DNA of 64,000 bases from positions 1 through 64,000 of the forward strand of contig CAKZON010000045.1 in NCBI GenBank assembly GCA_937136425.1, read 5' to 3'. The translations under genes were made by a program, and so were the position numbers. Shown one piece after another: positions 1-64,000 of this stretch. Under the pieces are notes generated by a model, which saw only the letters and a list, made by a program, of their open reading frames with translations, had not been told where the DNA came from and searched no databases. Source of the DNA: an uncultured Crocinitomix sp. GTDB lineage: Bacteria > Bacteroidota > Bacteroidia > Flavobacteriales_D > Crocinitomicaceae. Positions within the stretch are counted from its first letter, which is position 1; each line of letters starts with the position of its first letter.

Positions 1-1322
1 AATTCAACACCATCTTCTTCAGCATCCCAAACATAAGTTGTAGCACCTTCACCGTTTAGTGTTAAGCTTTCTCCTAAGCAAATTTCTTCGTCTGTAGCAG
101 TTGCAACAACCTCAGGTAATTCATAAACGCTAACCTCAACTTCAGCCGTGTTTTCACAACCCGTTTCAGTATCAGTTCCAGTAACTGTATAAGTATATTC
201 ACCAGCCTCAGGAGTAAATTCTTCTCCATCAGTTACATCCATGTCCCATGCATATGCATCAGCTCCACCACCTGTTAATGTGATAGCTCCTCCAATACAA
301 ATTTCTTCTTCTGTAGTACTTGCAGTAACTTCAGGCAATTCGAGTACAGTAATATCAATAGAGAAACCACAATCGCCATCAGCATCACTAGAAGCAGTAT
401 AGGTAGTTGTCCCAACTGGTGGAGCAAAAGCTTCACCGTCAATAACGTCTCCATCCCACGTAATTGATCCGTCTAATTCAGAAGTAGCGTCCAAAATGAT
501 TTCATCTCCTAAACAAAGTTCAACATCAACTTCAGCAAGTTCTAATGGTGTACATAAAACGGTAATAATAATTTCACCATCACCTGTTCTAAGTCCAGTA
601 GTTGTTTCTCCGTCGGTTACACCGTCAATATAAGAAGATCCTCCACCGGCACCAGCTTGTCCAGCACCAGATCCTCCACCGTACCAGCCGCCACCGCCGC
701 CAGCGTTATGGTAATCTCCAGGACCCGCACCAAGACCAAAAGTACCAGCAGAAGCAGCTCCATAACAGCATCCTGCCGCACCTCCTGCAACTTGAGTTCC
801 TCCACTTCCAGCAGTGAATCCTCCTCCGCTACTTCCCATTTCTCCTATTAATCCACCACCGTGGCCACCAGGATTTCCGTATGAACCGAAAGCACCTCCG
901 CCTCCGCCTCCACCAACAATTACTCTGTCAGATAAAGTATAAGCACCAGTTCGCACATCAGAAGCTCCACCTCCTGCGCAGCCATAGTTTGTTCCGGCTT
1001 GTCCACCACCGTTATAACCTCCAGGTCCAGAGTCATCTCCTTCTCCTCCAACATATACTTCTAGTATTTGACCAGGTGTAACTTCAAGGTTTCCGATTGC
1101 ATATCCGCCTAAACCTCCTGTTGCAGGTACACCGTCTAAACCTGTTGCACTTCCACCTTGTGCTCCCCAAGTTTCAATTTGAATTGATGTAACACCAAGT
1201 GGAACAGTGTAAGTTTGTACCGCACCCGTAAATGAGAATGTGGTTGCCTGACTCCAAGATTGTGTCAGACCAATGCCTAAAAGCAATATGCTAATTAGGC
1301 TCAATTGTAAAGTTTGTTTCAT
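1..1322 (-). CDS. Glycine-rich T9SS-type surface protein, N-terminal part (runs off left edge)
   Basis: The open frame begins at an ATG at 1322 and is still open at base 1, so about 440 N-terminal residues are visible. A signal peptide (Lys-Gln, hydrophobic core, ending SWSQ) is followed by a glycine-rich domain with GGGASDVR and RVIVGGGGGGG blocks, resembling the Gly-rich domain family known from ALK/LTK receptors and bacterial surface proteins. After about residue 240 come PKD/Ig-like units, each with a C-x-G-x-x-I/L-x-L motif (ELCLGDEIIL, EEICIGGAITL, EEICLGESLTL). It is a close paralogue of the next two genes, which end in T9SS sorting domains, so a sorting domain beyond the edge is inferred, not seen. 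Role: probably a cell-surface or secreted adhesive protein; ligand unknown. Confidence 0.85.
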   Translation of the reverse strand, partial: MKQTLQLSLISILLLGIGLTQSWSQATTFSFTGAVQTYTVPLGVTSIQIETWGAQGGSATGLDGVPATGGLGGYAIGNLEVTPGQILEVYVGGEGDDSGPGGYNGGGQAGTNYGCAGGGASDVRTGAYTLSDRVIVGGGGGGGAFGSYGNPGGHGGGLIGEMGSSGGGFTAGSGGTQVAGGAAGCCYGAASAGTFGLGAGPGDYHNAGGGGGWYGGGSGAGQAGAGGGSSYIDGVTDGETTTGLRTGDGEIIITVLCTPLELAEVDVELCLGDEIILDATSELDGSITWDGDVIDGEAFAPPVGTTTYTASSDADGDCGFSIDITVLELPEVTASTTEEEICIGGAITLTGGGADAYAWDMDVTDGEEFTPEAGEYTYTVTGTDTETGCENTAEVEVSVYELPEVVATATDEEICLGESLTLNGEGATTYVWDAEEDGVE

Positions 1323-1380
1323 AGTAATTGGTTATTAGTTAAAAGTCTTGCGAAAGTAATGAAAAAGTATCTTGATTATT

Positions 1381-1421
1381 AAAAAAAATGGCGTCCAATT
1401 TTGTATTGGGCGCCATTTTTT
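1381..1421 (-). terminator. Intrinsic terminator after the 632-aa glycine-rich gene
   Basis: Inverted repeat with arms at 1384-1398 and 1406-1420 (core GGCGTCCAA / TTGGGCGCC, one G-T wobble) and a 7-base loop. Read on the minus strand it ends in a run of T. It lies just below the stop codon at 1437. Confidence 0.8.
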
Positions 1422-1436
1422 AAAATTAGATACGTT

Positions 1437-3335
1437 TTACTTTTTCACAACTTTTACAGTGTGAGCTGTATCGTTTGATTTGATCATAACAAAGTAAACA
1501 CCACGTTCAACGTTTTCTAAAGAAATTATTTCTTTATCGGTTGCAGTTGCTTGCGTAATTACAGCACCATTGATGTCTGTTAATTCGTAAGTAAATGTTC
1601 CCTCAAACTCTATAGTAACAAGTGCAGTTGTCGGATTTGGATATACGTTTAAAGCGATTGCATTTAACTCATCAACACCAACTTGAGAATTAACTGTTAT
1701 TGTTGCTGTTGCGCTACATCCAGCTTCACACATAACTTCAACATCATATGGCCCACCACTTAGTCCAGTTAAATCTTCGTCATCATCAAAATCTCCTGTT
1801 CCATCATTGTTCCAATCAAAAGTGTATGCCGGATTTCCACCTGTTACTGTGATGTTAATTTCTCCGTCACCTCCTGAAATTTCATCAGTAGTAGTATAAG
1901 TGATTTCTAATGTTTCATAAACGGTTAAATCTACTTCTGCTTCATTTATACAGCCGTTATCGTCTGTACCAATAACAGTGTAGGTTGTAGTTCCTATAGC
2001 CGCTGGCGTAAATGCTACACCATCACTTTCTGCTGGGTCCCATTCATAAGAACTTGCTCCTTCACCATTAAGTACTACATTGTCTCCTAAACAGATTTCG
2101 TCGTCACTAATAGTGGCTCCAACATCTGGTAAATCATAAACTGAAACTTCAATTTCGGCTACGTTTTCACAACCAGTTTCATCATCAGTTCCTGTAACTG
2201 TATAGGTATATTCACCAACTTCTGGTGTGAATTCTTCTCCATCAGTAACGTCCATGTCCCATTCGTAATCATCTGCTCCGCCACCTGTAAGTGTAATGGA
2301 TGCTCCAACACAAATTTCTTCATCCGTGGTACTTGCTGTAACCTCAGGTAAGTCAAGAACGGTAATTTCTACAGAAATTCCACAATCTCCATCAGCATCA
2401 CTTGTTGCAGTATACGTGGTTGTTCCAACAGGAGGTTCAAATCCTTCACCATCAATGACATCACCATCCCATGAAATAGTGCCATCTAGTTCTGAAGTTG
2501 CATCTAATATAAGTTCGTCTCCAAAACATAATTCAGAAGCATATGGAGTTAAGCTTAATGGTGTGCAAAGAACTGTAATAATGATTTCACCATTACCTAA
2601 ACGTACGCCTTGTTCATGAACAACTGCTTCAGCATCAGGGTGTGTATAACTACTTCCGCCACCAGCTCCTTCATAGCATCCAGAACCACCACCATAGTAG
2701 CCACCGCCACCACCAGTTCCAGTCGAACCTGTATTTGATCCTCCAATTCCAAGTTCACCGTCGCTGTTACCACCACATGATCCATGTCCAGTTGGTCCAG
2801 CAATTCCTCCAGCTACTTGACTTCCGCCACCTCCGGTGTATTGACAATGAGAACAAGAATAAAGGCATCCGCTTTCGCCAATTAGTCCACCGCCGTGACC
2901 ACCTTCAGCAGTCCATAATCCGCAGTTACTTCCTGAACCACCGCCACCGCCAGCAACAATAATTCTATTTGCAAACCCTGTTCCTCCTTGGCGAACATCA
3001 GAAGCGCCTCCGCCTCCACCATAACTTGAACTTCCTCCTACGTCTCCACCGCCATTGTATCCGCCAGAGGTTGCTGCTCCTGCACCACCAACGTAAATAT
3101 TAAGCGTTTCGCCTGGCGTTACTGCTAGTTCTGCTTGGCAGCGTCCTCCTTGTCCTAAATTACCATAACCCGCTGCTCCATAAAGCTCCATTTCTAATGA
3201 TGTTACTCCAGGCGGAACGACATAAGTTTGCATACCTCCAGTATAACTAAAGGTGGTTACCTGACTCCAAGATTGTGTCAGTCCAACGCCTAAAAGCAAT
3301 ATGCTAATAAGGCTCAATTGTAAAATTTGTTTCAT
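1437..3335 (-). CDS. Glycine-rich surface protein with PKD-like and SprB-like repeats and T9SS sorting domain
   Basis: 632 residues. The order is: signal peptide (1-25, ending SWSQ); glycine-rich domain to about residue 250 (GGGGGASDVRQGG, NRIIVAGGGGGSG, GGGGGYYGGGSG); PKD/Ig-like units of about 75 residues, each with an E-x-C-x-G-x-x-x-x-L start; a SprB-repeat-like unit (EINITVTGGNPAYTFDWNN...); and a C-terminal type A T9SS sorting domain with NVYPNPTT and a final MIKSNDTAHTVKVVKK. The family is exported across the outer membrane by T9SS and usually anchored to surface lipopolysaccharide. Paralogues lie on both sides. The function is inferred to be surface adhesion or matrix; no enzyme motif was seen. 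Confidence 0.9.
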   Translation of the reverse strand: MKQILQLSLISILLLGVGLTQSWSQVTTFSYTGGMQTYVVPPGVTSLEMELYGAAGYGNLGQGGRCQAELAVTPGETLNIYVGGAGAATSGGYNGGGDVGGSSSYGGGGGASDVRQGGTGFANRIIVAGGGGGSGSNCGLWTAEGGHGGGLIGESGCLYSCSHCQYTGGGGSQVAGGIAGPTGHGSCGGNSDGELGIGGSNTGSTGTGGGGGYYGGGSGCYEGAGGGSSYTHPDAEAVVHEQGVRLGNGEIIITVLCTPLSLTPYASELCFGDELILDATSELDGTISWDGDVIDGEGFEPPVGTTTYTATSDADGDCGISVEITVLDLPEVTASTTDEEICVGASITLTGGGADDYEWDMDVTDGEEFTPEVGEYTYTVTGTDDETGCENVAEIEVSVYDLPDVGATISDDEICLGDNVVLNGEGASSYEWDPAESDGVAFTPAAIGTTTYTVIGTDDNGCINEAEVDLTVYETLEITYTTTDEISGGDGEINITVTGGNPAYTFDWNNDGTGDFDDDEDLTGLSGGPYDVEVMCEAGCSATATITVNSQVGVDELNAIALNVYPNPTTALVTIEFEGTFTYELTDINGAVITQATATDKEIISLENVERGVYFVMIKSNDTAHTVKVVKK

Positions 3336-3408
3336 AGTTTTTATAATTTATATTGTGTGAAAATATTAAAATATCCTTATTCAGATTTAAAATCAAATAT
3401 CAATTCAA

Positions 3409-3446
3409 GAAGATGGCGCCTAGTTCTATACTAGACGCCATCTTTA
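3409..3446 (-). terminator. Intrinsic terminator after the 704-aa glycine-rich gene
   Basis: Stem arms 3409-3423 and 3431-3444 (core ATGGCGCCTAG / CTAGACGCCAT). It occupies the same position relative to its gene as the hairpin at 1381-1421 and has nearly the same stem sequence. The T tail on the minus strand is weak. Confidence 0.65.
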
Positions 3447-3461
3447 ATATTTAAGATTGTT

Positions 3462-5576
3462 TTACTTTTTTACAACTTTCGCTGTATGAACAGTATCATT
3501 TGATTTGATCATTACAAAATAAACTCCGCGAGCAACATTTTCTAAAGAAATAATTTCTTTGTCAGTAGCAGTTGCTTGAGCAATTACAGCACCATTGATG
3601 TCTGTTAATTCGTAATTAAATGTTCCTTCAAATTCAACAGTAACGAATCCTGTTGTTGGGTTTGGATAAACGTTTAATGAAACTTCATTTAATTCGTTAA
3701 TTCCAACTTGTGAATCAACAGTAATTTCAACTGTTGTAGTACAGCCGTCGCTATCTTGAACCGTTACAGTGTATACACCAGCAGGTAAATCCGTCAAATC
3801 TTCAGTGTCATCAAAGTCACCAGTTCCGTCATTATCCCAATCATATGTGTAAGGAGCAACTCCGCCTGAAACGCTAATCTCAATACCACCATCAGATCCC
3901 ATGATTTCATCACTAGTTACAAATGTCACTACAATTTCATCTGCTACTTCAACGTCTACTGAAGCTGTATTTTCACAACCATTGTCATCCGTTCCGACTA
4001 CGGTAAATGTAACAGTACCTTCCGTGTCCATAATTGCTGGTTCACTATCTGTTACTCCCATATCCCAATCGTAATCAGTTGCTCCGCCACCAGTAAAGGT
4101 AACTTCATAACCAAAGCAAACTTCCGTTTCTGAAGCAGATGCTGTTACAGTTGGTAATTCATTAACAGTAATATCAATTTCAGCCGTGTTTTCACAGCCA
4201 TTATCATCTGTTCCTGTTACGGTGTACGTTTCTGTTCCAACTTCTTGAGCGAATGCTTCACCATCAGTTACTCCCATATCCCAGTCGTAATCAGTGGCAC
4301 CTTCACCGGTTAATGTTACTTCATCTCCGTCACAAACTTCGTCATCATCTGCAGTTGCAACAACCTCCGGTAACTCATTAACTGTCACTTCAACTTCAGC
4401 AGTATTTTCGCAACCATTATCATCTGTTCCAATAACTGTAAATGTTCCTGTTTCTTCAACTTCATATGGGGATCCATCCGTAATATCTACAGGAGTCCAC
4501 TCATAAGTAGTTGCTCCACCACCAGTAAATGTCACCATTTCTCCAAGGCAAACTTCTTCTTCTGAAGCACTTGCAGTAACCTCTGGTAATGCATACACTT
4601 CAATTTCAACAGAGAAACCACAGTCACCATCTGCATCACTTGTAGCAGTATAAGTTGAAATTCCAACTGGTGGTTCAAATCCTACACCATCAGTTACGCC
4701 ACCATCCCAAGAGATAGAACCGCCAAATTCTGATGTTGCATCTAGTACAAGTTCTTCACCAAAGCAAAATTCAGAATCGATAGGAGTTAAACTTAAAGGA
4801 GTACAAAGAACAGTAATTATGATTTCACCATCACCTAATTGTGCACCTTGTTCATGCACAACAGCCTCAGCATCTGGATGAGTATAACTACTTCCGCCGC
4901 CGGCGCCTTCAAAGCATCCAGAGCCACCACCGTAGTAGCCTCCGCCACCACCAGTTCCATATCCTAATACTGTGTTCGATCCTCCAATTCCAAGAACTCC
5001 ATCAGTATTTCCGTCGCAATAAGTATGAGTTGTAGGTCCAGCTATTCCACCAGCAACCTGACTTCCGCCACCTCCAGTATATTGACAGCTTGAACAAGAG
5101 TATAGACATCCGCTTTCGGCGATAAGTCCACCACCATGACCACCTTCAGCAGTCCATGTTCCACAATTACTACCAGAACCACCGCCACCACCGGCAACAA
5201 TAATTCTATTTGCTAATCCAGTTCCACCTTGACGAATGTCAGAGGCTCCACCTCCACCACCATAAGTGGCATTTGTTCCAGGAGTTCCTCCTCCATTGAA
5301 ACCTCCTCCAGTACTCGTGCCTGCACCACCAACATAAATGTTAAGTGTTTCACCAGGTGTTACAGCTAATTCAGCTTTACAACGTCCTCCTTGTCCAAGG
5401 TCGCCATATCCAGCTGCACCAAACAGGTCCATTTCTAATGAAGTTACTCCTAATGGAACGACATAAGTTTGCATGCCACCCGTATAGCTAAAGGTGGTTA
5501 CCTGACTCCAGGTGTTTGTTAAGCCAAATCCTAAGAACAGGAGTAAGGCTGTCATCCAATGTAATTTTAATTTCAT
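3462..5576 (-). CDS. Glycine-rich surface protein with PKD-like and SprB-like repeats and T9SS sorting domain
   Basis: 704 residues, a paralogue of the 1437-3335 gene with one extra PKD-like unit. It has a signal peptide ending TWSQ, a glycine-rich domain (GGGGGASDIRQGG, NRIIVAGGGGGSG) to about residue 250, four or five repeat units with E-x-C-x-G-x-x-V-T-x-x-G and NGCENTAEV signatures, a SprB-like repeat (APYTYDWDNDGTGDF), and a C-terminal sorting domain with NVYPNPTTGFVTVEF. Repeat units within the protein are very alike (GATDYDWDMGVTDGE occurs almost unchanged twice), which points to recent internal duplication. Likely a T9SS-exported surface protein; binding target unknown. Confidence 0.9.
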   Translation of the reverse strand: MKLKLHWMTALLLFLGFGLTNTWSQVTTFSYTGGMQTYVVPLGVTSLEMDLFGAAGYGDLGQGGRCKAELAVTPGETLNIYVGGAGTSTGGGFNGGGTPGTNATYGGGGGASDIRQGGTGLANRIIVAGGGGGSGSNCGTWTAEGGHGGGLIAESGCLYSCSSCQYTGGGGSQVAGGIAGPTTHTYCDGNTDGVLGIGGSNTVLGYGTGGGGGYYGGGSGCFEGAGGGSSYTHPDAEAVVHEQGAQLGDGEIIITVLCTPLSLTPIDSEFCFGEELVLDATSEFGGSISWDGGVTDGVGFEPPVGISTYTATSDADGDCGFSVEIEVYALPEVTASASEEEVCLGEMVTFTGGGATTYEWTPVDITDGSPYEVEETGTFTVIGTDDNGCENTAEVEVTVNELPEVVATADDDEVCDGDEVTLTGEGATDYDWDMGVTDGEAFAQEVGTETYTVTGTDDNGCENTAEIDITVNELPTVTASASETEVCFGYEVTFTGGGATDYDWDMGVTDSEPAIMDTEGTVTFTVVGTDDNGCENTASVDVEVADEIVVTFVTSDEIMGSDGGIEISVSGGVAPYTYDWDNDGTGDFDDTEDLTDLPAGVYTVTVQDSDGCTTTVEITVDSQVGINELNEVSLNVYPNPTTGFVTVEFEGTFNYELTDINGAVIAQATATDKEIISLENVARGVYFVMIKSNDTVHTAKVVKK

Positions 5577-5930
5577 AGTTAGTTAATTTTAATAATTAGC
5601 CATGAATATATGAAATAAAGTCGATCGGATTGCTAGATTATTGTATGATTTTTAGGTGATTATGAAAAAAAAATAGTTTTTTCATTTTTTGAATGAAATC
5701 TTTAAAACCAATAAATGTATGATCCTCGTTTTTTTGATAGAGATAAAGTCATAGCATTTATTTATGTTTTATGCCCTATTTTTACATTCGAGTGTTCATA
5801 TTTTTAAGTCCATAAATTCAATTGTTTTCTTAAAAAAAGTTAATTTCATTGAACACTATGCAATATTAAACGTTATCATTTTAGCACCCATAGCGCAGGA
5901 ATGCGTAAATTTGTAATACAATAAGCTCGT
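5577..5930. other. Divergent intergenic region between a surface-protein gene and dxs
   Basis: 354 bases, very AT-rich, with no supportable ORF. The 40 bases next to the left gene (5574-5613) resemble the block upstream of the paralogue starting at 15363. The right end holds the putative dxs promoter. Nothing else was recognised. Confidence 0.6.
5906..5913 (+). promoter_or_regulatory. Putative -7 promoter element of dxs
   Basis: TAAATTTG matches the Bacteroidota -7 consensus TAnnTTTG and ends 17 bases before the dxs ATG, implying a very short 5' UTR. No clear TTG -33 element was found at the usual spacing. Confidence 0.45.
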
Positions 5931-7874
5931 ATGTCACAATATACCGCCGGAGATTTCCTAAACCAAATAGAGTTTCCGAAAGATTTAAGAGAGAAGTTTG
6001 AGATTGATCAACTTCCACAAGTAGCAGATGAATTACGTCAATATATTGTTGATGTGATCTCTGAAATTGGTAATTCACATTTTGGTGCAAGCCTTGGAGT
6101 GGTTGAATTAACAGTAGCTTTGCATTATGCATTTAATACGCCTGTTGATCAGCTAGTGTGGGATGTAGGACATCAAGCATATGGGCATAAAATCTTAACG
6201 GGACGTCGTGCTCAATTTCATACGAATCGAATTAAAGGTGGAATTAGTGGTTTTCCAAAAAGAAGCGAAAGTGAATATGACACTTTTGGAGTAGGACATT
6301 CTTCTACCTCAATTTCGGGAGCATTAGGGATGGCCATTGCAAGTGACTATAAAAAGGAAGATAAACAACATATTGCAGTAATCGGAGATGGATCCATGAC
6401 CGCAGGTTTGGCGTTTGAAGGTTTGAATCATGGAGGATCAACGAATACAAATTTATTGGTTGTTTTAAATGACAACTGCATGTCTATTGATCCTAATGTA
6501 GGTGCTTTACGCGAGTATTTAACGGATATTACAACTTCGCATACTTATAATAAAGTTAAGGATGAAGTTTGGGGCTTGTTGGGAAAGATTTCAAAATTTG
6601 GTCCAAATGCACAAGCAATTGCTTCTAAAATCAGTAATTCATTAAAGGGATCACTTTTAAATGAAAGCAATTATTTTGAGTCATTAAATTTTAGATATTT
6701 TGGACCAGTTGATGGTCATGATACGATTGGTTTGGTAAAAATCATGCAGGATTTAAAAGATATACCTGGACCAAAAATATTACATGTTATTACAACTAAG
6801 GGGAAAGGATATAAACCTGCCGAAGATGGTAATGCAACTCAGTGGCATGCGCCAGGAGTATTCAATAAAGAAACGGGAGAAATTGTAAAAGTAATTCCAA
6901 CTTCACCACAAGCACCAAAATTTCAAGAAGTTTTTGGACATACAATTGTAGAGTTGGCTGAAGAGAACGATAAAATTATGGGGGTGACTCCTGCAATGCC
7001 TTCAGGTTGTTCATTAAATATAATGATGAAGGCTATGCCCGACAGAGCATTTGATGTGGGGATTGCTGAACAGCACGCTGTAACAGTTTCTGCAGGTATG
7101 GCAAGTCAAGGTTTAGTTCCGTTTTGTAATATTTATTCTTCATTTATGCAACGTGCTTATGATCAGGTGATACATGACGTTGCCTTGCAAAATTTAAACG
7201 TAGTGTTTTGTTTAGATCGTGGAGGAGTAGTTGGCGCTGATGGAGCAACGCACCACGGGGCTTATGATTTAGCATATATGCGCTGTATACCAAATATGGT
7301 TGTTTCTTCTCCAATGAACGAGTCTGAATTGAGAAACTTAATGTATACTGCTCAATTGGAAGATCAAGGACCGTTTTCTATTCGTTATCCACGTGGTAAA
7401 GGTGTAATGCCTAAATGGAAAACTCCTTTAAAAGAAATTAAAGTAGGTACAGGTAGAAAAGTTCAAAACGGAAGTGACGTTGCTTTTTTAACTATTGGAC
7501 CAATTGGAAATAAAACAACTGAGGCAATCAAAGAATTAAAGGCCAAGGGAATTTCCGCGGCACATTATGATATGCGCTTCATTAAACCATTGGACGAGTT
7601 AATGCTGCACGAAGTATTTTCAAAATTCGATAAAGTTATTACTGTTGAAGATGGTTGTTTAATGGGGGGATTAGGTTCGGCCGTGCTAGAATTTATGGCA
7701 GATCATAACTATACTGCGAAAGTTGTTCGCTTAGGTATTCCAGATAAATTCATCCATCACGGTACACAAGATGAACTTTATAAAGAGTGCTTTTATGATG
7801 CTGATGCAATGGTAAAATCTGCTGATAATTTGATGCAAGGTATTATTCTCAAAGCATCTTCAATGGTTGGGTAA
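5931..7874 (+). CDS. dxs: 1-deoxy-D-xylulose-5-phosphate synthase
   Basis: 647 residues, close to the usual DXS length. It condenses pyruvate and glyceraldehyde 3-phosphate in a thiamine-diphosphate-dependent reaction, the first step of the MEP isoprenoid pathway, in the cytoplasm. The ThDP/Mg motif is visible as GDG at 152-154 with NDN at 180-182. The N-terminal DXS signature WDVGHQAYGHKILTGRR lies at about 77-93. The catalytic Glu of the pyrimidine domain is E380 in GIAEQHAVT, and the C-terminal transketolase domain is complete (VITVEDGCLMGGLGSAVLEF). The ATG at 5931 fits the family N-terminus. A small HNH-like gene follows after 9 bases and may be co-transcribed. Confidence 0.97.
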   Translation: MSQYTAGDFLNQIEFPKDLREKFEIDQLPQVADELRQYIVDVISEIGNSHFGASLGVVELTVALHYAFNTPVDQLVWDVGHQAYGHKILTGRRAQFHTNRIKGGISGFPKRSESEYDTFGVGHSSTSISGALGMAIASDYKKEDKQHIAVIGDGSMTAGLAFEGLNHGGSTNTNLLVVLNDNCMSIDPNVGALREYLTDITTSHTYNKVKDEVWGLLGKISKFGPNAQAIASKISNSLKGSLLNESNYFESLNFRYFGPVDGHDTIGLVKIMQDLKDIPGPKILHVITTKGKGYKPAEDGNATQWHAPGVFNKETGEIVKVIPTSPQAPKFQEVFGHTIVELAEENDKIMGVTPAMPSGCSLNIMMKAMPDRAFDVGIAEQHAVTVSAGMASQGLVPFCNIYSSFMQRAYDQVIHDVALQNLNVVFCLDRGGVVGADGATHHGAYDLAYMRCIPNMVVSSPMNESELRNLMYTAQLEDQGPFSIRYPRGKGVMPKWKTPLKEIKVGTGRKVQNGSDVAFLTIGPIGNKTTEAIKELKAKGISAAHYDMRFIKPLDELMLHEVFSKFDKVITVEDGCLMGGLGSAVLEFMADHNYTAKVVRLGIPDKFIHHGTQDELYKECFYDADAMVKSADNLMQGIILKASSMVG

Positions 7875-7883
7875 TTTGTGCAA

Positions 7884-8180
7884 ATGAAACCTATTAAGCC
7901 CGACTGTTGTGAAACATGTGGACGGTCAATTGAATTGAGTTTTCATCACTTGATTCCAAAAAAAGTACACAACAAACCTGCTATTCAAAAATTGCATGCT
8001 GAAAAATCGCTTGATCATTATGGAATTTGGATGTGTAAAGACTGCCATAAAAAAATCCATAGACTGTACGATCATAAAACTTTGGCTGAGGAGTATTATA
8101 CCTTGAAAAGGTTAAAATCTAGTGCTGAATTCCGAAAGTTTATCGCTTGGGTACGGAAACAGAAAAAACGTGTGAAATAA
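7884..8180 (+). CDS. Small HNH-like zinc-motif protein
   Basis: 98 residues from the ATG at 7884; a GTG two codons earlier (7878) is also possible. It has two Cys pairs, C-E-T-C near the N-terminus and C-K-D-C-H around residue 50, with a central HHLIP motif and a following H-K-K-I-H. This pattern (CxxC, HHxxP, CxxCHxxxH) is that of small HNH-type proteins with a structural zinc site, known as uncharacterised 'HNH endonuclease' family members. The C-terminus is basic (RKQKKRVK), compatible with nucleic-acid binding. It follows dxs closely, but the neighbour gives no functional clue. Nuclease activity is inferred from family only. Confidence 0.75.
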   Translation: MKPIKPDCCETCGRSIELSFHHLIPKKVHNKPAIQKLHAEKSLDHYGIWMCKDCHKKIHRLYDHKTLAEEYYTLKRLKSSAEFRKFIAWVRKQKKRVK

Positions 8181-8215
8181 CACTTGAATTCATCTATATT
8201 TACACAAAAAAAGAT

Positions 8216-8776
8216 ATGTTGCGATTAATAGGTTTGGTCTTTATTGGATGTTTTTTTGTATTGGCTTCCTGTTCAGGTAAAAATAAACAGTCGAATGAGG
8301 ATTTATTATTAGAAAATGTAAAGACTTACTTTTTTCTAGCTGATTCTATCATGGTTGATGTAGCGGTAATTGATACAATTCATTCAGATGAGGTAGAAGA
8401 TATGTTGGCAACAATTGAGAAAAATCTAAATTTAATAGATCAGGATTTGGATACGCTTTCACTAATGATTGATGATAAAGCCTATAAAAAACTGGGTTAT
8501 GAAAAGGCCATTGAAAAATCAATTTTAATTGGCAAAAACAAGTATAAAGATTCTTTGAGTTGGGCTGAAAAGGCAATGTTAGAATTGCAGCTTAAACAAG
8601 CAATGCTAACCATGAAAAAAGAAAGCTTTAAACAAACCAATCGAGTTTTGTTGCATTTTAAAAGAAGCGTTTGGGCTAATGTTGCTGGTTATAATATATC
8701 AGCTGATTATGTGGTCGAAGAAGATTCAATGCATTTTGAATTGGTTACAGATGCAAATTATACGATTATTGATTAA
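8216..8776 (+). CDS. Hypothetical lipoprotein
   Basis: 186 residues from the ATG at 8216. A longer in-frame start at 8147 is rejected because the one at 8216 places a proper lipoprotein signal (MLRLIGLVFIGCFFVLASC, lipobox LASC) at the N-terminus. The mature part is helical and charged with no recognised domain (EDMLATIEKNLNLIDQDLDTLS). Probably an inner- or outer-membrane-anchored periplasmic protein. The function is unknown. Confidence 0.75.
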   Translation: MLRLIGLVFIGCFFVLASCSGKNKQSNEDLLLENVKTYFFLADSIMVDVAVIDTIHSDEVEDMLATIEKNLNLIDQDLDTLSLMIDDKAYKKLGYEKAIEKSILIGKNKYKDSLSWAEKAMLELQLKQAMLTMKKESFKQTNRVLLHFKRSVWANVAGYNISADYVVEEDSMHFELVTDANYTIID

Positions 8777-8989
8777 AATTTGAATCTTACCATTAGGTTT
8801 GCAAATTCTTGGAAATCTAATATCCCTTTAAACTCATCTGAATAATATTAATCTAATTCAAATATGTTGTGCTGTGATTAAGCGCATTTGTTTTTGAATT
8901 ATCATGGCAATTGCTAATCAAAATGATATAGCGAAAATTTCATAGTAGGGGAACACTTCTAGTGAATCGACTATCCAATGAAAATTTAA

Positions 8990-9418
8990 ATGAATAAAAT
9001 GAAAAGATTATTATTAGTATGTGCGGTAGGTTTAATTGCCGTAGCATGTAACAAAAACCAAAAAGCGGTTAAAAAATTAGATGGAGTTTGGGAAGTAACA
9101 AGTATTAAATATACTGAAGATGGAACAACCGAAGAAGGACTAATTGATGGGTATTCGGCAACTTTAACTTTTGACGGATGCAAACTTAAAAAAGATGAGT
9201 TCTGCGGTTTGACTACTGTTACCTCTTTTGGAGGAGATACTGAAACCGATACGCAAGTGTATCGAGTGGTAGATGATGGTGAAACATTAGAAACAAAAGA
9301 GAATGCTACTTCAACTTCGATTGATCGATTAGAAATAGTTGAATTGGATAAAGAAAATCTAAAGTTGAAAGAAATAGAGGATGACGAAATCGTAGAAATC
9401 ACCTTAAAAAAGAAATAA
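8990..9418 (+). CDS. Lipocalin-like lipoprotein
   Basis: 142 residues. The signal MNKMKRLLLVCAVGLIAVAC ends in lipobox AVAC. The mature part starts with a K-L-D-G-V-W-E-V-T-S motif and alternating beta-strand pattern typical of the lipocalin-like families of small Bacteroidota lipoproteins. An internal ATG three codons on (8999) is an equally good start. The gene stands alone with its own terminator. It resembles the lipoprotein at 16823-17251 in layout. Ligand unknown. Confidence 0.75.
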   Translation: MNKMKRLLLVCAVGLIAVACNKNQKAVKKLDGVWEVTSIKYTEDGTTEEGLIDGYSATLTFDGCKLKKDEFCGLTTVTSFGGDTETDTQVYRVVDDGETLETKENATSTSIDRLEIVELDKENLKLKEIEDDEIVEITLKKK

Positions 9419-9439
9419 AAAGTACTTTTTCTAACCTGT

Positions 9440-9478
9440 AAAAGGTCGCGCTAATTATTTAGTGCGGCCTTTTTATTT
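9440..9478 (+). terminator. Intrinsic terminator after the lipocalin-like gene
   Basis: Arms AAAGGTCGCGCTAA (from 9441) and TTAGTGCGGCCTTT (to about 9473) with a 4-base loop, followed by TTTTATTTTG. It lies 22 bases after the stop codon. Confidence 0.85.
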
Positions 9479-9643
9479 TGTATTAATTCAATGTTAATTG
9501 ACCATGTTTACTTGTTGAGCAGGTTTGATTTTTAGAACCTTAACAATGTGTTTTAACAATTCCTTTATACTACTTAATGCAATCTTGATTCACTCCTAAC
9601 ACAACCTTAAATTGCCAGTAACAAAAAGGTAATCGATCACCCA

Positions 9644-9651
9644 TAGCTTTG
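9644..9651 (+). promoter_or_regulatory. Putative -7 promoter element of the choice-of-anchor I gene
   Basis: TAGCTTTG matches TAnnTTTG, 26 bases before the ATG at 9678. No well-spaced TTG was found. The region 9479-9643 holds no gene. Confidence 0.35.
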
Positions 9652-9677
9652 CTCTTAAAAACGAAAGAATAGAAGTT

Positions 9678-12600
9678 ATGAATAAAATTTACTTGATTTT
9701 TCTTAATGTATTTGGATTTATACTAGGGGCTTGGGGACAAAATCCAGGTTTAGTGATCTCTGAATTTTATCAAAACCCAGGAGGCATTGACTCACCGTTT
9801 GAATATGTGGAGTTATTGGCAACGGATGATATTGATTTTACCACTACACCTTACACAGTAATCGTTTCTAACAATGGTACTGCTTCAGCTGATGGTTGGA
9901 TTGCCGGAGGAAGTCTTACTTATGCATTTGAAATCACTACAGGTTCAGTAAGTATTGGAGATGTTGTTTATGTTGGAGGAACAAGTATGAGTCCTACAGG
10001 AATTAGACTTCGAGAAATTAATACTGGAACTACAGATGGAGATGGCGGAATTGGAAATTCAAATTCTGGTGGTGTATTTGGTAATGGTGGAGGTAATGGA
10101 GATGGCATAGCCGTTTTTAATTTACCTATTGCTTTAATAACTTCATCTACCGTACCAACAGATGCAATAATATATGGATCAGGAGTTGGTGGAGCAGAGG
10201 TTGGCCCAACAGACGGTTATGAAATGCCAAATAATGAGTTTTATGATGGAGGCAAATTAAATGCGGCTGATTTTGTCGCATTAGATGCAGATTTAACTGT
10301 TGCAACAGGGGGAATGTTTGATCTTGTTTTAGAAGAGTTTGTTGAGGCTAGAACATTTGAAAGCGGTGCAGCCACTGACGGCACTTCTGAAATCGTATTT
10401 GCAGAAATTGTAACTCCAAAATTGAGTTTTATTCTTGAAGATTTAACAGTGTTTGAAGAGGATGGGATTGTTGCTGTAGATGTTGAGCTAACTGATCCTA
10501 ACGGTTCTCCTTCTATGGGTGAATTAGTCGTGAAATTATCTTCAACAGCAACAGCCGAAGATGATTTTATTTTATTGGATACGACAATTGCGTTTGCTGG
10601 AGATATGGCAGATACTTTAAGCCTTGAATTCGAAATATTAGAAGATATTTTAGTAGAACAATCGGAGTATATCATTATCACAATGGCGGCTTTTGATAAT
10701 GCTGAGTTTGGAGAAAATGAAACAACTTTTTTATATGTTTCAGACAATGATAGAGTTTTGCCAACAGCAACTAATGAACTTAAGTTAGAATTACTAACGA
10801 GTTATAGTACTGGGATTGAAGAAGAGAGTTCGGCTGAAATTGTTGTTTACGATACCGTTACAAATAATTTGTTTGTGGTGAACAGTATTGCGAATCAAAT
10901 TGATATTATTGATTTTAGTATACCTGAACTACCAATGTTGTTAGATTCTATTGAGTTTGATTCAGTAGGTTTTATCAATTCAGTTGCAGTTTATGAAGGA
11001 GTTTTAGCGGTAGCAGTTGCGGCGCCTATTGCACAAGATCCTGGATTTGTTTCTTTTTGGAATACAGACGGAACGTTTTTAAATCGATTAACAGTTGGTG
11101 CTTTACCGGATATGGTTACGTTTAATCATTCAGGCACCCAGCTTATTGCTGCTTGTGAAGGAGAACCAGATGATGACTATTTAGTAGATCCGAATGGAGG
11201 TGTTTCAATTATTGAAATTTCTGGAGATATTGCAGATTTAACACCAGCTGATGTTACTAATCTAGATTTTACGGCGTTTGACGCGGATGAAGAAGCTTTA
11301 AAAGCTGCAGGTGTTCGAGTTTTCGGTTTGGGAGCTTCTGTTGCACAAGATATGGAACCAGAATATGTGACGGTATTAGATGGAGATGTAGTTGCTCATG
11401 TTGTTTTGCAAGAAAATAATGCAATTGCAGTTGTTGATTTAATTACTAAAGAAATTACAGAAATTCGCCCACTTGGAACAATTGATCATTCACTTTATGG
11501 TTATGGTTTGGATGCATCAAACAGAACAGATGGAATTAACATTGCAAACTTTCCAATTAAAGGAATGTTTATGCCAGATGCGATTGACAATATTTCCATT
11601 TTAGGAACAACTTATTTGGTTACTGCAAATGAAGGAGATTCTCGTGATTATGATGGCTATAGCGAAGAAGAACGTGTTGATGATTTAAACCTAGATAGCC
11701 TAACTTTTTTAGATAGAGATTACCTTCAAAACAGTCACTTATTAGGTCGGTTGAAAACAACCACTGCAAATGGAGATACTGATGGAGATGGAGATTTTGA
11801 TGAGATTTATTCTTACGGTACAAGATCATTCTCAATTTGGGATGAAACAACTGGCGAATTAGTGTTTGATTCAGGAGATTTAATTGAGCAAATCATTGCT
11901 TCTCATCCAGATTATGCAGCGTTGTTTAATGCACATAACGAAGGAGGAGAATTAGAAATGAAAGACAGAAGTGATGATAAAGGACCAGAACCAGAAGGAA
12001 TTGTAACTGCTACAATTGATGGTAATGCCTATTTATTTGTCTCTTTGGAAAGAGTGGGCGGAGCAATGGCATTTAATATTAATGATGTTGAAAATCCGGT
12101 TTATATAGGGTATCATAACAATAGAGATGCTGAAACAAATGGTCCTGATAGGGGAGCAGAAGGAATGATTTTTATTGATGCTGAAATTTCTCCGAATGGA
12201 AATGGATTATTAGTATTGGCGAATGAAGTTTCAAGTACAATTACAGTTTATGAAGTTAATTCTTGTCTGTCAATTGCAGAGCTGGAGTTAACAACGGCAG
12301 ATGATTTAACTGCTTTTTGTATTGGAGATTCATTAGAAATTAGCGTAGAGAGTACTGATGACTTAGCAATTTCTTGGGATTTAGATGGAGAACTTATTGA
12401 AGACGAGATGGATGAAACTATTTTTGCGACAGTTGCAGGAAACTACCAAGCTAATTTTGTTAATGCTGAGGAGGCTTGTTCAGGAACCACAGATACTTTA
12501 GTTATTACTGTAAACGAATTACCGATAATTGCTGCTTCTGTAAGTGCAGATTCAGTTTGCTTTGGAAATGAAGTTATATTCTCAAGCACAGGAGCAGAAA

Positions 12601-13220
12601 TTTTAAACTGGCAAACAGAGGATCTTGAAAATGATGTTCCATACATTCCTGAAACGGCTGGTGATATAACCTATTATGTAGTTGGTGAAGATGAAAATGG
12701 ATGTGAGAATATGGATTCTGTGAATGTTTTAATGGCTGAACAAATTGTTATTGATTATATCACTACAGATGAGACTCTTGGAGATGATGGTGAAATTGAT
12801 ATCACCGTGAATGGTGGTTTTGGTGGATACATTTTTGATTGGGATAATGACGGTACAGGAGATTTTGACGATACAGAAGATTTAGCAGGTTTAATTGCAG
12901 GAACTTATGTTGTAATCGCTGAAGATGAGTTTGGCTGTTCTGAAACAGTAACTATTACTTTAGACAGCCAAGTTGGGTTAGGTGAGGAATCTAAATTATT
13001 GATGCAGGTATATCCAAATCCAACAAGCGCTAATTTGTCCATTGCAATGATAGGTTCATTTAGCTATCAACTTCTTGATATGAATGGACAAATAATTACC
13101 CTTGGAAACGCAGTAGATAGAGCAGAGCTTTCAATGGTTGATTTAGCACAAGGTGTCTATTTCGTTCAAGTTACTGATGGAAACCAATTCTCAAATACAA
13201 TAAAAGTAATCAAACATTAA
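9678..13220 (+). CDS. Choice-of-anchor I family T9SS-exported protein
   Basis: 1180 residues. It has a signal peptide ending AWGQ. Residues about 23-230 form a lamin-tail-like/beta-sandwich region (LVISEFYQNPGG, FEYVELLA). About 250-360 is Calx-beta-like (FEEDGIVAVDVELTD). About 370-870 is the choice-of-anchor I beta-propeller-like domain (TANEGDSRDYDGY, SYGTRSFSIWD, KGPEPEG, NRDAETNGPDRGAEG), a family that includes alkaline-phosphatase-like and surface proteins. Then come PKD-like units, a SprB-like repeat (FDWDNDGTGDFDDTEDL) and a sorting domain with QVYPNPTSANLSI. The C-terminal module is clearly shared with the glycine-rich paralogues. Secreted or cell-surface; enzymatic activity not proven. 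Confidence 0.9.
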   Translation: MNKIYLIFLNVFGFILGAWGQNPGLVISEFYQNPGGIDSPFEYVELLATDDIDFTTTPYTVIVSNNGTASADGWIAGGSLTYAFEITTGSVSIGDVVYVGGTSMSPTGIRLREINTGTTDGDGGIGNSNSGGVFGNGGGNGDGIAVFNLPIALITSSTVPTDAIIYGSGVGGAEVGPTDGYEMPNNEFYDGGKLNAADFVALDADLTVATGGMFDLVLEEFVEARTFESGAATDGTSEIVFAEIVTPKLSFILEDLTVFEEDGIVAVDVELTDPNGSPSMGELVVKLSSTATAEDDFILLDTTIAFAGDMADTLSLEFEILEDILVEQSEYIIITMAAFDNAEFGENETTFLYVSDNDRVLPTATNELKLELLTSYSTGIEEESSAEIVVYDTVTNNLFVVNSIANQIDIIDFSIPELPMLLDSIEFDSVGFINSVAVYEGVLAVAVAAPIAQDPGFVSFWNTDGTFLNRLTVGALPDMVTFNHSGTQLIAACEGEPDDDYLVDPNGGVSIIEISGDIADLTPADVTNLDFTAFDADEEALKAAGVRVFGLGASVAQDMEPEYVTVLDGDVVAHVVLQENNAIAVVDLITKEITEIRPLGTIDHSLYGYGLDASNRTDGINIANFPIKGMFMPDAIDNISILGTTYLVTANEGDSRDYDGYSEEERVDDLNLDSLTFLDRDYLQNSHLLGRLKTTTANGDTDGDGDFDEIYSYGTRSFSIWDETTGELVFDSGDLIEQIIASHPDYAALFNAHNEGGELEMKDRSDDKGPEPEGIVTATIDGNAYLFVSLERVGGAMAFNINDVENPVYIGYHNNRDAETNGPDRGAEGMIFIDAEISPNGNGLLVLANEVSSTITVYEVNSCLSIAELELTTADDLTAFCIGDSLEISVESTDDLAISWDLDGELIEDEMDETIFATVAGNYQANFVNAEEACSGTTDTLVITVNELPIIAASVSADSVCFGNEVIFSSTGAEILNWQTEDLENDVPYIPETAGDITYYVVGEDENGCENMDSVNVLMAEQIVIDYITTDETLGDDGEIDITVNGGFGGYIFDWDNDGTGDFDDTEDLAGLIAGTYVVIAEDEFGCSETVTITLDSQVGLGEESKLLMQVYPNPTSANLSIAMIGSFSYQLLDMNGQIITLGNAVDRAELSMVDLAQGVYFVQVTDGNQFSNTIKVIKH

Positions 13221-13248
13221 CCCAAAACTGATTTATTTTATTGAATGG

Positions 13249-13280
13249 ATGCCGTGCTCAATTTAGAGTACGGCATTTTA
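13249..13280 (+). terminator. Intrinsic terminator after the choice-of-anchor I gene
   Basis: ATGCCGTGCTC (13249-13259) pairs with GAGTACGGCAT (13266-13276), one wobble, followed by TTTTATG. Confidence 0.75.
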
Positions 13281-13292
13281 TGCTTTTAAATA

Positions 13293-13330
13293 GAAAACCC
13301 GCAGTGTTAATTAACGCTGCGGGTTTTCTT
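13293..13330 (-). terminator. Near-perfect 18-bp palindromic terminator
   Basis: Arms 13293-13310 and 13311-13328 form an inverted repeat with only one non-Watson-Crick pair (GAAAACCCGCAG... / ...CTGCGGGTTTTC). It sits 20 bases below the stop of the minus-strand gene at 13348, and may stop transcription in both directions. Confidence 0.85.
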
Positions 13331-13347
13331 AAGTATATAATTGAAGA

Positions 13348-15363
13348 TTATTTCTTCAAAATTTTCACAGTATTAGAATTCTCATTTGAAGTAACAGAAA
13401 TAAAGTAAACACCACTTGCTAAAGTATTCATGTCAACTATTTCTTTGTCGGTTGCATTTCCTTTAAGAATTATGTCACCATTGATTGCAATTAATTCGTA
13501 ATTGAATGTTCCTGCAAAATCAATTGTAATAATATCATTAGTTGGATTTGGATAAACTGAAATCATAGATTGATTAAGTTCATCAACACCAGCCTGAGTC
13601 CCTAATATAATAGAGGCAGAAGCCGAGCAACCATTAGAACCATTTACAACAACATTGTAAAGTGCGTCCGCTAAGCCAGTCAAGTCTTCGTCATCATCAA
13701 AGTCACCAGTTCCATCTATGTCCCAATCGAACGTATATGGAGCAACTCCTCCAGTTACTGTAATATTGATTTCACCATCTTCAAAAATCATTTCTTCAGT
13801 AACTTCATAAGTGATTGTAATTTCTGGATTTACAGTTACTGAAACGGATGCTTCGTCTGTACAACCAAATTCATCAGTTCCTATAACAGTGAAAGTATAA
13901 GTTCCTTCTGCAGCTAGTTCATAAGCTTCACCATCTTCAACTTCTGCTGGATCCCAAACATAAGAGTCTGCACCACTACCAGTTAATACAACAGAATTTC
14001 CAATGCAAATTTCATCATTATCAACCGAAGCCGATACTGTTGGTAACTCATGAACGGTTATAGTAACTTCGTCTGTAGCTTCGCAACCAGTTGTTTCATT
14101 TGTTCCAGTTAGCATATAAGTATGTGTTCCAATTCCTGGCTCTAAGTCTGTTGGATCCCAAACCCATACATCTGCATTACCACCTGCCGATAAAACAACA
14201 GTTTCACCAATGCAATAGTTTTCATCACCAGAACCTGCATTAACAATTGGTAATTCATTTACCGTAATGTTAATAGAGGTAGCACAATCAGTTTCGTCAG
14301 CACTTGTAGCTGTGTATGTAATAACGCCCATTCCTGCTGGTGTAAATGCTACTTCATCTGTAACACCTTCGTCCCAAGTAATTAATCCTCCAGTTTCAGA
14401 TTCAGCATCTAATGTAATTTCTTCACCTAAACAAATTTCAGTTTCAGTAGCCGTCACAGTTAATGCAGTACATAAAACCGTTATGATTACTTCACCATTA
14501 CCTAATTGTACACCAGGTAAAGTTGATCCGTCTGTTACACCACCAATATATGATGATCCTCCAGCACCGCCACCTCCAGCTTTACCAGAACCCCAGCTTA
14601 CACCGCCACCAGCGCCTCCGCCATAGTAGCCGCCACCGCCGCCACCACTAGCAACACTTTGTGATCCATCAATGCCTTGTCCGCCAACTCCTAATACACC
14701 TGAATTTCCAGGAGTACCTTCAGTTCCAGCACCACCAGCACCACCAGCAACAGGAGTTCCACCTTTTCCGCCAGCACCAGGATTTACAAATACACCTAAG
14801 ATTCCACTATACCATGGGTCGTTTCCATCAACGCCTGTTAGTGCTCCTCCAGCACCACCATTTCCTCCTGTTCCACAGGGAACACAGCTTCCGTTAACGT
14901 AGTCGCGGCCACCGCCGCCACCACCACCGGCAACAATTACACGATCGCCTAATGTTGCGCCACCTTGGCGAATATCTGAGGCTCCACCTCCACTTCCAGC
15001 GCGACCTCCGTCGCCTGTACTTGGCGAACCAAATCCGCCTAAAGCACCTCCGTTGAATCCTGCAACATCTTCAGTTCCTGTTCCGCCAACGTAAATATTT
15101 AATACTTCTCCCGGAGTAACTGCTAATGTTCCAATAGCATAACCTCCAAGCCCTCCAGTTGATTGGTCATATTCCTCAACTGTCGTTGCTTGTCCTTGGG
15201 CTCCGTAAGTTTCTACTTGTATTGAATAAACTCCTATTGGGACAGTGTAAGTGTCAGGAGTTCCTGTGTAGGTATAAGTAGTGACATCTTGTGACCATAC
15301 ATTAGAAAGTCCAAAGCCAAAACATAAGATAAGAGATAACCTCTTATAGTCTAAGTGTTTCAT
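13348..15363 (-). CDS. Glycine-rich surface protein with PKD-like and SprB-like repeats and T9SS sorting domain
   Basis: 671 residues, the fourth and more divergent paralogue of the family at 1-5.6 kb. The order is signal peptide ending VWSQ; a longer glycine-rich region to about residue 300 (GGYAIGTLAVTPGEVLNIYVGG, GSGGGASDIRQGG, DRVIVAGGGGGGG); PKD-like units with EICLGEEITL, ENYCIGETVVL and DEICIGNSVVL starts; a SprB-like repeat (APYTFDWDIDGTGDFDDDEDL); and a sorting domain (SVYPNPTNDIITIDF ... SNTVKILKK). Start at 15363. The role is probably surface adhesion or matrix; no catalytic motif seen. Confidence 0.9.
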   Translation of the reverse strand: MKHLDYKRLSLILCFGFGLSNVWSQDVTTYTYTGTPDTYTVPIGVYSIQVETYGAQGQATTVEEYDQSTGGLGGYAIGTLAVTPGEVLNIYVGGTGTEDVAGFNGGALGGFGSPSTGDGGRAGSGGGASDIRQGGATLGDRVIVAGGGGGGGRDYVNGSCVPCGTGGNGGAGGALTGVDGNDPWYSGILGVFVNPGAGGKGGTPVAGGAGGAGTEGTPGNSGVLGVGGQGIDGSQSVASGGGGGGYYGGGAGGGVSWGSGKAGGGGAGGSSYIGGVTDGSTLPGVQLGNGEVIITVLCTALTVTATETEICLGEEITLDAESETGGLITWDEGVTDEVAFTPAGMGVITYTATSADETDCATSINITVNELPIVNAGSGDENYCIGETVVLSAGGNADVWVWDPTDLEPGIGTHTYMLTGTNETTGCEATDEVTITVHELPTVSASVDNDEICIGNSVVLTGSGADSYVWDPAEVEDGEAYELAAEGTYTFTVIGTDEFGCTDEASVSVTVNPEITITYEVTEEMIFEDGEINITVTGGVAPYTFDWDIDGTGDFDDDEDLTGLADALYNVVVNGSNGCSASASIILGTQAGVDELNQSMISVYPNPTNDIITIDFAGTFNYELIAINGDIILKGNATDKEIVDMNTLASGVYFISVTSNENSNTVKILKK

Positions 15364-15390
15364 AGTTAGTTGATTTAAATAGTTAGGTTA

Positions 15391-15421
15391 CGAATATATG
15401 ATATTTGAATGTAGAATTCAA
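15391..15421 (-). promoter_or_regulatory. Putative -33/-7 promoter of the 671-aa surface-protein gene
   Basis: On the minus strand TTG (15421-15419), a 20-base spacer and TATATTCG (15398-15391) resemble TTG-N20-TAnnTTTG with one mismatch. It lies 27 bases before the ATG. The flanking 41 bases are similar to the region upstream of the 5576 start. Confidence 0.45.
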
Positions 15422-15567
15422 TTTTCTAGGTATTTAATCCTAGTTTTTGTAAATGGTATTGGGTTAAGATAATGCGTTTTTGATTTTTTTTAGAGGTAGA
15501 TGCAACCGTTTTGTATTGGGTCACATCAAACTATAAAAACGAGCTGACCGCAATAAATTTTATAATA

Positions 15568-16818
15568 ATGAAAAATACATTTTGGATTCTTGGAATATTT
15601 ATAATATTCAGTTCTTGTAAAGATAAAATTCAGCAAAAGTACATGGCGAATAGTCCCGTTTACACGGATTATGAAACATTTAGAAATTCTGGTGGTTTTG
15701 AGGCCGCACGATCAATAGAGCAACAAGGTAATATCTATTTTAAAGACGATTTTTTGTTTATGGTTGAACCTGACAAAGGAATTCATTTTATAGATAATAC
15801 AAACCCATCTGCACCAGTTCAAACAGGGTTTTTAAATGTTTGGGGCGCTACTGGAATGTCCATTAAAGGAAACTATTTATACGCGAATAGTTTTATTGAT
15901 ATGGTGGTTTATGATATTAGTTCATTTGCGAGTCCAGTTTTGGTTGAGCGATTAGAAGATGTTTTTCCTGGAGCTTTGCCGCATTCTGAAAAAAACTATC
16001 CTTATAGCACAATTGACAAATCTAAAGGTGTTGTTACTTCATGGACAGTAGAACAGGTTACTGAAGATGTCGCCAATTTCCAACCTACATGGGTGGATTG
16101 TTTTACTTGCGGAGTAGGTTTTGAAAGTTCATTTGTATCTGAATCTGGTGGTGGAAGTACGGGCATTTCAGGTTCAATTAGTTTGTTCACCATTATTGAT
16201 GATTATTTATATGTTGTTGAAAATGGAAGTAAATTACATCCGTTTGAAATTTCTAATCCTGCTTCGCCAACGGTTAATGAGGCTGTAGGTATTTGGGGAA
16301 ATGTAGAAACTCTTTTTCCTTATGAAAATTACATTTTTATGGGAACACCAACTGGAATGATTGTTTATGAAACGTCTAATCCGGTTGTGCCAACCTATGT
16401 TTCATCATTAAGTCATGCTCGAGGGTGCGATCCAGTAGTAGTGCAAGACGATTATGCATATGTTACAGTGCGCTCTGGTGGACCTTGTGGTGGTGATATA
16501 AATCAATTGGATGTAATTGATATTTCAACTATTACAACTCCAGTACTGAAAGGATCTTTCAATATGAAAAATCCACATGGTTTGGGAATTGACGGAGCAA
16601 GCTTATTTATTTGTGATGGAGAGGATGGATTAAAAGTTTTTGATGCAACTAATCCTGAAACTGCTGGAAATAACAAAATTCATCAGTTTAAAAACATCCA
16701 AGCAACAGATATTATTCCAGTTAATAACATAGCAATTGTAATTGGTGAAGATGGTATTTTTCAATATGACTATTCTGACTTGAGTGATATTACATTATTA
16801 AGTTCATTAAATTTTTAG
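15568..16818 (+). CDS. LVIVD-repeat beta-propeller lipoprotein
   Basis: 416 residues from the ATG at 15568. An upstream in-frame ATG at 15511 would bury the lipoprotein signal MKNTFWILGIFIIFSSC (lipobox FSSC). The mature part contains repeated LVIVD-type blades: FIDNTNPSAPVQTGFLNV, VVYDISSFASPVLVERL, VYETSNPVVPTYVSSL, LDVIDISTITTPVLKGSF, VFDATNPETAG. These repeats fold as a beta-propeller and are common in envelope proteins of unknown substrate. The next lipoprotein gene starts 4 bases after its stop, so the two are co-transcribed. Confidence 0.88.
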   Translation: MKNTFWILGIFIIFSSCKDKIQQKYMANSPVYTDYETFRNSGGFEAARSIEQQGNIYFKDDFLFMVEPDKGIHFIDNTNPSAPVQTGFLNVWGATGMSIKGNYLYANSFIDMVVYDISSFASPVLVERLEDVFPGALPHSEKNYPYSTIDKSKGVVTSWTVEQVTEDVANFQPTWVDCFTCGVGFESSFVSESGGGSTGISGSISLFTIIDDYLYVVENGSKLHPFEISNPASPTVNEAVGIWGNVETLFPYENYIFMGTPTGMIVYETSNPVVPTYVSSLSHARGCDPVVVQDDYAYVTVRSGGPCGGDINQLDVIDISTITTPVLKGSFNMKNPHGLGIDGASLFICDGEDGLKVFDATNPETAGNNKIHQFKNIQATDIIPVNNIAIVIGEDGIFQYDYSDLSDITLLSSLNF

Positions 16819-16822
16819 AGAT

Positions 16823-17251
16823 ATGAAATCTAGAAAATTTTCAAAAAATGTGATAAAGGTGGCAAGTGTATTAATGCTTGTGTTCATCACAATTGCTTGT
16901 AACAAGCGCGCAGAAAGAAAACTTGAAAATACTACTTGGATTGGTGTAGAAAGAACAGTTGAGTTTAATGGTGAAGAGGAGACGTTGGATGAGTTTAACC
17001 ATATACTTCATTTTAGAGATGATGGCACTTTTTACAGAACATATGAAAACGGAACATGGGAAGTTAAAGATGAGAAATTAGTTGTTACTTCTTATGATGG
17101 GAATTGTGTACGTAGTTATAAAATTGTCAAAATTTCAAGTAAAGAGTTGATTTTAGAAGGAAGACAATCACCAGCACTGCCGTTTGTGGGATGTGTAGAT
17201 GGGGATGAAAATGATGCGAAAATTACAGAAATTTATGAACGTTCCAAGTAA
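16823..17251 (+). CDS. Lipocalin-like lipoprotein
   Basis: 142 residues. Signal and lipobox ITIAC at about 22-26. The mature part (KLENTTWIGVERTVEFNGEEE, FRDDGTFYRTYENGTWEVKDEKLVV) shows the W-x-beta-strand pattern with the GTWEV motif of lipocalin-like lipoproteins. It is immediately downstream of the LVIVD lipoprotein and upstream of a beta-barrel gene that starts 4 bases after its stop, consistent with one envelope operon spanning 15568-18718. Ligand unknown. Confidence 0.75.
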   Translation: MKSRKFSKNVIKVASVLMLVFITIACNKRAERKLENTTWIGVERTVEFNGEEETLDEFNHILHFRDDGTFYRTYENGTWEVKDEKLVVTSYDGNCVRSYKIVKISSKELILEGRQSPALPFVGCVDGDENDAKITEIYERSK

Positions 17252-17255
17252 TCAA

Positions 17256-17894
17256 ATGAAGGTTGTTTTGATTTTATGTCTGCTTATTTTTGGCAGTATT
17301 AATAGCCAAGCACAGGTTGATAATGTTGAATATGGTATTCAATTTCGATCGGGTCCTTCTTTTCGAAAATTTGCAAATGAATTACCCGTGTCAGAATATA
17401 CTGGGTTTAATTTGGGAGCAGATATTTTGAGTATGCGCTATGATTTAGACTTTGCAGCAAGGTTAAGTTCTAAATGGACACTATTTGCAGGAATGGGTTA
17501 TTCTAGTCGAAATTATTTAGGAACATATTACTGCCATGTTTGTGATTTTGTGGGGTTTCCTTTTGGATCTGAAAGATTAGAATTTAAGTACTTAGATGTG
17601 CCAATTTTTGCAAGATATCGAATCGTCGATCAAAAATTAGGTTGGCACATTGAGTTTGGAGCAGAAACTAGTTTTGCATTAAATAAGGTGGATTCACGTT
17701 ATGAATCAGATTTAAGATTGAATACGTATAGCGTGAATGCATTTGCTGGAACGGGGTTAGATTATAACTTAAATAACCGAATCAATTTTAATGCAACTTG
17801 TAGTTATAGAAAACTGCTTTTTTCAAATACAGCATATACGTTTCAAGCGTTAGAAGTTAAGGCAGGAATAATTTATTATTTCAATCAACTTTAG
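17256..17894 (+). CDS. Outer-membrane beta-barrel protein (PorT/OmpW-like class)
   Basis: 212 residues from the ATG at 17256. The reading frame is open further upstream, but the start at 17256 gives a clean signal peptide (MKVVLILCLLIFGSINSQAQ). The mature protein alternates hydrophobic and polar residues with aromatic strand ends (FAARLSSKWTLFAGMGYSSRNY, FKYLDVPIFARYRI, WHIEFGAETSFALN) and ends KAGIIYYF, typical of 8- to 10-strand outer-membrane barrels. The specific function is unknown. Confidence 0.8.
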   Translation: MKVVLILCLLIFGSINSQAQVDNVEYGIQFRSGPSFRKFANELPVSEYTGFNLGADILSMRYDLDFAARLSSKWTLFAGMGYSSRNYLGTYYCHVCDFVGFPFGSERLEFKYLDVPIFARYRIVDQKLGWHIEFGAETSFALNKVDSRYESDLRLNTYSVNAFAGTGLDYNLNNRINFNATCSYRKLLFSNTAYTFQALEVKAGIIYYFNQL

Positions 17895-17909
17895 TTAAAA
17901 TTAAAAGAT

Positions 17910-18473
17910 ATGATAAAAGTAAAAATGATATTAATAGGCTTATTATTAAGCCAATTGAGTTTTGCTCAAAATAGTACAAATGAACTAAAAGAAGATTTAT
18001 CCGTTAGTTCAAATTCACCAGTGGTCAGTGGTTTTTATAATCGGATAAACGTTGGAGTGTTGGGAGGCAGTGATGCCTCTCCATCCTTCAACATTGTTAA
18101 TGGTTATAGATTTGATGAACGTTGGAGTGCAGGATTTGGGTTAGGTACGGAAGCTTTTTTTGGGAGAACATATATTCCAACATTTTTAGAAGGAAACTAT
18201 AATATTCTAAAAAGATCTACAACGCCGTGGTTGAGTATAATGGCAGGTTATGAAATGCCAATTGAGAGTTGGGGAGATGTAAAAGGTGGTTTTACTTGCG
18301 GAGGAAAAGTGGGCTTTAGTTATTTTATTGGTAAACACGTTGGAATTTCAACTTCACTTGGTTATCGTTATGCATATTTGCGTGACAAGTCCAATTGGTG
18401 GGGATGGGAAGATTTTATTACAATAAGTCAAGTTAATAGATTTGAGTTTAGAGTGGGAATGGTTTTTAAATAG
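17910..18473 (+). CDS. Outer-membrane beta-barrel protein
   Basis: 187 residues with signal peptide MIKVKMILIGLLLSQLSFAQ. Barrel-like strands follow (FYNRINVGVLGGS, RWSAGFGLGTEAFFG, PWLSIMAGYEMP, GISTSLGYRYAYL), with an aromatic-rich C-terminal strand FEFRVGMVFK. It is in line with the preceding barrel gene (15-base gap) and the following Kunitz-like lipoprotein (8-base gap). Function unknown. Confidence 0.78.
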   Translation: MIKVKMILIGLLLSQLSFAQNSTNELKEDLSVSSNSPVVSGFYNRINVGVLGGSDASPSFNIVNGYRFDERWSAGFGLGTEAFFGRTYIPTFLEGNYNILKRSTTPWLSIMAGYEMPIESWGDVKGGFTCGGKVGFSYFIGKHVGISTSLGYRYAYLRDKSNWWGWEDFITISQVNRFEFRVGMVFK

Positions 18474-18481
18474 AGAGATAG

Positions 18482-18718
18482 ATGAAGATTTTTTATGGAA
18501 TAGTATTGTTGATGGTTTTGAGTTGTGGAAAAAACTGTGTAGAACCACAGAACACGGCGTGTATGGATACACCACCAACAGATGAACTTTGCGAAGCATA
18601 TTTCAACAGATGGTTTTATAACAATGAAACAGAAAAATGTGAGTTAATAGGGTATAGCGGTTGCAATCAATATGGATTTGCAACTGAAGAAGAGTGTGAA
18701 TCTTGTAAGTGTGATTAG
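18482..18718 (+). CDS. Kunitz/BPTI-like lipoprotein
   Basis: 78 residues. The signal MKIFYGIVLLMVLSC has lipobox VLSC with Cys15 as lipidation site. The mature part carries a Kunitz-type pattern: C27, C37, C53, C61, C72 and C75 or C77. The C37-to-C53 (15 residues) and C53-to-C61 (7 residues) spacings equal those of BPTI, and E-A-Y-F-N-R-W-F-Y-N follows C37 just as K-A-R-I-I-R-Y-F-Y-N follows Cys14 in BPTI. The C4-C5 interval is two residues shorter than usual, and C19 plus an extra C-terminal Cys could form a further disulfide. The P1 position is Glu38. It is inferred to be a periplasmic or surface serine-protease inhibitor; activity is not shown. Confidence 0.72.
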   Translation: MKIFYGIVLLMVLSCGKNCVEPQNTACMDTPPTDELCEAYFNRWFYNNETEKCELIGYSGCNQYGFATEEECESCKCD

Positions 18719-18763
18719 TCTGTACTAAATTGCATGATATAGAATAGAAGAAAACAAAATAAG

Positions 18764-19348
18764 ATTTCGAAATATAAAACATATCCTGACCAAGAATTAG
18801 TAGCCGCCTGTATCGATCAAAATCGACAAGCACAGCAAGAGTTTTACCTAAGATTTGTGCATATGATGAAAGGGATTTGTTTGCGTTATGCAGCCAATGA
18901 GGCTGAAGCTGAAGACATTCTGCAAGAAGCTTTTATACAATCTTTCAGAAAATTAGATACCTATAATGGAAAAGGAGCATTGGGAGGATGGTTGCGAAAA
19001 ATAACGGTAAATAAAGCTTTAGAGCAATACCGCAAAAATAAATCTATTCGAAATTTAAAGGAATCATTTGCTAAAACAGATTTACAAACAACGGTAGATG
19101 ATACGGTGTTTAGTCAATTGGAGTTGGATGATTTAGTACTTAAAATACAACAGTTGCCAAGTGGGTATCGAACCATATTTAATTTATATGCAATAGAAGG
19201 ATATACACATGTAGAAATAGGGGAACTAATTGGAATTGCGGTTGGAACTTCAAAATCACAATACAGCCGTGCACGCAAAATGTTAGCGGATATGATTTTA
19301 ACAGAGGGAGAAAATGAAAATATAAGATTGGCTTATGCAAAACAATGA
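18764..19348 (+). CDS. ECF-type RNA polymerase sigma factor, probable ATT start
   Basis: The frame encodes sigma region 2 (YPDQELVAACIDQNRQAQQEFY..., ANEAEAEDILQEAFIQSFRKL) and region 4 (LPSGYRTIFNLYAIEGYTHVEIGELIGIAVGTSKSQYSRARKML). The first canonical start in frame, a GTG at 18857, would delete the first helix of region 2. Conserved coding extends back to about 18764, where an ATT precedes SKYKTYPDQELV, the expected N-terminus of Bacteroidota ECF factors. In-frame upstream there is only an ATG at 18734 cut off by TAG at 18740. With the ATT start the protein has 194 residues. It overlaps the downstream anti-sigma-like gene by 14 bases. Confidence 0.8.
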   Translation: MSKYKTYPDQELVAACIDQNRQAQQEFYLRFVHMMKGICLRYAANEAEAEDILQEAFIQSFRKLDTYNGKGALGGWLRKITVNKALEQYRKNKSIRNLKESFAKTDLQTTVDDTVFSQLELDDLVLKIQQLPSGYRTIFNLYAIEGYTHVEIGELIGIAVGTSKSQYSRARKMLADMILTEGENENIRLAYAKQ

Positions 19349-20705
19349 CACACGAGGAAGTTTAGGATCAAAATTTGAGAATTTTGGTGCGGCTCCAACT
19401 GAGGGGCTTTGGGGTTCTATTGCCGATTCATTAGAGGGGAAAAAGAAGCGCCGCGTTGCTATATGGTGGTGGTTGGGCGCTGCTGCGGTTACAATTGCTG
19501 GAGTAGGAATTGTATTGACAACAATGTCTAATGATGAATTTACAGCGGAGACAAGCATTTCAAATCCAACAAATAATGAAAACATAATTCAAACTGATCC
19601 AACCATGTTGGCAGAAGATAAGAATACAGTTGATTTTAATGAAAGAAAAGATGAAACTCTATTAGAGAGTAATGGAGCAAATAATGATCCTAATACTAAT
19701 TCAGAAAACTTAGAAACAGACCTAAATGAAAGTGCTCCAACAAATGGAAGCTTGACAGAAAGGGAGGTTGAGGTAGAGAAGCTTGATAAGGAACCTTTAA
19801 ATACATTTGAAAATAAGGGGGATGATTTGGTGGAAATGAATCCACCAAAAAACAATGATCATCAAGATGGTGATGTTGATCGAAAAGATCCAGTTGACAA
19901 AGAGGATATAATTAGTCCTGAAGTTTTAGTAAGTGCAGATCGATTAAATCAATTGCCCCTTAGGAAAATTGCATTTAATTATGGCGCAACTTCATTAACC
20001 CCAATTACTGCCCAAAAAATGCCGAAAAACAGATGGGAAATGGGCATTACCATAAATCGATTTAATTCTATACGTGGAGGGGCAAAATACCAAAATGCTG
20101 AACCTACTGTTGACACTTCAGGCTCAGAATATGATATATTGGAAAGTATTAATACTAATTATAACGTTAGGACAACTCGCCCAATTGGATTGAAGTTTTA
20201 TGCTGGTTATCAACTTTCGCGGCGTTTTAGAGTGGTGTCTGGTATTTCTGCTGAGTATACTTCATATCGTTATACCAAAAGTTTTGAAGATGCAGGAATA
20301 AATAGTGTTGCGCCATCTGCTGTAGTGGCTATTATTCCTGCTAAGCTAACAAGTGTTGGAATTCCAATAGGTTTGGAGTTTGATTTTATTAAACGAAGAA
20401 GATTTCAAATGGGAACAGGTGTTAGTTTGTTGAATGAGTTTCCATTTTTACAGACTTATCGTCCTGATTATGATGTGAATTATGTTGGTCCTCAAACGAA
20501 GGTTCGAAATTTTATTTCGGGATACAATATGGGGCTTAGTATGAATGTAAATGCAAGTGTATATCTAACGGATAAAATGCGCATTCAGGCAAGCCCTATT
20601 GTGCGTTATTATACAAGGCAAAAATCAACCACTACGCTTAATTTACAAAAGCGAGACCTTTGGTTTGGAGGTTCGGTTAGTATGATTTGGAAATTGGGGA
20701 AATAG
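19335..20705 (+). CDS. Membrane protein joining an anti-sigma-like N-terminus to an outer-membrane-type barrel
   Basis: 456 residues. A short cytoplasmic N-terminus (FENFGAAPTEGLWGSIADSLEGKKKRR) precedes a single transmembrane segment (about 40-62, AIWWWLGAAAVTIAGVGIVL). An Asn/Glu/Asp-rich linker follows (about 65-200), then a C-terminal portion (about 205-456) with barrel-like strands (RWEMGITINRFNSIRGG, GLKFYAGYQLSRRFRVVSGISAEY, ending WFGGSVSMIWKLGK). Overlap with the sigma gene supports an anti-sigma role, as in other Bacteroidota sigma/regulator pairs. Whether one chain can span from the inner to the outer membrane is open; the 'barrel' may instead be a periplasmic beta domain. Confidence 0.75.
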   Translation: MQNNDTRGSLGSKFENFGAAPTEGLWGSIADSLEGKKKRRVAIWWWLGAAAVTIAGVGIVLTTMSNDEFTAETSISNPTNNENIIQTDPTMLAEDKNTVDFNERKDETLLESNGANNDPNTNSENLETDLNESAPTNGSLTEREVEVEKLDKEPLNTFENKGDDLVEMNPPKNNDHQDGDVDRKDPVDKEDIISPEVLVSADRLNQLPLRKIAFNYGATSLTPITAQKMPKNRWEMGITINRFNSIRGGAKYQNAEPTVDTSGSEYDILESINTNYNVRTTRPIGLKFYAGYQLSRRFRVVSGISAEYTSYRYTKSFEDAGINSVAPSAVVAIIPAKLTSVGIPIGLEFDFIKRRRFQMGTGVSLLNEFPFLQTYRPDYDVNYVGPQTKVRNFISGYNMGLSMNVNASVYLTDKMRIQASPIVRYYTRQKSTTTLNLQKRDLWFGGSVSMIWKLGK

Positions 20706-20706
20706 G

Positions 20707-21459
20707 TTATTGATTCAGCCATTCTTTAAATGACTTAACCCTTGTTCTGCTTACAATATTTTCATGTTTTTCTGCAGGGTTTAACTCGATTTTTAGGCGG
20801 TTGTTAAAGTAAGAACTAATTTTCGTAATGCAATCCAAGCAAACAATTTGTTTGCGGTTAATACGGAAAAATAGGGAAGGGTCAACTTCACTTTCTATTT
20901 GATCCATTGTTTCGTCTAAAATATATCTATTGCCAGATTTAGTGACAATAAAAGAGTAACTGGCTTCAGATAAAAAATAAGCAACCTCACTGGTTCGTAC
21001 AAAGTTTAATTCCTCTCCAGACTTGATTAAAAAACGCTCTTTAAATTGGGTGTTTTTTTCTTTGAAAAGCTGAGATAAAACAGATAAATCAACATTTTGA
21101 GAAGTGTTGAGTGCTTTAAAGCGTGCAATGCTTTCTTCAAGCAGTGTTTTTTGTATTGGTTTCAAAATATAATCTAATCCATTTACGCGAAAAGCGTTCA
21201 CGGCGTATTGGTCAAATGCCGTAACAAATATTACCGGACAGGTTATTTTAACTTGATCAAAAATATCAAAACTAAATCCATCTGCCAATTGAATATCCAT
21301 AAACACAAGATCAGGCATGGGGTTGGCTTTAAACCATTCTACAGCAACCGAAACTTCATCAATATGATTTGTATAAGTCCATGTAGGTTCTAATTCGGTA
21401 ATCAACTGAACTAAGCGCTTAACAGCAGGTATTTCATCTTCTATAATGAGAATTTTCAT
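20707..21459 (-). CDS. LytTR-family response regulator
   Basis: 250 residues. The N-terminal receiver domain has acidic residues IIEDE and the phospho-acceptor Asp at about D55 (VFMDIQLADG), with the conserved Lys in LDYILKPI. The C-terminal half is a LytTR DNA-binding domain (FLIKSGEELNFVRTSEVAYFLSEASYSFIVT, FFRINRKQIVCLDCI, SRTRVKSFKEWL). It lies 6 bases after the sensor kinase gene, so the two form a LytS/LytR-type two-component pair. It ends one base from the stop of the convergent anti-sigma-like gene. Confidence 0.93.
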   Translation of the reverse strand: MKILIIEDEIPAVKRLVQLITELEPTWTYTNHIDEVSVAVEWFKANPMPDLVFMDIQLADGFSFDIFDQVKITCPVIFVTAFDQYAVNAFRVNGLDYILKPIQKTLLEESIARFKALNTSQNVDLSVLSQLFKEKNTQFKERFLIKSGEELNFVRTSEVAYFLSEASYSFIVTKSGNRYILDETMDQIESEVDPSLFFRINRKQIVCLDCITKISSYFNNRLKIELNPAEKHENIVSRTRVKSFKEWLNQ

Positions 21460-21465
21460 AGCAAA

Positions 21466-22527
21466 CTATTTCACTTCTTTTAAGTTTAAAATGGGGAGGC
21501 AAACGCAAAATATTGTCTCTGTTTTTTCTATTGTAATTTCTTTATTTGCCAATAATTGATAACGTTGTTGAATGTTCTTTAATCCAATACCAGTAGATTC
21601 TACATTTTGTGTTTTTTCCTGCAGATTATTACAAACCTTCAAAAGGTCATTTTCGAGATATATGCTGATTTTTAAAGGCTTTGCTTGAGAAACAATATTG
21701 TGTTTAATCGCATTTTCCATCAACATTTGAAGAGAGAGAGGAACAACATACTTTCCCTGGATATGCTCTAGGTCTTTAAATTCAAAATCAATATGTTTTC
21801 CAAACCGAATGGAGAGCAGGTATTGGTAGGCGTAAACACAATTTAACTCTTCCTTTAAGGTGATTAGTTCTTTATCTCTTATTTCTAAAATGTAACGGTA
21901 AACACTAGAGAGGTTTTCTGCAAATTTTACAGCAATTTTCGTATCCTCAGGAATAACTGAAATTAATGTGTTTAATGAGTTAAATAAAAAGTGAGGATTC
22001 ACCTGATTTTTTAAAGCGTCTAACTGCGCTTGTGTGTTTTTTCGCTGTAATTCTTCGTTTTTAATTAAGCCTTTTTTGAATAATTGAAATGCATAAGCCC
22101 CTTCATAAATAGAGATAATGATTGTAGTTATTATTAAACTAGCCATGTATTTATTGAAGAAGGTAGTGTCAAAAGCCTCAGGAATACTTCCGAAACATAG
22201 TTCAGTAATTTCTGAGACTAAACAGAGCGCCAAAGTAGAAAACAAGACTACGATTGATTGTGCAATGATCCGTTTTTTGTAATGTTTAAAGCTGCTATAG
22301 TACCTGCGAATGTAGAGTATTATCCAACGTTCAAAATACCAGTAAATTACAATGTGTGTAATACTTATTAAGTAGGAACTCCAAAAGTATGCTGCGTTTT
22401 CTAAAGGGCTCAATCCAAAAACCATTAATGGAAAAAAGAAAGCAAAAAACGGAACCAATACCAATACTAGTTTAGTATCGTCAAAGCCAATTAGTTTTAA
22501 TCTTTCTTCCTTTTTAATGAGTTTCAC
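21466..22527 (-). CDS. LytS-type sensor histidine kinase
   Basis: 353 residues. Four predicted transmembrane segments occupy about residues 18-150. The His_kinase domain follows, with the phospho-acceptor His179 in NPHFLFNSLNTLIS, then an ATPase domain with MLMENAIKHN (N box) and STGIGLKNIQQRYQLL (G box). No extracellular sensor domain of size is visible, so the membrane part probably senses or couples to a partner. Operon: TonB-dependent receptor, this kinase, LytTR regulator. Confidence 0.93.
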   Translation of the reverse strand: MKLIKKEERLKLIGFDDTKLVLVLVPFFAFFFPLMVFGLSPLENAAYFWSSYLISITHIVIYWYFERWIILYIRRYYSSFKHYKKRIIAQSIVVLFSTLALCLVSEITELCFGSIPEAFDTTFFNKYMASLIITTIIISIYEGAYAFQLFKKGLIKNEELQRKNTQAQLDALKNQVNPHFLFNSLNTLISVIPEDTKIAVKFAENLSSVYRYILEIRDKELITLKEELNCVYAYQYLLSIRFGKHIDFEFKDLEHIQGKYVVPLSLQMLMENAIKHNIVSQAKPLKISIYLENDLLKVCNNLQEKTQNVESTGIGLKNIQQRYQLLANKEITIEKTETIFCVCLPILNLKEVK

Positions 22528-22544
22528 TGTATAAATGTAAGGGA

Positions 22545-24896
22545 TTAAAAGTTAATGCGATATTGCACATTAGGAAAAAATCCACGTTGATAAACCGTTC
22601 CTATCGTACCTGTATTGGTGTTGTACCCTGATTGGAAAATGTTTTTTTGATTTGTCAGGTTTTGTAGATCTACTGAAAACTCTTGACTTACTTTTTTACC
22701 GTTGTGTTTTAATGTGGTTTTAAAATCTAATCTAAAATAATTGGGGTGTTGCTCTTCAAATAATTGATCATTAAAAAGAACTTCTGCATTTGCCATTTGC
22801 GAGGCTGTAATGTCAATCGGAGTATACCGTCTTCCGCCAGCATAAGTCGTTTTTATGTCAAAACTTAATGTAAGATTATGTTTTAAGTTAAACTCTTTTC
22901 CTGCTAGCATATTAAAGATGTAGTTCCCATTAAAGGCTGTGTTACGTTCAATATCGTCACTTCCCTTAAATTTTGAATCAAATAAAGATGTTGTGAATAG
23001 AAAGTAATAACCTTCATTGAAAAATCGTTCAAGCGTTAGCTCCATCCCATAATTTGTTCCAGTTCCATTGTTTTGATAACCTGTACCGTTTGGTAGTTCA
23101 AATCCTGCCCCTTGGTTTAACATTGAAAAATTAGATGCAAAAGAATCTACAGGAACATCATAGAGATACTGATAGTATATTTCAGTTTTTAAGCGCATAT
23201 TTTCAGATAATTGAAAGTCATAACCCAATACATTGTGAATTGCTTTGGTAAATCCTAAGTTTTGATTTGGAAAACTGGTTTGATCGGTAGATTCATCTTC
23301 AATAAAATATACTGTGATAGGTTGCAATTGCGAGTGTAAACCACTTCCAATGCTTATCGTATGTCGGTCGTTCGGACTATACTTAAAGCCAACTCTAGGT
23401 TCAACCACGTGCGATTCGGTTAGTAAAAAATGTTGCGAATGTAAACCTCCATTAAAAAGCAACTTATCGGAAAATTTATGTTGATAGTTAATATATGATT
23501 GCAAAAGTAATGCATTGCCATTGTTTTTTGCAATGATTCGATAATCTCCATAAACGTAAGCACTATCTTTTATGTTGGTGGAGTAGTGCTCGGCAATTGC
23601 ACCTATGGCAATTGTGTTTTTAGCATTGAATTTATGATTGATTTTATAGTTAGCGGATAGTTTTTGTTGAGATCTGTCAAACCCAAAAATATTAAAAGGA
23701 TCACTGTCATTTGACAAAGTGTCACCCTGACCAATTGTGTTGGTTATTGAGGTTGCCAATATAAGTTCTGAAAACGTGTTTTTATTTAAGAAATATTTAT
23801 GCGAAGCTCCAATAACACCTGTACGAGACTTAAATTTAGTTTGCTCATTTGGATCTGAATAAAGATTTGTTGAGTCTAATTCGCCGGTAGCTTCAAACTC
23901 AATATAGCTAATACCACCAATGCCCCAAAGTGTAAATTTACCTGCCTTTTTCGTAGGGAAATTCATTTTAAAAGTTAAATCTTGATATTGAGGTACAGCA
24001 GTTCCTACACCTAAGTCAATCCCTAGTGCACTCATAACTCCTAAGGTTGAATATCTGTAGTTAAAGAGGTAAGATGCACGACTATTTTTAGAAAATGGGC
24101 CTTCAGCTCCAAACTCAAAACCATTAAATCCAACTTGTGCTAAATATTCGCGTTTAGAATTGTTTCCATTTCTTAAGCGCAAGTCAAAAATTCCTGAAAG
24201 TGCATTTCCATAATCTGCACTCCAGGCTGAGGTATAAAAGTCAGAATTTGAAAGGTTGTTGATGTTTAACATACTTACAGGTCCGCCTGTGGTTCCTAAA
24301 GTAGAAAAATGATTGGGACTTGGAATGTCAATTCCATCCATGCGCCAAAGCACTCCTAACGGAGAATTGCCACGAATAATAATGTCATTTCTACTATCGC
24401 TTACACCGCTTACACCTGCATAGTTTTGAGCCATTCGAGCAGGGTCATTTAAGGTTCCTGCAAATTTGCCAGCCTCTTCAGTAGATATGGTTCTGGCGCT
24501 AACCGTAGCCATTTTATTGATGGCTTCTTTTTTGTCCTCTTTATAGCTGACTTCTACTTTGTCTAACACTTCAATGTTTTCTTCTAAGCCAATATTTACA
24601 ATCAACTCTTTACCTGATTTTAATTCCTGATTAGGAATAATGGCGGTTTCATACCCTGTAAATTTCACCGCAAGTATTAGTCTTCCGATAGGCACATTTT
24701 TAATTTCAAAACTGCCGTCAAAATCTGTTACGGCGCCCAATAAGGGATCACTGCCCTGTATAAATACCTTAGCACCCGGCAATGGAAATTGCGATTGTTT
24801 ATCCGTTACAATGCCACGAACGGTTTGTGTTAATTCTTGTCCAAAACTTATTGTTTGAAGTAATAGGAATACGAAAATTAGATTTAGCTTTTTCAT
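22545..24896 (-). CDS. TonB-dependent receptor with carboxypeptidase-regulatory-like N-terminal domain
   Basis: 783 residues from the ATG at 24896; six codons more are possible (24914). Signal peptide MKKLNLIFVFLLLQTISFGQ. Then an N-terminal beta-sandwich (TVRGIVTDKQSQFPLPGAKVFIQG, DFDGSFEIKNVPIG, about 27-110) and a plug region with GVSDSRNDIIIRGNSPLGVLWRMDGIDIPSP. An approximately 22-strand barrel ends with PNVQYRINF. Such receptors import large or scarce substrates across the outer membrane using TonB. The adjacent kinase/regulator pair suggests the receptor takes part in a sensing circuit. Substrate not predictable. Confidence 0.9.
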   Translation of the reverse strand: MKKLNLIFVFLLLQTISFGQELTQTVRGIVTDKQSQFPLPGAKVFIQGSDPLLGAVTDFDGSFEIKNVPIGRLILAVKFTGYETAIIPNQELKSGKELIVNIGLEENIEVLDKVEVSYKEDKKEAINKMATVSARTISTEEAGKFAGTLNDPARMAQNYAGVSGVSDSRNDIIIRGNSPLGVLWRMDGIDIPSPNHFSTLGTTGGPVSMLNINNLSNSDFYTSAWSADYGNALSGIFDLRLRNGNNSKREYLAQVGFNGFEFGAEGPFSKNSRASYLFNYRYSTLGVMSALGIDLGVGTAVPQYQDLTFKMNFPTKKAGKFTLWGIGGISYIEFEATGELDSTNLYSDPNEQTKFKSRTGVIGASHKYFLNKNTFSELILATSITNTIGQGDTLSNDSDPFNIFGFDRSQQKLSANYKINHKFNAKNTIAIGAIAEHYSTNIKDSAYVYGDYRIIAKNNGNALLLQSYINYQHKFSDKLLFNGGLHSQHFLLTESHVVEPRVGFKYSPNDRHTISIGSGLHSQLQPITVYFIEDESTDQTSFPNQNLGFTKAIHNVLGYDFQLSENMRLKTEIYYQYLYDVPVDSFASNFSMLNQGAGFELPNGTGYQNNGTGTNYGMELTLERFFNEGYYFLFTTSLFDSKFKGSDDIERNTAFNGNYIFNMLAGKEFNLKHNLTLSFDIKTTYAGGRRYTPIDITASQMANAEVLFNDQLFEEQHPNYFRLDFKTTLKHNGKKVSQEFSVDLQNLTNQKNIFQSGYNTNTGTIGTVYQRGFFPNVQYRINF

Positions 24897-25059
24897 TGAG
24901 ATTAGTTTTATCACGATACAATGGTCGGACTATTGCTTCAATATGGAAAGTGCATTTTGTTGAATTGTCATTATTTGAACTTGAATTGTCAATATGTATG
25001 TTGGAGGAAATGCCACCTATAAAAATGAACGTTTTAAGAAGGTAGTTGTATGCTAAAAT

Positions 25060-25341
25060 ATGAAGAACGTAATAATTGTATTCGGTTTTATTATTGTTGG
25101 TTGCACATCTCCTATTGAGGCAAATTCAAATAATATTGAACCTGATCTTATTGAGGATTTAACACAAGAATTAGTAGAGCCTATTTGTCCTCAAAATCAT
25201 AAAGACAGTATTATTCCCATTATTTATGGCTACCCTAGTGAAGCGTTATTTGCAAGGTCAGACTCTGGTTTAGTGGCATTGGGAGGATGTGAATTAGCAG
25301 ATGAAAATTATTTCTGTAAAATTCATCAGATTAGCTTTTAA
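25060..25341 (+). CDS. Small Cys-rich lipoprotein
   Basis: 93 residues. Signal MKNVIIVFGFIIVGC, lipobox IVGC. The mature part carries C-P-Q-N-H, IIPIIYGYPSEALFARSDSG, VALGGCELADENYFCKIH. This pattern resembles a group of small cytoplasmic proteins of unknown function with CPxC...IVYGxP...LGGC...CxxC signatures, here with a lipoprotein signal added. I do not recognise a named family. Followed by another lipoprotein gene after 61 bases. Confidence 0.65.
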   Translation: MKNVIIVFGFIIVGCTSPIEANSNNIEPDLIEDLTQELVEPICPQNHKDSIIPIIYGYPSEALFARSDSGLVALGGCELADENYFCKIHQISF

Positions 25342-25402
25342 GGACACAAATTTATGCTTGAATGAAGTAAATTATTATCTTCATATTATAACCAGTTGAC
25401 CT

Positions 25403-26134
25403 ATGCGTAATTTTATCCTCCTTTTTTCTTTATGTGCAATTTTTAGTTGTGGTGATCCAGATTCTGCAACGCTAATTGCCGAAAATAAAGAACAAGCCGA
25501 AAATAAGTTTGACCAGTTTTATGCCTGCTATGAAATTGCTAAAACAAGTCCTGCAATTCAAAATGATGGAATTAAATGGGAGCGTAATGATGCAAGCACT
25601 GAGTATCGAGAGTCAAATGTATATCAAATCGGAATAGAGAGTTTTAAAGATTTATCTGAGCCATTGGATATTGAATTAGACGGAACAAGGCGGCGGGAGC
25701 ATGCTGATATGTGCAAACTATTTGATATTGATTTAAGCAGTCGGGTAGAATCACATGATTATGTAGTTGATGAAACTTATAGTTTTCAAAATGCAGAGAG
25801 CGACCACAGTGCAGAAGCTATCCAGCATTTTTTAGATTCAAAATATTTATTGATTAATCGATTGTTAGAAAATAGTCGTCCATATGCAATCGATTCTGAA
25901 ACCTATGCGGCAGGATATGTGAGAGGAGATGTTTTGGTTTTTGATGTTGAGAAAGCAGAATTGATTGGAGGGTTTCAAATAGAAGTGAAGAGTAAAGATC
26001 AAATGAGCTTGAAAGAATATTCTGATTTGTCGGCCAACTTAATGGCAGATTTAGGAATGAGGGCTTATGCTAAAATAAAGGAGCGCTTTGCAGAATTAAC
26101 ACCTTCAGTTGAGGATAGCTCGTTCGAGTTTTAA
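25403..26134 (+). CDS. Hypothetical lipoprotein
   Basis: 243 residues with signal MRNFILLFSLCAIFSC (lipobox IFSC). The mature protein is mixed alpha/beta and strongly acidic, with HFLDSKYLLINRLLENSRPYAIDSETYAAGYVRGDVLVFDVEKAELIGGFQIE as the best structured-looking part. No family recognised. Function unknown. Confidence 0.75.
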   Translation: MRNFILLFSLCAIFSCGDPDSATLIAENKEQAENKFDQFYACYEIAKTSPAIQNDGIKWERNDASTEYRESNVYQIGIESFKDLSEPLDIELDGTRRREHADMCKLFDIDLSSRVESHDYVVDETYSFQNAESDHSAEAIQHFLDSKYLLINRLLENSRPYAIDSETYAAGYVRGDVLVFDVEKAELIGGFQIEVKSKDQMSLKEYSDLSANLMADLGMRAYAKIKERFAELTPSVEDSSFEF

Positions 26135-26156
26135 TTGGGCTTAGTTTAAAAGCAAA

Positions 26157-26184
26157 GCCCCGACTCGGACCAACGAATCGGGGC
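26157..26184 (-). terminator. Hairpin below phhB
   Basis: GCCCCGA (26157-26163) pairs with TCGGGGC (26178-26184), with two inner CG pairs. On the minus strand it is followed by TTTGCTTTT, compatible with termination of the phhB-side transcript. Confidence 0.6.
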
Positions 26185-26199
26185 AACCCTATGAAATGC

Positions 26200-26218
26200 T
26201 GACACCAGATCGGTGTCA
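26200..26218. repeat. Second hairpin next to the phhB terminator
   Basis: Perfect 7-bp stem TGACACC (26200-26206) / GGTGTCA (26212-26218) with a 5-base loop. It has no T tail on either strand, and lies 5 bases from the phhB stop codon. Confidence 0.55.
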
Positions 26219-26222
26219 CTCC

Positions 26223-26462
26223 CTAACCAAAAAGAGTATCTATAATTTCTGCCATTTTATAGTCCACGGCGGTGACTGAATTGGCTGAATGTGTCCACAA
26301 TTCAAACCGAATTTTGTTATAGTCAAGCACTGCAAAATCTGGATGATGATCTAATTCATCTGCTTTTTTAGCAAGTGCGTTCAATTTTTCTATTATGTCT
26401 GAAAAACTCTTGTCTTCGTATGTCTTGACGAGTCGATTCTCAATTACTTTCCAATCCATCAT
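26223..26462 (-). CDS. phhB: 4a-hydroxytetrahydrobiopterin dehydratase
   Basis: 79 residues, at the short end for pterin-4a-carbinolamine dehydratases. It recycles the pterin cofactor after aromatic amino acid hydroxylation. The family signature is visible: LDHHPDFAVLDYNKIRFELWTHSANSVTAVD, with H39, H40 and H58 as the likely active-site histidines. Its stop lies close to two hairpins and its start is 2 bases after the stop of the alpha/beta-hydrolase gene. phhA, its functional partner, lies four genes upstream on the same strand, so the group is probably functionally linked. Confidence 0.93.
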   Translation of the reverse strand: MMDWKVIENRLVKTYEDKSFSDIIEKLNALAKKADELDHHPDFAVLDYNKIRFELWTHSANSVTAVDYKMAEIIDTLFG

Positions 26463-26464
26463 TC

Positions 26465-27511
26465 TTATTTATAAGTGTCAATAAATGTTACAATGTCTTT
26501 AACAAACAAATCTGGTTCATTGTTCATTGGTGAATGTGCAGAGTGTTCATATATTTTCAAATATTTGTTCGTTGAACTAATTTTGTCAAAAGCCGAGTAA
26601 CCTAATGCCGGTGGCACAACAAAATCATACTTTCCCCATTGTAACAAAGTCGGAATCGTAATTTTATGTAAGTCATCTGTCATTGATTTTGCTTCTACTT
26701 CATCCATAAATGCTTTTGGCAATACTAAACCAGATAATCCTGATGTTGCCGGATTGTTTGGTGTAAAGAAAAGGTAATTCAATAAACCTGGTGAAGCACC
26801 GTTCGATTCATGTAATTGAGACAATAACCCTTCAATTCTATGTCCATACCCATTTAAGGTACCACCTTGATCACTTGTAATATTATTAGTGTCCAATCCA
26901 TTTACAAAATCTATCATCTCTGTCCAGTCTGCTGTATTGTTTCCTGCTGCTAATTCTTCACCTCCAATAGTCTGAATCATTTTAACCAATTCAATATTTA
27001 GCATTGGAATGTCATGTGCTCCATCCACTTCAATCCAACCTGCCAATTCGTTTTGATAATCCTCTTTTATCATATAAGCAGTTCCAAGTGTTCCGCCCCA
27101 ACTATGTCCCATCATGAAAATACTAATATCATTTCCGTAACGTTCTTTCAGTGTTTTTACAGTCAGATGCAAGTCTTCAACCATTGCATCAATCGTAACT
27201 TCAGATTCTGCTAAATGTCCATGGGAATTTCCTTGATGTCTTTGGTCTGTATACACCATTGCATATTTTTCTTCAAGCTGTTCTGAATAAGTTCCGCCGC
27301 GGTATTCTAATCCATTCCCTCCTGGTCCTCCGTGTACAACCAGTATGAATACTTTAGAGGCTCCATTGCCGTATACAAATGCAGGAATATCAGCATCACC
27401 ATTTCTTACATAAAAACTTTCTTCCATTTGTGTGCTCACTGCTGGTTCTTTTTGACAAGCAGTTAATAACACAAAAACAACTCCTAATAAACTTCCAATT
27501 CTTCCTAACAT
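26465..27511 (-). CDS. Alpha/beta-hydrolase lipoprotein (proline iminopeptidase-like)
   Basis: 348 residues. Lipoprotein signal MLGRIGSLLGVVFVLLTAC (lipobox LTAC). The alpha/beta-hydrolase fold has the oxyanion HGGPGGNG motif, DQRHQGNS, the nucleophile elbow GHSWGG (Ser), an Asp in WGKYDFVVPP and the catalytic His in EHSAHSPMNNEP. HGGPGG plus DQRxxGxS is typical of proline iminopeptidase-like S33 enzymes. A paralogue lies at 29338-30387. Probably a periplasmic or surface peptidase/esterase; substrate unknown. Confidence 0.88.
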   Translation of the reverse strand: MLGRIGSLLGVVFVLLTACQKEPAVSTQMEESFYVRNGDADIPAFVYGNGASKVFILVVHGGPGGNGLEYRGGTYSEQLEEKYAMVYTDQRHQGNSHGHLAESEVTIDAMVEDLHLTVKTLKERYGNDISIFMMGHSWGGTLGTAYMIKEDYQNELAGWIEVDGAHDIPMLNIELVKMIQTIGGEELAAGNNTADWTEMIDFVNGLDTNNITSDQGGTLNGYGHRIEGLLSQLHESNGASPGLLNYLFFTPNNPATSGLSGLVLPKAFMDEVEAKSMTDDLHKITIPTLLQWGKYDFVVPPALGYSAFDKISSTNKYLKIYEHSAHSPMNNEPDLFVKDIVTFIDTYK

Positions 27512-27514
27512 AGC

Positions 27515-28102
27515 TTAAAATTTTCCAAGGTTAAACTTCATTCCTAATTCCAAAAATGTCTCTGCAGACGCACCTGTATTGTAAAACAATTTAGAGGCTA
27601 ATGTTCCTTTTGCATACCATCCCATTTTATCGTTGATTTGTTGACCAAACTCCATGTTTAATGAAGGCATTAAATAACCTCTTGAGGCCCATTTTTTTGC
27701 TGTGATTGTTCCACCTTCATTAACATAAGTTGTTCCAGCATTAAATTGTGTTAAATATCCTAGTCCAATTGAGTAGGCTTGATAAAATCCATGCTTTTGT
27801 TTTGCGCGTTGGTAACCAAAATCTGCATTGAACAATAATCCTGAATGGTTTTTAGGATGTACATAGAATCCAACTTGAGGACTTATAAAAAGACTTTTGT
27901 TTTTAACAACTGTTTTCTTTTTTTTCTCCTTTCTTTTCTCCCATGATCTCCAATCGTATTGTGTCCCGATTTTTATACCTGGGTGTAAATAATAGTATCC
28001 AAAATATCCAACGTTAATTGGTTTGTTTTCTAAAAAATCGCTTTGTGCTTTAGCGGATAATCCTATGCCAACTAAAAGCAATATTAAACTTAATTTTTTC
28101 AT
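27515..28102 (-). CDS. Probable outer-membrane protein
   Basis: 195 residues with signal peptide MKKLSLILLLVGIGLSAKAQ. Amphipathic strands (INVGYFGYYYLHPGIKIGTQYDW, KSLFISPQVGFYVHPKNHSGLLFNADFGYQRAK, YSIGLGYLTQF) and an end LELGMKFNLGKF suggest an outer-membrane barrel. There is a basic stretch KRKEKKKKTVVKNK in a loop. It lies 3 bases upstream of the hydrolase lipoprotein, indicating co-transcription. Function unknown. Confidence 0.72.
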   Translation of the reverse strand: MKKLSLILLLVGIGLSAKAQSDFLENKPINVGYFGYYYLHPGIKIGTQYDWRSWEKRKEKKKKTVVKNKSLFISPQVGFYVHPKNHSGLLFNADFGYQRAKQKHGFYQAYSIGLGYLTQFNAGTTYVNEGGTITAKKWASRGYLMPSLNMEFGQQINDKMGWYAKGTLASKLFYNTGASAETFLELGMKFNLGKF

Positions 28103-28297
28103 TTTGTTTTTTCTTTAATTCCTTTGCTATAATTCAGTCGCATGAGATATAATATCCCCCTATCAATTTTTAAAAAGATTTTTGGTTTTGAATTAAGAAA
28201 GCAAGAGTGGACTGACTTTTTCGGCGGTTTTAGTGTTGATGTTTAGTAAGTTGAGCTAAGGAAATATATCCTAAAGAATAGATGAAATATTATTATG

Positions 28298-29248
28298 CTA
28301 TTTTATCTTTCGTATGCATTTAGTACGTTTTTTCTCAAAGGATGTGTCACTTGGTTTTAGCTTTAATGCTTGTTCATAAAGTTCAAGTGCTTCTGCATAA
28401 TTCTTATGTTCAAAATAAAGGTGGGCTTTCTTCAATATTTCTTTATGTTGTATTTCTGTCAGTTGATTTAAAGGGTATTCTTCATCTGGTTTGATGATGT
28501 TAGCATGCTTGTATTGCGCTGATGCTTCAGAGAATTTACCTTCATGAAAAAATACATCTCCTTTTTCAATGGCCACGTTGTAGCTATTTTCAATTTTTAA
28601 AGCGCGTTCACATTTTTTTATTTTATCCAATACATATGCGCAATCAACTATTTTTTTTGCTTCCAATAACTGATCCAGCCCTTCACTATATTTTTTAGTT
28701 TTCATGAGTTCCGTTCCATTATTGTAATAAGATGAAAATGCAGCACGATCTTCTGCTGATAACTTTGCGTTTTTAGCTTGCAACATCTTTTTTTTCATCA
28801 TTTTTAGATGTTCTTTATCAAATTGAATATTACCAGAAGTGTGGATGTGAAATTTGATTATCGGTTCTGTTTGCATAAACGCAAAATCACTTGCACTGCA
28901 TGTCTCGAATAAGCTCACATTAAATTGAACAGGGTATTCAACCAACGGTAGCGGATCGTTGTGGGTTAGTCGCGCATCAAGAGAAGCTATTTTCGAAACA
29001 TAACCTTGTTTTTTAATAACAAATTTATATTCCACTTCAAGCGGTAACTGATCAATGAAAATACGTCCATTGGATAGTGTTGTGTCCGAGCGAAACAAAG
29101 TGTCGTTTTTATACGTTTCTATTACAGCTCCTTGAAATGGTTTGCCTGAGTCGTCATTAAGAATACGTCCTTTTAACTGAATTACCGGATCTTGTGCAGT
29201 AACCGTGATTGAAATAAAGAATAGTATTAGAAGTGCAAACAATCTCAT
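28298..29248 (-). CDS. Exported TPR protein with carboxypeptidase-regulatory-like domain
   Basis: 316 residues. Signal MRLFALLILFFISITVTAQ. Residues about 22-110 form a CarboxypepD_reg-like beta-sandwich (IQLKGRILNDDSGKPFQGAVIETYKND, ISNGRIFIDQLPLEVEYKFVIKKQGY). Residues about 160-316 are helical TPR-like units (FSSYYNNGTELMKTKKYSEGLDQLLEAKKI, VAIEKGDVFFHEGKFSEASAQYKHANIIKP, AHLYFEHKNYAEALELYEQALKLKP). Likely a periplasmic scaffold. It shows family resemblance to the peptidoglycan-linked TPR/OmpA proteins of gliding bacteria, but no OmpA domain is present. Confidence 0.82.
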   Translation of the reverse strand: MRLFALLILFFISITVTAQDPVIQLKGRILNDDSGKPFQGAVIETYKNDTLFRSDTTLSNGRIFIDQLPLEVEYKFVIKKQGYVSKIASLDARLTHNDPLPLVEYPVQFNVSLFETCSASDFAFMQTEPIIKFHIHTSGNIQFDKEHLKMMKKKMLQAKNAKLSAEDRAAFSSYYNNGTELMKTKKYSEGLDQLLEAKKIVDCAYVLDKIKKCERALKIENSYNVAIEKGDVFFHEGKFSEASAQYKHANIIKPDEEYPLNQLTEIQHKEILKKAHLYFEHKNYAEALELYEQALKLKPSDTSFEKKRTKCIRKIK

Positions 29249-29337
29249 TTTAAAGTGTTCAAAACCTTTCGGCTTGTGCTGTGAAATGAAGATACAAATA
29301 TATCTTTAAACGCGGTTCATCTAAACAGTGATTACAG

Positions 29338-30387
29338 CTAGTTTTTATACATCTCAATAAATTCAATTACATCAGCCGCAAATTGTTCTGGTTCGTAACG
29401 CATAGAAGAGTGTCCAGCATTTTCGTATATTTTCAAAAACTTATCAGGTGTTGAAATTTTTTCCAAAGCAGATTGTCCAAGTTGATAAGGCACTTTAAAA
29501 TCATATCGGCCCCAACATAGCAGTGTTGGAGTGGTTATTTTGTGCAAATCATTCGTAAGTGAGGTGGATACAATTTCTTGATAAAAGCTCTCTGGCAAAA
29601 ATAATTGGTTATTAGTAGTCGTAAATGGATTGTCGGCACCTAAAAAATAGAGTTCTAATTCGCTTAATTCAGATTGACTTTTAGCATTAAGGTTTTTTAT
29701 AAGATTTTCACACTTACCAGCATATTCATTTAGCAAAGTAATTTCCTCAATGCTTATTGCTGAAGTATCTATACCGTTCACAAATTCTAAAACTTCGTTC
29801 CATTGTTTTGTATGATTGTTAGCAGCTATTTCCACAGGAGCTATTTCCTTAAACCTTTTTATGATCTCTTGATTCATTAGAGGGAAATCATGTGCGCCAC
29901 CGCTTTCAATCCAACCATCTATTTCGTTTTGATAATCTTCTTTAATCATAAATGATGTTCCTAATAGTCCGCCCCAACTATGTCCCATTAAAAATAAGCT
30001 AATATCATCACCATAGCGTTCCTTTAAGACCTTAACAAGTGCATAAGTATCTTCCACCATCATGTCAATGGTGATGTCTTCTTTGCTCATGTGACCATGA
30101 GAATTACCTTGATGCCGTTGATCCCAATAGACCATTGCATATTCTTTTTCTAATAAATCAGAATAGGTATGTCCGCGATATTTTAAACCGCCGTCACCTG
30201 GTCCGCCGTGCAATAAAAGAACGAAAACCTTGGATTCACCATTTCCTCGAACAAATACGGGCATGTCTGCGCCATTGTTTTGCAAATAAAAAGTTTCACT
30301 CATGTCGGTGCTTACTTGTGGTGCTTTGTCACATGCAAAAAGTAAAAAACAGCTAACAACCCAAAGTGTAAAGTGGTTCAATTTCAT
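29338..30387 (-). CDS. Alpha/beta-hydrolase lipoprotein, paralogue of the 26465 gene
   Basis: 349 residues. Signal MKLNHFTLWVVSCFLLFAC (lipobox LFAC). Motifs match the paralogue: LHGGPGDGG, DQRHQGNSHGHMS, GHSWGG nucleophile elbow, WGRYDFKVP and ENAGHSSMRYEP for the catalytic Asp and His. The two share layout over the whole length and probably arose by duplication within this cluster. It is the first gene after phhA (48-base gap), so it may be under the phhA attenuator. Substrate unknown. Confidence 0.88.
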   Translation of the reverse strand: MKLNHFTLWVVSCFLLFACDKAPQVSTDMSETFYLQNNGADMPVFVRGNGESKVFVLLLHGGPGDGGLKYRGHTYSDLLEKEYAMVYWDQRHQGNSHGHMSKEDITIDMMVEDTYALVKVLKERYGDDISLFLMGHSWGGLLGTSFMIKEDYQNEIDGWIESGGAHDFPLMNQEIIKRFKEIAPVEIAANNHTKQWNEVLEFVNGIDTSAISIEEITLLNEYAGKCENLIKNLNAKSQSELSELELYFLGADNPFTTTNNQLFLPESFYQEIVSTSLTNDLHKITTPTLLCWGRYDFKVPYQLGQSALEKISTPDKFLKIYENAGHSSMRYEPEQFAADVIEFIEMYKN

Positions 30388-30435
30388 AATTTAAAGTAAT
30401 TACTTCTTTGACGTTTATAATCTGAGCAACCCCTA

Positions 30436-31161
30436 TTAGTAAACAATTTTTCGAGCCAATTGAACACTTGCTTGGTGTAACGCTTGATTTAGCTCATCCA
30501 ATGATTGAATCAAGAAATAATCTTCTTGTAAAACATCATTTTGAAAAACTTTTTTGAGAACAACGTCAATGTCAAAAGGCAAGATGTTACAATCTTTTGC
30601 CGCTACACGGTTGGTTTCTCCAAAAGAAGAAATAATACCAGCGCCATAAACTTTTCCACGGCCTTGCTCTTGAATTAAGCCAAATTCAATTGTAAACCAG
30701 TATAAGCGTTGTAATTGATTCAAAACAAGAGTGTCACCTTTAAAAGATTGCCCTAATTGACCAAAACGGTGTGCGAATTCAGAAAAAGTTGGATCTGCCA
30801 AAAGTGGAATATGACCAAAAGTATCATGAAACATATCTGGCTCCTCCAAGTAATCCAATTGCTCCATTGTTCGCAACCAAGTTGATGAACAAAATTGTTT
30901 GTTGGCTAAAAGATCAAAGAAATCTTCAACAGGAATTAGCCCTGGTACAACTACAATTTCCCATTCAGTTGTTGTTTTAAACCAATTATTGATTGCGTCA
31001 AAAGAAGGAACGGCATTGGCGTTTAATACAGGACGCATGGCATCTAAACAGTCTAAGTAAATCTCGCTTCCCTTTGTTTCTAGATTATTACGCTGTCGCT
31101 CAAATAGTGTTTTCCAAACCAAATGATCGGTTGGAGTGTAATTGTTCATGATTTGTTTCAT
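30436..31161 (-). CDS. phhA: Phenylalanine-4-hydroxylase
   Basis: 241 residues from the ATG at 31161 (a second ATG at 31149 is also possible). An iron- and tetrahydropterin-dependent monooxygenase that converts phenylalanine to tyrosine in the cytoplasm. Iron ligands are visible as H112 and H117 in MFHDTFGHIPL and E159 in FTIEFGLI, with YGAGIISSFGE further on. The length fits bacterial single-domain enzymes. A longer in-frame start at 31245 is rejected because the strong terminator at 31194-31228 would lie inside the coding region. Transcription is probably governed by the Tyr-codon leader and terminator described below; phhB downstream supplies cofactor recycling. Confidence 0.95.
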   Translation of the reverse strand: MKQIMNNYTPTDHLVWKTLFERQRNNLETKGSEIYLDCLDAMRPVLNANAVPSFDAINNWFKTTTEWEIVVVPGLIPVEDFFDLLANKQFCSSTWLRTMEQLDYLEEPDMFHDTFGHIPLLADPTFSEFAHRFGQLGQSFKGDTLVLNQLQRLYWFTIEFGLIQEQGRGKVYGAGIISSFGETNRVAAKDCNILPFDIDVVLKKVFQNDVLQEDYFLIQSLDELNQALHQASVQLARKIVY

Positions 31162-31193
31162 GTTGTTTAGTTTATGGAAACCTTTCGAAGTGG

Positions 31194-31228
31194 CAAAAAA
31201 AAACCGATCTCCAAAAGGAAACCGGTTT
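31194..31228 (-). terminator. Attenuator terminator hairpin upstream of phhA
   Basis: On the minus strand the 5' arm AACCGGTTTCC (31227-31217), a TTTT loop and the 3' arm GGAGATCGGTT (31212-31202) form an 11-bp stem with two G-T pairs, directly followed by a run of nine or more T. It lies 33 bases before the phhA ATG and after the leader peptide stop, so it can only act as a regulated terminator of phhA. Confidence 0.85.
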
Positions 31229-31285
31229 ATAAAAGTTATATGCACTTAGGTAGCGTTAATACCCTACCGTGCTTTCTCCGGCTTC
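31218..31285 (-). promoter_or_regulatory. Predicted antiterminator pairing of the phhA leader
   Basis: Leader segment GAAGCCGG (minus strand 31285-31278) can pair with CCGGTTTC (31225-31218), the 5' arm of the terminator, over 8 bp with one G-T. The same leader segment can instead join the small hairpin CTTCT-AAACC-AGAAG (31296-31282). These two foldings exclude each other. Confidence 0.7.
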
Positions 31286-31336
31286 TGGTTTAGAAGTCGA
31301 ATAATAATAATTGCTATTGTTGTGTTTAATAATCAT
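31256..31336 (-). CDS. Leader peptide of phhA with three consecutive Tyr codons
   Basis: A 26-codon ORF from the ATG at 31336 to TAA at 31256, too short for routine gene calling. It begins MIIKHNNSN and has Tyr-Tyr-Tyr at positions 10-12 (TAT TAT TAT), then STSKPEAG and ends with another Tyr before the stop. It starts about 11 bases after a perfect -7 promoter element and is followed by a terminator hairpin ahead of phhA. The arrangement is that of an amino-acid-sensing leader peptide: a ribosome stalled at the Tyr codons would leave the GAAGCCGG antiterminator segment free. It controls the enzyme that makes tyrosine. Expression of the peptide is inferred. Confidence 0.75.
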   Translation of the reverse strand: MIIKHNNSNYYYSTSKPEAGESTVGY

Positions 31337-31346
31337 TGTGATAAAA

Positions 31347-31377
31347 CAAATGTATAATATTTTTTGACATAAAATAA
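31347..31377 (-). promoter_or_regulatory. Promoter of the phhA leader transcript
   Basis: The minus strand has TACATTTG (31354-31347), a perfect TAnnTTTG match. TTA lies 20 bases upstream (31377-31375), one base off the TTG -33 consensus. The transcript would start only a few bases before the leader peptide ATG. Confidence 0.6.
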
Positions 31378-31530
31378 CATACTAAGATTATGCCAGTAAT
31401 TTTATGTTATATGAAACGTAGCGTTTACAATAAAATTATAGAGCGGTATAAAATTCGATTTTTTGTATAATTAGGGTAGAGGGATTTTGGTTGAAAATTA
31501 CTTAATTGTAACAACTAAAACTGGCTAATT

Positions 31531-32010
31531 ATGATGAGAAATATTTTTAATGTAATTGCGATAACTGTTTGTTTATTTGCAATGATGACTACTATTACTA
31601 GTTGTGAAAAAGAGGAGCTAACAATTCCTAATGTGGATGAAATAGAAAATAGTGGAAATACATCAGACAATGATTTTGGTTGTTCGTATGAAGTTGATCT
31701 TACGGGAGTATGGGAATGGGTTCAGTCCTCAGGAGGGCTTATGGCGGATACTGTTCAGCAAGAGCAGTTGGGGTACCCTGTTCGACTGGAGATAACGGTG
31801 TCTTCAATCAAGCGTTTTGAAAATAATGATTTGGTATATGATGCTGAATATAGAATTGAATATGCGGAGCATATAGATGGTTATAAATTTGGCGTCTTGT
31901 TTATTGAAGGTATTGACCTTACTTACCTAGTGCATGATTGCGGTGATTATTTATTTCTTGATGAGCAAATTCCTGCTGGATACAGGCATTTTTACATTCA
32001 GGTGTATTAG
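31531..32010 (+). CDS. Hypothetical lipoprotein
   Basis: 159 residues. The signal MMRNIFNVIAITVCLFAMMTTITSC has lipobox ITSC. A short acidic/Asn-rich linker leads to a beta-rich region (CSYEVDLTGVWEWVQSSGG, YPVRLEITVSSIKRF, YDAEYRIEYAEHIDGYKFGVLFI), weakly lipocalin-like through the GVWEWVQSSGG start. It has two Cys in the mature part that could pair. It is divergent from the phhA leader. Function unknown. Confidence 0.72.
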   Translation: MMRNIFNVIAITVCLFAMMTTITSCEKEELTIPNVDEIENSGNTSDNDFGCSYEVDLTGVWEWVQSSGGLMADTVQQEQLGYPVRLEITVSSIKRFENNDLVYDAEYRIEYAEHIDGYKFGVLFIEGIDLTYLVHDCGDYLFLDEQIPAGYRHFYIQVY

Positions 32011-32094
32011 GCGTATTTTATAATTTATGTTATTATTTTAAAATAAAAACCTTTGTCTTTATTCATTTGCGCTTAAATTTCTTACGCTATTGTT

Positions 32095-32102
32095 TATATT
32101 TG
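32095..32102 (+). promoter_or_regulatory. Putative -7 promoter element of glyS
   Basis: TATATTTG fits TAnnTTTG. A TTG lies upstream at 32067-32069, with a 25-base spacer, longer than usual. The predicted start near 32109 puts the 5' end of the mRNA at the base of the 13-bp stem listed next. Confidence 0.5.
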
Positions 32103-32109
32103 CAGCGAA

Positions 32110-32174
32110 AAATGTTCCTTTTCGGAATAAATGAAATAAACAAGGTTTCGTTGTTGAATTAAAAAGGAACATTT
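32110..32174 (+). promoter_or_regulatory. Long-range stem in the glyS 5' UTR
   Basis: AAATGTTCCTTTT (32110-32122) and AAAAGGAACATTT (32162-32174) are perfect inverted repeats of 13 bases separated by 39 bases. It begins at the predicted transcript start and ends about 60 bases before the glyS ATG. No T tail follows, so it is not a terminator. Confidence 0.65.
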
Positions 32175-32236
32175 AATAAATCGAAGATTAATAAGTCTAA
32201 AATCTTATGTCTTTGATCTTTAAATCTGAAAAAACA

Positions 32237-33775
32237 ATGGCAACGCAAGAAGATAAGTTAAAAGATATAATTGGACATGCTAAAGAGTATGGTTTTGTAT
32301 TTCCGTCAAGTGAAATTTATGACGGATTAAGTGCAACCTATGATTATGGACAATTGGGAGCTGAACTAAAAAATAATATTAAAAATTATTGGTGGAAAGC
32401 AATGGTTCATATGAATGAAAACATTGTTGGGTTAGATGCTGCAATCTTTATGCATCCTGAAACATGGAAAGCTTCAGGGCACGTTGATGCTTTTAATGAT
32501 CCGTTGATTGATAATAAGGATTCTAAAAAAAGATATAGGGCGGATGTACTAATTGAAGATCATATTGAAAAGATTCGCGCAAAGATTAATAAAGACGTTG
32601 CAAAAGGTTTAAAGCGCTTTGGTGATGACTTTAATGAAGAAGAATTTAGAGCAACAAATCCTAATGTATTAAGACGTGCTGCAGAAATAAAAAGCATTGA
32701 AGACCGCATGCGTGATGCCTTGGAAGAGGAGAAGTTAGATGATTTGAAAAAACTGATTGAGGATTTAGGCATTGCTTGCCCATTGAGCGGTTCTAAAAAC
32801 TGGACAGATGTTAAACAATTCAACTTGATGTTTTCAACTGAATTAGGATCTGTATCTGGAGAATCGGCTAAAATATATTTAAGACCAGAGACGGCGCAAG
32901 GTATTTTTGTAAACTATTTAAATGTACAAAAATCAGGAAGAATGAAGATTCCTTTTGGAATAGCGCAAATAGGTAAAGCTTTTAGAAATGAGATTGTTGC
33001 AAGACAGTTTATTTTTAGAATGCGTGAGTTTGAACAGATGGAGATGCAATTTTTTGTACGCCCAGGTGAAGAAATGAAGTGGTACGAGTATTGGAAAGAT
33101 TACCGTATTAAATGGCACAAGGCATTAGGTTTTGATGAAAGTGCTTACCGTTTTCATGATCATATTAAAATGGCGCATTATGCTAACGCGGCGGCGGATA
33201 TTGAGTTTAATTTTCCAATGGGCTTTAAAGAGTTAGAAGGAATTCATTCAAGAACGGATTTTGACTTGAAAAAACATGAAGAGCATTCAGGAAAAAAATT
33301 ACGCTATTTTGATCCTGAAATCAACGAATCATATGTCCCTTACGTTGTAGAGACTTCTATTGGTTTAGATCGTATGTTCTTAGCAGTGCTTTCGCAGTCA
33401 TATAAAATGGAAACTTTGGAAGATGGTTCGGAACGTTCTGTTATGTCTATTCCTCCTGCATTGGCGCCATATAAGGTTGCAGTTATGCCTTTGACTAAGA
33501 AGGATAACTTACCAGAAAAAGCAAGAGCGATTATCGACGACTTAAAAATTGACTTTAATTGTCAGTATGATGAAAAGGATTCTATTGGAAAACGATACAG
33601 AAGACAAGATGCTATTGGTACGCCATTTGCTGTGACAGTTGATCATCAGACATTAGAAGATAACACTGTAACGATTCGTGATAGAGATACAATGAAGCAA
33701 GAGCGTGTTGCAATTGCCGATTTACATGGAATCATTCACGAAAAAGTGAATATTCGTAAGTTGTTGGTAGGATAA
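32237..33775 (+). CDS. glyS: Glycyl-tRNA synthetase (alpha2 type)
   Basis: 512 residues from the ATG at 32237; an in-frame ATG at 32207 adds ten residues not expected in the family. It attaches glycine to tRNA-Gly in the cytoplasm. The class II core is visible: YGFVFPSSEIYDGLSATYDYGQLG at the start, motif 2 region IGKAFRNEIVARQFIFRMREFEQMEMQFF, motif 3 VVETSIGLDRMFLAVL, and the anticodon-binding domain (APYKVAVMPLTKK ... VTVDHQTLEDNTVTIRDRDTM). This is the homodimeric archaeal/eukaryotic-like type, usual in Bacteroidota. Confidence 0.96.
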   Translation: MATQEDKLKDIIGHAKEYGFVFPSSEIYDGLSATYDYGQLGAELKNNIKNYWWKAMVHMNENIVGLDAAIFMHPETWKASGHVDAFNDPLIDNKDSKKRYRADVLIEDHIEKIRAKINKDVAKGLKRFGDDFNEEEFRATNPNVLRRAAEIKSIEDRMRDALEEEKLDDLKKLIEDLGIACPLSGSKNWTDVKQFNLMFSTELGSVSGESAKIYLRPETAQGIFVNYLNVQKSGRMKIPFGIAQIGKAFRNEIVARQFIFRMREFEQMEMQFFVRPGEEMKWYEYWKDYRIKWHKALGFDESAYRFHDHIKMAHYANAAADIEFNFPMGFKELEGIHSRTDFDLKKHEEHSGKKLRYFDPEINESYVPYVVETSIGLDRMFLAVLSQSYKMETLEDGSERSVMSIPPALAPYKVAVMPLTKKDNLPEKARAIIDDLKIDFNCQYDEKDSIGKRYRRQDAIGTPFAVTVDHQTLEDNTVTIRDRDTMKQERVAIADLHGIIHEKVNIRKLLVG

Positions 33776-33781
33776 TAGAAG

Positions 33782-34318
33782 TTATTCTTTGGGCAACTCG
33801 GCTTGTTGCTTTTTACTGGCTCTATATGCTTTATAATACTGTTTTGTTGCAATGAAAATAGTTTTTTCAAGCCTTGCAAAGGTTTCACCCTTGGCGGATA
33901 CTAATTCGTTATGTTTTACAAGATCTAACCTGCCATTCTCATTTACTTGAGATTTAATATTGGCAATTTCCTCTTCGCTAAATTCAAATGTGACATATAC
34001 ACGACTTCGAGCGGGCTTTTTATAATCGATAAAAGCAGATTTATCCCAAACAACATAATCATCTCCTAAAATTTGAATGAGTTGAATCATGTAAATAGGA
34101 TCTGTAGCAGCAAACATACTTCCGCCGAACATGCTACCAGCATAATTGACATTTTTATAGTTCAAGGGTATTTCAACCTTAGCAACATGTAAATTACGAG
34201 ACACAAATTTTACGCGACCAACTGATCGCCGATACATTGGAGAAAGATTGAAACCATACTTAAACAACTGATCGCTGCGAAAGATTTTTTTGAGAAAAGT
34301 ATAAAGCTTTTTATACAT
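33782..34318 (-). CDS. DUF4442 hotdog-fold (thioesterase-like) protein
   Basis: 178 residues. It matches the DUF4442 type of hotdog proteins: NLSPMYRRSVGRVKFVSRNLHVAKVEIPLNYKNVNYAGSMFGGSMFAATDPIYMIQLIQILG, VVWDKSAFIDYKKPARSRVYVTFEF. The family is related to acyl-CoA thioesterases, with a central helix carrying the G-G-S-M-F-A-A-T-D motif. It is cytoplasmic. It overlaps the next upstream gene by 8 bases and converges with glyS (6-base gap). The substrate has not been defined for this family. Confidence 0.85.
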   Translation of the reverse strand: MYKKLYTFLKKIFRSDQLFKYGFNLSPMYRRSVGRVKFVSRNLHVAKVEIPLNYKNVNYAGSMFGGSMFAATDPIYMIQLIQILGDDYVVWDKSAFIDYKKPARSRVYVTFEFSEEEIANIKSQVNENGRLDLVKHNELVSAKGETFARLEKTIFIATKQYYKAYRASKKQQAELPKE

Positions 34319-34862
34319 GTGATTTATGCCAATATTTTAAAATCAATTCATTTATTCGAACAAAGTCACCGTCGTTTTCTAAACTAATTGGCGATTGGTC
34401 TTTTACATAGGTTTGTTTTAAAAAAGGTTTTCTAAATCCTGGTTGTTGCTTAACAATTTTGGCGGGGTCTTTCATATAAAGCCACAATTCGCCATTATCT
34501 TGTTCATCAATTCTGTCAAATTCATTCCAAGGCAGAAAAGTCTTTTTAAAGAGTTCTCGATTAATAAAAACTCCATCTCTATTTACAGCAAATGAGGGGT
34601 TTTTAAAATCAAAACTAAGCCACATTAGTCCGTATATTATTGGGATAGCAATGGCAAATCCCCAACCCCAGCCATATAAAATTGGTGCTAGTCCTGTATG
34701 TACATTTGTGCCATATTTAAGACTGTAACGAACTTCTGTATAAGCATCCCAATTGGCATTTGCCCATAATATGGAACCTACAGATAGTAGAAAAAAGATG
34801 AGTCCAACTATATATACCTTCTTGATTTTACGTTTGTCCAGAAAAGTTTCTGCTTCGTACAT
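34311..34862 (-). CDS. Membrane protein with PH-like C-terminal domain
   Basis: 183 residues from the ATG at 34862; a longer start at 34877 adds five residues. Two transmembrane segments (about 20-40 and 70-92) are followed by a soluble beta domain (FAVNRDGVFINRELFKKTFLPWNEFDRIDEQDNGELWLYMKD), similar to STM3941/PH-like modules. Overlaps the DUF4442 gene by 8 bases, so co-translated. Function unknown. Confidence 0.7.
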   Translation of the reverse strand: MYEAETFLDKRKIKKVYIVGLIFFLLSVGSILWANANWDAYTEVRYSLKYGTNVHTGLAPILYGWGWGFAIAIPIIYGLMWLSFDFKNPSFAVNRDGVFINRELFKKTFLPWNEFDRIDEQDNGELWLYMKDPAKIVKQQPGFRKPFLKQTYVKDQSPISLENDGDFVRINELILKYWHKSHV

Positions 34863-34885
34863 AATGTGAAGGTACAAATTTATGT

Positions 34886-35671
34886 CTATAATTTTACACC
34901 AACAATGCAGACATCATCCAACTGTTCGTTATTGTGTTTCCATGTTTCAAACTCTCTCTCGAGTCTTTGTTTTTGAGTGGATAATGCAAGTTTGTGTTGT
35001 TTCAATAAAAATTGGTGAAGGCGTCTAGATTTATATTTTTTGTTTTTCTCACCACCAATTTGATCTTGGAATCCATCTGAACCAAGGTAAATTATATCCC
35101 CTTTTTCATAAGAGTATTCTTGCGGTTCAAATTGACGATTATTTTCTAGTTGCCAACCTCCAATTGGATAGCGATTACCTTTATTAATACTCATGTCGCT
35201 TTTGGATACATGCATGATTTTTCTGTTGGCAGATGAAAACTGAAGCACCTTTTTTTCTTCGTTAATACAAACAATTGAAAGATCAATCCAAGGGTTGTCA
35301 AAGGTTTTGTCTTCATTGTTTTTGAAGCTTTCAATGAATTTACGATCCACCTCTCGTAGTATTTTATCTGTTTTTTTTATGCCTTTATTCATGATAGCAT
35401 ATTGAAAGAGGTTTATGGCTAAAACAGATAGTAAGGCGGCTGAAATTCCATGTCCCGTACAATCACCTACTACTAAATACTTAAGAATATTTTGTTTGCC
35501 AACCCAATAAAAATCTCCTGAAATTATGTTTTGAGGTTTGTAAAGTATAAAAGAGTCATCAAAAATTCGATTAAAATGCCTTGGTTTGGGTAATAGCCCT
35601 TGTTGAATTATTTGTGCGTTTACGAGTTCTTGATATTGTAATTCAGTTAATTGTGTGTTTTGTGTGTTCAT
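34886..35671 (-). CDS. SpoIIE/PP2C-type protein serine phosphatase
   Basis: 261 residues. After a helical lead (LTELQYQELVNAQIIQQGLLP) comes the SpoIIE catalytic domain with metal-binding D70 in VVGDCTGHGISAALLS and later GDIIYLGSDGFQDQIGG and NEQLDDVCIVGVKL. No sensory domain is attached on this chain, unlike many homologues that carry TPR or GAF domains. It probably acts on an anti-sigma-factor antagonist or similar switch in the cytoplasm; no partner is adjacent. Confidence 0.92.
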   Translation of the reverse strand: MNTQNTQLTELQYQELVNAQIIQQGLLPKPRHFNRIFDDSFILYKPQNIISGDFYWVGKQNILKYLVVGDCTGHGISAALLSVLAINLFQYAIMNKGIKKTDKILREVDRKFIESFKNNEDKTFDNPWIDLSIVCINEEKKVLQFSSANRKIMHVSKSDMSINKGNRYPIGGWQLENNRQFEPQEYSYEKGDIIYLGSDGFQDQIGGEKNKKYKSRRLHQFLLKQHKLALSTQKQRLEREFETWKHNNEQLDDVCIVGVKL

Positions 35672-35846
35672 TATCGTGGTAGTTTGTGAATTTTACTTCA
35701 ATTTACAACTACCGATTCAAGATTAATATTAACCTAAAATCATCCTAACATCAAGAAAATATGATCTGACAAGAACCATTTTATACGGATAAAACAGTAA
35801 TGTTGAAATAAATCAGTTTAAAAGCGGGTGGGTGTTTTAAAGTCGG

Positions 35847-36503
35847 TTAGTAACGACTCGCGGCTCTAATTTTGTTGTCTAAACTTGATTTATAATTTGG
35901 TAGGCGAAATCTTTTGCCTGATCCAGTAGAGGTGGCAATTAAATCGTCCCCCCTGTATTCAGAGGTTAAATCTTCCACTCGAATACCCTTATAGTAAAGA
36001 AAGTATCCAGAGTCCGTTGCGCTCCAAAAAGCGTCCATACAATTGAAACGTTCATCTATTTTTGCTTTTTTGTATTTCCCAAGTTTTGTTTTGGCATATT
36101 TTGGAAAACGATAAACTTCATTAAGTGGTGGATTAAATGAGATTAAATCATCTCCATCATACAAAGATTGCATTCCTGAAATTCGAACTTGATCTCGCAA
36201 TAGATAATACCCTGAATCTGCTCTTACCCAAGTAAATGTTTTCATTATTCGAATTTTTAAAATCGTTTTAATCAAAAAGAAAATGGCAATGACGCAGATT
36301 GTAATTCCAGTACCAAAACTCCAAATTTCTTTCATTAAGTAAACGGTAGATTTTTCTACTGAGGCGTGTTTCATCCCGCTAGGTTCAAGAATCATCCAAA
36401 TTCCAACACCTAAAAATGCCGTTAATGACATGATTGAAACATACTTTTGGACCAGTGCGTCTTCAAAAAATTTCTCTTTTTTTGTGGTGTTTTTTCTTGC
36501 CAT
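35847..36503 (-). CDS. Membrane protein with DKNYY-like repeats
   Basis: 218 residues. Two transmembrane segments (about 25-42 and 58-78) are followed by two related units, DSGYYLLRDQVRISGMQSLYDGDDLISF and DSGYFLYYKGIRVEDLTSEYRGDDLIAT, each ending in a proline-Tyr strand (YRFPKYAKTK, FRLPNYKSS). They resemble DKNYY-type repeats of Bacteroidota and other bacteria. Function unknown. Confidence 0.7.
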   Translation of the reverse strand: MARKNTTKKEKFFEDALVQKYVSIMSLTAFLGVGIWMILEPSGMKHASVEKSTVYLMKEIWSFGTGITICVIAIFFLIKTILKIRIMKTFTWVRADSGYYLLRDQVRISGMQSLYDGDDLISFNPPLNEVYRFPKYAKTKLGKYKKAKIDERFNCMDAFWSATDSGYFLYYKGIRVEDLTSEYRGDDLIATSTGSGKRFRLPNYKSSLDNKIRAASRY

Positions 36504-36526
36504 TGTTTTGAATTAAAAAAGTGAAT

Positions 36527-37528
36527 TTAATAATCACCAAGGATATATACACCAATTTCGTAAGAATAACTTAGCGGATAAAAAGGCCAATCACGGTGAT
36601 CATCAAGTCCAGGTTCTTTATGATAGGATGTCGTTACACTGAGACGGTTTTCATTCACACCCAATTCAACTAGTTTCGCACGAACCAATTCCGCCCGTTG
36701 AATTGCTTTCTGTTTTTCTACACGGTTGTCTTTGATTGTATAAATGCCTATTATCGCAAAGTTTTCTTCTTGAATATTCAAATAATTGGCAATGAACTCA
36801 AGAGAATCACAACGGGTTTCCACAATAGTGTCAGATGCTTTGTCAAAATTTACAACAGATCCACCTGTACAAGGAGTATAATCAAAGGAAAGAATAGAGA
36901 ATCCAACTTTTGATTCTCCATCAGTTCGTCTTGGTTTATTTATTGCCAAACGGTCAGCGAAGTGTCCTTCAAAAATGAGCGAATCTCTAATTTTATTTGC
37001 TTGAGCTACAGCTTGTAGTCCTGAGGTGCTTTTGTTGGCAATTCCATAAAGTTCTAGTATAACGTTTTCTTGTTCTTCTAAAAAAACAGACAGTCGTGCA
37101 AAGTCTTTTTTACCTTGTGGAGTAAGGTTGAGTGAATTACTTTTAAAACCAATTGGGCTATATGTTTTTCCGCAGACAAAATGAACAGGTTTTAAATCTC
37201 TAATGATGCGCGTGTTTTGTTCTACGAAAGTGCTAAAGGCATCCTCGCCTAAATATTGTTTGCCTTCATAAACCACATAAGAATATTGTTGATTAAGAGC
37301 GATTATTGGCTGCTCATCTTCAGTTGACATTTCTAATACTCCGTTACCATCAGTCACCAAATTAAAAGTGTCATTGGCTGTGTAAAACACGATTTGATAT
37401 GTTGTTGGAAACAGTAGTGTGTCTTTAGGGGAATCAACTACTATATTTACCTTTACCTCAATTTCAGACTGGCTATACCCATTAATTATGTGGGCAGTGA
37501 ATAGGATAATGAGTAAAACTTGTTTCAT
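36527..37528 (-). CDS. Exported OmpA-like protein with two domains
   Basis: 333 residues from the ATG at 37528, 2 bases after the stop of the caspase gene; a start at 37549 would overlap it. Signal MKQVLLIILFTAHIINGYSQ. Two OmpA-like segments: FKSNSLNLTPQGKKDFARLSVFLEEQENVILELYGIANKSTSGLQAVAQANKIRDSLI, and VVNFDKASDTIVETRCDSLEFIANYL with KAIQRAELVRAKLVELGVNENRLSVTTSYHKEP. OmpA domains usually bind peptidoglycan, but the key Asp/Arg positions are only partly recognisable. It is in one operon with the WD40-caspase protein. Confidence 0.75.
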   Translation of the reverse strand: MKQVLLIILFTAHIINGYSQSEIEVKVNIVVDSPKDTLLFPTTYQIVFYTANDTFNLVTDGNGVLEMSTEDEQPIIALNQQYSYVVYEGKQYLGEDAFSTFVEQNTRIIRDLKPVHFVCGKTYSPIGFKSNSLNLTPQGKKDFARLSVFLEEQENVILELYGIANKSTSGLQAVAQANKIRDSLIFEGHFADRLAINKPRRTDGESKVGFSILSFDYTPCTGGSVVNFDKASDTIVETRCDSLEFIANYLNIQEENFAIIGIYTIKDNRVEKQKAIQRAELVRAKLVELGVNENRLSVTTSYHKEPGLDDHRDWPFYPLSYSYEIGVYILGDY

Positions 37529-37529
37529 A

Positions 37530-40500
37530 TTACCAAATTGGAAAATCAAGTTCTATATTTTGAATTCGTGAATTTGGAACCTGTCTTCCGTGAGACAATG
37601 CGCGCACTTTGTCTACTACATATTCCTGTAATTCAAGCAGCATAATAGTGCCATCTCCATCCAAATCTGCTGTACGATTTTTTAAACCGTTGAGCATGCA
37701 ATAAGTGAATAAACCATTTTTCCATTCGTCACTTTCCATTGCAAATTCTACCCCTCCAGCAGATGAAATTACAGTTGCTCCTGTTCCTTTTCTTAAATCA
37801 TTAAATAATTCACCTGCTAGGCGAGAAGGTGTGGCTTTAGTTTCATCTTGAGCAACACTTGCCCCAACTGCTCGAAATGCTATATCATCATCATTTTCTT
37901 CCTGTTCTTCATCCGCTGTAAAGAAAACATCCTCTTTGTCAACCTCACCACTATGGCAGGTGTCCATAATTAATATCTTTCGGTTGGCTTTTATTCCATC
38001 CAAAATGTGTTCTAGTTTTTCATACGCCAACCCGCGCTCGCTTGGGTTGTTAAAGTCAATGTCATGCGTGCCAAAATAATAATCAAAATTGGCATCTAGA
38101 ACTCCATGTCCAGCAACAAAAACGATCACTACATCATTTGTGTTGGATTCATTGAGGAAAGTACGGAGCATCTCTACATTATCTACCGTTACGCTACCAT
38201 CAAAAAGATTTTTTGATTTTACATTTCGATACATATTATTGGGGTTAGCTTGCATGAGATCAATTAGATCTTTGGCATCTTTTACAGGATAGTTTAAGTC
38301 ATATCTGCTGTCTTTGTATTTGGATGTTCCAATTGTCACCAAGTATAAATCTCGTTGTGGGGCAGGTCCTTGTTTTTCAACATAAAATGTCTGAATGAGG
38401 CTTTCGTATCCATTCCCATTTCTACAAGCGATCTGAATTTTATTTAATCCATGAATTAAATCTACATCCTCTGTAATGCTTTTTGATGATCCGCTAATTG
38501 ATTTTCCATTTTTACCATAAACAGGTACATTATTCACCCAAATATTATAGTTCTTTAATCCTTTTGCATCCTCAAAATCTACATTTACATTAACAGCATT
38601 GTCTTGAGTAATGGCTGGTATTTCTCCAGCATTATTAATTTTTGCACGCGGAATATCTGCCAAAACGATTTCCGTAGTTGGTTGCAATCCTAATTTTTTG
38701 ATTCGTTTTAAATAGGCCTTTTCGTATAATCCCATTAATTCCGTGTCTGTGCATCCCATTTTTTTCAACACTAAATCTGGTCGATTAAATATGGCGTCAA
38801 ATTGTTCAAAAGGAAAGGCTTGATTTCCAATTCTGAAAGTGACTAAGTCATATCCTTCTTTGGATACTTTATAGAAGTTTTCTGCGGTTTTAAAAATGTA
38901 ATTATCTCCTTCACCTACCAATAAAATTTCTTCTTCTCCTGTTGCAGGGTTTAGTAGTTGAAATTGTCCGCTACTAAATGTTACCCCCACCATTCCTTTA
39001 GGATTTATTGAAATGTGTGTGATTTGATTTGGCGTGACATGAATACTTTTTTTAACATCTCCAGTAAACAGGTTTTCAAAATAGATATAATCCTCTTTGA
39101 TGGTAATTGCATAGTCTTGCGGTTTATCCATTGGGGCAGAATAACCATTGATTTTGAGTGGTTCAGATCCAAATATGTTGAAATTGTCAGTGTTGTATTT
39201 TTTCAATCCGAGCATAGATTTAACAACCATGTATTTCCCATCTTTACTGAAATTAACAAATGGGCTTTCTACATAACCTAAATTATCAGGCAAGATATTT
39301 TCAAAAACTAGGCTCCAATTGGATGTGTTAAATACAAATGTTTTACCTGTGTTAAAACAAACAGCAAGTAGTTCTCCATTGGGTGAAAAAGCCAAAGAGT
39401 TAGCTTCATAAATGAATCTGAAATTATCCTTTGGAGCAGGTGTGCTCAGTTTTGTTATGAATTTTTGAGTTTCTAAACTAATAATTGAAACAGCAGAATC
39501 GCCTGCGCCTAAAACAGCTAAGTATTTTTCATCCGGTGAAGTTTGCAGGGCATTAATTGAAAGTTGATATGAGAATAGCGGTTCAACATAAACTGGTTTA
39601 TTGTCCTGAAATTCATAAAGTCTTATTTCATCCGCTTTTTGTTTTGTAATTAAGAAGCTCCCTTGCTCAGAATATTTGACAATTGATCGTTCTTTAAACA
39701 TGCGTTTGGCAAAACCAACACCAACATTTTTTCCGCGTTCCTTTGTTTCATCTCTTACACCTGAAAAGTCACCTTTACTTGCCCTTTCAATCATGTCTTT
39801 AAATCTTTTGCCTTTGTTGATATCCTGACGGTCTACTTTTCCGTCTCCACCCGTTGCACTAGGAATTCTTAAAGAAGCTAATTCTCGTTTGGGCTCTTCC
39901 ATTTGAACTTCTCCATATTTTTCAGCCGTATTAAAGTCCCAAAAAGTTAAGGTATTGTCGTCTCCAAGTGTTACTAATTCATTTTTGGTTGGGTGAAAAT
40001 CAAATGTGTAAATAGGGTTTACCGATCCCTCTAAAGAGGTGTAAAGTGACCCTCTATTCAGGTCCCAAATTTTAATTACATTCTTGTTTTCTTTTGATTT
40101 TCTAGAGGGTGATTTTTGAAAACCTGAACTTGCCATTGTACTTCCGTCAGGACTTATTTTAATGGCTTTTACAGGTTGTTTGTCCTCATCTCTGTTACTT
40201 CTACTTTTAAATTCATGTAATAGTTCTCCTTCTAAATTCCATACTTTAATGACATTGTTTTGCGAGGCCGTAACAAATTTATTTTTAGCCACGTTGGCAT
40301 CATATGCTGATATTGCAATTGTTGATGCATTAAAATGTTTGCTATCGCTTAAATCTTGAATGTCCCATAAATGTATTTTTCCACTTGTGCCTGCTGTTAT
40401 TAGTCCTTTTCCGTCATTGTAAAAGTTTATGCCTTTAATTGCACCTGTATGAATTTTTTCTTCTGCCAATTTTTTCTTGTCTTGAAAATCAAAAACAACA

Positions 40501-41051
40501 ATTCGTCCTGAACCTGTGCCTGTAACTATGAAATGATCAAACAGGTCAATTGTTGTTACGGGATGATCATGTTTGTATAGTTGAGTTGGGTTTCTAAAAG
40601 TGTTTTCGGTCCATTGATGCACGGCGCCTTCTTCATTACCTGAGTAAAATGTATTCGATTTTGAAGCATCAATGCTGAAGGCATTAACAGGAGAAGAAAT
40701 AGAAACCGAATCTATCAAGTTCCAATCCACTAATGACCATAAAATGACCTTATTGTCTTTTCCTGCACTAATCAGTGCTGTTCCGTCTTCATTAAAATGA
40801 AGTGCGCTTGTTTCTTCTGTGTGACCTTCTAATTTTCCAATGATTTTGCCTGAATTAACATCCCAAACTTTAATGCTGTTTTCTTTATCACTACCAGATG
40901 CAATTAAACTTCCGTCTGGGCTATAAGTTAAAATCGTTATGATTCCCTGAATCTTTTCTTGGGTAACCACTTCAATTTGTGCATTTTGTGCAGTTGATGC
41001 AATAGTTAACAAAAAAGTTAATGCAGCTAAAAATGCGGACTTTAATGACAT
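37530..41051 (-). CDS. Exported WD40-repeat protein with C-terminal caspase (metacaspase-like) domain
   Basis: 1173 residues. Signal peptide MSLKSAFLAALTFLLTIASTAQ. Residues about 25-800 hold WD40-type blades (GSLIASGSDKENSIKVWDVNSGK, GTALISAGKDNKVILWSL, GKGLITAGTSGKIHLWDI, KNELVTLGDDNTLTFWDF). From about 895 is a peptidase C14 caspase fold: RDLYLVTIGTSKY, catalytic His982 in VFVAGHG, Cys1032 in LIMDTCHSGE. An EF-hand-like loop DLDGDGTIMLLE lies near the C-terminus, hinting at calcium binding. A positively charged insertion (about 405-460) interrupts the propeller. Acts in periplasm or outside the cell, unlike most metacaspases. Confidence 0.92.
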   Translation of the reverse strand: MSLKSAFLAALTFLLTIASTAQNAQIEVVTQEKIQGIITILTYSPDGSLIASGSDKENSIKVWDVNSGKIIGKLEGHTEETSALHFNEDGTALISAGKDNKVILWSLVDWNLIDSVSISSPVNAFSIDASKSNTFYSGNEEGAVHQWTENTFRNPTQLYKHDHPVTTIDLFDHFIVTGTGSGRIVVFDFQDKKKLAEEKIHTGAIKGINFYNDGKGLITAGTSGKIHLWDIQDLSDSKHFNASTIAISAYDANVAKNKFVTASQNNVIKVWNLEGELLHEFKSRSNRDEDKQPVKAIKISPDGSTMASSGFQKSPSRKSKENKNVIKIWDLNRGSLYTSLEGSVNPIYTFDFHPTKNELVTLGDDNTLTFWDFNTAEKYGEVQMEEPKRELASLRIPSATGGDGKVDRQDINKGKRFKDMIERASKGDFSGVRDETKERGKNVGVGFAKRMFKERSIVKYSEQGSFLITKQKADEIRLYEFQDNKPVYVEPLFSYQLSINALQTSPDEKYLAVLGAGDSAVSIISLETQKFITKLSTPAPKDNFRFIYEANSLAFSPNGELLAVCFNTGKTFVFNTSNWSLVFENILPDNLGYVESPFVNFSKDGKYMVVKSMLGLKKYNTDNFNIFGSEPLKINGYSAPMDKPQDYAITIKEDYIYFENLFTGDVKKSIHVTPNQITHISINPKGMVGVTFSSGQFQLLNPATGEEEILLVGEGDNYIFKTAENFYKVSKEGYDLVTFRIGNQAFPFEQFDAIFNRPDLVLKKMGCTDTELMGLYEKAYLKRIKKLGLQPTTEIVLADIPRAKINNAGEIPAITQDNAVNVNVDFEDAKGLKNYNIWVNNVPVYGKNGKSISGSSKSITEDVDLIHGLNKIQIACRNGNGYESLIQTFYVEKQGPAPQRDLYLVTIGTSKYKDSRYDLNYPVKDAKDLIDLMQANPNNMYRNVKSKNLFDGSVTVDNVEMLRTFLNESNTNDVVIVFVAGHGVLDANFDYYFGTHDIDFNNPSERGLAYEKLEHILDGIKANRKILIMDTCHSGEVDKEDVFFTADEEQEENDDDIAFRAVGASVAQDETKATPSRLAGELFNDLRKGTGATVISSAGGVEFAMESDEWKNGLFTYCMLNGLKNRTADLDGDGTIMLLELQEYVVDKVRALSHGRQVPNSRIQNIELDFPIW

Positions 41052-41075
41052 GTTGTAGTTTTAATGCGTTGATTA

Positions 41076-41099
41076 CAAATATAATACCAATTAATTGGT
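41076..41099 (-). promoter_or_regulatory. Promoter of the WD40-caspase gene with palindromic operator candidate
   Basis: TATATTTG on the minus strand (41083-41076) matches TAnnTTTG, 24 bases before the ATG. Just upstream (41086-41099) is a perfect 14-base palindrome ACCAATTAATTGGT, placed between the -7 and -33 regions where a repressor could act. Confidence 0.55.
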
Positions 41100-41219
41100 C
41101 TAATGAATATACTTAATTTATTACAAACTCACTGCTGAAAGGTTCAATGCTTATTACTATAGAGTGTCTTGGAAAGTGAAATAGTAACCGCTAAATTCGT
41201 AATACTCCGTTTGCCAGAA

Positions 41220-41654
41220 CTATTGAAAGGTAGTACAGAATTTACATGTTTTTGCTAATTCTGGAATTATTTGAGAGCATGACCGACAAAGGGTTGTGTT
41301 TAACGTTTGTAACTCTTCATGAGATAAAGAGTATGTACCTTCTTTTGGAGTCATACCGCAACTGTCGCATGCTTCTAGGTCCTTTTCAGTAATTGAATAG
41401 CAATAGGTGCAAACAATTTCATCATTTGGGTCGTCTGGTTGCGGCTCTACTATTGTAATGAATTGTTCGATAGCATCATCTCTTGAGTCATTCCATGAGT
41501 CTGGTACCTCCTCATTATCTTTTATCTTATCAATAAACTGTTTGGGTGCAGAGTTAGATTCATTATCCGTTGATGAACCACATGAACTTAAAAGAAATGC
41601 AAAACACAGCATGTTAAGAATTGAGAATGCAATTTGAATGCGTTTATAATTCAT
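41220..41654 (-). CDS. Lipoprotein with two zinc-ribbon-like Cys motifs
   Basis: 144 residues. Signal MNYKRIQIAFSILNMLCFAFLLSSC (lipobox LSSC). After an acidic linker there are two CxxC-x(n)-CxxC modules: CTYC...CDSC and CRSC...CKFC, like tandem zinc ribbons. Zinc ribbons are mostly cytoplasmic, so a lipid-anchored version is unusual. Lies 4 bases after the methyltransferase gene on the same strand. Function unknown. Confidence 0.72.
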   Translation of the reverse strand: MNYKRIQIAFSILNMLCFAFLLSSCGSSTDNESNSAPKQFIDKIKDNEEVPDSWNDSRDDAIEQFITIVEPQPDDPNDEIVCTYCYSITEKDLEACDSCGMTPKEGTYSLSHEELQTLNTTLCRSCSQIIPELAKTCKFCTTFQ

Positions 41655-41658
41655 TTGT

Positions 41659-42345
41659 TTATTTTTTTAAAACACCAAACAAAATATAACGCCATTTCTT
41701 TGGGGTGATAGGGGAGAGGATAACGTCAAATCCTGCTAGGAATTTACGTTGTTTTTCAGACCTGCCAAATAATCCTAATACTCCAATGGGCTTAGTTTTA
41801 ATAGATTTAAATGAGGTGTTCCAATTGACCATGTCAGCGTTAGTAACATATTGCCATCTTTCTCCCCAACTCACAAACTTTTTACGCAAATATTGGTGTA
41901 GCTTACTGCCTTCTAAATTTTCAGCAAATAGAAAGATTCCATCAGGTTTTAATACTCTGAATATCTCCTTCAAAGCCATTTCCTGATCTGGTTTATTTCC
42001 TAAGGCACCAATTACAGATTTAAAAACCACAATATCTACAGATTCATCTTCTAAATCAATCGCTTTCATGTCGATTTTTTGATAAGAAATTTTATCTGAG
42101 ACACCGTATTCTTTGTGCATTACCTTAGTAGTGTCAGGCATTGGATTGTAGTCTGAGCAAATTACATCATGTCCATTTAATGCAAAAAACAAACTCATTC
42201 CGCCTTCACGTTCACCTAGTGCTAATACTTTTTTAGATTGATCTAAATCGGCATTTTCTTCCCAAAAATCAAGGCACTTCGACCAGTTTTTAATATCCCA
42301 TTGGATAATGTCGGCGAGTTCTTTTTTAGAAAGTTTTTGTGGCAT
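41659..42345 (-). CDS. Class I SAM-dependent methyltransferase
   Basis: 228 residues. The methyltransferase fold shows motif I KVLALGEREGGMSLFFALNGHDVICSDYNP, the D-x-x-x-I-D motif near IDMKAIDLEDESVDIVVFKSVIGAL, and LKEIFRVLKPDGIFLFAENLEG, the standard methyltransferase-11 pattern. The C-terminal part has hydrophobic stretches (VILSPITPKKWRYILFGVL). In a run of envelope/glycan genes, it probably modifies a lipid or glycan intermediate; substrate unknown. 10-base gap to the upstream GT-C-like gene. Confidence 0.88.
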   Translation of the reverse strand: MPQKLSKKELADIIQWDIKNWSKCLDFWEENADLDQSKKVLALGEREGGMSLFFALNGHDVICSDYNPMPDTTKVMHKEYGVSDKISYQKIDMKAIDLEDESVDIVVFKSVIGALGNKPDQEMALKEIFRVLKPDGIFLFAENLEGSKLHQYLRKKFVSWGERWQYVTNADMVNWNTSFKSIKTKPIGVLGLFGRSEKQRKFLAGFDVILSPITPKKWRYILFGVLKK

Positions 42346-42355
42346 TCTAGTTAAT

Positions 42356-43990
42356 TTAATTGAAGGTAATCGTGTCTAAAAATACTAAATTATTGTTGTG
42401 TAATTCGATTGTTACCATGGCTTTAAGTAACGAACCTTCGTGGTGATAATATTGTCCTTTAGTATTCTTGTATAAATCCATGACATGCAAAATAGCGGTG
42501 CTATCACTATCTTTAATTGGAGTTACACAGTGCTTTGCGTAAAAAAGTTGTTCAGGGCTAACCCTTGTATTTGTGAAAATAGCAGCCTCAGGGTCACGGA
42601 ACTGAGCAATTTTTTTAGCTGAATTAACACGATCCATATCTAACATTTCAATGGTGTTATCATTCCAATAACGTTTGGTGGCTTGGCTGGCTTTGTAAAT
42701 AAATAAACCACTAAATAAGGCAATTGTAGTCCAACCTGCATAAGTGTGCCACTGAGCTGATAGAGAATATGCACCTTGTACTAAAATAGCAGCAATGCAA
42801 ATAAGAAATGTACCTGTTTTTAATCCTGAAAAATAATGTTTGGTATTAAAGTCATAAAACAAATAATAGTGCATGAATAGTGGAATAATCATGAGCGCTA
42901 TAACAAGCAATCCCCATTTTGCATTATAGCGGCTAGTCATTTCTGCAAAGCGCTTAACTCGACGAAGAATAATAATTAAGACCAACACTATAAATGCAAT
43001 GGCAATATAATTTTCTGTTGACTTATAAAAGCTATCAAAGGTTTCCTTTAATAAGGTAAAACTCTCTCCGTTATGAATGCTAAAATTGGGATCAACATCT
43101 GCTGCTTCTGAGTGCCCACTTCTTTGATTATATTTTTTTTCTGAGGTTGCTTTTAAGGATTCCCATCCATCAATTGACGCATATTGATATACCGTTAAAA
43201 TAAGGGCTGTTGAGGATGCAATGGCAATTACGAAAAATGGCCGCAAGTATTTCTTTTGCTTTTTTGCTATTGCAATTCCTAAAAATAATAGGCCTGTAAT
43301 GAAGGCTGAAAACAAACTAATCCATTCTGTATAAGTGCCTAAAAAGAAGGTGATAAAAAACAATAAAAGAATGAGTTTTTCATTTTTATATTGAAGGCGC
43401 AAATAACGTACGGTAAGCAATAAACCTCCAATAAAAAAGGGCTGCACCACCATGTCTGAAAAATAGAGGTTGCCATGAAACCATAAATTTCCTTGGGCGA
43501 ATAAATAAAGTCCAGCTGCAATGATACCTGCAAAATTTAGTGTTTTTTTATCAGGTTCAGGCCGTAACGCCCCAATTAAGAAAAAGATTAATATGGCCGA
43601 GATTAAATGAATAGTCAATGAAGCAAAACGGGCGCTAAATGCTGTTGGGCCACCAGTAAACTGGCTAGAATAATAAAGGTAAATAAATGCAAATGGAGGA
43701 TAAGAGGTATAATAAACGTCTCCATTTGCGGCTGAAACTCCACCTAATAAACGGCGGTTTGTACTCCCAATGTCCTGATAACTATAAACAGGGCTAAATC
43801 CATAATTGGACGGCCCTCCATTTTCGCCCCAAATTTCGGTCGTTATTAATGAGTGTGCAGTTATCCACTCATGGTTTCTGCCAAGTGGGGCTTTTAAATT
43901 TTCTTTACGAACCTGAATAGAGATGAAGAATAGAAGTAAGATTATACTTATTCCAATTAAATCATATTTGTTCTTGTTCAACCAATTCAT
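42356..43990 (-). CDS. GT-C-like polytopic membrane protein (glycosyltransferase family 39-like)
   Basis: 544 residues with about ten to twelve transmembrane segments. The first loop ([26 protein letters not shown]) and the [11 protein letters not shown] motif are typical of lipid-linked-sugar-using GT-C enzymes. The end (ISVF-type soluble tail, about 450-544) is predicted periplasmic. It overlaps the oxidoreductase gene by 4 bases (ATGA-type). Probable transfer of sugars from polyprenyl phosphate to envelope polymers; donor and acceptor not defined. Confidence 0.75.
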
Positions 43991-45417
43991 TCTTCAACAC
44001 TTAATCCAGATGCGGTGATTGTGGAAGTTTCTTGGTAAGTTTCATAATCTGTGTTAATCTCCCAAAGGTTGTGAGTTTGATCATTGATAATATTGTCAGC
44101 AGCTAAGAGCCCCATTAGAATACTATGATCTTGGTTGTTATATTTGAATGATCCATAACGCCCAATTACAGAAAGGTTGTTTATGGTGCTTAAATAAGTT
44201 TCTACCTTTTGTAAAGGCTCTTTATAACCTTTTCCATAAACAGGATAACACTTGGGTATTTTAATGATATGTCCTTCAGAAATTTCGAGATCTTTAATTA
44301 AGCCTGTTGCTCGTAATTCTTTTTTTCCTAATGCAATTAGCTCTTCGTCTGTATTGTTCCAAATTGCATCTTCGTTATAACTCCAATATTCTAAAACAAC
44401 AATGGTCGATTTTTCATCTTGATTGATTTCAGGAACCCAATTACAGAAGTTTGTAATACGGCCCATTTGTAAATCATTGGCATGAACATATAACCAGTTG
44501 TCAGGAAATACATCAACGCCTTCTACTTTTAGATAAACTAGAATGGTATTTCTGAATTTTAAATCTGTAGCTGCGCTAATTACATCTGCCGGAACGTTTG
44601 GTAAATTGCGAACCAAATGCGTAATGGGCATGGATGAAATAATGTGATCAAAAGGAATAATTTCTCCTGACATCAACTCAATAGAGGTTGCTCCATTTTC
44701 ACCCGTGTCAACTTTTTTAACAGGAGTTGAGCATAAAACCTTTCCGCCATTTTTTTCAATAAACGTTTTCATTTTGTCATAAACCATACCTGTTCCTCCA
44801 ATCGGATAGGCAAATTGATCGACAAGGGTTTTATGTTTGTTTTTTTTGCTAGAAAAAAGAGCGTTTTTTACAGCCTCAAAAAGAGATAGTTTTTTAATGC
44901 GCTGAGCAGCAAAATCTTCATCCAATTCGGTACAAGGGATTCCCCATAGTTTTTCGCTATAGGTTTTAAAAAAAATGGAATATAGTCGCGAACCAAACCT
45001 TGCAGTTACCCACGCTTCAAAAGAACCATCTTGTTTTGTAGGTTTAATTTTTTCTTTGAAATAACTCATTACACAAAGAAAGGCACGCCCAATTCCTAAT
45101 TTAAAAAGTGCGTCAAATGGTTTAAGTGGGTAGTAATAAAATTTCTTTTTGTAATAGATGCGGGTCAAGCGGTCAACCATACGGTAATCTTTACCAACAA
45201 CTTCTAACCAAAGCTTGTTTACTTTTGTGTCGTTGCTAAAAAAACGGTGTGGGCCCAAGTCCACCTTTTGGTTCCAAAGGTCTATTGTTTTTGAAAGCCC
45301 ACCCACTTTGTCTGATGCTTCGTATAATGTGACATCAAAACCTGCTTTGGTCAATTCATAAGCTGCAGTCATACCGGCAGGACCAGCACCGATAACCGCA
45401 ATTTTTTTATCCTTCAA
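43987..45417 (-). CDS. FAD-dependent amine oxidase-like protein (protoporphyrinogen oxidase/UGM-like fold)
   Basis: 476 residues. The N-terminal dinucleotide-binding motif [36 protein letters not shown] is followed by DLGPHRFF and the C-terminal FAD contact [23 protein letters not shown]. The fold is of the amine-oxidase/NAD(P)-binding type shared by protoporphyrinogen oxidases and UDP-galactopyranose mutases. The DLGPHRFF motif and genome context next to GT-C genes favour a sugar-nucleotide or polyprenyl-sugar role over heme. It starts 4 bases after the scoB stop. Substrate not determined. Confidence 0.83.
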
Positions 45418-45421
45418 GAGG

Positions 45422-46078
45422 TTAAATTTTCATTTCAGGAACATCATTAGGCACAACTAATTCACCCTCAGTTGCAGCTTTAATCTCTTCAACAGAAACA
45501 CCTGGTGCTCGCTCAATTAAATGAAATTGATTGTCTTTGATTTCCAATACAGCTAAGTTTGTTACAACACGCGTAACACAACCGACTCCTGTAAGTGGTA
45601 AAGAACATTTAGAAAGAAGCTTCGATTCTCCTCTTTTGTTCGTGTGCATCATGGCTACAATAATATTTTCAGCAGATGCTACTAAATCCATAGCGCCACC
45701 CATTCCTTTAACCATACGTCCAGGAATTTTCCAATTTGCAATGTCACCATTTTGTGCTACTTCCATAGCTCCCAAAACAGTCAATTGAACATGTTGCCCT
45801 CTAATCATTGCAAAAGAGGTTGCAGAATCGAAAATTACTCCACCATCCATTATGGTAACTGTTTGTTTTCCTGCATTAATTAAATCAGCATCTTCTTCTC
45901 CTTCAAAAGGGAATGGACCCATTCCTAATAATCCGTTTTCAGATTGAAATTCTACTTCAATTCCTTCAGGAATGTAGTTCGCTACTAATGTTGGAATTCC
46001 AATTCCAAGGTTTACGTACCAACCGTCTTGTAATTCTTGTGCGATTCGTTTTGCGATTCCTATTTTATCTAAGGCCAT
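45422..46078 (-). CDS. scoB: 3-oxoacid CoA-transferase subunit B
   Basis: 218 residues. The active-site Glu (E47) is in [15 protein letters not shown], with [39 protein letters not shown] and [20 protein letters not shown] typical of the B subunit. With subunit A it transfers CoA between succinyl-CoA and acetoacetate, in ketone-body and amino-acid degradation. Its partner scoA is not adjacent: two GT-C-like genes (46081-49747) separate them, although all run on the same strand with small gaps. Confidence 0.94.
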
Positions 46079-46080
46079 GT

Positions 46081-47940
46081 TTAATTGTATTGATTTGGAA
46101 AATCTCTTTCAAGTTGATAAAGATAACACTTTCCATTTGGAATAGAAAAGGATGTTTTATCAATGTTCCAGATGTAAAATTTTAGCGTTTGTGCTCCTTG
46201 CGGAATATAATGTAATAAAGTGCCTTGATGGAGGTTGTTTTCTTCTCCATTCCAATGTTTTCGCAACCAATCTAAAGGAATGTATTCTTGATAAAGAGAG
46301 GCGCCTGAAGAATCATTAACTGTAACAGCTAGCCGACCAATAAATGGATGTTCTTGCGCGTCAAAGGTTAGTTCGGTTCCAATAAATAATGTGCGTTTTT
46401 CAAGGCTGTCAATTTCCATTTCAAGGATATTGTGATACTCATCAGTTACAAAGCCGTTGGTTGGTCTTACATCTGTTGAGTAGATGAGTTGCCTCTGTAT
46501 TTTGTTACGGCGTTCAAATAACGTGAGTTTTGTGTCAGGATCTACAACAACAGGATCGTAATAATCATAAAGTGTTGAATCTTCAATTTTTTCATGCCTT
46601 ACAATCTGAAAATCGGCATCTAATGCAATGTGATAATTGGTGTGAATTTTCCCCTGTGTTCCTCCGTCTCGATTATTCAAATAATACCAACAAAATTCTT
46701 GCGTTTTATATCCTCCAACTGTTGCAGGAAACTGAAAACTGTTTTCTGCATTAGCAATATAATCGTAGATTGGATAAGATGTGCGCTCTTCTGATGAGAA
46801 GGTAGAGCCTGAAGGAGTGGCATGAAAAAGAAAGAGAATAGGAAAGTAAAATAAGGGAATACCAATTAATGCAATTTTAGAGTGTTTGGCGCTTAAATCA
46901 TCTAGTATAAAAGCTAGACTACTTACAAAAAGAAAGAAAAGGTGTATTGCTACTCTGTCCTCTGGGAAGTTAACCTCCATTTTATGAAAAAGAAATAAAA
47001 TGCAGGCAATATTAGCAGTAAGTAATATGGCAAAAAAACTTGCATTTTCTAAAGTGCTGAATAGAGATTTCTTTTTGAATAGTTGAATGATGGCGTACAG
47101 TACAAATCCAATGAATAGTATTGTTAAGATTATGGCAATAGGTTGGTTGTAAAAATCCATGAACACCTGACTCAAAGATCTAACGGTTACTTCGTAAAAT
47201 CCGTCACCAACACCATAATAAAATGCGCCACGTTCTTTAAATGCGAATGATAATTTAACTAAGATTAGAAAAGGAATCCCCGTAAGTAAAAGAATGCCTG
47301 CGTTGATTAAAAGTGCCTTTTTGTTTTCATTAAAATTTTGTTTAAGTTGAAACAACGCCATGAAACCAAATAGCAATACTGAAGGTAGGATTAATGTTAA
47401 GTTAGCTGCTGTTGCTAGAAACAAGAACAGTGGAACAAAGAATAAATGCTTTCGTGCTCCAGTTTCTTTTAATCGGATAAATTGAAAAATTGCAAAAACA
47501 AAAAAAGCAATGGACATTCCGTAACCTCTGCATTCTCCAAAATATTCAAATAGATAATGTGAGGAAACTAAGGCTAGTAACAATCCCCAACGTAATATTT
47601 TTTTGTTTAGTCGTCCTGCAATTTGAAATACGCCATAGAAAAATAGAGCGTAGGTAAGTACATTTGGTAAACGTAATGCTAAAGGTGAAGATCCAAAAAT
47701 GTGGTACGAAAAATTGGAAAACATGGAGTTGAGCACATGATTGTTTGCATCCCAATGTGCACCAGGTGGCATATAATTGTCTGATTGTATATAATAGAAA
47801 AAAGTAGCTATTTCGTCATGTAAAACAGGAACATAAACAGCTCTAATAAATAGAAAACCCCAAAGGATAATGAAGAGTCCAAGAACGATTTTTTTTTCAA
47901 AATCATTAAAGTGAAGATATTTGTCAGTTAACCCTTTCAC
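46081..47940 (-). CDS. GT-C-like polytopic membrane protein
   Basis: 619 residues with about ten transmembrane segments up to residue 400 and a soluble C-terminus. The first periplasmic loop has VYVPVLHDEIATFFYYIQ, the D-E motif used by ArnT/PMT-type (GT39, GT83) glycosyltransferases for catalysis. Later the soluble part (about 410-619) has LFERRNKIQRQLIY and VTVNDSSGASLYQEYIPLDWL. Co-directional with the two neighbours (2-base gap to scoB, 4-base gap to the upstream GT-C gene). Substrate unknown. Confidence 0.78.
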   Translation of the reverse strand: MKGLTDKYLHFNDFEKKIVLGLFIILWGFLFIRAVYVPVLHDEIATFFYYIQSDNYMPPGAHWDANNHVLNSMFSNFSYHIFGSSPLALRLPNVLTYALFFYGVFQIAGRLNKKILRWGLLLALVSSHYLFEYFGECRGYGMSIAFFVFAIFQFIRLKETGARKHLFFVPLFLFLATAANLTLILPSVLLFGFMALFQLKQNFNENKKALLINAGILLLTGIPFLILVKLSFAFKERGAFYYGVGDGFYEVTVRSLSQVFMDFYNQPIAIILTILFIGFVLYAIIQLFKKKSLFSTLENASFFAILLTANIACILFLFHKMEVNFPEDRVAIHLFFLFVSSLAFILDDLSAKHSKIALIGIPLFYFPILFLFHATPSGSTFSSEERTSYPIYDYIANAENSFQFPATVGGYKTQEFCWYYLNNRDGGTQGKIHTNYHIALDADFQIVRHEKIEDSTLYDYYDPVVVDPDTKLTLFERRNKIQRQLIYSTDVRPTNGFVTDEYHNILEMEIDSLEKRTLFIGTELTFDAQEHPFIGRLAVTVNDSSGASLYQEYIPLDWLRKHWNGEENNLHQGTLLHYIPQGAQTLKFYIWNIDKTSFSIPNGKCYLYQLERDFPNQYN

Positions 47941-47944
47941 TTAC

Positions 47945-49747
47945 TTAGTTGTTTTTTTCGTAAACTTCAAAATAAAGATCTTTTACCATAACATTTGCGC
48001 CATATTGCAGCCAAACTCTAATTCCAATTTCATCTCCTAGGGTTCTTAAATCTGGAGTTAAATACTCCTTGGTGAGTGTTACTTCGTTAGAGTCAAATCG
48101 TTCTAAAGGTTCGTTTCGCCAGCTATAGGTTCGTTCTTTATAAAGCATAAAGGCGGCAAGATGTGCTGCAAACGATTCCTCTTGATAACGAATTAATTCA
48201 TCTGTTGTTTCAATAGTCGTTATTGCTTTAATCCATAAATGGTCTTTTTCAGTCAACTCGTTAAATGGAATTTTCACAATTGGAGTTTGAATATTTTCTC
48301 CATCCAATAACATTGGTAATGCAAAGTCTGGTCGAATTGTGGTAATTAAATTATAATCCTCAGGATTTTCAAAATTGGTAAGCTCACGATTAATGAGTAG
48401 AAGCTCTTTTTGTGCCTCAGTTGGTGGAGTAGTTTGTCCAAAAACAGAGAAATAATATTCCATAGTCATGTGCGACGGATGAAGAATTCCGTGGCGCATT
48501 TGATAAGTTTGAAAAAGGTTTAAGCAAATGCATAAAGTGATGAAAATTCCAATAATTGCTTTTTTATATTGTGCAAGTCCTACTAATCCAAATCCAATTA
48601 TTAAAATGTAAATGGGATATGAATGTTCTAATGCACGTTGAGAGAAACTGCCGGCATACCACCACACCGTCCAGCATGAAATAACATATAAGTTAATGAT
48701 AGTAAAAGCGAGTGTACCAATAAATAACGGTTTATGTTTTTTATACACTCCTATAAATCCTAAAACTAATAAGATCATGACAGGGGTGTAAATTAGCCAT
48801 CCTTTTCTAAAACTAAAAAGTACTTCAATGACATGTGGACGATTAAAGTCTAGTGCTTCTCCATTATGAACGTAAGAGTAAAATAGAGGAGAACCGGTAG
48901 TATAGTTCCAATAGAAAAGTTGAATGCTACCGACCAATATCATACAAATAATCGCAATCCAATAATAACGTGTTTTGAACACTTCTATAAAGCGGATTTT
49001 AAAGGCCGCCCAAGAGGTTACTCCATATAGCAATGGAATGAGTACTGCCATTAATTCTGTAGGTCGGATTAATGCCAAAAAACCAAGACTTATACCAATT
49101 AAAATTGCTGATTTAAGTGTATTCTTTTCATGAAATTTAATGGTGAAATAAAGCAAGGAAGTATAGAGCGTGAATAATGAAACATGTGCTAAACCTGTAC
49201 AGGCCGAGTTCATATGCAAATAATTGGTTCCTAAAACAAGAATCAAGAATAAAACAATGGTTATTTTTTCACTAAAGAAGTGAAGAAATATTTTTCGCAA
49301 AATAACTAAACCAAGAAAAGTGTAGAAGAGGCTGCCAATAACTGCCGAAAACTGATAGGGCATTGAAAAACCATCTTGCGCATAACCTGCCCATCCTGCA
49401 TATAAATGCCCAATATAAATAAATGGAGCATGAAGAACAGCCCATCCTGATGTGTATTTAGTAATATAACCTCCACCAATTTCAGGATCTAACGGGATGA
49501 ATTGGTATAGACTTGTGGTGTTTTCATAAGTTGCCATTATTCCCTCGTAATAACTGAGGTCAGAAATACTTAAATCTCCATCTGAAAATAATTCGGCAAG
49601 GTACACATGGTAGCCCATTGTGTCCCACGCAAGTGGATTTGGAATACCAAAATCAAAGGTGAGATAAATGATATAGGTAAATAACGCCAAAAGCACATAC
49701 CATGATGCGCTTTTGTAAGGAAATAAGCTTGTTATGAGCTTTTTCAT
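47945..49747 (-). CDS. GT-C-like polytopic membrane protein
   Basis: 600 residues with about ten to twelve transmembrane segments. The first loop has GIPNPLAWDTMGYHVYLAELFSDGD with an acidic residue in the place of the catalytic Asp of GT-C enzymes. The body is hydrophobic with short cytoplasmic turns. The C-terminal soluble region (about 440-600) is periplasmic. Sits between scoA (24-base gap) and the next GT-C-like gene. Sugar donor and acceptor unknown. Confidence 0.75.
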   Translation of the reverse strand: MKKLITSLFPYKSASWYVLLALFTYIIYLTFDFGIPNPLAWDTMGYHVYLAELFSDGDLSISDLSYYEGIMATYENTTSLYQFIPLDPEIGGGYITKYTSGWAVLHAPFIYIGHLYAGWAGYAQDGFSMPYQFSAVIGSLFYTFLGLVILRKIFLHFFSEKITIVLFLILVLGTNYLHMNSACTGLAHVSLFTLYTSLLYFTIKFHEKNTLKSAILIGISLGFLALIRPTELMAVLIPLLYGVTSWAAFKIRFIEVFKTRYYWIAIICMILVGSIQLFYWNYTTGSPLFYSYVHNGEALDFNRPHVIEVLFSFRKGWLIYTPVMILLVLGFIGVYKKHKPLFIGTLAFTIINLYVISCWTVWWYAGSFSQRALEHSYPIYILIIGFGLVGLAQYKKAIIGIFITLCICLNLFQTYQMRHGILHPSHMTMEYYFSVFGQTTPPTEAQKELLLINRELTNFENPEDYNLITTIRPDFALPMLLDGENIQTPIVKIPFNELTEKDHLWIKAITTIETTDELIRYQEESFAAHLAAFMLYKERTYSWRNEPLERFDSNEVTLTKEYLTPDLRTLGDEIGIRVWLQYGANVMVKDLYFEVYEKNN

Positions 49748-49771
49748 TGCGTTTATAAAATCGAATTTCGA

Positions 49772-50470
49772 TTAATTTTTTTGTCGTACCGTTCTTTGCT
49801 CAATTCTTTTTTCGAATTTTTCTCCTTTGAAAACACGTTGAACAAAAATGCCAGGTGTGTGAATAAAGTTAGGATCTAACTCACCAACTGGAACAATTTC
49901 TTCTACTTCTGCAATAGTTATTTTACCTGCCATTGCCATCATAGGGTTGAAGTTTCGTGCAGTAGCTTTAAAAATCAAATTTCCTGCGGTGTCAGCTTTC
50001 CAGGCTTTAACAATTGCAAAATCTGCCTCTAATGCCGATTCTAAAATATGTGGTTTGCCATTGAATACTTTCACTTCTTTACCTTCTGCTACTTCAGTTC
50101 CGTAACCTGCTGGCGTATAAAAAGCGGGAATTCCAGCACCTCCAGCTCGGCAGCGTTCAGCCAATGATCCTTGAGGAATTAAATCAACTTCTAATTCTCC
50201 GCTTAACATCTGGCGTTCAAACTCGTCATTTTCTCCTACATAAGAAGAGATCATTTTTTTAATTTGCTTTTTTTGCAAAAGTAAACCTAGTCCAAAATCA
50301 TCTACTCCAGCATTGTTTGAAATGCAGGTTAAATTCTTGACACCAAGTTCAACTAATTTACCAATGCTATTTTCAGGAATACCACAAAGTCCAAAACCTC
50401 CTAACATGATAGTCATGTCATCTGTGATTCCAACTAGTGCTTCGTTAACGTCTTTAACTACTTTATTCAT
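49772..50470 (-). CDS. scoA: 3-oxoacid CoA-transferase subunit A
   Basis: 232 residues. The A-subunit signature is [41 protein letters not shown] at about 23-63, then [42 protein letters not shown] and [18 protein letters not shown]-like motifs. Subunit A binds CoA and acetoacetate with subunit B. The partner scoB is two genes downstream. The class A PBP gene precedes it with a 6-base gap. Confidence 0.94.
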
Positions 50471-50476
50471 CTTGTT

Positions 50477-52897
50477 TTATAATAATGGACCCTCATCATC
50501 AACAGAGCAATTAAAAATACTGCCGTCATAATTGGGTGGTGCTTCAAAATCTTTTTTAGAAATATCGATTGACGCATCTTTATAAACGCGTTGCATATAA
50601 TAACCGTAGATAGGAAGTGCCATACGTGCACCTTGTCCCCATGGATAACTTCTAAAGTGAATGTCTCTGTCGTCTGCTCCTACCCAAACACCCGTTACAA
50701 GTTCAGGTGTTAATCCCATAAACCAACCATCAGATGCTCCATTCGTAGTACCTGTTTTTCCAGCTGTCGGATATTTTATTCCTCCCCATGGACGGCTACT
50801 TCTTAAAGAGCTACTTGTCGCATAAACTTTGTTTCCTTGATGAACATTTGCAGCACCGTTAACAGCACCTTTCATCATATTAATCATAGTATATGCTAAT
50901 TGCTCACTCATTGCTTCTCTAATGTCATATTCTAAATCAATAATAACATTTCCATTACGATCTTCAACACGCATAACATAAATTGGCCTGATGTATACAC
51001 CTTTGTTTGCAAATGTGCTTTGTGCACCTACCATATTGTAGAGTGAAATATCCATTGGTCCAAGACACATTGATGGAACAACATCTTCAACGCGCAATGC
51101 AATTCCTACATCTCTTAATACTTTATCCATTGTCGCAGGCCCTGCAGAAGCTCCCATGTCTTTCATAATAGCCACGGTAATATTATTTAAGGATCCCGCT
51201 AAACCACATTTTGTCGGAATTGGTGTCCCTGTGTTTTTTGTTCCAGTTGCTGGACACCAAGATTTATCTCGAGTAGGACTCACAGGTACATCAACACAAT
51301 AATCCATATCAATATATGTTTTGCAAGGTGTAATTGTACCTAAGCTCAAAGCGGCTGCATATACAAAAGGTTTAATTGTTGAACCTACTTGTCTGCGCGA
51401 TTGTTTAACGTGATCAAACGAAAAGTGATTGAAGTTTGGTCCACCAACCCATGCTTTTACAAATCCTGTTTTCGGATCCATGGACATTAAGCCTGCTTGT
51501 AAAATACTTTTGTAGTATTTAATCGAATCCAACGGAGTCATTGTAGTATCAAAATCGCCACTGTATGAAAATACTTTCATTTTAATTGGCGTATTGAAAG
51601 AGGCTTCAATCTCGGCATCAGAAGCACCAGCCGCAGTTAATTTTCTATAACGATCAGATGTTTTTGTGGCTTGACTTAAAATTTGATCAATTCTTTTATC
51701 ATCTGCGTCATTTGCAAAAGGAGGGCGCTTATTTTTTGCATTATTCTTGTCGAACTCAATTTGAAGTGTAGTCTCCATATGTTCTTGTACAGCTTCTTCA
51801 GCATATACTTGCATTCTAGAGTCAATGGTTGTGTAGATTCTTAAACCATCTTTGTAAATGTTATAAGGCGTACCGTCAGCTTTTTCATAAACCAAGGTTC
51901 CGTCATCATTTGTTTCTTGAAATTTAGCCGTCAATTCTTTTCTTAAAATCTCTCTAAAGTGCGGTGCTAAACCTTCTTTATGATCAACAATTTGATAATC
52001 AACTAGAATTGGTAATGCAGAAAGAGAATCATAAGTGGAACGATCCATTTTTACAGACAGTGCTTCATTTCCTGCATCACTATTAATTAACCATTGATAA
52101 AGAACTTGGTTTCTACGCGAATAAGCCCTTGTGCTATCCAATTCGTATTGCGCTATACCGTCTGCATCATCAGAATAATCTTTGTATTGAAATTTTAAAG
52201 GGTTGTACATACCAGGGTTTTTACACATTCCCACAAGCATTGCAGCTTCTTCCATTCTTAAACTGTCTGGTGTTTTGTTGAAATAAACTTGAGAAGCGGA
52301 GGAAATTCCCACGGCATTATACAAGAAATCAAAGTTGTTCAAATACATGGTGATGATTTCTTCTTTGGTATAGTGCTTTTCCAATCGCACGGCCAAAATA
52401 TTTTCACCAAATTTTTGTTCTAAACGTCCCCATTTGTCCTTTGCAACTCCACCATTAGCTGTGTCACTTGCAGTATATAAAAGTTTTGCTAATTGTTGCG
52501 AAATGGTACTGGCACCACCTCCGTCTTTTCCAACGGCGGCAAAAGTAACTGCACGTGCAAGTCCTTCTGCATCTACACCAGCATGTGTGTAAAATCGTTG
52601 ATCTTCTGTAGCTATCAACGCCGAAATTACATAGGGCGATATTTTATTATAGGATACACTTTTTCTGTTGACACTCCAAAATCGCCCCATTTCTTCTCCG
52701 TCCGAAGTGTAAATAATTGATGCTTGTTTATCCGGTGGATTTGCCAACTCTTCGTGCGAAGGAATACCTGGTCTTGCTGCGCTCAGCATCCATAATATTC
52801 CAAATAATGGAAGAAATGCCCCAATCCAAACAATCATTAAGATTATTCGTCTAGTGCGTTTTGATAGTTTTTCTTTGGTCGCTTGATCCTTTTTCAT
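50477..52897 (-). CDS. Class A penicillin-binding protein (PBP1a-like)
   Basis: 806 residues from the ATG at 52897. A longer frame start at 52984 is not supported. A bifunctional peptidoglycan synthase anchored in the inner membrane. One transmembrane segment near the N-terminus (about 20-42, IILMIVWIGAFLPLFGIL), then the glycosyltransferase domain (ATEDQRFYTHAGVDAEGLARA, GASTISQQLAKLLY), then the transpeptidase domain with the SxxK motif in QVGSTIKPFVYAAAL, an SLNN motif, and KTG in TAGKTGTTNGASDGWF. Start choice puts a basic cytoplasmic tail before the membrane anchor. An inverted repeat lies upstream (52913-52935). Confidence 0.94.
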   Translation of the reverse strand: MKKDQATKEKLSKRTRRIILMIVWIGAFLPLFGILWMLSAARPGIPSHEELANPPDKQASIIYTSDGEEMGRFWSVNRKSVSYNKISPYVISALIATEDQRFYTHAGVDAEGLARAVTFAAVGKDGGGASTISQQLAKLLYTASDTANGGVAKDKWGRLEQKFGENILAVRLEKHYTKEEIITMYLNNFDFLYNAVGISSASQVYFNKTPDSLRMEEAAMLVGMCKNPGMYNPLKFQYKDYSDDADGIAQYELDSTRAYSRRNQVLYQWLINSDAGNEALSVKMDRSTYDSLSALPILVDYQIVDHKEGLAPHFREILRKELTAKFQETNDDGTLVYEKADGTPYNIYKDGLRIYTTIDSRMQVYAEEAVQEHMETTLQIEFDKNNAKNKRPPFANDADDKRIDQILSQATKTSDRYRKLTAAGASDAEIEASFNTPIKMKVFSYSGDFDTTMTPLDSIKYYKSILQAGLMSMDPKTGFVKAWVGGPNFNHFSFDHVKQSRRQVGSTIKPFVYAAALSLGTITPCKTYIDMDYCVDVPVSPTRDKSWCPATGTKNTGTPIPTKCGLAGSLNNITVAIMKDMGASAGPATMDKVLRDVGIALRVEDVVPSMCLGPMDISLYNMVGAQSTFANKGVYIRPIYVMRVEDRNGNVIIDLEYDIREAMSEQLAYTMINMMKGAVNGAANVHQGNKVYATSSSLRSSRPWGGIKYPTAGKTGTTNGASDGWFMGLTPELVTGVWVGADDRDIHFRSYPWGQGARMALPIYGYYMQRVYKDASIDISKKDFEAPPNYDGSIFNCSVDDEGPLL

Positions 52898-52912
52898 AAC
52901 GTATTTCCCAAG

Positions 52913-52935
52913 GGGTAAAATTAAGAAATTTACCC
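52913..52935. repeat. Inverted repeat upstream of the PBP gene
   Basis: GGGTAAAATT and AAATTTACCC (9 of 10 positions pair) separated by 3 bases, 16 bases before the PBP ATG. Could be an operator or mRNA hairpin; no further evidence. Confidence 0.4.
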
Positions 52936-53161
52936 TCAATAGAAAGAAATAGAGTGTGATTCTCCTTAAAAAATTATTATCCACTAGTGTTACGGTGCAA
53001 ATGAGATGTGCCTCAACTATTATTCGATTATTGAGATTTACTGATTTGATTTAGGTTTATTAAGAAATTACTGTGAAAACTGCATTTTGTTAGACAAAGA
53101 ATACATTGTTTATTTCTGTAGTATTGTGAATTAATCCCGTAGATTATCAAAAAGTTAGGAT

Positions 53162-54322
53162 ATGCAAGATTCATTGAATTTAAATATTAAAACATCAATT
53201 GTTGATACCGTAGAAACAGTTAATACAACTGTTGTTGATGAAAGTGTTTTAAACGAATCATTAGGTTTTTTTGAAAGACTTTATTACGGAAATACAATTG
53301 AGCAATATTTAATTGCCTTTGGAATTATCCTAGCAGCAATTATCGGTGGTAAATTATTGTATTGGATTTCAAAGCGCTTTATATCTAAACTAACGGCGCG
53401 TTCAAAGTCTAAACTAGATGACATTATCGTAGATAAAGTAGAGGAGCCTGTGGTTTTCGGAATCGTGTTGGGAGTATCATGGTGGGCACTTAGCACTAAA
53501 TTAAACTATTCGGATGATGGTGCTTTTATGGGGCATATATTTGGTTTTTTAACAGTGATCAATATTACTTGGATGGTGGCACGGTTATCAGATGCGTTAA
53601 TTGAAGAGTATGTTGTACCAATGACTGAAAAAACAGAGTCTGATTTAGATGATCAATTATTGCCAATTTTTAGAAAAGGATTACGGATAATTATATGGAC
53701 ATTAGGAATAATTGTAGGGCTGAATAATGCCGGTTATGATGTTGGGGCTGTTATTGCAGGACTAGGAATTGGAGGATTGGCATTTGCATTGGCTGCACAG
53801 GATACAGTTAAGAACTTCTTTGGAGGGATTATGATCTTTGCGGATAAGCCTTTTCAGTTGGGAGATCGAATTCAGATTGGTGATATAGATGGTTTTGTAA
53901 GAGAAATTGGGATTAGAAGTACACGAGTTGAAACACTTGCGGGGCGTGTTGTTACAGTGCCCAATTCCATGTTTTCTGATGATGCGGTAGAGAATGTTGA
54001 TCTTGAACCTACTCGAAAGGTAACACTCAATTTAGGTTTAACTTATGACACCAGTGCTGACCAGATAGAAGAAGCAATTCAACTTTTAAGAACAATTGGA
54101 GCTGAGAATAAAGAGATTGTAGATGATGAATTTTTTACAAGCTTTAATTCGTTTGGAGATTTTTCTCTTGGAATTACATTTATCTATTTTATTCGGAAAG
54201 AGGCCGATATTTTTGAGACACAAACTGTGATGAATTTAGCCATCTTACGAAGATTTGAAAAACATAAGCTAGATATGGCGTTCCCAACTCAAACGGTATA
54301 TCATCAATCCTTAACTGCATAA
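53162..54322 (+). CDS. MscS-family mechanosensitive ion channel
   Basis: 386 residues. A short N-terminal extension, then transmembrane helices (about 45-65, 95-115, 120-140) and the pore helix TM3 region (LGIIVGLNNAGYDVGAVIAGLGIGGLAFALAAQDTVKNFFGGIMIFADKPF). The beta domain follows (LGDRIQIGDIDGFVREIGIRSTRVETLAGRVVTVPNSMFSDDAVENV). It opens under membrane tension and releases solutes upon osmotic downshift. Alone on its strand between divergent neighbours. The class is confident; conductance or ligand cannot be read from sequence. Confidence 0.93.
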   Translation: MQDSLNLNIKTSIVDTVETVNTTVVDESVLNESLGFFERLYYGNTIEQYLIAFGIILAAIIGGKLLYWISKRFISKLTARSKSKLDDIIVDKVEEPVVFGIVLGVSWWALSTKLNYSDDGAFMGHIFGFLTVINITWMVARLSDALIEEYVVPMTEKTESDLDDQLLPIFRKGLRIIIWTLGIIVGLNNAGYDVGAVIAGLGIGGLAFALAAQDTVKNFFGGIMIFADKPFQLGDRIQIGDIDGFVREIGIRSTRVETLAGRVVTVPNSMFSDDAVENVDLEPTRKVTLNLGLTYDTSADQIEEAIQLLRTIGAENKEIVDDEFFTSFNSFGDFSLGITFIYFIRKEADIFETQTVMNLAILRRFEKHKLDMAFPTQTVYHQSLTA

Positions 54323-54405
54323 CAAAGGATAGTTTTTTTCGTTTAAAGCTTTGCTACACATCAAGATTATTTAATTTAGCACCTTCAATTATTAATAGGG
54401 TTAAA

Positions 54406-57400
54406 GTGATCAAAAACCATCATTTCTTGAAATCAATTCTAATTTGTCTTGCGGCGCTTAGCTTTATCTTGGTATCATGCGGAGCTGAGGAGGAGAATGT
54501 AGAGGATACTGAGCAGGTTTATTTTTGCGGGGCAGAAACTAAGGTGACAACAGAAGATGGGCGCCTAGTTTTTGAAAACAGCAATAATCAGTATAAATCT
54601 GCAGAAACTCAAAGTGCCGATTATGCATTTAATGGCAATTATTCTGTTAAGCTAGATTCTGTTCACAAGTATGGAATGTCCTTTCTTTTAACAGAGATTA
54701 AAAAAGGAGAGTTTTTTCAAGCATCTGTTTGGCAAAAAGAAACGGAAACCCCTGGAGCCTTAATTTGTTCCGTAACTGGGAGTGCTGATTTTACGTTGAC
54801 CTCTTTAGAAAATGGATTTTATGAGCATAAAGATGGTTGGATGAAGCATGTATTGCAATTTAAAGCAATTACTGATTTAGATTCAGCCACGTTTTTCATT
54901 TTTGCTGGAGGTGATGGTGAGGTTTGTTATTTTGATGACCTAGAAGTTGTACGTCACAAAGAAAGATCAGAAGAGGGATGGGACGCTAACAATTTTCTTT
55001 CAATCCAACTTCCAGATACCAGTCAAGTAACAATTGATAAATATATTGGTAAAGCAATTAAGGAGGAGATTATTCGCGACAAGTATAAAGATTACGTTGA
55101 CGGAAACCTTTTGGTTGATGGAGACTCAATTCCGGTTGAATTAAGATTAAAAGGTGATTGGACGGATCATTTAATTAGCGGAAATGCATCTTACAGGATA
55201 AAAACAGGAAGCGGAACTGCATTTAGAGGAATGCGTAGTTTTTCTATTCAACATCCAAAAACACGAAACTATATGCATGAGTGGTTTATGCATAAACTTT
55301 GTGATGATCAAGACTTATTATCTACTCGTTATTCATTTTTAAGCGTTAAAATGAATGAGCAATATCAAGGAACGTATGCATTGGAAGAGCATTTTGATAA
55401 ACAATTATTGGAGAGCCGTAACAGAAGAGAAGGGCCTATTTTAAAAATAGATGAAACGGCTTTTTGGGCCTTAGCAGTTTTGGCTAGAGAACAAGGTTTG
55501 GATCGGATCTCGGCAGCTTATTATGAATCTGCCATTGCGACTTGCTTTAAAGTTAGCCGTACTTTGAAATCTGATGTTTTGGCAGGGCAATTTAAGAATG
55601 GCGCTATTTTATTGAATCACTTTAAAAATGGATATGAGCATCCAGAATTAATTTTTGATATGGAGCGTATTGCTACGTATTATGCATTAATGGATTTGGG
55701 TAACGTTCATCACAGTTTGGCTTGGCATAACCGGCGTTTTTATTATAATCCAATTACTGCTAAGTTGGAGCATATTGGTTTTGATATGATTCCTATGGTT
55801 AAACCTTTTAATCCCTTAATTGCTACGGCAGAATTTAATAAAGATTTGGAGCATCTTTCTGCTGAAGGAGGGTTGAATCACTACTTATTTTTAAACCAAG
55901 ATTTTCGTGAAGCTTATGTTCGAAAATTAACTGAAATCTCCAGCGAGGAATATTTGGATAGTGCTTTTGCCGAATTAAATGATGAAATTGTAGATTACGA
56001 ATCGCTTATTAGTTCTGAAATGCCAGCTTATCATTTTGATAAATCAGCCTATTATGAAAAAGCAAAACTGATTCGATCAGAATTAAATACGTTGGAAAAA
56101 AGATGGGATGTTTTTATTGCTGAAGAAGCAAAACAAAGAATTGTTTTTGAGGCAAGGGAAGATCAGTATGATTTAGGAGATCGGCCTTTTTATCTGAAGG
56201 AAATTTCATTAAACGCCTTCCGATCAAAGATTGATTCTGCACATTATTTAGTTGACTTAGAAAACTATCATTTTGATTCTGTAAACGTTTTAGGTTATTC
56301 AATTAAAGCAAATAAGGATTCTATTATTTATTTGAAGAACCCTTTGCTCATGGCTGGATTTAAAGGTGGAAGTTTTGTGGATACGGCACATTTAGATTTG
56401 AGTCAAAAACCGTCACGAATCTTTTTTAAAGTTGGAAATACATCAGAGAAAATACATAAAAAGAAATTTATTAAATGGAAAAAACCGTCTGGCGAACATC
56501 CACGTGTGAGCTTGCATAATAAGTTTAGCAAAAACTCTAGGTATTATTCTGTAAAAAATAACCTTGTTGTGTTTAATGCTGGAAACTATACCATTAATGA
56601 GTTGGTATATATCCCTAATAATTATGAGGTGTTGTTTAACGCTGGTACTTCTATTGATTTTGTACAAAAAGGTGGTGTAATTTTAAATGGAACCACTAAA
56701 ATGCTTGGGACAGAAACTGCTGAAATTGAATTTACTTCTTCTGATTCAACAGGGATGGGGGTAACCATTTTGCAAGCAGATTCAGTAATTGTCCGTAATG
56801 TTTCTGTTGAAAATATGAACACACTAAATTATGAAGGATGGGTGCTGACAGGTGCATTTAATATTTATGAATCAGAAGTAGATATTGATGGGCTGAGAAT
56901 AAAGGGAAATAACTGTGAAGATGGCTTGAATGTAATTCGATCTCATTTTATAATTAAAAACTGCTTGATTGAATTGACTAAAAGTGATGGATTTGATGCC
57001 GATTTTTGTACTGGAGAATTTTCAAATTCAACGTTTAAAAACACAGGCAATGATTGTATCGATTTTTCTGGAAGTGTAGTTTCGATCAATGATATTGAGA
57101 TTATTAATTCTGGAGATAAAGGAGTTTCAGCCGGGGAACGATCAACCTTATATTTGAAAAATATAAATATTGATGGCGCTTTAACAGGTTTGGCGTCTAA
57201 AGATGATTCGCGAATTGAAGGACAGAAAGTTGTGGTAAAAAACGCTGAGGTTGGTTTGGCAGCGTTCCAAAAGAAGCCAGAGTACGCAGGATCAACAATG
57301 AATTTGGAAAATGTAAATTATCAAAATATTCAAACCTTAGGGTTAGTCGAGAAAGGATCAGAAGTGCAGGTGGCGAAGCAATTGTTTAAAGGATATCAAA

Positions 57401-57444
57401 AATTTGATATTGATGCCATGTATGCGCGATTTGAAAAGAAATAA
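54406..57444 (+). CDS. CotH-kinase-like lipoprotein with C-terminal right-handed beta-helix
   Basis: 1012 residues starting at GTG 54406. The signal FLKSILICLAALSFILVSC has lipobox LVSC. A beta-sandwich (about 45-185, carbohydrate-binding-like) is followed by a CotH-type domain (LRLKGDWTDHLISGNASYRIKT, ALEEHFDKQLLESRNRREGPILKIDE, LAWHNRRFYYNPITAKLEHIGFDMIP). CotH proteins are protein kinases of spores and bacterial cell surfaces. The last third (about 730-960) has beta-helix repeats (VLFNAGTSIDFVQKGGVILNGTTKML, VIRSHFIIKNCLIELTKSDGFDADFCTG). Lipid-anchored. Kinase activity not proven; the beta-helix suggests polysaccharide or surface binding. Confidence 0.82.
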   Translation: MIKNHHFLKSILICLAALSFILVSCGAEEENVEDTEQVYFCGAETKVTTEDGRLVFENSNNQYKSAETQSADYAFNGNYSVKLDSVHKYGMSFLLTEIKKGEFFQASVWQKETETPGALICSVTGSADFTLTSLENGFYEHKDGWMKHVLQFKAITDLDSATFFIFAGGDGEVCYFDDLEVVRHKERSEEGWDANNFLSIQLPDTSQVTIDKYIGKAIKEEIIRDKYKDYVDGNLLVDGDSIPVELRLKGDWTDHLISGNASYRIKTGSGTAFRGMRSFSIQHPKTRNYMHEWFMHKLCDDQDLLSTRYSFLSVKMNEQYQGTYALEEHFDKQLLESRNRREGPILKIDETAFWALAVLAREQGLDRISAAYYESAIATCFKVSRTLKSDVLAGQFKNGAILLNHFKNGYEHPELIFDMERIATYYALMDLGNVHHSLAWHNRRFYYNPITAKLEHIGFDMIPMVKPFNPLIATAEFNKDLEHLSAEGGLNHYLFLNQDFREAYVRKLTEISSEEYLDSAFAELNDEIVDYESLISSEMPAYHFDKSAYYEKAKLIRSELNTLEKRWDVFIAEEAKQRIVFEAREDQYDLGDRPFYLKEISLNAFRSKIDSAHYLVDLENYHFDSVNVLGYSIKANKDSIIYLKNPLLMAGFKGGSFVDTAHLDLSQKPSRIFFKVGNTSEKIHKKKFIKWKKPSGEHPRVSLHNKFSKNSRYYSVKNNLVVFNAGNYTINELVYIPNNYEVLFNAGTSIDFVQKGGVILNGTTKMLGTETAEIEFTSSDSTGMGVTILQADSVIVRNVSVENMNTLNYEGWVLTGAFNIYESEVDIDGLRIKGNNCEDGLNVIRSHFIIKNCLIELTKSDGFDADFCTGEFSNSTFKNTGNDCIDFSGSVVSINDIEIINSGDKGVSAGERSTLYLKNINIDGALTGLASKDDSRIEGQKVVVKNAEVGLAAFQKKPEYAGSTMNLENVNYQNIQTLGLVEKGSEVQVAKQLFKGYQKFDIDAMYARFEKK

Positions 57445-57446
57445 CC

Positions 57447-58562
57447 TCATTCAATCGTATTCATTTTGCCCATAAACAGTATTGTATTTGACGCATTGTC
57501 TTTAATGAAATAGAAGAACGGTTTATTGACATTAATGTTGAGAATAAGAGGTGGCATAGCTGCTGTTGTTATTTGCACCATTCCAATTACCGTTGCAGCT
57601 GCAGCTTCAGTTCCTTCTTCATTAACAATTATTTTCGCTTTATGCAAGGCAGTACCAATCTTCAAGTCTTTTTCCTTTCTTATTTGGCTAAAATCTGCTG
57701 AGTCTGTAAAAGCTTTTTCAAGCCCCATTTTTTGCAAATATTTTTTTAGTTCGAAGGTGGGTGTTTCAAATGTGAATTTGGGTAAGTACAGGCGTACTTG
57801 TTGGGAAGCCATTTTTGTGGTGAGTTCATTGTAGGTCTCATTGGTCATTTTGTAGTTCTTCATTTTATTAGGTAAAACAATTACCATGGATGTTTTGTCA
57901 TCATCATAGGGTAGTTCAATTACTGCTTCGTTTCTACCTTGTGCGGCTTTGTAGTGACCTGAAGAATGCATCATGTCAACTTGAGTTGTTGTTCCGTCTG
58001 CATTAGTGAATTCGGCCTTTTTAGTTGCCTCTTTATCAAATTTATTTTTCCAATTTTGTTTGAAATAGATGGCGTTGACTATGGCTAGTTTAAAGTCTTT
58101 TACATCATCAGCACTGAGCATTTTTTTTATCATGCCATTTGTGCTTGATTCAATCCATTCGTTGATTTTTTTTGCACTGCCAAAAGGATCTTTCTTAAAA
58201 TCTGTGTGATAGGGAGCTGAATCAAAATTAGATTTTAAGCGCTTAACAAAACTTGCTAGTACTTTAAATTTATTTTGAATCCAAACAGAATTATTTATTT
58301 GAGCAACTTCTTTTAGTTGTTTTATTTCCTCTAAAAATTGCTCATTGTTCGGTTTGAAATCAAATACCTTCTCAAATTCATGCTGAGTTGCGCCATCAGT
58401 TCCTTCATAAGCCATTGCAAAAGCTGTTTTAATGCTTGTCGGAGAGAATAAGATGTTTTCTTGATCATCAATGTTGTTGAAAAACTCAAAAGTAAAATCG
58501 TTTTGAGAAAATCCATTGAAAGAAATTATGGTTGCAATAAGGAGTAGTTTTATTTTGTTCAT
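57447..58562 (-). CDS. Exported serpin (serine protease inhibitor)
   Basis: 371 residues with signal MNKIKLLLIATIISFNGFSQ. The serpin core is recognisable: ENILFSPTSIKTAFAMAYEGTDG, AIVNAIYFKQNWKNKF, MSSGHYKAA... strand regions. The reactive centre hinge is EEGTEAAAATVIGMVQITTA with small residues at P12-P9 as in inhibitory serpins. Counting from P15 (G317) the P1 residue is Ile331 and P1' Thr332. It ends FFYFIKDNASNTILFMGKMNTI, the typical last strand. It probably inhibits elastase-like or other proteases outside the cytoplasm. Converges with the CotH-like gene (2-base gap). Confidence 0.92.
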   Translation of the reverse strand: MNKIKLLLIATIISFNGFSQNDFTFEFFNNIDDQENILFSPTSIKTAFAMAYEGTDGATQHEFEKVFDFKPNNEQFLEEIKQLKEVAQINNSVWIQNKFKVLASFVKRLKSNFDSAPYHTDFKKDPFGSAKKINEWIESSTNGMIKKMLSADDVKDFKLAIVNAIYFKQNWKNKFDKEATKKAEFTNADGTTTQVDMMHSSGHYKAAQGRNEAVIELPYDDDKTSMVIVLPNKMKNYKMTNETYNELTTKMASQQVRLYLPKFTFETPTFELKKYLQKMGLEKAFTDSADFSQIRKEKDLKIGTALHKAKIIVNEEGTEAAAATVIGMVQITTAAMPPLILNINVNKPFFYFIKDNASNTILFMGKMNTIE

Positions 58563-58616
58563 TTAGCTTGATTTGTCTCCTGTACAACTAATGTATGATT
58601 AGGTTCAAAAATAAAA

Positions 58617-58656
58617 GAACAAAAAAACGCCCGAACAAATAATGTTCAGGCGTTAA
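58617..58656 (-). terminator. Intrinsic terminator after hemD
   Basis: AACGCCCGAAC (58626-58636) pairs with GTTCAGGCGTT (58644-58654). Read on the minus strand it is followed by a T run (58620-58627). It closes the DUF4271-hemD unit. Confidence 0.8.
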
Positions 58657-58677
58657 TAATTTTATTTAGAAGCTAAT

Positions 58678-59421
58678 CTATTTTTTCTTTCCTTTAATAA
58701 ATTGCTCAATTGCCATAGTCATACTAGGTGCTTGTGGCATTGGCGCATGAATGTCAAGTCTAAGGTTGTTCTGTTTTACTGCATTTGCAGTTGTAGGTCC
58801 AAAAGCAGCAATCTTAGTTCCATTTTGCTTGAATTCAGGGAAGTTTTTTAGAAGCGATTCAATTCCTGAAGGGCTAAAGAAAACTAATACGTCATACTTT
58901 ACATCTTCAAGATCAGAAAGATCAGACGCAACTGTTCTATACAGTATTAACTTTGCAAAGTTAATGTTGTTTTCTTCAAGCGTATTTGGGATTGTGGCTC
59001 TTAAAATATCTGAACAAGGCAATAAGTATTTCTCATTCTTATGCTTTTTCAAAACCTCCATCAAATCATTAATGTTGGTTCTACCGTAAAAGATTTTTCT
59101 TTTTCTATAAACCACATATTTTTGAAGGTAATAAGCAACAGCCTCAGACATACAAAAATATTTCATTGCGTCAGGCACTTTGAATCTTGTTTCTTCAGCA
59201 ATTCTAAAAAAATGATCAACCGCAGTTTTACTTGTTAAAATGACTGCAGTGACTTTTGAAAGTTCAACTTTCTGTTCTCTAAATTCACGTGTTGTTACAC
59301 CTTCTACATTAATAAAAGGTCTAAAATCAATCTTCAATTTATACTTGTCAGCCAAATCAAAATACGGTGATTTTTCAGTCTCTGGCTTTGGTTGAGAAAC
59401 TAATATGGTTTTAACGCTCAT
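58678..59421 (-). CDS. hemD: Uroporphyrinogen-III synthase
   Basis: 247 residues. It cyclises hydroxymethylbilane to uroporphyrinogen III in tetrapyrrole synthesis, in the cytoplasm. The two-domain HemD architecture is visible: KTILVSQPKPETEKSPYFDLADKYKLKIDFRPFINVEG, VILTSKTAVDHFFRIAE, the second-domain YRTVASDL and VLVFFSPSGIESLLKNFPEFKQNGTKIAAFGPTTANAVKQ. Sequence is divergent as is usual for this enzyme. The DUF4271 gene is 18 bases upstream, a pairing seen in Bacteroidota. Confidence 0.9.
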   Translation of the reverse strand: MSVKTILVSQPKPETEKSPYFDLADKYKLKIDFRPFINVEGVTTREFREQKVELSKVTAVILTSKTAVDHFFRIAEETRFKVPDAMKYFCMSEAVAYYLQKYVVYRKRKIFYGRTNINDLMEVLKKHKNEKYLLPCSDILRATIPNTLEENNINFAKLILYRTVASDLSDLEDVKYDVLVFFSPSGIESLLKNFPEFKQNGTKIAAFGPTTANAVKQNNLRLDIHAPMPQAPSMTMAIEQFIKGKKK

Positions 59422-59439
59422 AAATCCTACCTCTTTAAT

Positions 59440-60135
59440 TTAGTTCAATACCCCATTATTTAGGATAAAAACTCGAATTCCAACTACTAATGGGAGTAAT
59501 TCGAGCGTGCAAAGGTACAAAATAATATAGAAAAAGGAAATTTTATGCTGTATTGCTCGGGTCAAACTTTGTAAATCTCTTATAATAATGATTAACGTGA
59601 CCAAAATTATTGTCGAAATAATGGCGATTTCACGGTAACTTGCTGGTATATATTGTGTAAAAATTAAAATGGGTGTTAAAACTATTCCTCCAACTTGAAA
59701 AAACAAGAGATGATTTATTAAATGTTCCTGAAAACCAATTTTTGAATTGGTGAAAAACATCATTAATTGAATAATTATTAACTTAATAAATGCACCAATT
59801 AATAATGCGCCAACTAATATTAAAATCACATTGTAAATGTCGGAATGCATTGTTTTCCATGTGATTATACCAATACAGGTGAAGTAGGTCAGGTTTAGTA
59901 ATACTGCAGTAATTCCTCTTAGATTAAGATCTTCTCGAATATTATTGATAAGTTGCCGATTGCTAAAAGCTGTTCTAAATAACAAACGCAAATAGCCGGG
60001 GTTCAGTGTACGTACCAGAGCAAAAATTATTAGGTTAAAAGCGATCAACGACCAAAAAATCAAATTAAATTGACTGGGGTTTTGAATCGGTTCACCAATT
60101 TGTCCTATTTCATTTAAAAAATCTTGCGGCTCCAC
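59440..60135 (-). CDS. DUF4271 membrane protein
   Basis: 231 residues with about six transmembrane helices (LIFWSLIAFNLIIFALV, LTYFTCIGIITW, IYNVILILVGALLIGAF, FFQVGGIVLTPILIF, IAIISTIILVTLIIII, ISFFYIILYLCTLELLPLVVG). DUF4271 proteins are restricted to Bacteroidota and commonly precede hemD. Exact role not known. A -7-like TATTTTTG lies just before the ATG (60147-60140), which would make the mRNA almost leaderless. Confidence 0.85.
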   Translation of the reverse strand: MEPQDFLNEIGQIGEPIQNPSQFNLIFWSLIAFNLIIFALVRTLNPGYLRLLFRTAFSNRQLINNIREDLNLRGITAVLLNLTYFTCIGIITWKTMHSDIYNVILILVGALLIGAFIKLIIIQLMMFFTNSKIGFQEHLINHLLFFQVGGIVLTPILIFTQYIPASYREIAIISTIILVTLIIIIRDLQSLTRAIQHKISFFYIILYLCTLELLPLVVGIRVFILNNGVLN

Positions 60136-60220
60136 AGCGCAAAAATAGTCGATTTCGGTTTGAATTAGATTTCAGAGCCATAATAATATAACATCTTTCA
60201 TGAAATCATGTTAAATTATT

Positions 60221-60228
60221 TACTTTTG
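60221..60228 (+). promoter_or_regulatory. Putative -7 promoter element of the acyl-CoA dehydrogenase gene
   Basis: TACTTTTG matches TAnnTTTG, 25 bases before the ATG at 60254. No clear TTG at -33. Confidence 0.45.
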
Positions 60229-60253
60229 CATGGATATATCAAAAACAAGATAA

Positions 60254-61462
60254 ATGGCAACAGATTTATATACACACCCAGATTATTTTAACATGGATGA
60301 CTTGCTTACAGAAGAGCATAAGCTTATTCGTGAGGCAACAAGAGAATGGGTTAAGCAAAATGTATCACCAATAATTGAGGATTATTACGAAAGAGCTGCT
60401 TTTCCAGAGCATTTAGTAAAGCAATTAGGTGAAATAGGGGCTTTCGGACCATACATACCGCAAGAATATGGCGGACCTGGATTAGATCAAATCTCATACG
60501 GGTTGATTATGCAAGAGCTTGAGCGTTGTGATTCTGGCTTACGATCTACTTCATCTGTTCAAAGTTCTTTAGTGATGTATCCAATTTGGAAATATGGGAA
60601 TGAAGAGCAAAGAAAAAAATACTTACCAAAATTAGCCTCTGGAGAATTTCTTGGCTGCTTTGGTTTGACTGAACCAGACCACGGGTCTAATCCTGGTGGA
60701 ATGATTTCAAATTATAAAGATATGGGCGATCATTATTTGCTAAATGGAGCAAAAATGTGGATCTCAAATGCCCCTTTGGCTGATGTAGCTGTTGTTTGGG
60801 CTAAAAATGAAGAAGGAAGAATTCATGGCCTTATTCTTGAAAAAGGAATGGAAGGATTTTCTGCTCCAGAAATGCACGGTAAACACTCTTTACGTGCTTC
60901 TATTACGGGTGAGTTAATTTTTGATAATGTAAAAGTTCCTAAAGCAAACTTGTTACCAAACAAAAGTGGTTTAGGTGCACCGCTTGGATGTTTAGATTCT
61001 GCTCGTTTCGGAATAGCTTGGGGTGCATTAGGTTCTGCTATGGATTGTTATGATCAAGCATTGAGATATTCAAAAGAACGTACTCAATTTGGTGTTCCAA
61101 TTGGATCATTTCAATTAACGCAAAAGAAATTGGCTGAAATGGTGACTGAAATCACAAAGGCCCAATTACTTACATTCCGCCTGGGTCAATTAAGAAACGA
61201 AGGAAAAGCAACTTCTGCTCAAATTTCTATGGCTAAACGTAATAATGTTGAAATTGCATTGAAAATCGCTCGCGAAGCTCGCCAAATTTTAGGCGCTATG
61301 GGAATCACAAATGAGTTTTCTGTAATGAGACATATGGCAAATTTAGAGTCTGTTGTAACGTATGAAGGAACACATGATATTCACCTTTTGATTACAGGAA
61401 TGGATGTTACGGGGATTCCTGCATTTAGCAGAGATGCTCCAGATTTGAGCAAAATGAAATAA
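60254..61462 (+). CDS. gcdH: Glutaryl-CoA dehydrogenase-like acyl-CoA dehydrogenase
   Basis: 402 residues. An FAD enzyme of the acyl-CoA dehydrogenase family. It oxidises and decarboxylates glutaryl-CoA in lysine/tryptophan degradation. Family signatures: VSSVQ-type SSVQSSLVMYPIWKYGNEEQRKKYLPKLASGEFLGCFGLTEPDHGSNPGGM, WISNAPLADVAVVWA, GLILEKGMEGFSAPEMHGKHSLRAS, LGCLDSARFGIAWG, QFGVPIGSFQLTQKKLAEM. The catalytic base is Glu371 in TYEGTHDIH. The combination LEKGM...KxSLRAS and YEGTHDIH is characteristic of glutaryl-CoA dehydrogenases. The gene has its own terminator. Confidence 0.9.
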   Translation: MATDLYTHPDYFNMDDLLTEEHKLIREATREWVKQNVSPIIEDYYERAAFPEHLVKQLGEIGAFGPYIPQEYGGPGLDQISYGLIMQELERCDSGLRSTSSVQSSLVMYPIWKYGNEEQRKKYLPKLASGEFLGCFGLTEPDHGSNPGGMISNYKDMGDHYLLNGAKMWISNAPLADVAVVWAKNEEGRIHGLILEKGMEGFSAPEMHGKHSLRASITGELIFDNVKVPKANLLPNKSGLGAPLGCLDSARFGIAWGALGSAMDCYDQALRYSKERTQFGVPIGSFQLTQKKLAEMVTEITKAQLLTFRLGQLRNEGKATSAQISMAKRNNVEIALKIAREARQILGAMGITNEFSVMRHMANLESVVTYEGTHDIHLLITGMDVTGIPAFSRDAPDLSKMK

Positions 61463-61485
61463 GTTTTTAAAACGAAATATTAAGA

Positions 61486-61516
61486 AAGCCCGAATAATTG
61501 TTATTCGGGCTTTTTT
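61486..61516 (+). terminator. Intrinsic terminator after gcdH
   Basis: AGCCCGAATAA (to 61497) pairs with TTATTCGGGCT (from 61501), followed by TTTTTTGTTTTTT. Confidence 0.9.
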
Positions 61517-61556
61517 GTTTTTTATCACCCAAATTGACCATTTAACCTTTTCATAC

Positions 61557-61587
61557 TTGAAATTCATCCGTACCTTTATCAACTTTG
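61557..61587 (+). promoter_or_regulatory. Promoter of the CBM9-like gene
   Basis: TTG (61557-61559), a 20-base spacer and CAACTTTG (61580-61587, one mismatch to TAnnTTTG). The predicted start falls at or next to the GTG start codon at 61592. Confidence 0.5.
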
Positions 61588-61591
61588 CTAC

Positions 61592-64000
61592 GTGAAATTT
61601 ATCATTTCGGTCATATCATTTTTTTCAATTACTTTCTCTTTTGCACAAGAAGTGAAATCGATTGCTGCTAACAGAATAAATGCAGAATCAAATATAGATG
61701 GTGTTCTGGATGAAAGTTTTTGGGAAGCTTCAAACGTTGCTACAGATTTTATTCAAAATACGCCCGTTGCAGGAGCGCCATCAATTGAAAAAACAGAGGT
61801 TAAGATTGTTTATGATAATAGTGCGATTTACATTGGCGCTACCATGTTTGACGATCGAGACTCCATGACATTGACGCTTTCGCAAAGGGATGATTTAGGA
61901 AATGCAGATTGGTTTGGTGTTGTCATTGATCCGTATGACGCCGGAACAATTGGTTTCGCGTTTCTCGTTACCTCTGCCGGTGTACAAGTGGATGAATTGC
62001 ACAATGTTGAGAATATAGATGCGAATTGGAACGCTGTTTGGAAAAGCGCCGTAACAATCCATGAGGACAAATGGGTTGTTGAAATGAAAATTCCTTTTTC
62101 TGCATTGCGGTTTTCAAAGGATAATCAAAATGATTGGGGAATCAATTTTGCAAGAAATATAAGAAGAAACCGAGAACAATCATATTGGAATCCGAATGAC
62201 CCGAGAAGAAGAAATTTAATTTCACAATTAGGTAAATTGAAAGAGGTGAAAGATGTTGATTCTCCGTTGCGCTTAGCTTTTTCACCTTATGTTTCTGGGT
62301 ATGTAGAAAATTTTGACGGCAATACTTCTTATACGGCAAATGGAGGAATGGATGTGAAATGGGGGGTAAATGAGGCCTTCACATTAGACATGACATTGAT
62401 TCCAGATTTTGGTCAGGTTCAATTTGATAATCAGGTTTTAAATACCTCTCCTTTTGAGGTAAGGTTTAATGAAAGAAGACAGTTTTTTACTGAGGGCACT
62501 GAGTTGTTTAATAAGCCTGGAGGAATTTTTTATTCAAGAAGAATTGGTGGTAATCCATTGTTAGGAGGTACCGTTAATTCTGAATTGGAATCGAATGAAG
62601 TAATAGTTCAAAACCCTAGTTCTTCGCAATTGCTAAATGCTACAAAACTTTCTGGTAGAACTAAAAAAGGAACTGGGCTAGGTGTGTTTAATGCCGTTAC
62701 AGGTAGAATGAATGCGGTGATTGAAGATACGTTAACAGGGTTGCAACGTTCATTTCAAACAGGACCTTTGTCCAATTATAATGTTTTTGTAGTTGATCAA
62801 AATCTGAAAAACAATTCTTCTATTGCACTCACCAATACCAATGTTTGGCGAGAGGGAGCAGCTGAAGATGCGAATGTTACTTCTGGCGTTGTAGATTTTT
62901 ATACCAAGGGACAAGGTTATAATTTTTGGGCGATTGGAAACGTTTCACAAATTATATCTGAAGATAGTATTGACTTTGGACATAATGTTATAGCAGGAAT
63001 TGAGAAATCAGCAGGAAACTTAACTGGAGGGGTAACCTATACTGAAATTGGGAAAAGTTATAATCCCAACGATTTAGGTTTTAATACCATTACGAATGTG
63101 CGGACTATAAAAGCATTTGCAAATTATAATATTTACGAACCGTTTTGGAGGTTTTACAGGTTTTGGTCTTCAGCTTCGGTTAGTCGAACAAGCTTGGTTC
63201 AACCCAATTTGTTCTCTTCTGTAGAGATTGATGCTAACGTTGGAGGAAACTTTAGGAATTTTTTAGCTGCAGGCTTAGATCTATATATTCAACCATTAAG
63301 AAATCACGATTATTTTGAGCCGAGAATTGACGGTCGCTTTTATGAAGATGATGCCATGGCGTTTTTAGGAGGTTTTATTTCATCTGATTACAGTAAGCCT
63401 TTTGCGCTAGATGTTAATGCAGGTTGGTTTCAATATTTTGAAGAAGGTAGGGTAGGTTTTGATTTAAATGTAAGTCCGCGAATAAGGTTCAATGATAAAT
63501 GGTTTTTAGTTTATCGTTATGCGCAAAATAATGCGTTTAATGAGGAGGGGGTTGCCCTTACGAATAATTTTGATGTTCCACTAATTGGAGATGATCCAAT
63601 ATTTGCTAAAAGAGATCGTACAACCATAACCAATACAATAGACCTTTCATACATTTTTAATAATAAAATGGGAGTAACCTTTAGACTAAGACATTATTGG
63701 TCAAAATTAGACTATAATGAATTTTTTGTACTAAATGATGATGGTGTAATGACGGCCTCAACTTATACTGGTATTGGAGATGATAATGAGTCTTTACATG
63801 ATAATAGCTTTAACGCTTTTACCATTGATATGGCTTATCGTTGGGTATTTGCGCCAGGTTCTGAAATTAGTTTGGTTTGGAAAAATTCAATATTCTCTTT
63901 CAATGACCAGGTTGAATTAAATTATGTAGAAAATGTTGGCAATTTATTGAATGACCCAGCTACAAATAGCCTTTCTCTTAAAGTGCTGTACTATATTGAC
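61592..64000 (+). CDS. CBM9-like/DUF5916 outer-membrane protein, N-terminal part (runs off right edge)
   Basis: The frame opens at GTG 61592 and is still open at the right edge (803 codons). The start gives signal peptide MKFIISVISFFSITFSFAQ. Residues about 25-230 are a carbohydrate-binding family 9-like beta-sandwich (INAESNIDGVLDESFWEAS, VKIVYDNSAIYIGATMFD, DWFGVVIDPYDAGTIGFAFLVTSAG, WGINFARNIRRNREQSYWNP). The rest is DUF5916-type barrel-like region (PDFGQVQFDNQVLNTSPFEVRFNERRQFFTEGTELF, FYSRRIGGNP). Such proteins are found in Bacteroidota near proteolytic or polysaccharide systems. The substrate is not known. Confidence 0.85.
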   Translation, partial: MKFIISVISFFSITFSFAQEVKSIAANRINAESNIDGVLDESFWEASNVATDFIQNTPVAGAPSIEKTEVKIVYDNSAIYIGATMFDDRDSMTLTLSQRDDLGNADWFGVVIDPYDAGTIGFAFLVTSAGVQVDELHNVENIDANWNAVWKSAVTIHEDKWVVEMKIPFSALRFSKDNQNDWGINFARNIRRNREQSYWNPNDPRRRNLISQLGKLKEVKDVDSPLRLAFSPYVSGYVENFDGNTSYTANGGMDVKWGVNEAFTLDMTLIPDFGQVQFDNQVLNTSPFEVRFNERRQFFTEGTELFNKPGGIFYSRRIGGNPLLGGTVNSELESNEVIVQNPSSSQLLNATKLSGRTKKGTGLGVFNAVTGRMNAVIEDTLTGLQRSFQTGPLSNYNVFVVDQNLKNNSSIALTNTNVWREGAAEDANVTSGVVDFYTKGQGYNFWAIGNVSQIISEDSIDFGHNVIAGIEKSAGNLTGGVTYTEIGKSYNPNDLGFNTITNVRTIKAFANYNIYEPFWRFYRFWSSASVSRTSLVQPNLFSSVEIDANVGGNFRNFLAAGLDLYIQPLRNHDYFEPRIDGRFYEDDAMAFLGGFISSDYSKPFALDVNAGWFQYFEEGRVGFDLNVSPRIRFNDKWFLVYRYAQNNAFNEEGVALTNNFDVPLIGDDPIFAKRDRTTITNTIDLSYIFNNKMGVTFRLRHYWSKLDYNEFFVLNDDGVMTASTYTGIGDDNESLHDNSFNAFTIDMAYRWVFAPGSEISLVWKNSIFSFNDQVELNYVENVGNLLNDPATNSLSLKVLYYID

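Follow-up and report, generated by a model that had tools for sequence, protein, structure and literature searches.

Kunitz inhibitors have, to our knowledge, been studied almost entirely in animals. A short gene in an uncultured Crocinitomix sp. of the Bacteroidota opens the question of whether free-living bacteria also turn the Kunitz fold against proteases and, if so, against which. The gene (18482..18718, + strand) lies in the window, that is, the whole 64,000-nucleotide stretch of DNA that was analyzed, and encodes a protein of 78 residues. A first-pass annotation of the sequence had described this product as a Kunitz/BPTI-like lipoprotein of an envelope operon, with a glutamate at the predicted P1 site that would point to a Glu-specific protease. 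The subfamily to which it belongs, with its lipid anchor, altered loop, probable fourth disulfide, and variable P1, offers a compact test system. Its significance is tempered by the existing Pfam model, which already recognizes the family, and by a target preference that is still only a candidate.

Family membership and cysteine framework

A short signal peptide opens the protein and ends in the lipobox LMVLSC15; after a short linker, which contains Cys19, the domain extends from Cys27 to Cys77. The signal peptide and lipid-modified Cys15 (18482..18526, +) are predicted by reading of the sequence, in agreement with the lipoprotein signal annotated earlier, and an alignment of relatives with 17 rows retains Cys15 in at least 90% of them. 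Cysteines occupy positions 15 (lipobox), 19, 27, 37, 53, 61, 72, 75, and 77. In BPTI numbering, which we take as the frame for Kunitz equivalents (Cys 5-14-30-38-51-55), the six matching residues are C27, C37, C53, C61, C72, and either C75 or C77. Kunitz disulfides join cysteines 1-6, 2-4, and 3-5, which here would be C27 with C75 or C77, C37-C61, and C53-C72. The intervals are 15 (C37-C53), 7 (C53-C61), and 10 residues (C61-C72), the last being two short of BPTI, and the block R43-W-F-Y-N47 is present. On re-reading of the sequence, the open reading frame, its coordinates, the cysteine positions, the 15- and 7-residue intervals, and the shortened C4-C5 interval of the first-pass annotation all proved correct, as did its two extra cysteines, namely, Cys19 (18536..18538, +) ahead of C1 and a third cysteine at the C-terminus. 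At the predicted P1 site, which was located by alignment with Kunitz proteins, Glu38 is encoded by GAA (18593..18595, +).

The assignment to the Kunitz family is likewise upheld. In the Pfam-A profile search that the annotation had proposed as a check, PF00014 (Kunitz_BPTI, which we take to correspond to MEROPS I2) matched residues 27-74 at 32.1 bits (E 1.4e-7), above the gathering cut-off of 21, so that the low score named by the annotation as a refutation did not arise; alignment with the family extends the domain to Cys77 (residues 27-77; 18560..18712, +). The window protein matched nothing else in Pfam and nothing in NCBIfam. The same PF00014 model, run against the whole genome in six frames, recovered the Kunitz gene at E 1.2e-6; a second, sub-threshold match (C60:771-839, 15.8 bits) was rejected because it falls in a spurious frame that a different long open frame encloses. 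Among solved structures, the closest chains in sequence belong to the Kunitz inhibitors SmCI (4.9e-13), boophilin, and TFPI. A profile built from 17 relatives retrieved SmCI from the PDB at 2.8e-18, together with TFPI and boophilin, and all 60 PDB rows shown for this profile are Kunitz-containing molecules by name.

Structure prediction adds little to this assignment. AlphaFold, supplied with two sequences only (the window protein and L003, where L and G numbers are our handles for loci and genomes), reached a pLDDT of 50.6 and 51.0 in two runs. The first low-confidence model contains a Kunitz-like hairpin (residues 28-33 and 38-43) and a C-terminal helix (55-60), whereas the second, also of low confidence, is all-helical and disagrees with it. 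Foldseek ranked four Kunitz chains at the top for the first model, with TM scores of at most 0.32. Because these two-sequence models are weak and discordant, the Foldseek ranking is given no weight and the assignment of the Kunitz fold rests on sequence evidence. At that level, the window protein is confirmed as a bacterial protein that bears the Kunitz/BPTI signature and is predicted to be membrane-anchored.

Two bacterial subfamilies and a predicted lipid anchor

With identical proteins counted once, 70 distinct proteins fitted the Kunitz cysteine pattern; six open reading frames that matched neither of its two variants were left out. Two of those six, L042 and L109 (G406, same phylum), belong to a single, apparently broken Kunitz gene that is divided between two reading frames. 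Subfamily A comprises 38 proteins, including that of the window, with 10 residues between C4 and C5, and subfamily B comprises 32 proteins with 11 residues in this interval and a GGVVPF-like motif. Subfamily A is monophyletic with a support of 1.0 in a tree of A and B, in which only bacterial sequences were compared. The GGVVPF loci L043-L070 carry their Kunitz domain N-terminally in open frames of approximately 249-405 aa, with P1 mostly Glu or Phe, and L054 encodes, in addition, a type IX sorting tail and an FBA domain.

Column counts and site rates were taken from 37 of the 38 subfamily A domains, one of different length having been dropped. The residue at P1' is Ala in 36/37 (Ala39 in the window protein), the Gly37 equivalent is kept in 37/37 (Gly60 in the window protein), and the equivalents of Cys14 and Cys38 are invariant. 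Inhibitory Kunitz domains normally keep Gly12 and Gly36 as well, two residues that the region near the binding loop usually requires. At the Gly12 equivalent, 3/37 subfamily A domains have Gly and the window protein has Glu; at the Gly36 equivalent, 32/37 have Ser, the window protein among them, and 3/37 have Gly. The loop that follows the Cys38 equivalent is two residues short throughout the subfamily.

Additional cysteines occur at both ends of the domain. A third C-terminal cysteine (CxxCxC or close to it) ends all 38 subfamily A proteins, and an extra cysteine lies between the lipid-modified cysteine, or the signal, and C1 in 37/38, the exception being L022. Six subfamily B proteins with a third C-terminal cysteine, all of them short, also carry the extra N-terminal one. 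The 26 B proteins that lack the third cysteine have their upstream cysteines in signal peptides or lipoboxes by inspection, except possibly L039. This joint occurrence suggests a fourth disulfide in the Kunitz lipoproteins that would tie the N-terminus, near the anchor, to the C-terminus; in the window protein, the putative partner of Cys19 is Cys75 or Cys77.

A lipobox was called by script in 34 of the 38 subfamily A proteins, which are short, and is visible by eye in three of the remaining four. In Capnocytophaga, lipoproteins are exported to the surface by the signal C-X-K-(D/E)2, and such signals vary between species (PMC5080379). The mature N-terminus of the window protein, CGKNC, fits in part, with Lys at +3 and no acidic pair. 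Among the 34 proteins with a called lipobox, +3 is Lys or Arg in 32, +4 is Asp or Glu in 20, and +5 is Cys in 32. The +3 and +4 residues of the family thus appear to resemble only part of the Capnocytophaga signal, and the surface anchoring proposed in the first-pass annotation is at most putative.

Variation and selection at the P1 position

Across subfamily A (n = 38) P1 is Gln in 15, Met in 9, Leu in 5, Ala in 4, Glu in 2, and Phe, His, and Tyr in one each, and never Lys or Arg; across subfamily B (n = 32) it is Glu in 17, Phe in 10, Lys in 2, and Arg, Leu, and Asn in one each. Within subfamily A, only two proteins have Glu, that of the window and that of its congener L007, and their close relatives in the tree have Gln or Leu. 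A clade of nine similar proteins has Met in six, Gln in two, and His in one. The proteins of L034 and L037 differ at one of 49 residues, and that residue is P1 (Gln and Met, respectively); two nucleotide changes separate the codons (CAG and ATG), and the DNA is 91.8% identical.

Purifying selection acts on the full Kunitz domain: in one clade of relatives, the median dN/dS is 0.04 for the 17 of 36 pairs that had a usable dS (the other 19 were left out). Positive selection at P1 was considered and set aside: by parsimony the position underwent 14 changes, the fourth most of 49 columns (median 8), but under a site-rate model it ranked 18 of 49, with no exceptional rate. With parsimony high and the site rate middling, we call P1 variable rather than positively selected. 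Our conclusion is that P1 can vary freely and is not fixed on Glu, which is no trait of the family.

An optional passenger of an ECF-sigma envelope operon

The location of the gene in an envelope operon, as annotated earlier, is borne out by its neighbors, all on the + strand. The first operon gene encodes an LVIVD-repeat lipoprotein (15568..16818; PF08309, 46.2 bits) and is followed by genes for a Lipocalin_4-like lipoprotein (16823..17251; PF13648, 26.2 bits) with homologues in L121 and L128, an outer-membrane beta-barrel protein, OMP1 (17199..17894; PF13568, 39 bits), and a beta-barrel-like protein, OMP2 (17910..18473; sub-threshold PF13505, 19.9 bits). OMP2, a conserved neighbor of the LVIVD and sigma genes, ends 8 nt upstream of the Kunitz gene, and from the upstream genes through the Kunitz gene all gaps are at most 18 nt or the genes overlap. 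Downstream lie a gene for an ECF sigma factor (18764..19348; PF04542/PF08281) and a sigma-linked membrane protein gene (19335..20705), which follows sigma in L121-L127 as well; its product matches no Pfam family above cut-off and may be anti-sigma-like. This membrane protein also gave a weak PADLOC match (17.7 bits). No structured RNA was found in the window between 13000 and 22000. Matches to E. coli-type promoters numbered 28, near the shuffled level of 24.2, and are therefore uninformative.

Comparison with other loci indicates how loosely the Kunitz gene is held in this setting. After L076 and L109, in which the script called no Kunitz gene, were dropped from 42 neighborhoods, 40 remained. 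A sigma gene of one cluster lies within two genes after the Kunitz gene in 5/40 (the window, L073, L075, L077, and L105), and an LVIVD gene lies upstream of it in 4/40 (the window, L073, L077, and L108). Conversely, twelve LVIVD regions chosen from relatives (L121-L132) were compared, and seven of them (L121-L127) keep the order of LVIVD, OMP2, sigma, and membrane protein without a Kunitz gene. The slot between OMP2 and sigma, which the Kunitz gene occupies in the window, is empty in six of these seven and holds a DUF6970 gene in L126. The slot before OMP2 is empty in L125 and L127 and holds a lipocalin-like gene in L121 and genes for short lipoproteins with no Pfam match in L122, L123, L124, and L126. 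Gene order differs in L129, and sigma is absent from the stretch taken for L130-L132. DUF6970 genes also adjoin the Kunitz gene in L095 and L105 and, by gene cluster, in six more loci of the L095 clade, and Kunitz genes of other clades adjoin unrelated genes. Since the operon order is kept without the Kunitz gene and the neighbors elsewhere are unrelated, we regard the Kunitz gene as a passenger that the conserved ECF-sigma envelope operon can do without; their link exists in some lineages and is not general.

Several of these regions have peculiarities of their own. The Pfam-less short lipoproteins before OMP2 in L122-L124 have a D-x-R-C-P-x4-C-x-W-E motif in common. Two congeners have operons that look damaged: in L128 (G005), OMP2 is shortened and followed by an unrelated gene, with the Kunitz, sigma, and membrane protein genes absent, and in L130 (G006) the LVIVD gene has an internal TGA.

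The sigma gene is unusual in how it begins. Its frame contains no ATG, GTG, or TTG before the conserved start region, and the homology of its relatives begins at an ATT, the apparent start codon at 18764. Nine orthologues (the window, L073, L077, and L121-L126) have an Ile codon at this same place and no standard start; the codon is ATT in seven, ATC in L121, and ATA in L077. The gene of L075 also lacks a standard start, but the position of its codon differs; the exceptions are L127, with an upstream TTG, L129, with an ATG, and L105 (beside a Kunitz gene), with a Met. Among control ECF sigma genes from five genomes, 20/20 have a standard start upstream of the conserved region. A near-cognate start codon is known from infC, and a conserved near-cognate AUU-type start appears to be the simplest reading of these sigma genes as well. 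The sigma factor could, as such, be translation-limited.

Distribution in Bacteroidota

The first-pass annotation regarded bacterial Kunitz domains as few in number, which understates their frequency in this order. PF00014 scored above cut-off in 13/59 of the nearest genomes, 30/240 genomes of the family, 55/299 genomes of the order, and 6/395 genomes of a phylum-wide sample; the own genome is included each time, and the samples overlap. Within the genus, 2/9 genomes have the gene. In these searches the 14 control genomes gave zero matches; at a lax limit of E 10, 5/14 had a match, none over the cut-off. Within the order, Kunitz genes are thus fairly common and patchy. A tblastn search for carriage of the Kunitz protein by phages or plasmids returned no match, nor did a PADLOC search for defense systems match this protein.

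What might the protein do?

On balance, we lean toward a lipid-anchored, single-domain Kunitz inhibitor (MEROPS I2-like) that acts at the envelope on serine proteases of non-trypsin-like specificity, a reading that we hold with little firmness. The domain would be exported and acylated to the outer membrane, where the extra disulfide between Cys19 and Cys75 or Cys77 may pin it near its anchor. The loop C37-E38-A39-Y40-F41, joined to the second loop through a C37-C61 bridge, would enter the active site of a serine protease and presumably block it by tight, substrate-like inhibition. As subfamily A never has Lys or Arg at P1 and mostly has Gln, Met, Leu, or Ala there, the targets are likely non-trypsin-like and may be elastase-, chymotrypsin-, or subtilisin-like proteases, from neighbors or from the cell itself, with a preference that would shift between species. 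Possible targets are present inside the cell as well, given the five trypsin-family genes of its own genome. Such an inhibitor would serve to protect the envelope locally. In favor of inhibition we count the PF00014 match, the Kunitz inhibitors retrieved by the profile of relatives, the published precedent of inhibitory Kunitz peptides (PMC11511053), the retained P1' Ala, Gly37, and Cys14-Cys38 pair, purifying selection, the lipobox, and the P1 change between L034 and L037. Against it we count the lost Gly12 and Gly36 equivalents, the second loop two residues short, the unexceptional site rate of P1 (fourth by parsimony), the low-confidence and discordant structure models, and neighborhoods in which no consistent protease gene appears: none was seen in the 40, by Pfam on selected neighbors.

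The main rival, owing to the two replaced glycines near the binding loop and the shortened second loop, is a Kunitz-fold protein that inhibits no protease, its scaffold being used for binding or structure as a small module, rich in disulfides, of a lipoprotein of the outer membrane. The scaffold does have uses apart from proteases, as exemplified by Kunitz toxins that block channels. Such a module would also accommodate a P1 that varies without Lys or Arg and without an exceptional rate, and a gene that is one of several for optional small operon lipoproteins, none of them known inhibitors. It sits less easily with the P1' Ala, Gly37, and Cys14-Cys38 pair, kept almost without exception, and a variable P1 is also the pattern expected of inhibitors with changing targets. 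We regard it as a serious possibility that nonetheless falls short of probable. A dedicated inhibitor of Glu-specific (V8-like) proteases, as the first-pass annotation inferred, would explain the Glu at P1 in the window protein and L007 and recalls subfamily B, in which Glu is the commonest P1 (17/32). However, Glu occupies P1 in 2/38 of subfamily A, Gln or Leu stands there in close relatives, P1 can change between similar proteins with almost no change elsewhere in the domain, and no Glu-specific protease was identified, which makes the inference from one residue weak and this specialization quite improbable. Recent transfer from an animal, or contamination by one, is suggested by the animal origin of the nearest solved relatives. 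It is disfavored to the point of being very hard to credit, given that the gene is part of a bacterial operon within a contig of 93.8 kb and that the 38 proteins of its subfamily form one clade (support 1.0) in a tree of bacterial sequences with no animal sequence. More speculatively, and in our estimate unlikely, the operon may offer exchangeable slots for small cysteine-containing lipoproteins, with Kunitz, DUF6970, and other proteins swapped as protease shields or sensors under one sigma factor and P1 retuned in each lineage.

Comparison with known systems

In the literature searched, which covered few subscription journals, no description of subfamily A was found, the phrase "bacterial Kunitz" occurred only in PMC11511053, and the papers returned for Kunitz proteins and Bacteroidota were unrelated by title and abstract. 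That one report describes KABP peptides, inhibitory Kunitz domains of the protein F6W77 reported from an Acinetobacter baumannii genome (PMC11511053). The two systems have in common that their Kunitz domains are reported from bacterial genomes, and the KABP peptides were assayed as protease inhibitors. Unlike the window protein, F6W77 is described there as a secreted protein with five domains, P1 Arg or Leu, and the standard six-cysteine framework (PMC11511053).

Within the bacterial family, the GGVVPF-type subfamily B also matches the Kunitz model, and its six short members share the extra cysteines on both sides of the domain. It differs from subfamily A in its C4-C5 interval of 11 residues, in keeping the Gly12 and Gly36-Gly37 equivalents, and in a P1 that is mostly Glu or Phe; furthermore, many of its members span 249-405 aa as open frames, and one of them includes a type IX sorting domain. 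Compared with the Kunitz/BPTI proteins at large (SmCI, boophilin, TFPI, and BPTI), the window protein has the same six framework cysteines, 15- and 7-residue central intervals, RWFYN block, YxGC motif, and FxT...C helix start. It departs from them in a C4-C5 interval of 10 rather than 12 residues, in the replaced Gly12 and Gly36 equivalents, in the extra cysteines before C1 and at the C-terminus, and in its predicted lipid anchor and acidic P1. The PF00014 profile and the cysteine framework thus place it in a known kind of protein, of which the altered loop, the extra cysteine pair, the lipid anchor, and the P1 repertoire make it a variant.

Follow-up and report, generated by a model that had tools for sequence, protein, structure and literature searches.

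Enterobacterial attenuators such as pheL, hisL and trpL combine a short ORF carrying cognate codons with an intrinsic terminator, and their leader transcripts can form mutually exclusive 1:2, 2:3 and 3:4 helices. The element described here, which lies upstream of the phenylalanine hydroxylase gene phhA in a bacterium of the Bacteroidota, is like these systems in its run of cognate codons, its terminator, its three exclusive helices and a gene product that would make the sensed amino acid. It is unlike them in that the target is phhA, Tyr alone appears to be sensed, no Rfam family matches and the leader ORF begins almost at the predicted transcription start. The ilvBNC attenuator of Corynebacterium glutamicum (PMC11857589) likewise has three hairpins (anti-antiterminator, antiterminator and terminator) and a leader ORF that contains the control codons, but differs in phylum, amino acids and sequence, and no homology between the two is claimed.

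In 2010, Naville and Gautheret stated that no leader-peptide attenuation was known outside Proteobacteria and Actinobacteria (PMC2965389). Within the Bacteroidota, leader-like small ORFs are present in Bacteroides thetaiotaomicron (PMC7366714), and excerpts of a study of Flavobacterium psychrophilum report 'strong clues' of leader-peptide attenuation upstream of amino-acid biosynthesis operons (PMC9723704). These predicted attenuators share the phylum and the general mechanism with the present element, and neither phhA nor Tyr is named in the excerpts. A different control acts on this enzyme pair (phhA and phhB) in Pseudomonas aeruginosa, where PhhR and sigma-54 regulate phhABC (PMC1173090); PhhR binds DNA and activates an operon of Phe/Tyr catabolism, whereas the present element would be an RNA attenuator for which induction by Tyr shortage is expected. 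The first-pass annotation of this DNA knew of no attenuation of a phenylalanine hydroxylase gene, and our search of the main text of open-access papers likewise found no described case. Bacterial phenylalanine hydroxylase is commonly described as catabolic. Fitness data nevertheless suggest a biosynthetic enzyme in Echinicola vietnamensis (Bacteroidota), Dyella japonica and Legionella (PMC7311316). This enzyme, the Flavobacterium clues and the Bacteroides ORFs are the closest precedents. The class of mechanism is known; the gene, the sensed amino acid, the distribution and the link to loss of prephenate dehydrogenase (TyrA) appear to be new.

Leader, promoter and alternative helices

The window, by which we mean the whole analysed stretch of 64,000 nt, belongs to a 6.1 Mb genome that is 99.9 % complete, and, of the loci retrieved, the closest that carried a name came from a Crocinitomix MAG. 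All features below lie on the minus strand. The phhA gene (30439-31161, start codon ATG at 31161) encodes a phenylalanine 4-hydroxylase of 241 aa (PF00351, 2e-42), which also matched TIGR01267 just under its curated cut-off (8e-72) and the solved phenylalanine-4-hydroxylase 1ltu (1.6e-50). Upstream of it we read a leader peptide ORF of 26 codons from ATG to TAA (31256-31336, MIIKHNNSNYYYSTSKPEAGESTVGY), in which codons 10-12 are the control codons TAT TAT TAT (31301-31309), the third at 31303-31301. A -7 box of the Bacteroidota type TAnnTTTG (TACATTTG, 31347-31354) predicts a transcription start near 31342, approximately 6 nt 5' of the leader ATG. Direct reading of the strand confirmed the ORF, the Tyr run, the box and the terminator of the first-pass annotation, together with the coordinates that it gave. 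A sequence resembling a sigma-54 promoter half (TGGCATAATCTT, 31396-31385) was common to L002 and L083 and not to remoter relatives; a sigma-54 promoter around 31395 was rejected owing to this restriction to the closest relatives and to the much better fit of the TAnnTTTG box.

Four segments of the leader transcript make up the alternative structures. Segment 3 (AAACCGGTTTCC, 31217-31228) and segment 4 (GGAGATCGGTTT, 31212-31201) are the arms of an intrinsic terminator, the 3' arm and its U-run together spanning 31195-31212. The complete hairpin (AAACCGGTTTCC TTTT GGAGATCGGTTT and then nine T, 31228-31195) has 12 pairs and a fold energy of -14.7 kcal/mol; no other terminator-like site on the minus strand near phhA was as strong. 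It is situated between the leader ORF and the structural gene, 34 nt 5' of the phhA ATG. Segment 1 (TCGACTTCT, 31292-31300), the 5' arm of the anti-antiterminator, directly follows the last Tyr codon, whilst segment 2 (AGAAGCCGG, 31278-31286) can pair with segment 1 or, as GAAGCCGG (31285-31278), with segment 3. The latter pairing, the antiterminator, joins GAAGCCGG to CCGGTTTC (31225-31218) through eight possible pairs, one of them G-U, as had been proposed for 31285-31278 and the terminator 5' arm, and folding of 31285-31217 with segment 2 free yielded the antiterminator at -23.9 kcal/mol. The 1:2 hairpin (TCGACTTCT aaacc AGAAGCCGG, 31300-31278) comprises nine pair positions, one of them mismatched (-5.5 kcal/mol). 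A competing hairpin had been placed here at 31296-31282; its existence holds, but its extent does not, as it runs on to 31300-31278 and therefore hides all of segment 2. A further, strong hairpin was predicted by folding around the leader stop codon (31239-31272, GCAC-GGTAG...CTACC-GTGC). In L002 its pairs are kept with other bases (GCAT-AGAGC...GCTCT-ATGC), and it was absent from the other lineages compared, making it a lineage-specific feature that would sit inside the antiterminator loop and may shorten it.

All three helices were supported by comparison between species. Across 48 aligned leaders, 96.6 % of terminator pairs were standard, and double changes, the counts of which are inflated by relatedness of the rows, occurred at 10/11 pairs (63 cells; 0/500 shuffles). 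Because the 2:3 helix changes register by one or two bases from lineage to lineage, the antiterminator was assessed with a swap test in which the segment 2 of each leader was scored against its own terminator arm and that of every other species. Own arms scored 16.7 versus 14.1 for the arms of other species (0/20000 permutations, p < 5e-5). The best axis of the 1:2 hairpin lay 10.5-11 nt beyond the last Tyr codon in 30/51 leaders, where chance would give about 6 % per position and about 12 % for the observed place. Pairing exceeded that of dealt controls (0/2000 in both main groups), and a 13-row alignment contained 16 double-change cells (0/500), a count likewise raised by relatedness; in a minority of leaders the hairpin was weak or shifted. 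Sliding controls that retain relatedness still favoured the stated register of the 3:4 and 1:2 helices. An alignment of orthologues, recommended at the outset as a search for compensatory changes, thus revealed them in the alternative stems as well as in the terminator. These three covarying helices document attenuation by leader peptides for a phylum with few earlier descriptions of it.

Ribosome geometry and the proposed switch

Counted from its first base, the last Tyr codon lay 15-21 nt before the start of segment 2 in most leaders; this spacing was nearly constant between species and lends weight to the earlier argument from the position of a stalled ribosome. The ribosome footprint extends approximately 12 nt beyond the codon being translated (PMC4833913). 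A ribosome on the third Tyr codon in the window would accordingly reach about 31289, blocking segment 1 and leaving segment 2 (31286-31278) free; the control codons are positioned such that stalling would free segment 2. A point against this model is that, in the lineage of the window, 22 nt separate the end of segment 2 from that of the stop codon. Direct masking of the segment by a terminating ribosome is therefore not expected, and the masking must be done by the 1:2 hairpin.

This arrangement is very probably a ribosome-mediated transcription attenuator that would sense tRNA-Tyr charging and control phhA, probably together with the cluster down to phhB. Transcription would begin a few bases 5' of the leader ATG. 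With ample Tyr-tRNA, the ribosome would pass the three Tyr codons and the 1:2 hairpin would re-form behind it, hiding segment 2; the 3:4 terminator would then form and transcription would end. With scarce Tyr-tRNA, the ribosome would stall on the Tyr codons and cover segment 1, which at 31300-31292 falls inside the roughly 12 nt shielded on the 3' side, and the freed segment 2 would pair with segment 3, precluding the terminator and allowing phhA to be transcribed and Tyr to be made from Phe. The comparison shows the anatomy of the sequence, its conservation and covariation, the spacing and the genomic setting; translation of the leader, actual termination and control by Tyr are inferred.

The leader could instead act on translation or via Rho, with stalling exposing or hiding a translation start or a Rho site. 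Initiation in Bacteroidota is described as unusual and not reliant on Shine-Dalgarno sequences in the excerpted text of PMC9976891, and leader structure could affect access to the phhA start. Such a mode of action is nonetheless improbable here, as the hairpin 34 nt before the phhA ATG is a textbook U-tailed terminator with strong covariation, and the partner of the antiterminator is the 5' arm of that terminator and not the phhA start.

Distribution of the leader and related leaders

Loci of phhA were read from named genomes (80 loci) and near relatives (40 loci). An automatic test, which called for an ORF of 10-32 codons, at least three Tyr within six residues and a strong U-tailed hairpin after the ORF, identified a leader and terminator in 46/78 phhA upstream regions versus 0/252 further genes from these loci and 0/780 dinucleotide-shuffled sequences; these two controls rule out a chance origin of leader and terminator. 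Runs of Phe, Trp or His yielded no case (0) in the same test. In about 54 of the fetched loci, a homologous Tyr-run leader was found 5' of phhA, the short ORF (such as MKNLNNTYYYYPILTRRIGQ) being placed 70-220 nt upstream of the gene; it was present in most of the Flavobacteriales and in several Saprospiraceae and Chitinophagales. The Tyr run, the terminator and both alternative stems, on whose presence in relatives the initial proposal hinged, proved to be conserved across many Bacteroidota genera when this was tested. Among 53 leaders, Tyr accounted for 21 % of residues and Phe for 3 %, with a mean of 3.9 Tyr per 19-residue leader. The Tyr codons (TAT 168, TAC 37) interchange freely, indicative of selection on the residue and not on the bases. 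Long aromatic amino acid hydroxylases of relatives (555-655 aa) displayed no Tyr-run leader in the four cases with readable upstream sequence (0/4).

A covariance model gave the phhA site as its best match in the 6.1 Mb genome (E 4.3e-6), the next matches in that genome being far weaker (E 0.026 and worse). No Rfam family, the Phe, Trp, His and Leu leaders, T-box and riboswitches included, matched at gathering score in the window, and identity with a known Rfam element was rejected, the best lax match (E 0.053) being to an unrelated sRNA. With the same model, leaders of like design were also detected upstream of further genes of relatives, namely hisG (MKMNYTHHHHVNAQRAW), ilvE (MNIIIVIIISASLW) and pheA (MSQSASFFYYYFNYSG). 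The pheA leaders mixed Phe, Tyr and Trp codons and were sometimes doubled in tandem. In the phhA leaders Tyr alone predominates, in keeping with the product that PhhA would make.

Several of these related leaders displayed features of their own. The hisG leader in L142 (G010:C55) held four His codons, and the ilvE leader in L129 (G037:C4) held Ile/Val codons. L113 (G030:C11) and L115 (G037:C3) carried two tandem Phe/Tyr/Trp-rich leader ORFs upstream of the prephenate dehydratase gene pheA, each ORF with its own terminator-like hairpin; in L113 these were MSQSASFFYYYFNYSG followed by MKSNTFYFWYYFYNTHQSE.

A TAnnTTTG box was present at most 40 nt from the leader start in 38/53 phhA leaders versus 2.2 expected. 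Given the position of this box at -12 to -5 relative to the transcription start in the excerpts of PMC9723704, the predicted 5' untranslated region had a median length of 3 nt, with 13 leaders starting exactly at +1. The leader ORF is predicted to begin about 0-7 nt from the transcription start and would be near-leaderless. Leaderless messages made up 5.5 % of mapped mRNAs in F. psychrophilum according to the same excerpts, which makes a near-leaderless leader ORF an unusual feature, and one that is testable. We give even chances to a broader reading, in which leaderless leader-peptide attenuators would occur phylum-wide and one branch would have turned phenylalanine hydroxylase into a biosynthetic enzyme under Tyr control in lineages that lost prephenate dehydrogenase. 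If such a class exists, the first ribosome would load without an untranslated region.

Gene cluster, tyrosine supply and TyrA

On the same strand, phhA is followed by an alpha/beta hydrolase lipoprotein gene (29338-30387, proline iminopeptidase-like), a TPR protein, a small predicted secreted/outer-membrane protein, a second hydrolase and, at the end of the cluster, phhB, encoding a pterin-4a-carbinolamine dehydratase (26235-26459; PF01329, 1.5e-17). No strong minus-strand terminator was found between phhA and the cluster end, the next on that strand lying just behind phhB (26184-26157), and in many relatives phhB directly adjoins phhA. The cluster down to phhB is probably co-transcribed with phhA, which would place it under the switch. 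An earlier suggestion that the nearby hydrolase gene shares this control is plausible given the lack of a strong terminator up to the cluster end, but is weakened by the restriction of this arrangement to a few close relatives; among the named phhA loci, L002 and L003 alone had a hydrolase homologue 3' of phhA. The two hydrolase lipoprotein paralogues of the cluster (29338-30387 and 26465-27511) were 54 % identical.

The genome carrying the window has chorismate synthase, and displayed no match to TyrA or to prephenate dehydratase (PDT). Searches for both gave matches in 14/14 control genomes, with PF02153 as the TyrA marker in place of PF20463, a C-terminal TyrA domain that was a poor marker here. 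Hydroxylation of Phe is consequently the only visible route to Tyr, and gene content suggests that PhhA would supply the sensed amino acid. The proposed direction of control, in which low Tyr-tRNA charging would turn phhA on, fits a genome without TyrA and PDT. A divergent hmgA-like gene was also identified (G000:C70:162557-163657), far below the family cut-off.

Mapping the leader against TyrA across genomes revealed an association between leader carriage and TyrA absence. In an even class-wide sample, the leader was present in 20/31 phhA genomes without TyrA versus 1/16 with it (Fisher p 1.4e-4, kinship between genomes being ignored). Within family f26, the leader is present in the genus that lacks TyrA and absent from the genera that have it. 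Among 12 near relatives with a short PhhA, only G037 had a TyrA-like match above cut-off, and a weak one (29 bits); G037 also has PDT, and its phhA, which is clustered with DAHP synthase, is the one that lacks a leader. In the wider set, true TyrA was found in 5/28 leader genomes (four Psychroflexus and one Flavobacterium), and in 11/22 genomes lacking the leader, six of these being weak or fused matches. A Tyr-codon attenuator kept where TyrA is lost would be independent regulatory evidence for a biosynthetic PhhA in many cultured and uncultured Bacteroidota, and helps genome-based prediction of Phe auxotrophy with Tyr self-supply.

The divergent hmgA-like gene occurs in almost every genome of the group, whether phhA is present or not, and leaves room for a catabolic PhhA whose leader would sense Phe or general translation speed. 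This is quite unlikely, given that the leaders hold Tyr and not Phe, that they accompany TyrA absence and that a catabolic enzyme would be expected to respond to excess rather than to Tyr-tRNA shortage; in the pheA leaders of relatives, moreover, the Phe, Tyr and Trp codons indicate that the code follows the product. A functional small peptide encoded by the Tyr-rich ORF, with the terminator as the ordinary end of that small gene, is very improbable despite the conservation of the ORF and the action in trans of some attenuator leader peptides (peTrpL, PMC7298713), because residues and length vary freely outside the Tyr run and its spacing and because covariation of the RNA helices spans both the ORF and the terminator.

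In addition to the phhA attenuators proposed above, mixed His/Tyr leader-like ORFs (MNPTPRTYVHHSYHFLQ) were observed in the TyrA genomes G206, G177, G318 and G351 (L178, L184, L191 and L192). These ORFs lie about 200-300 nt upstream of phhA, and some are followed by a terminator-like hairpin.
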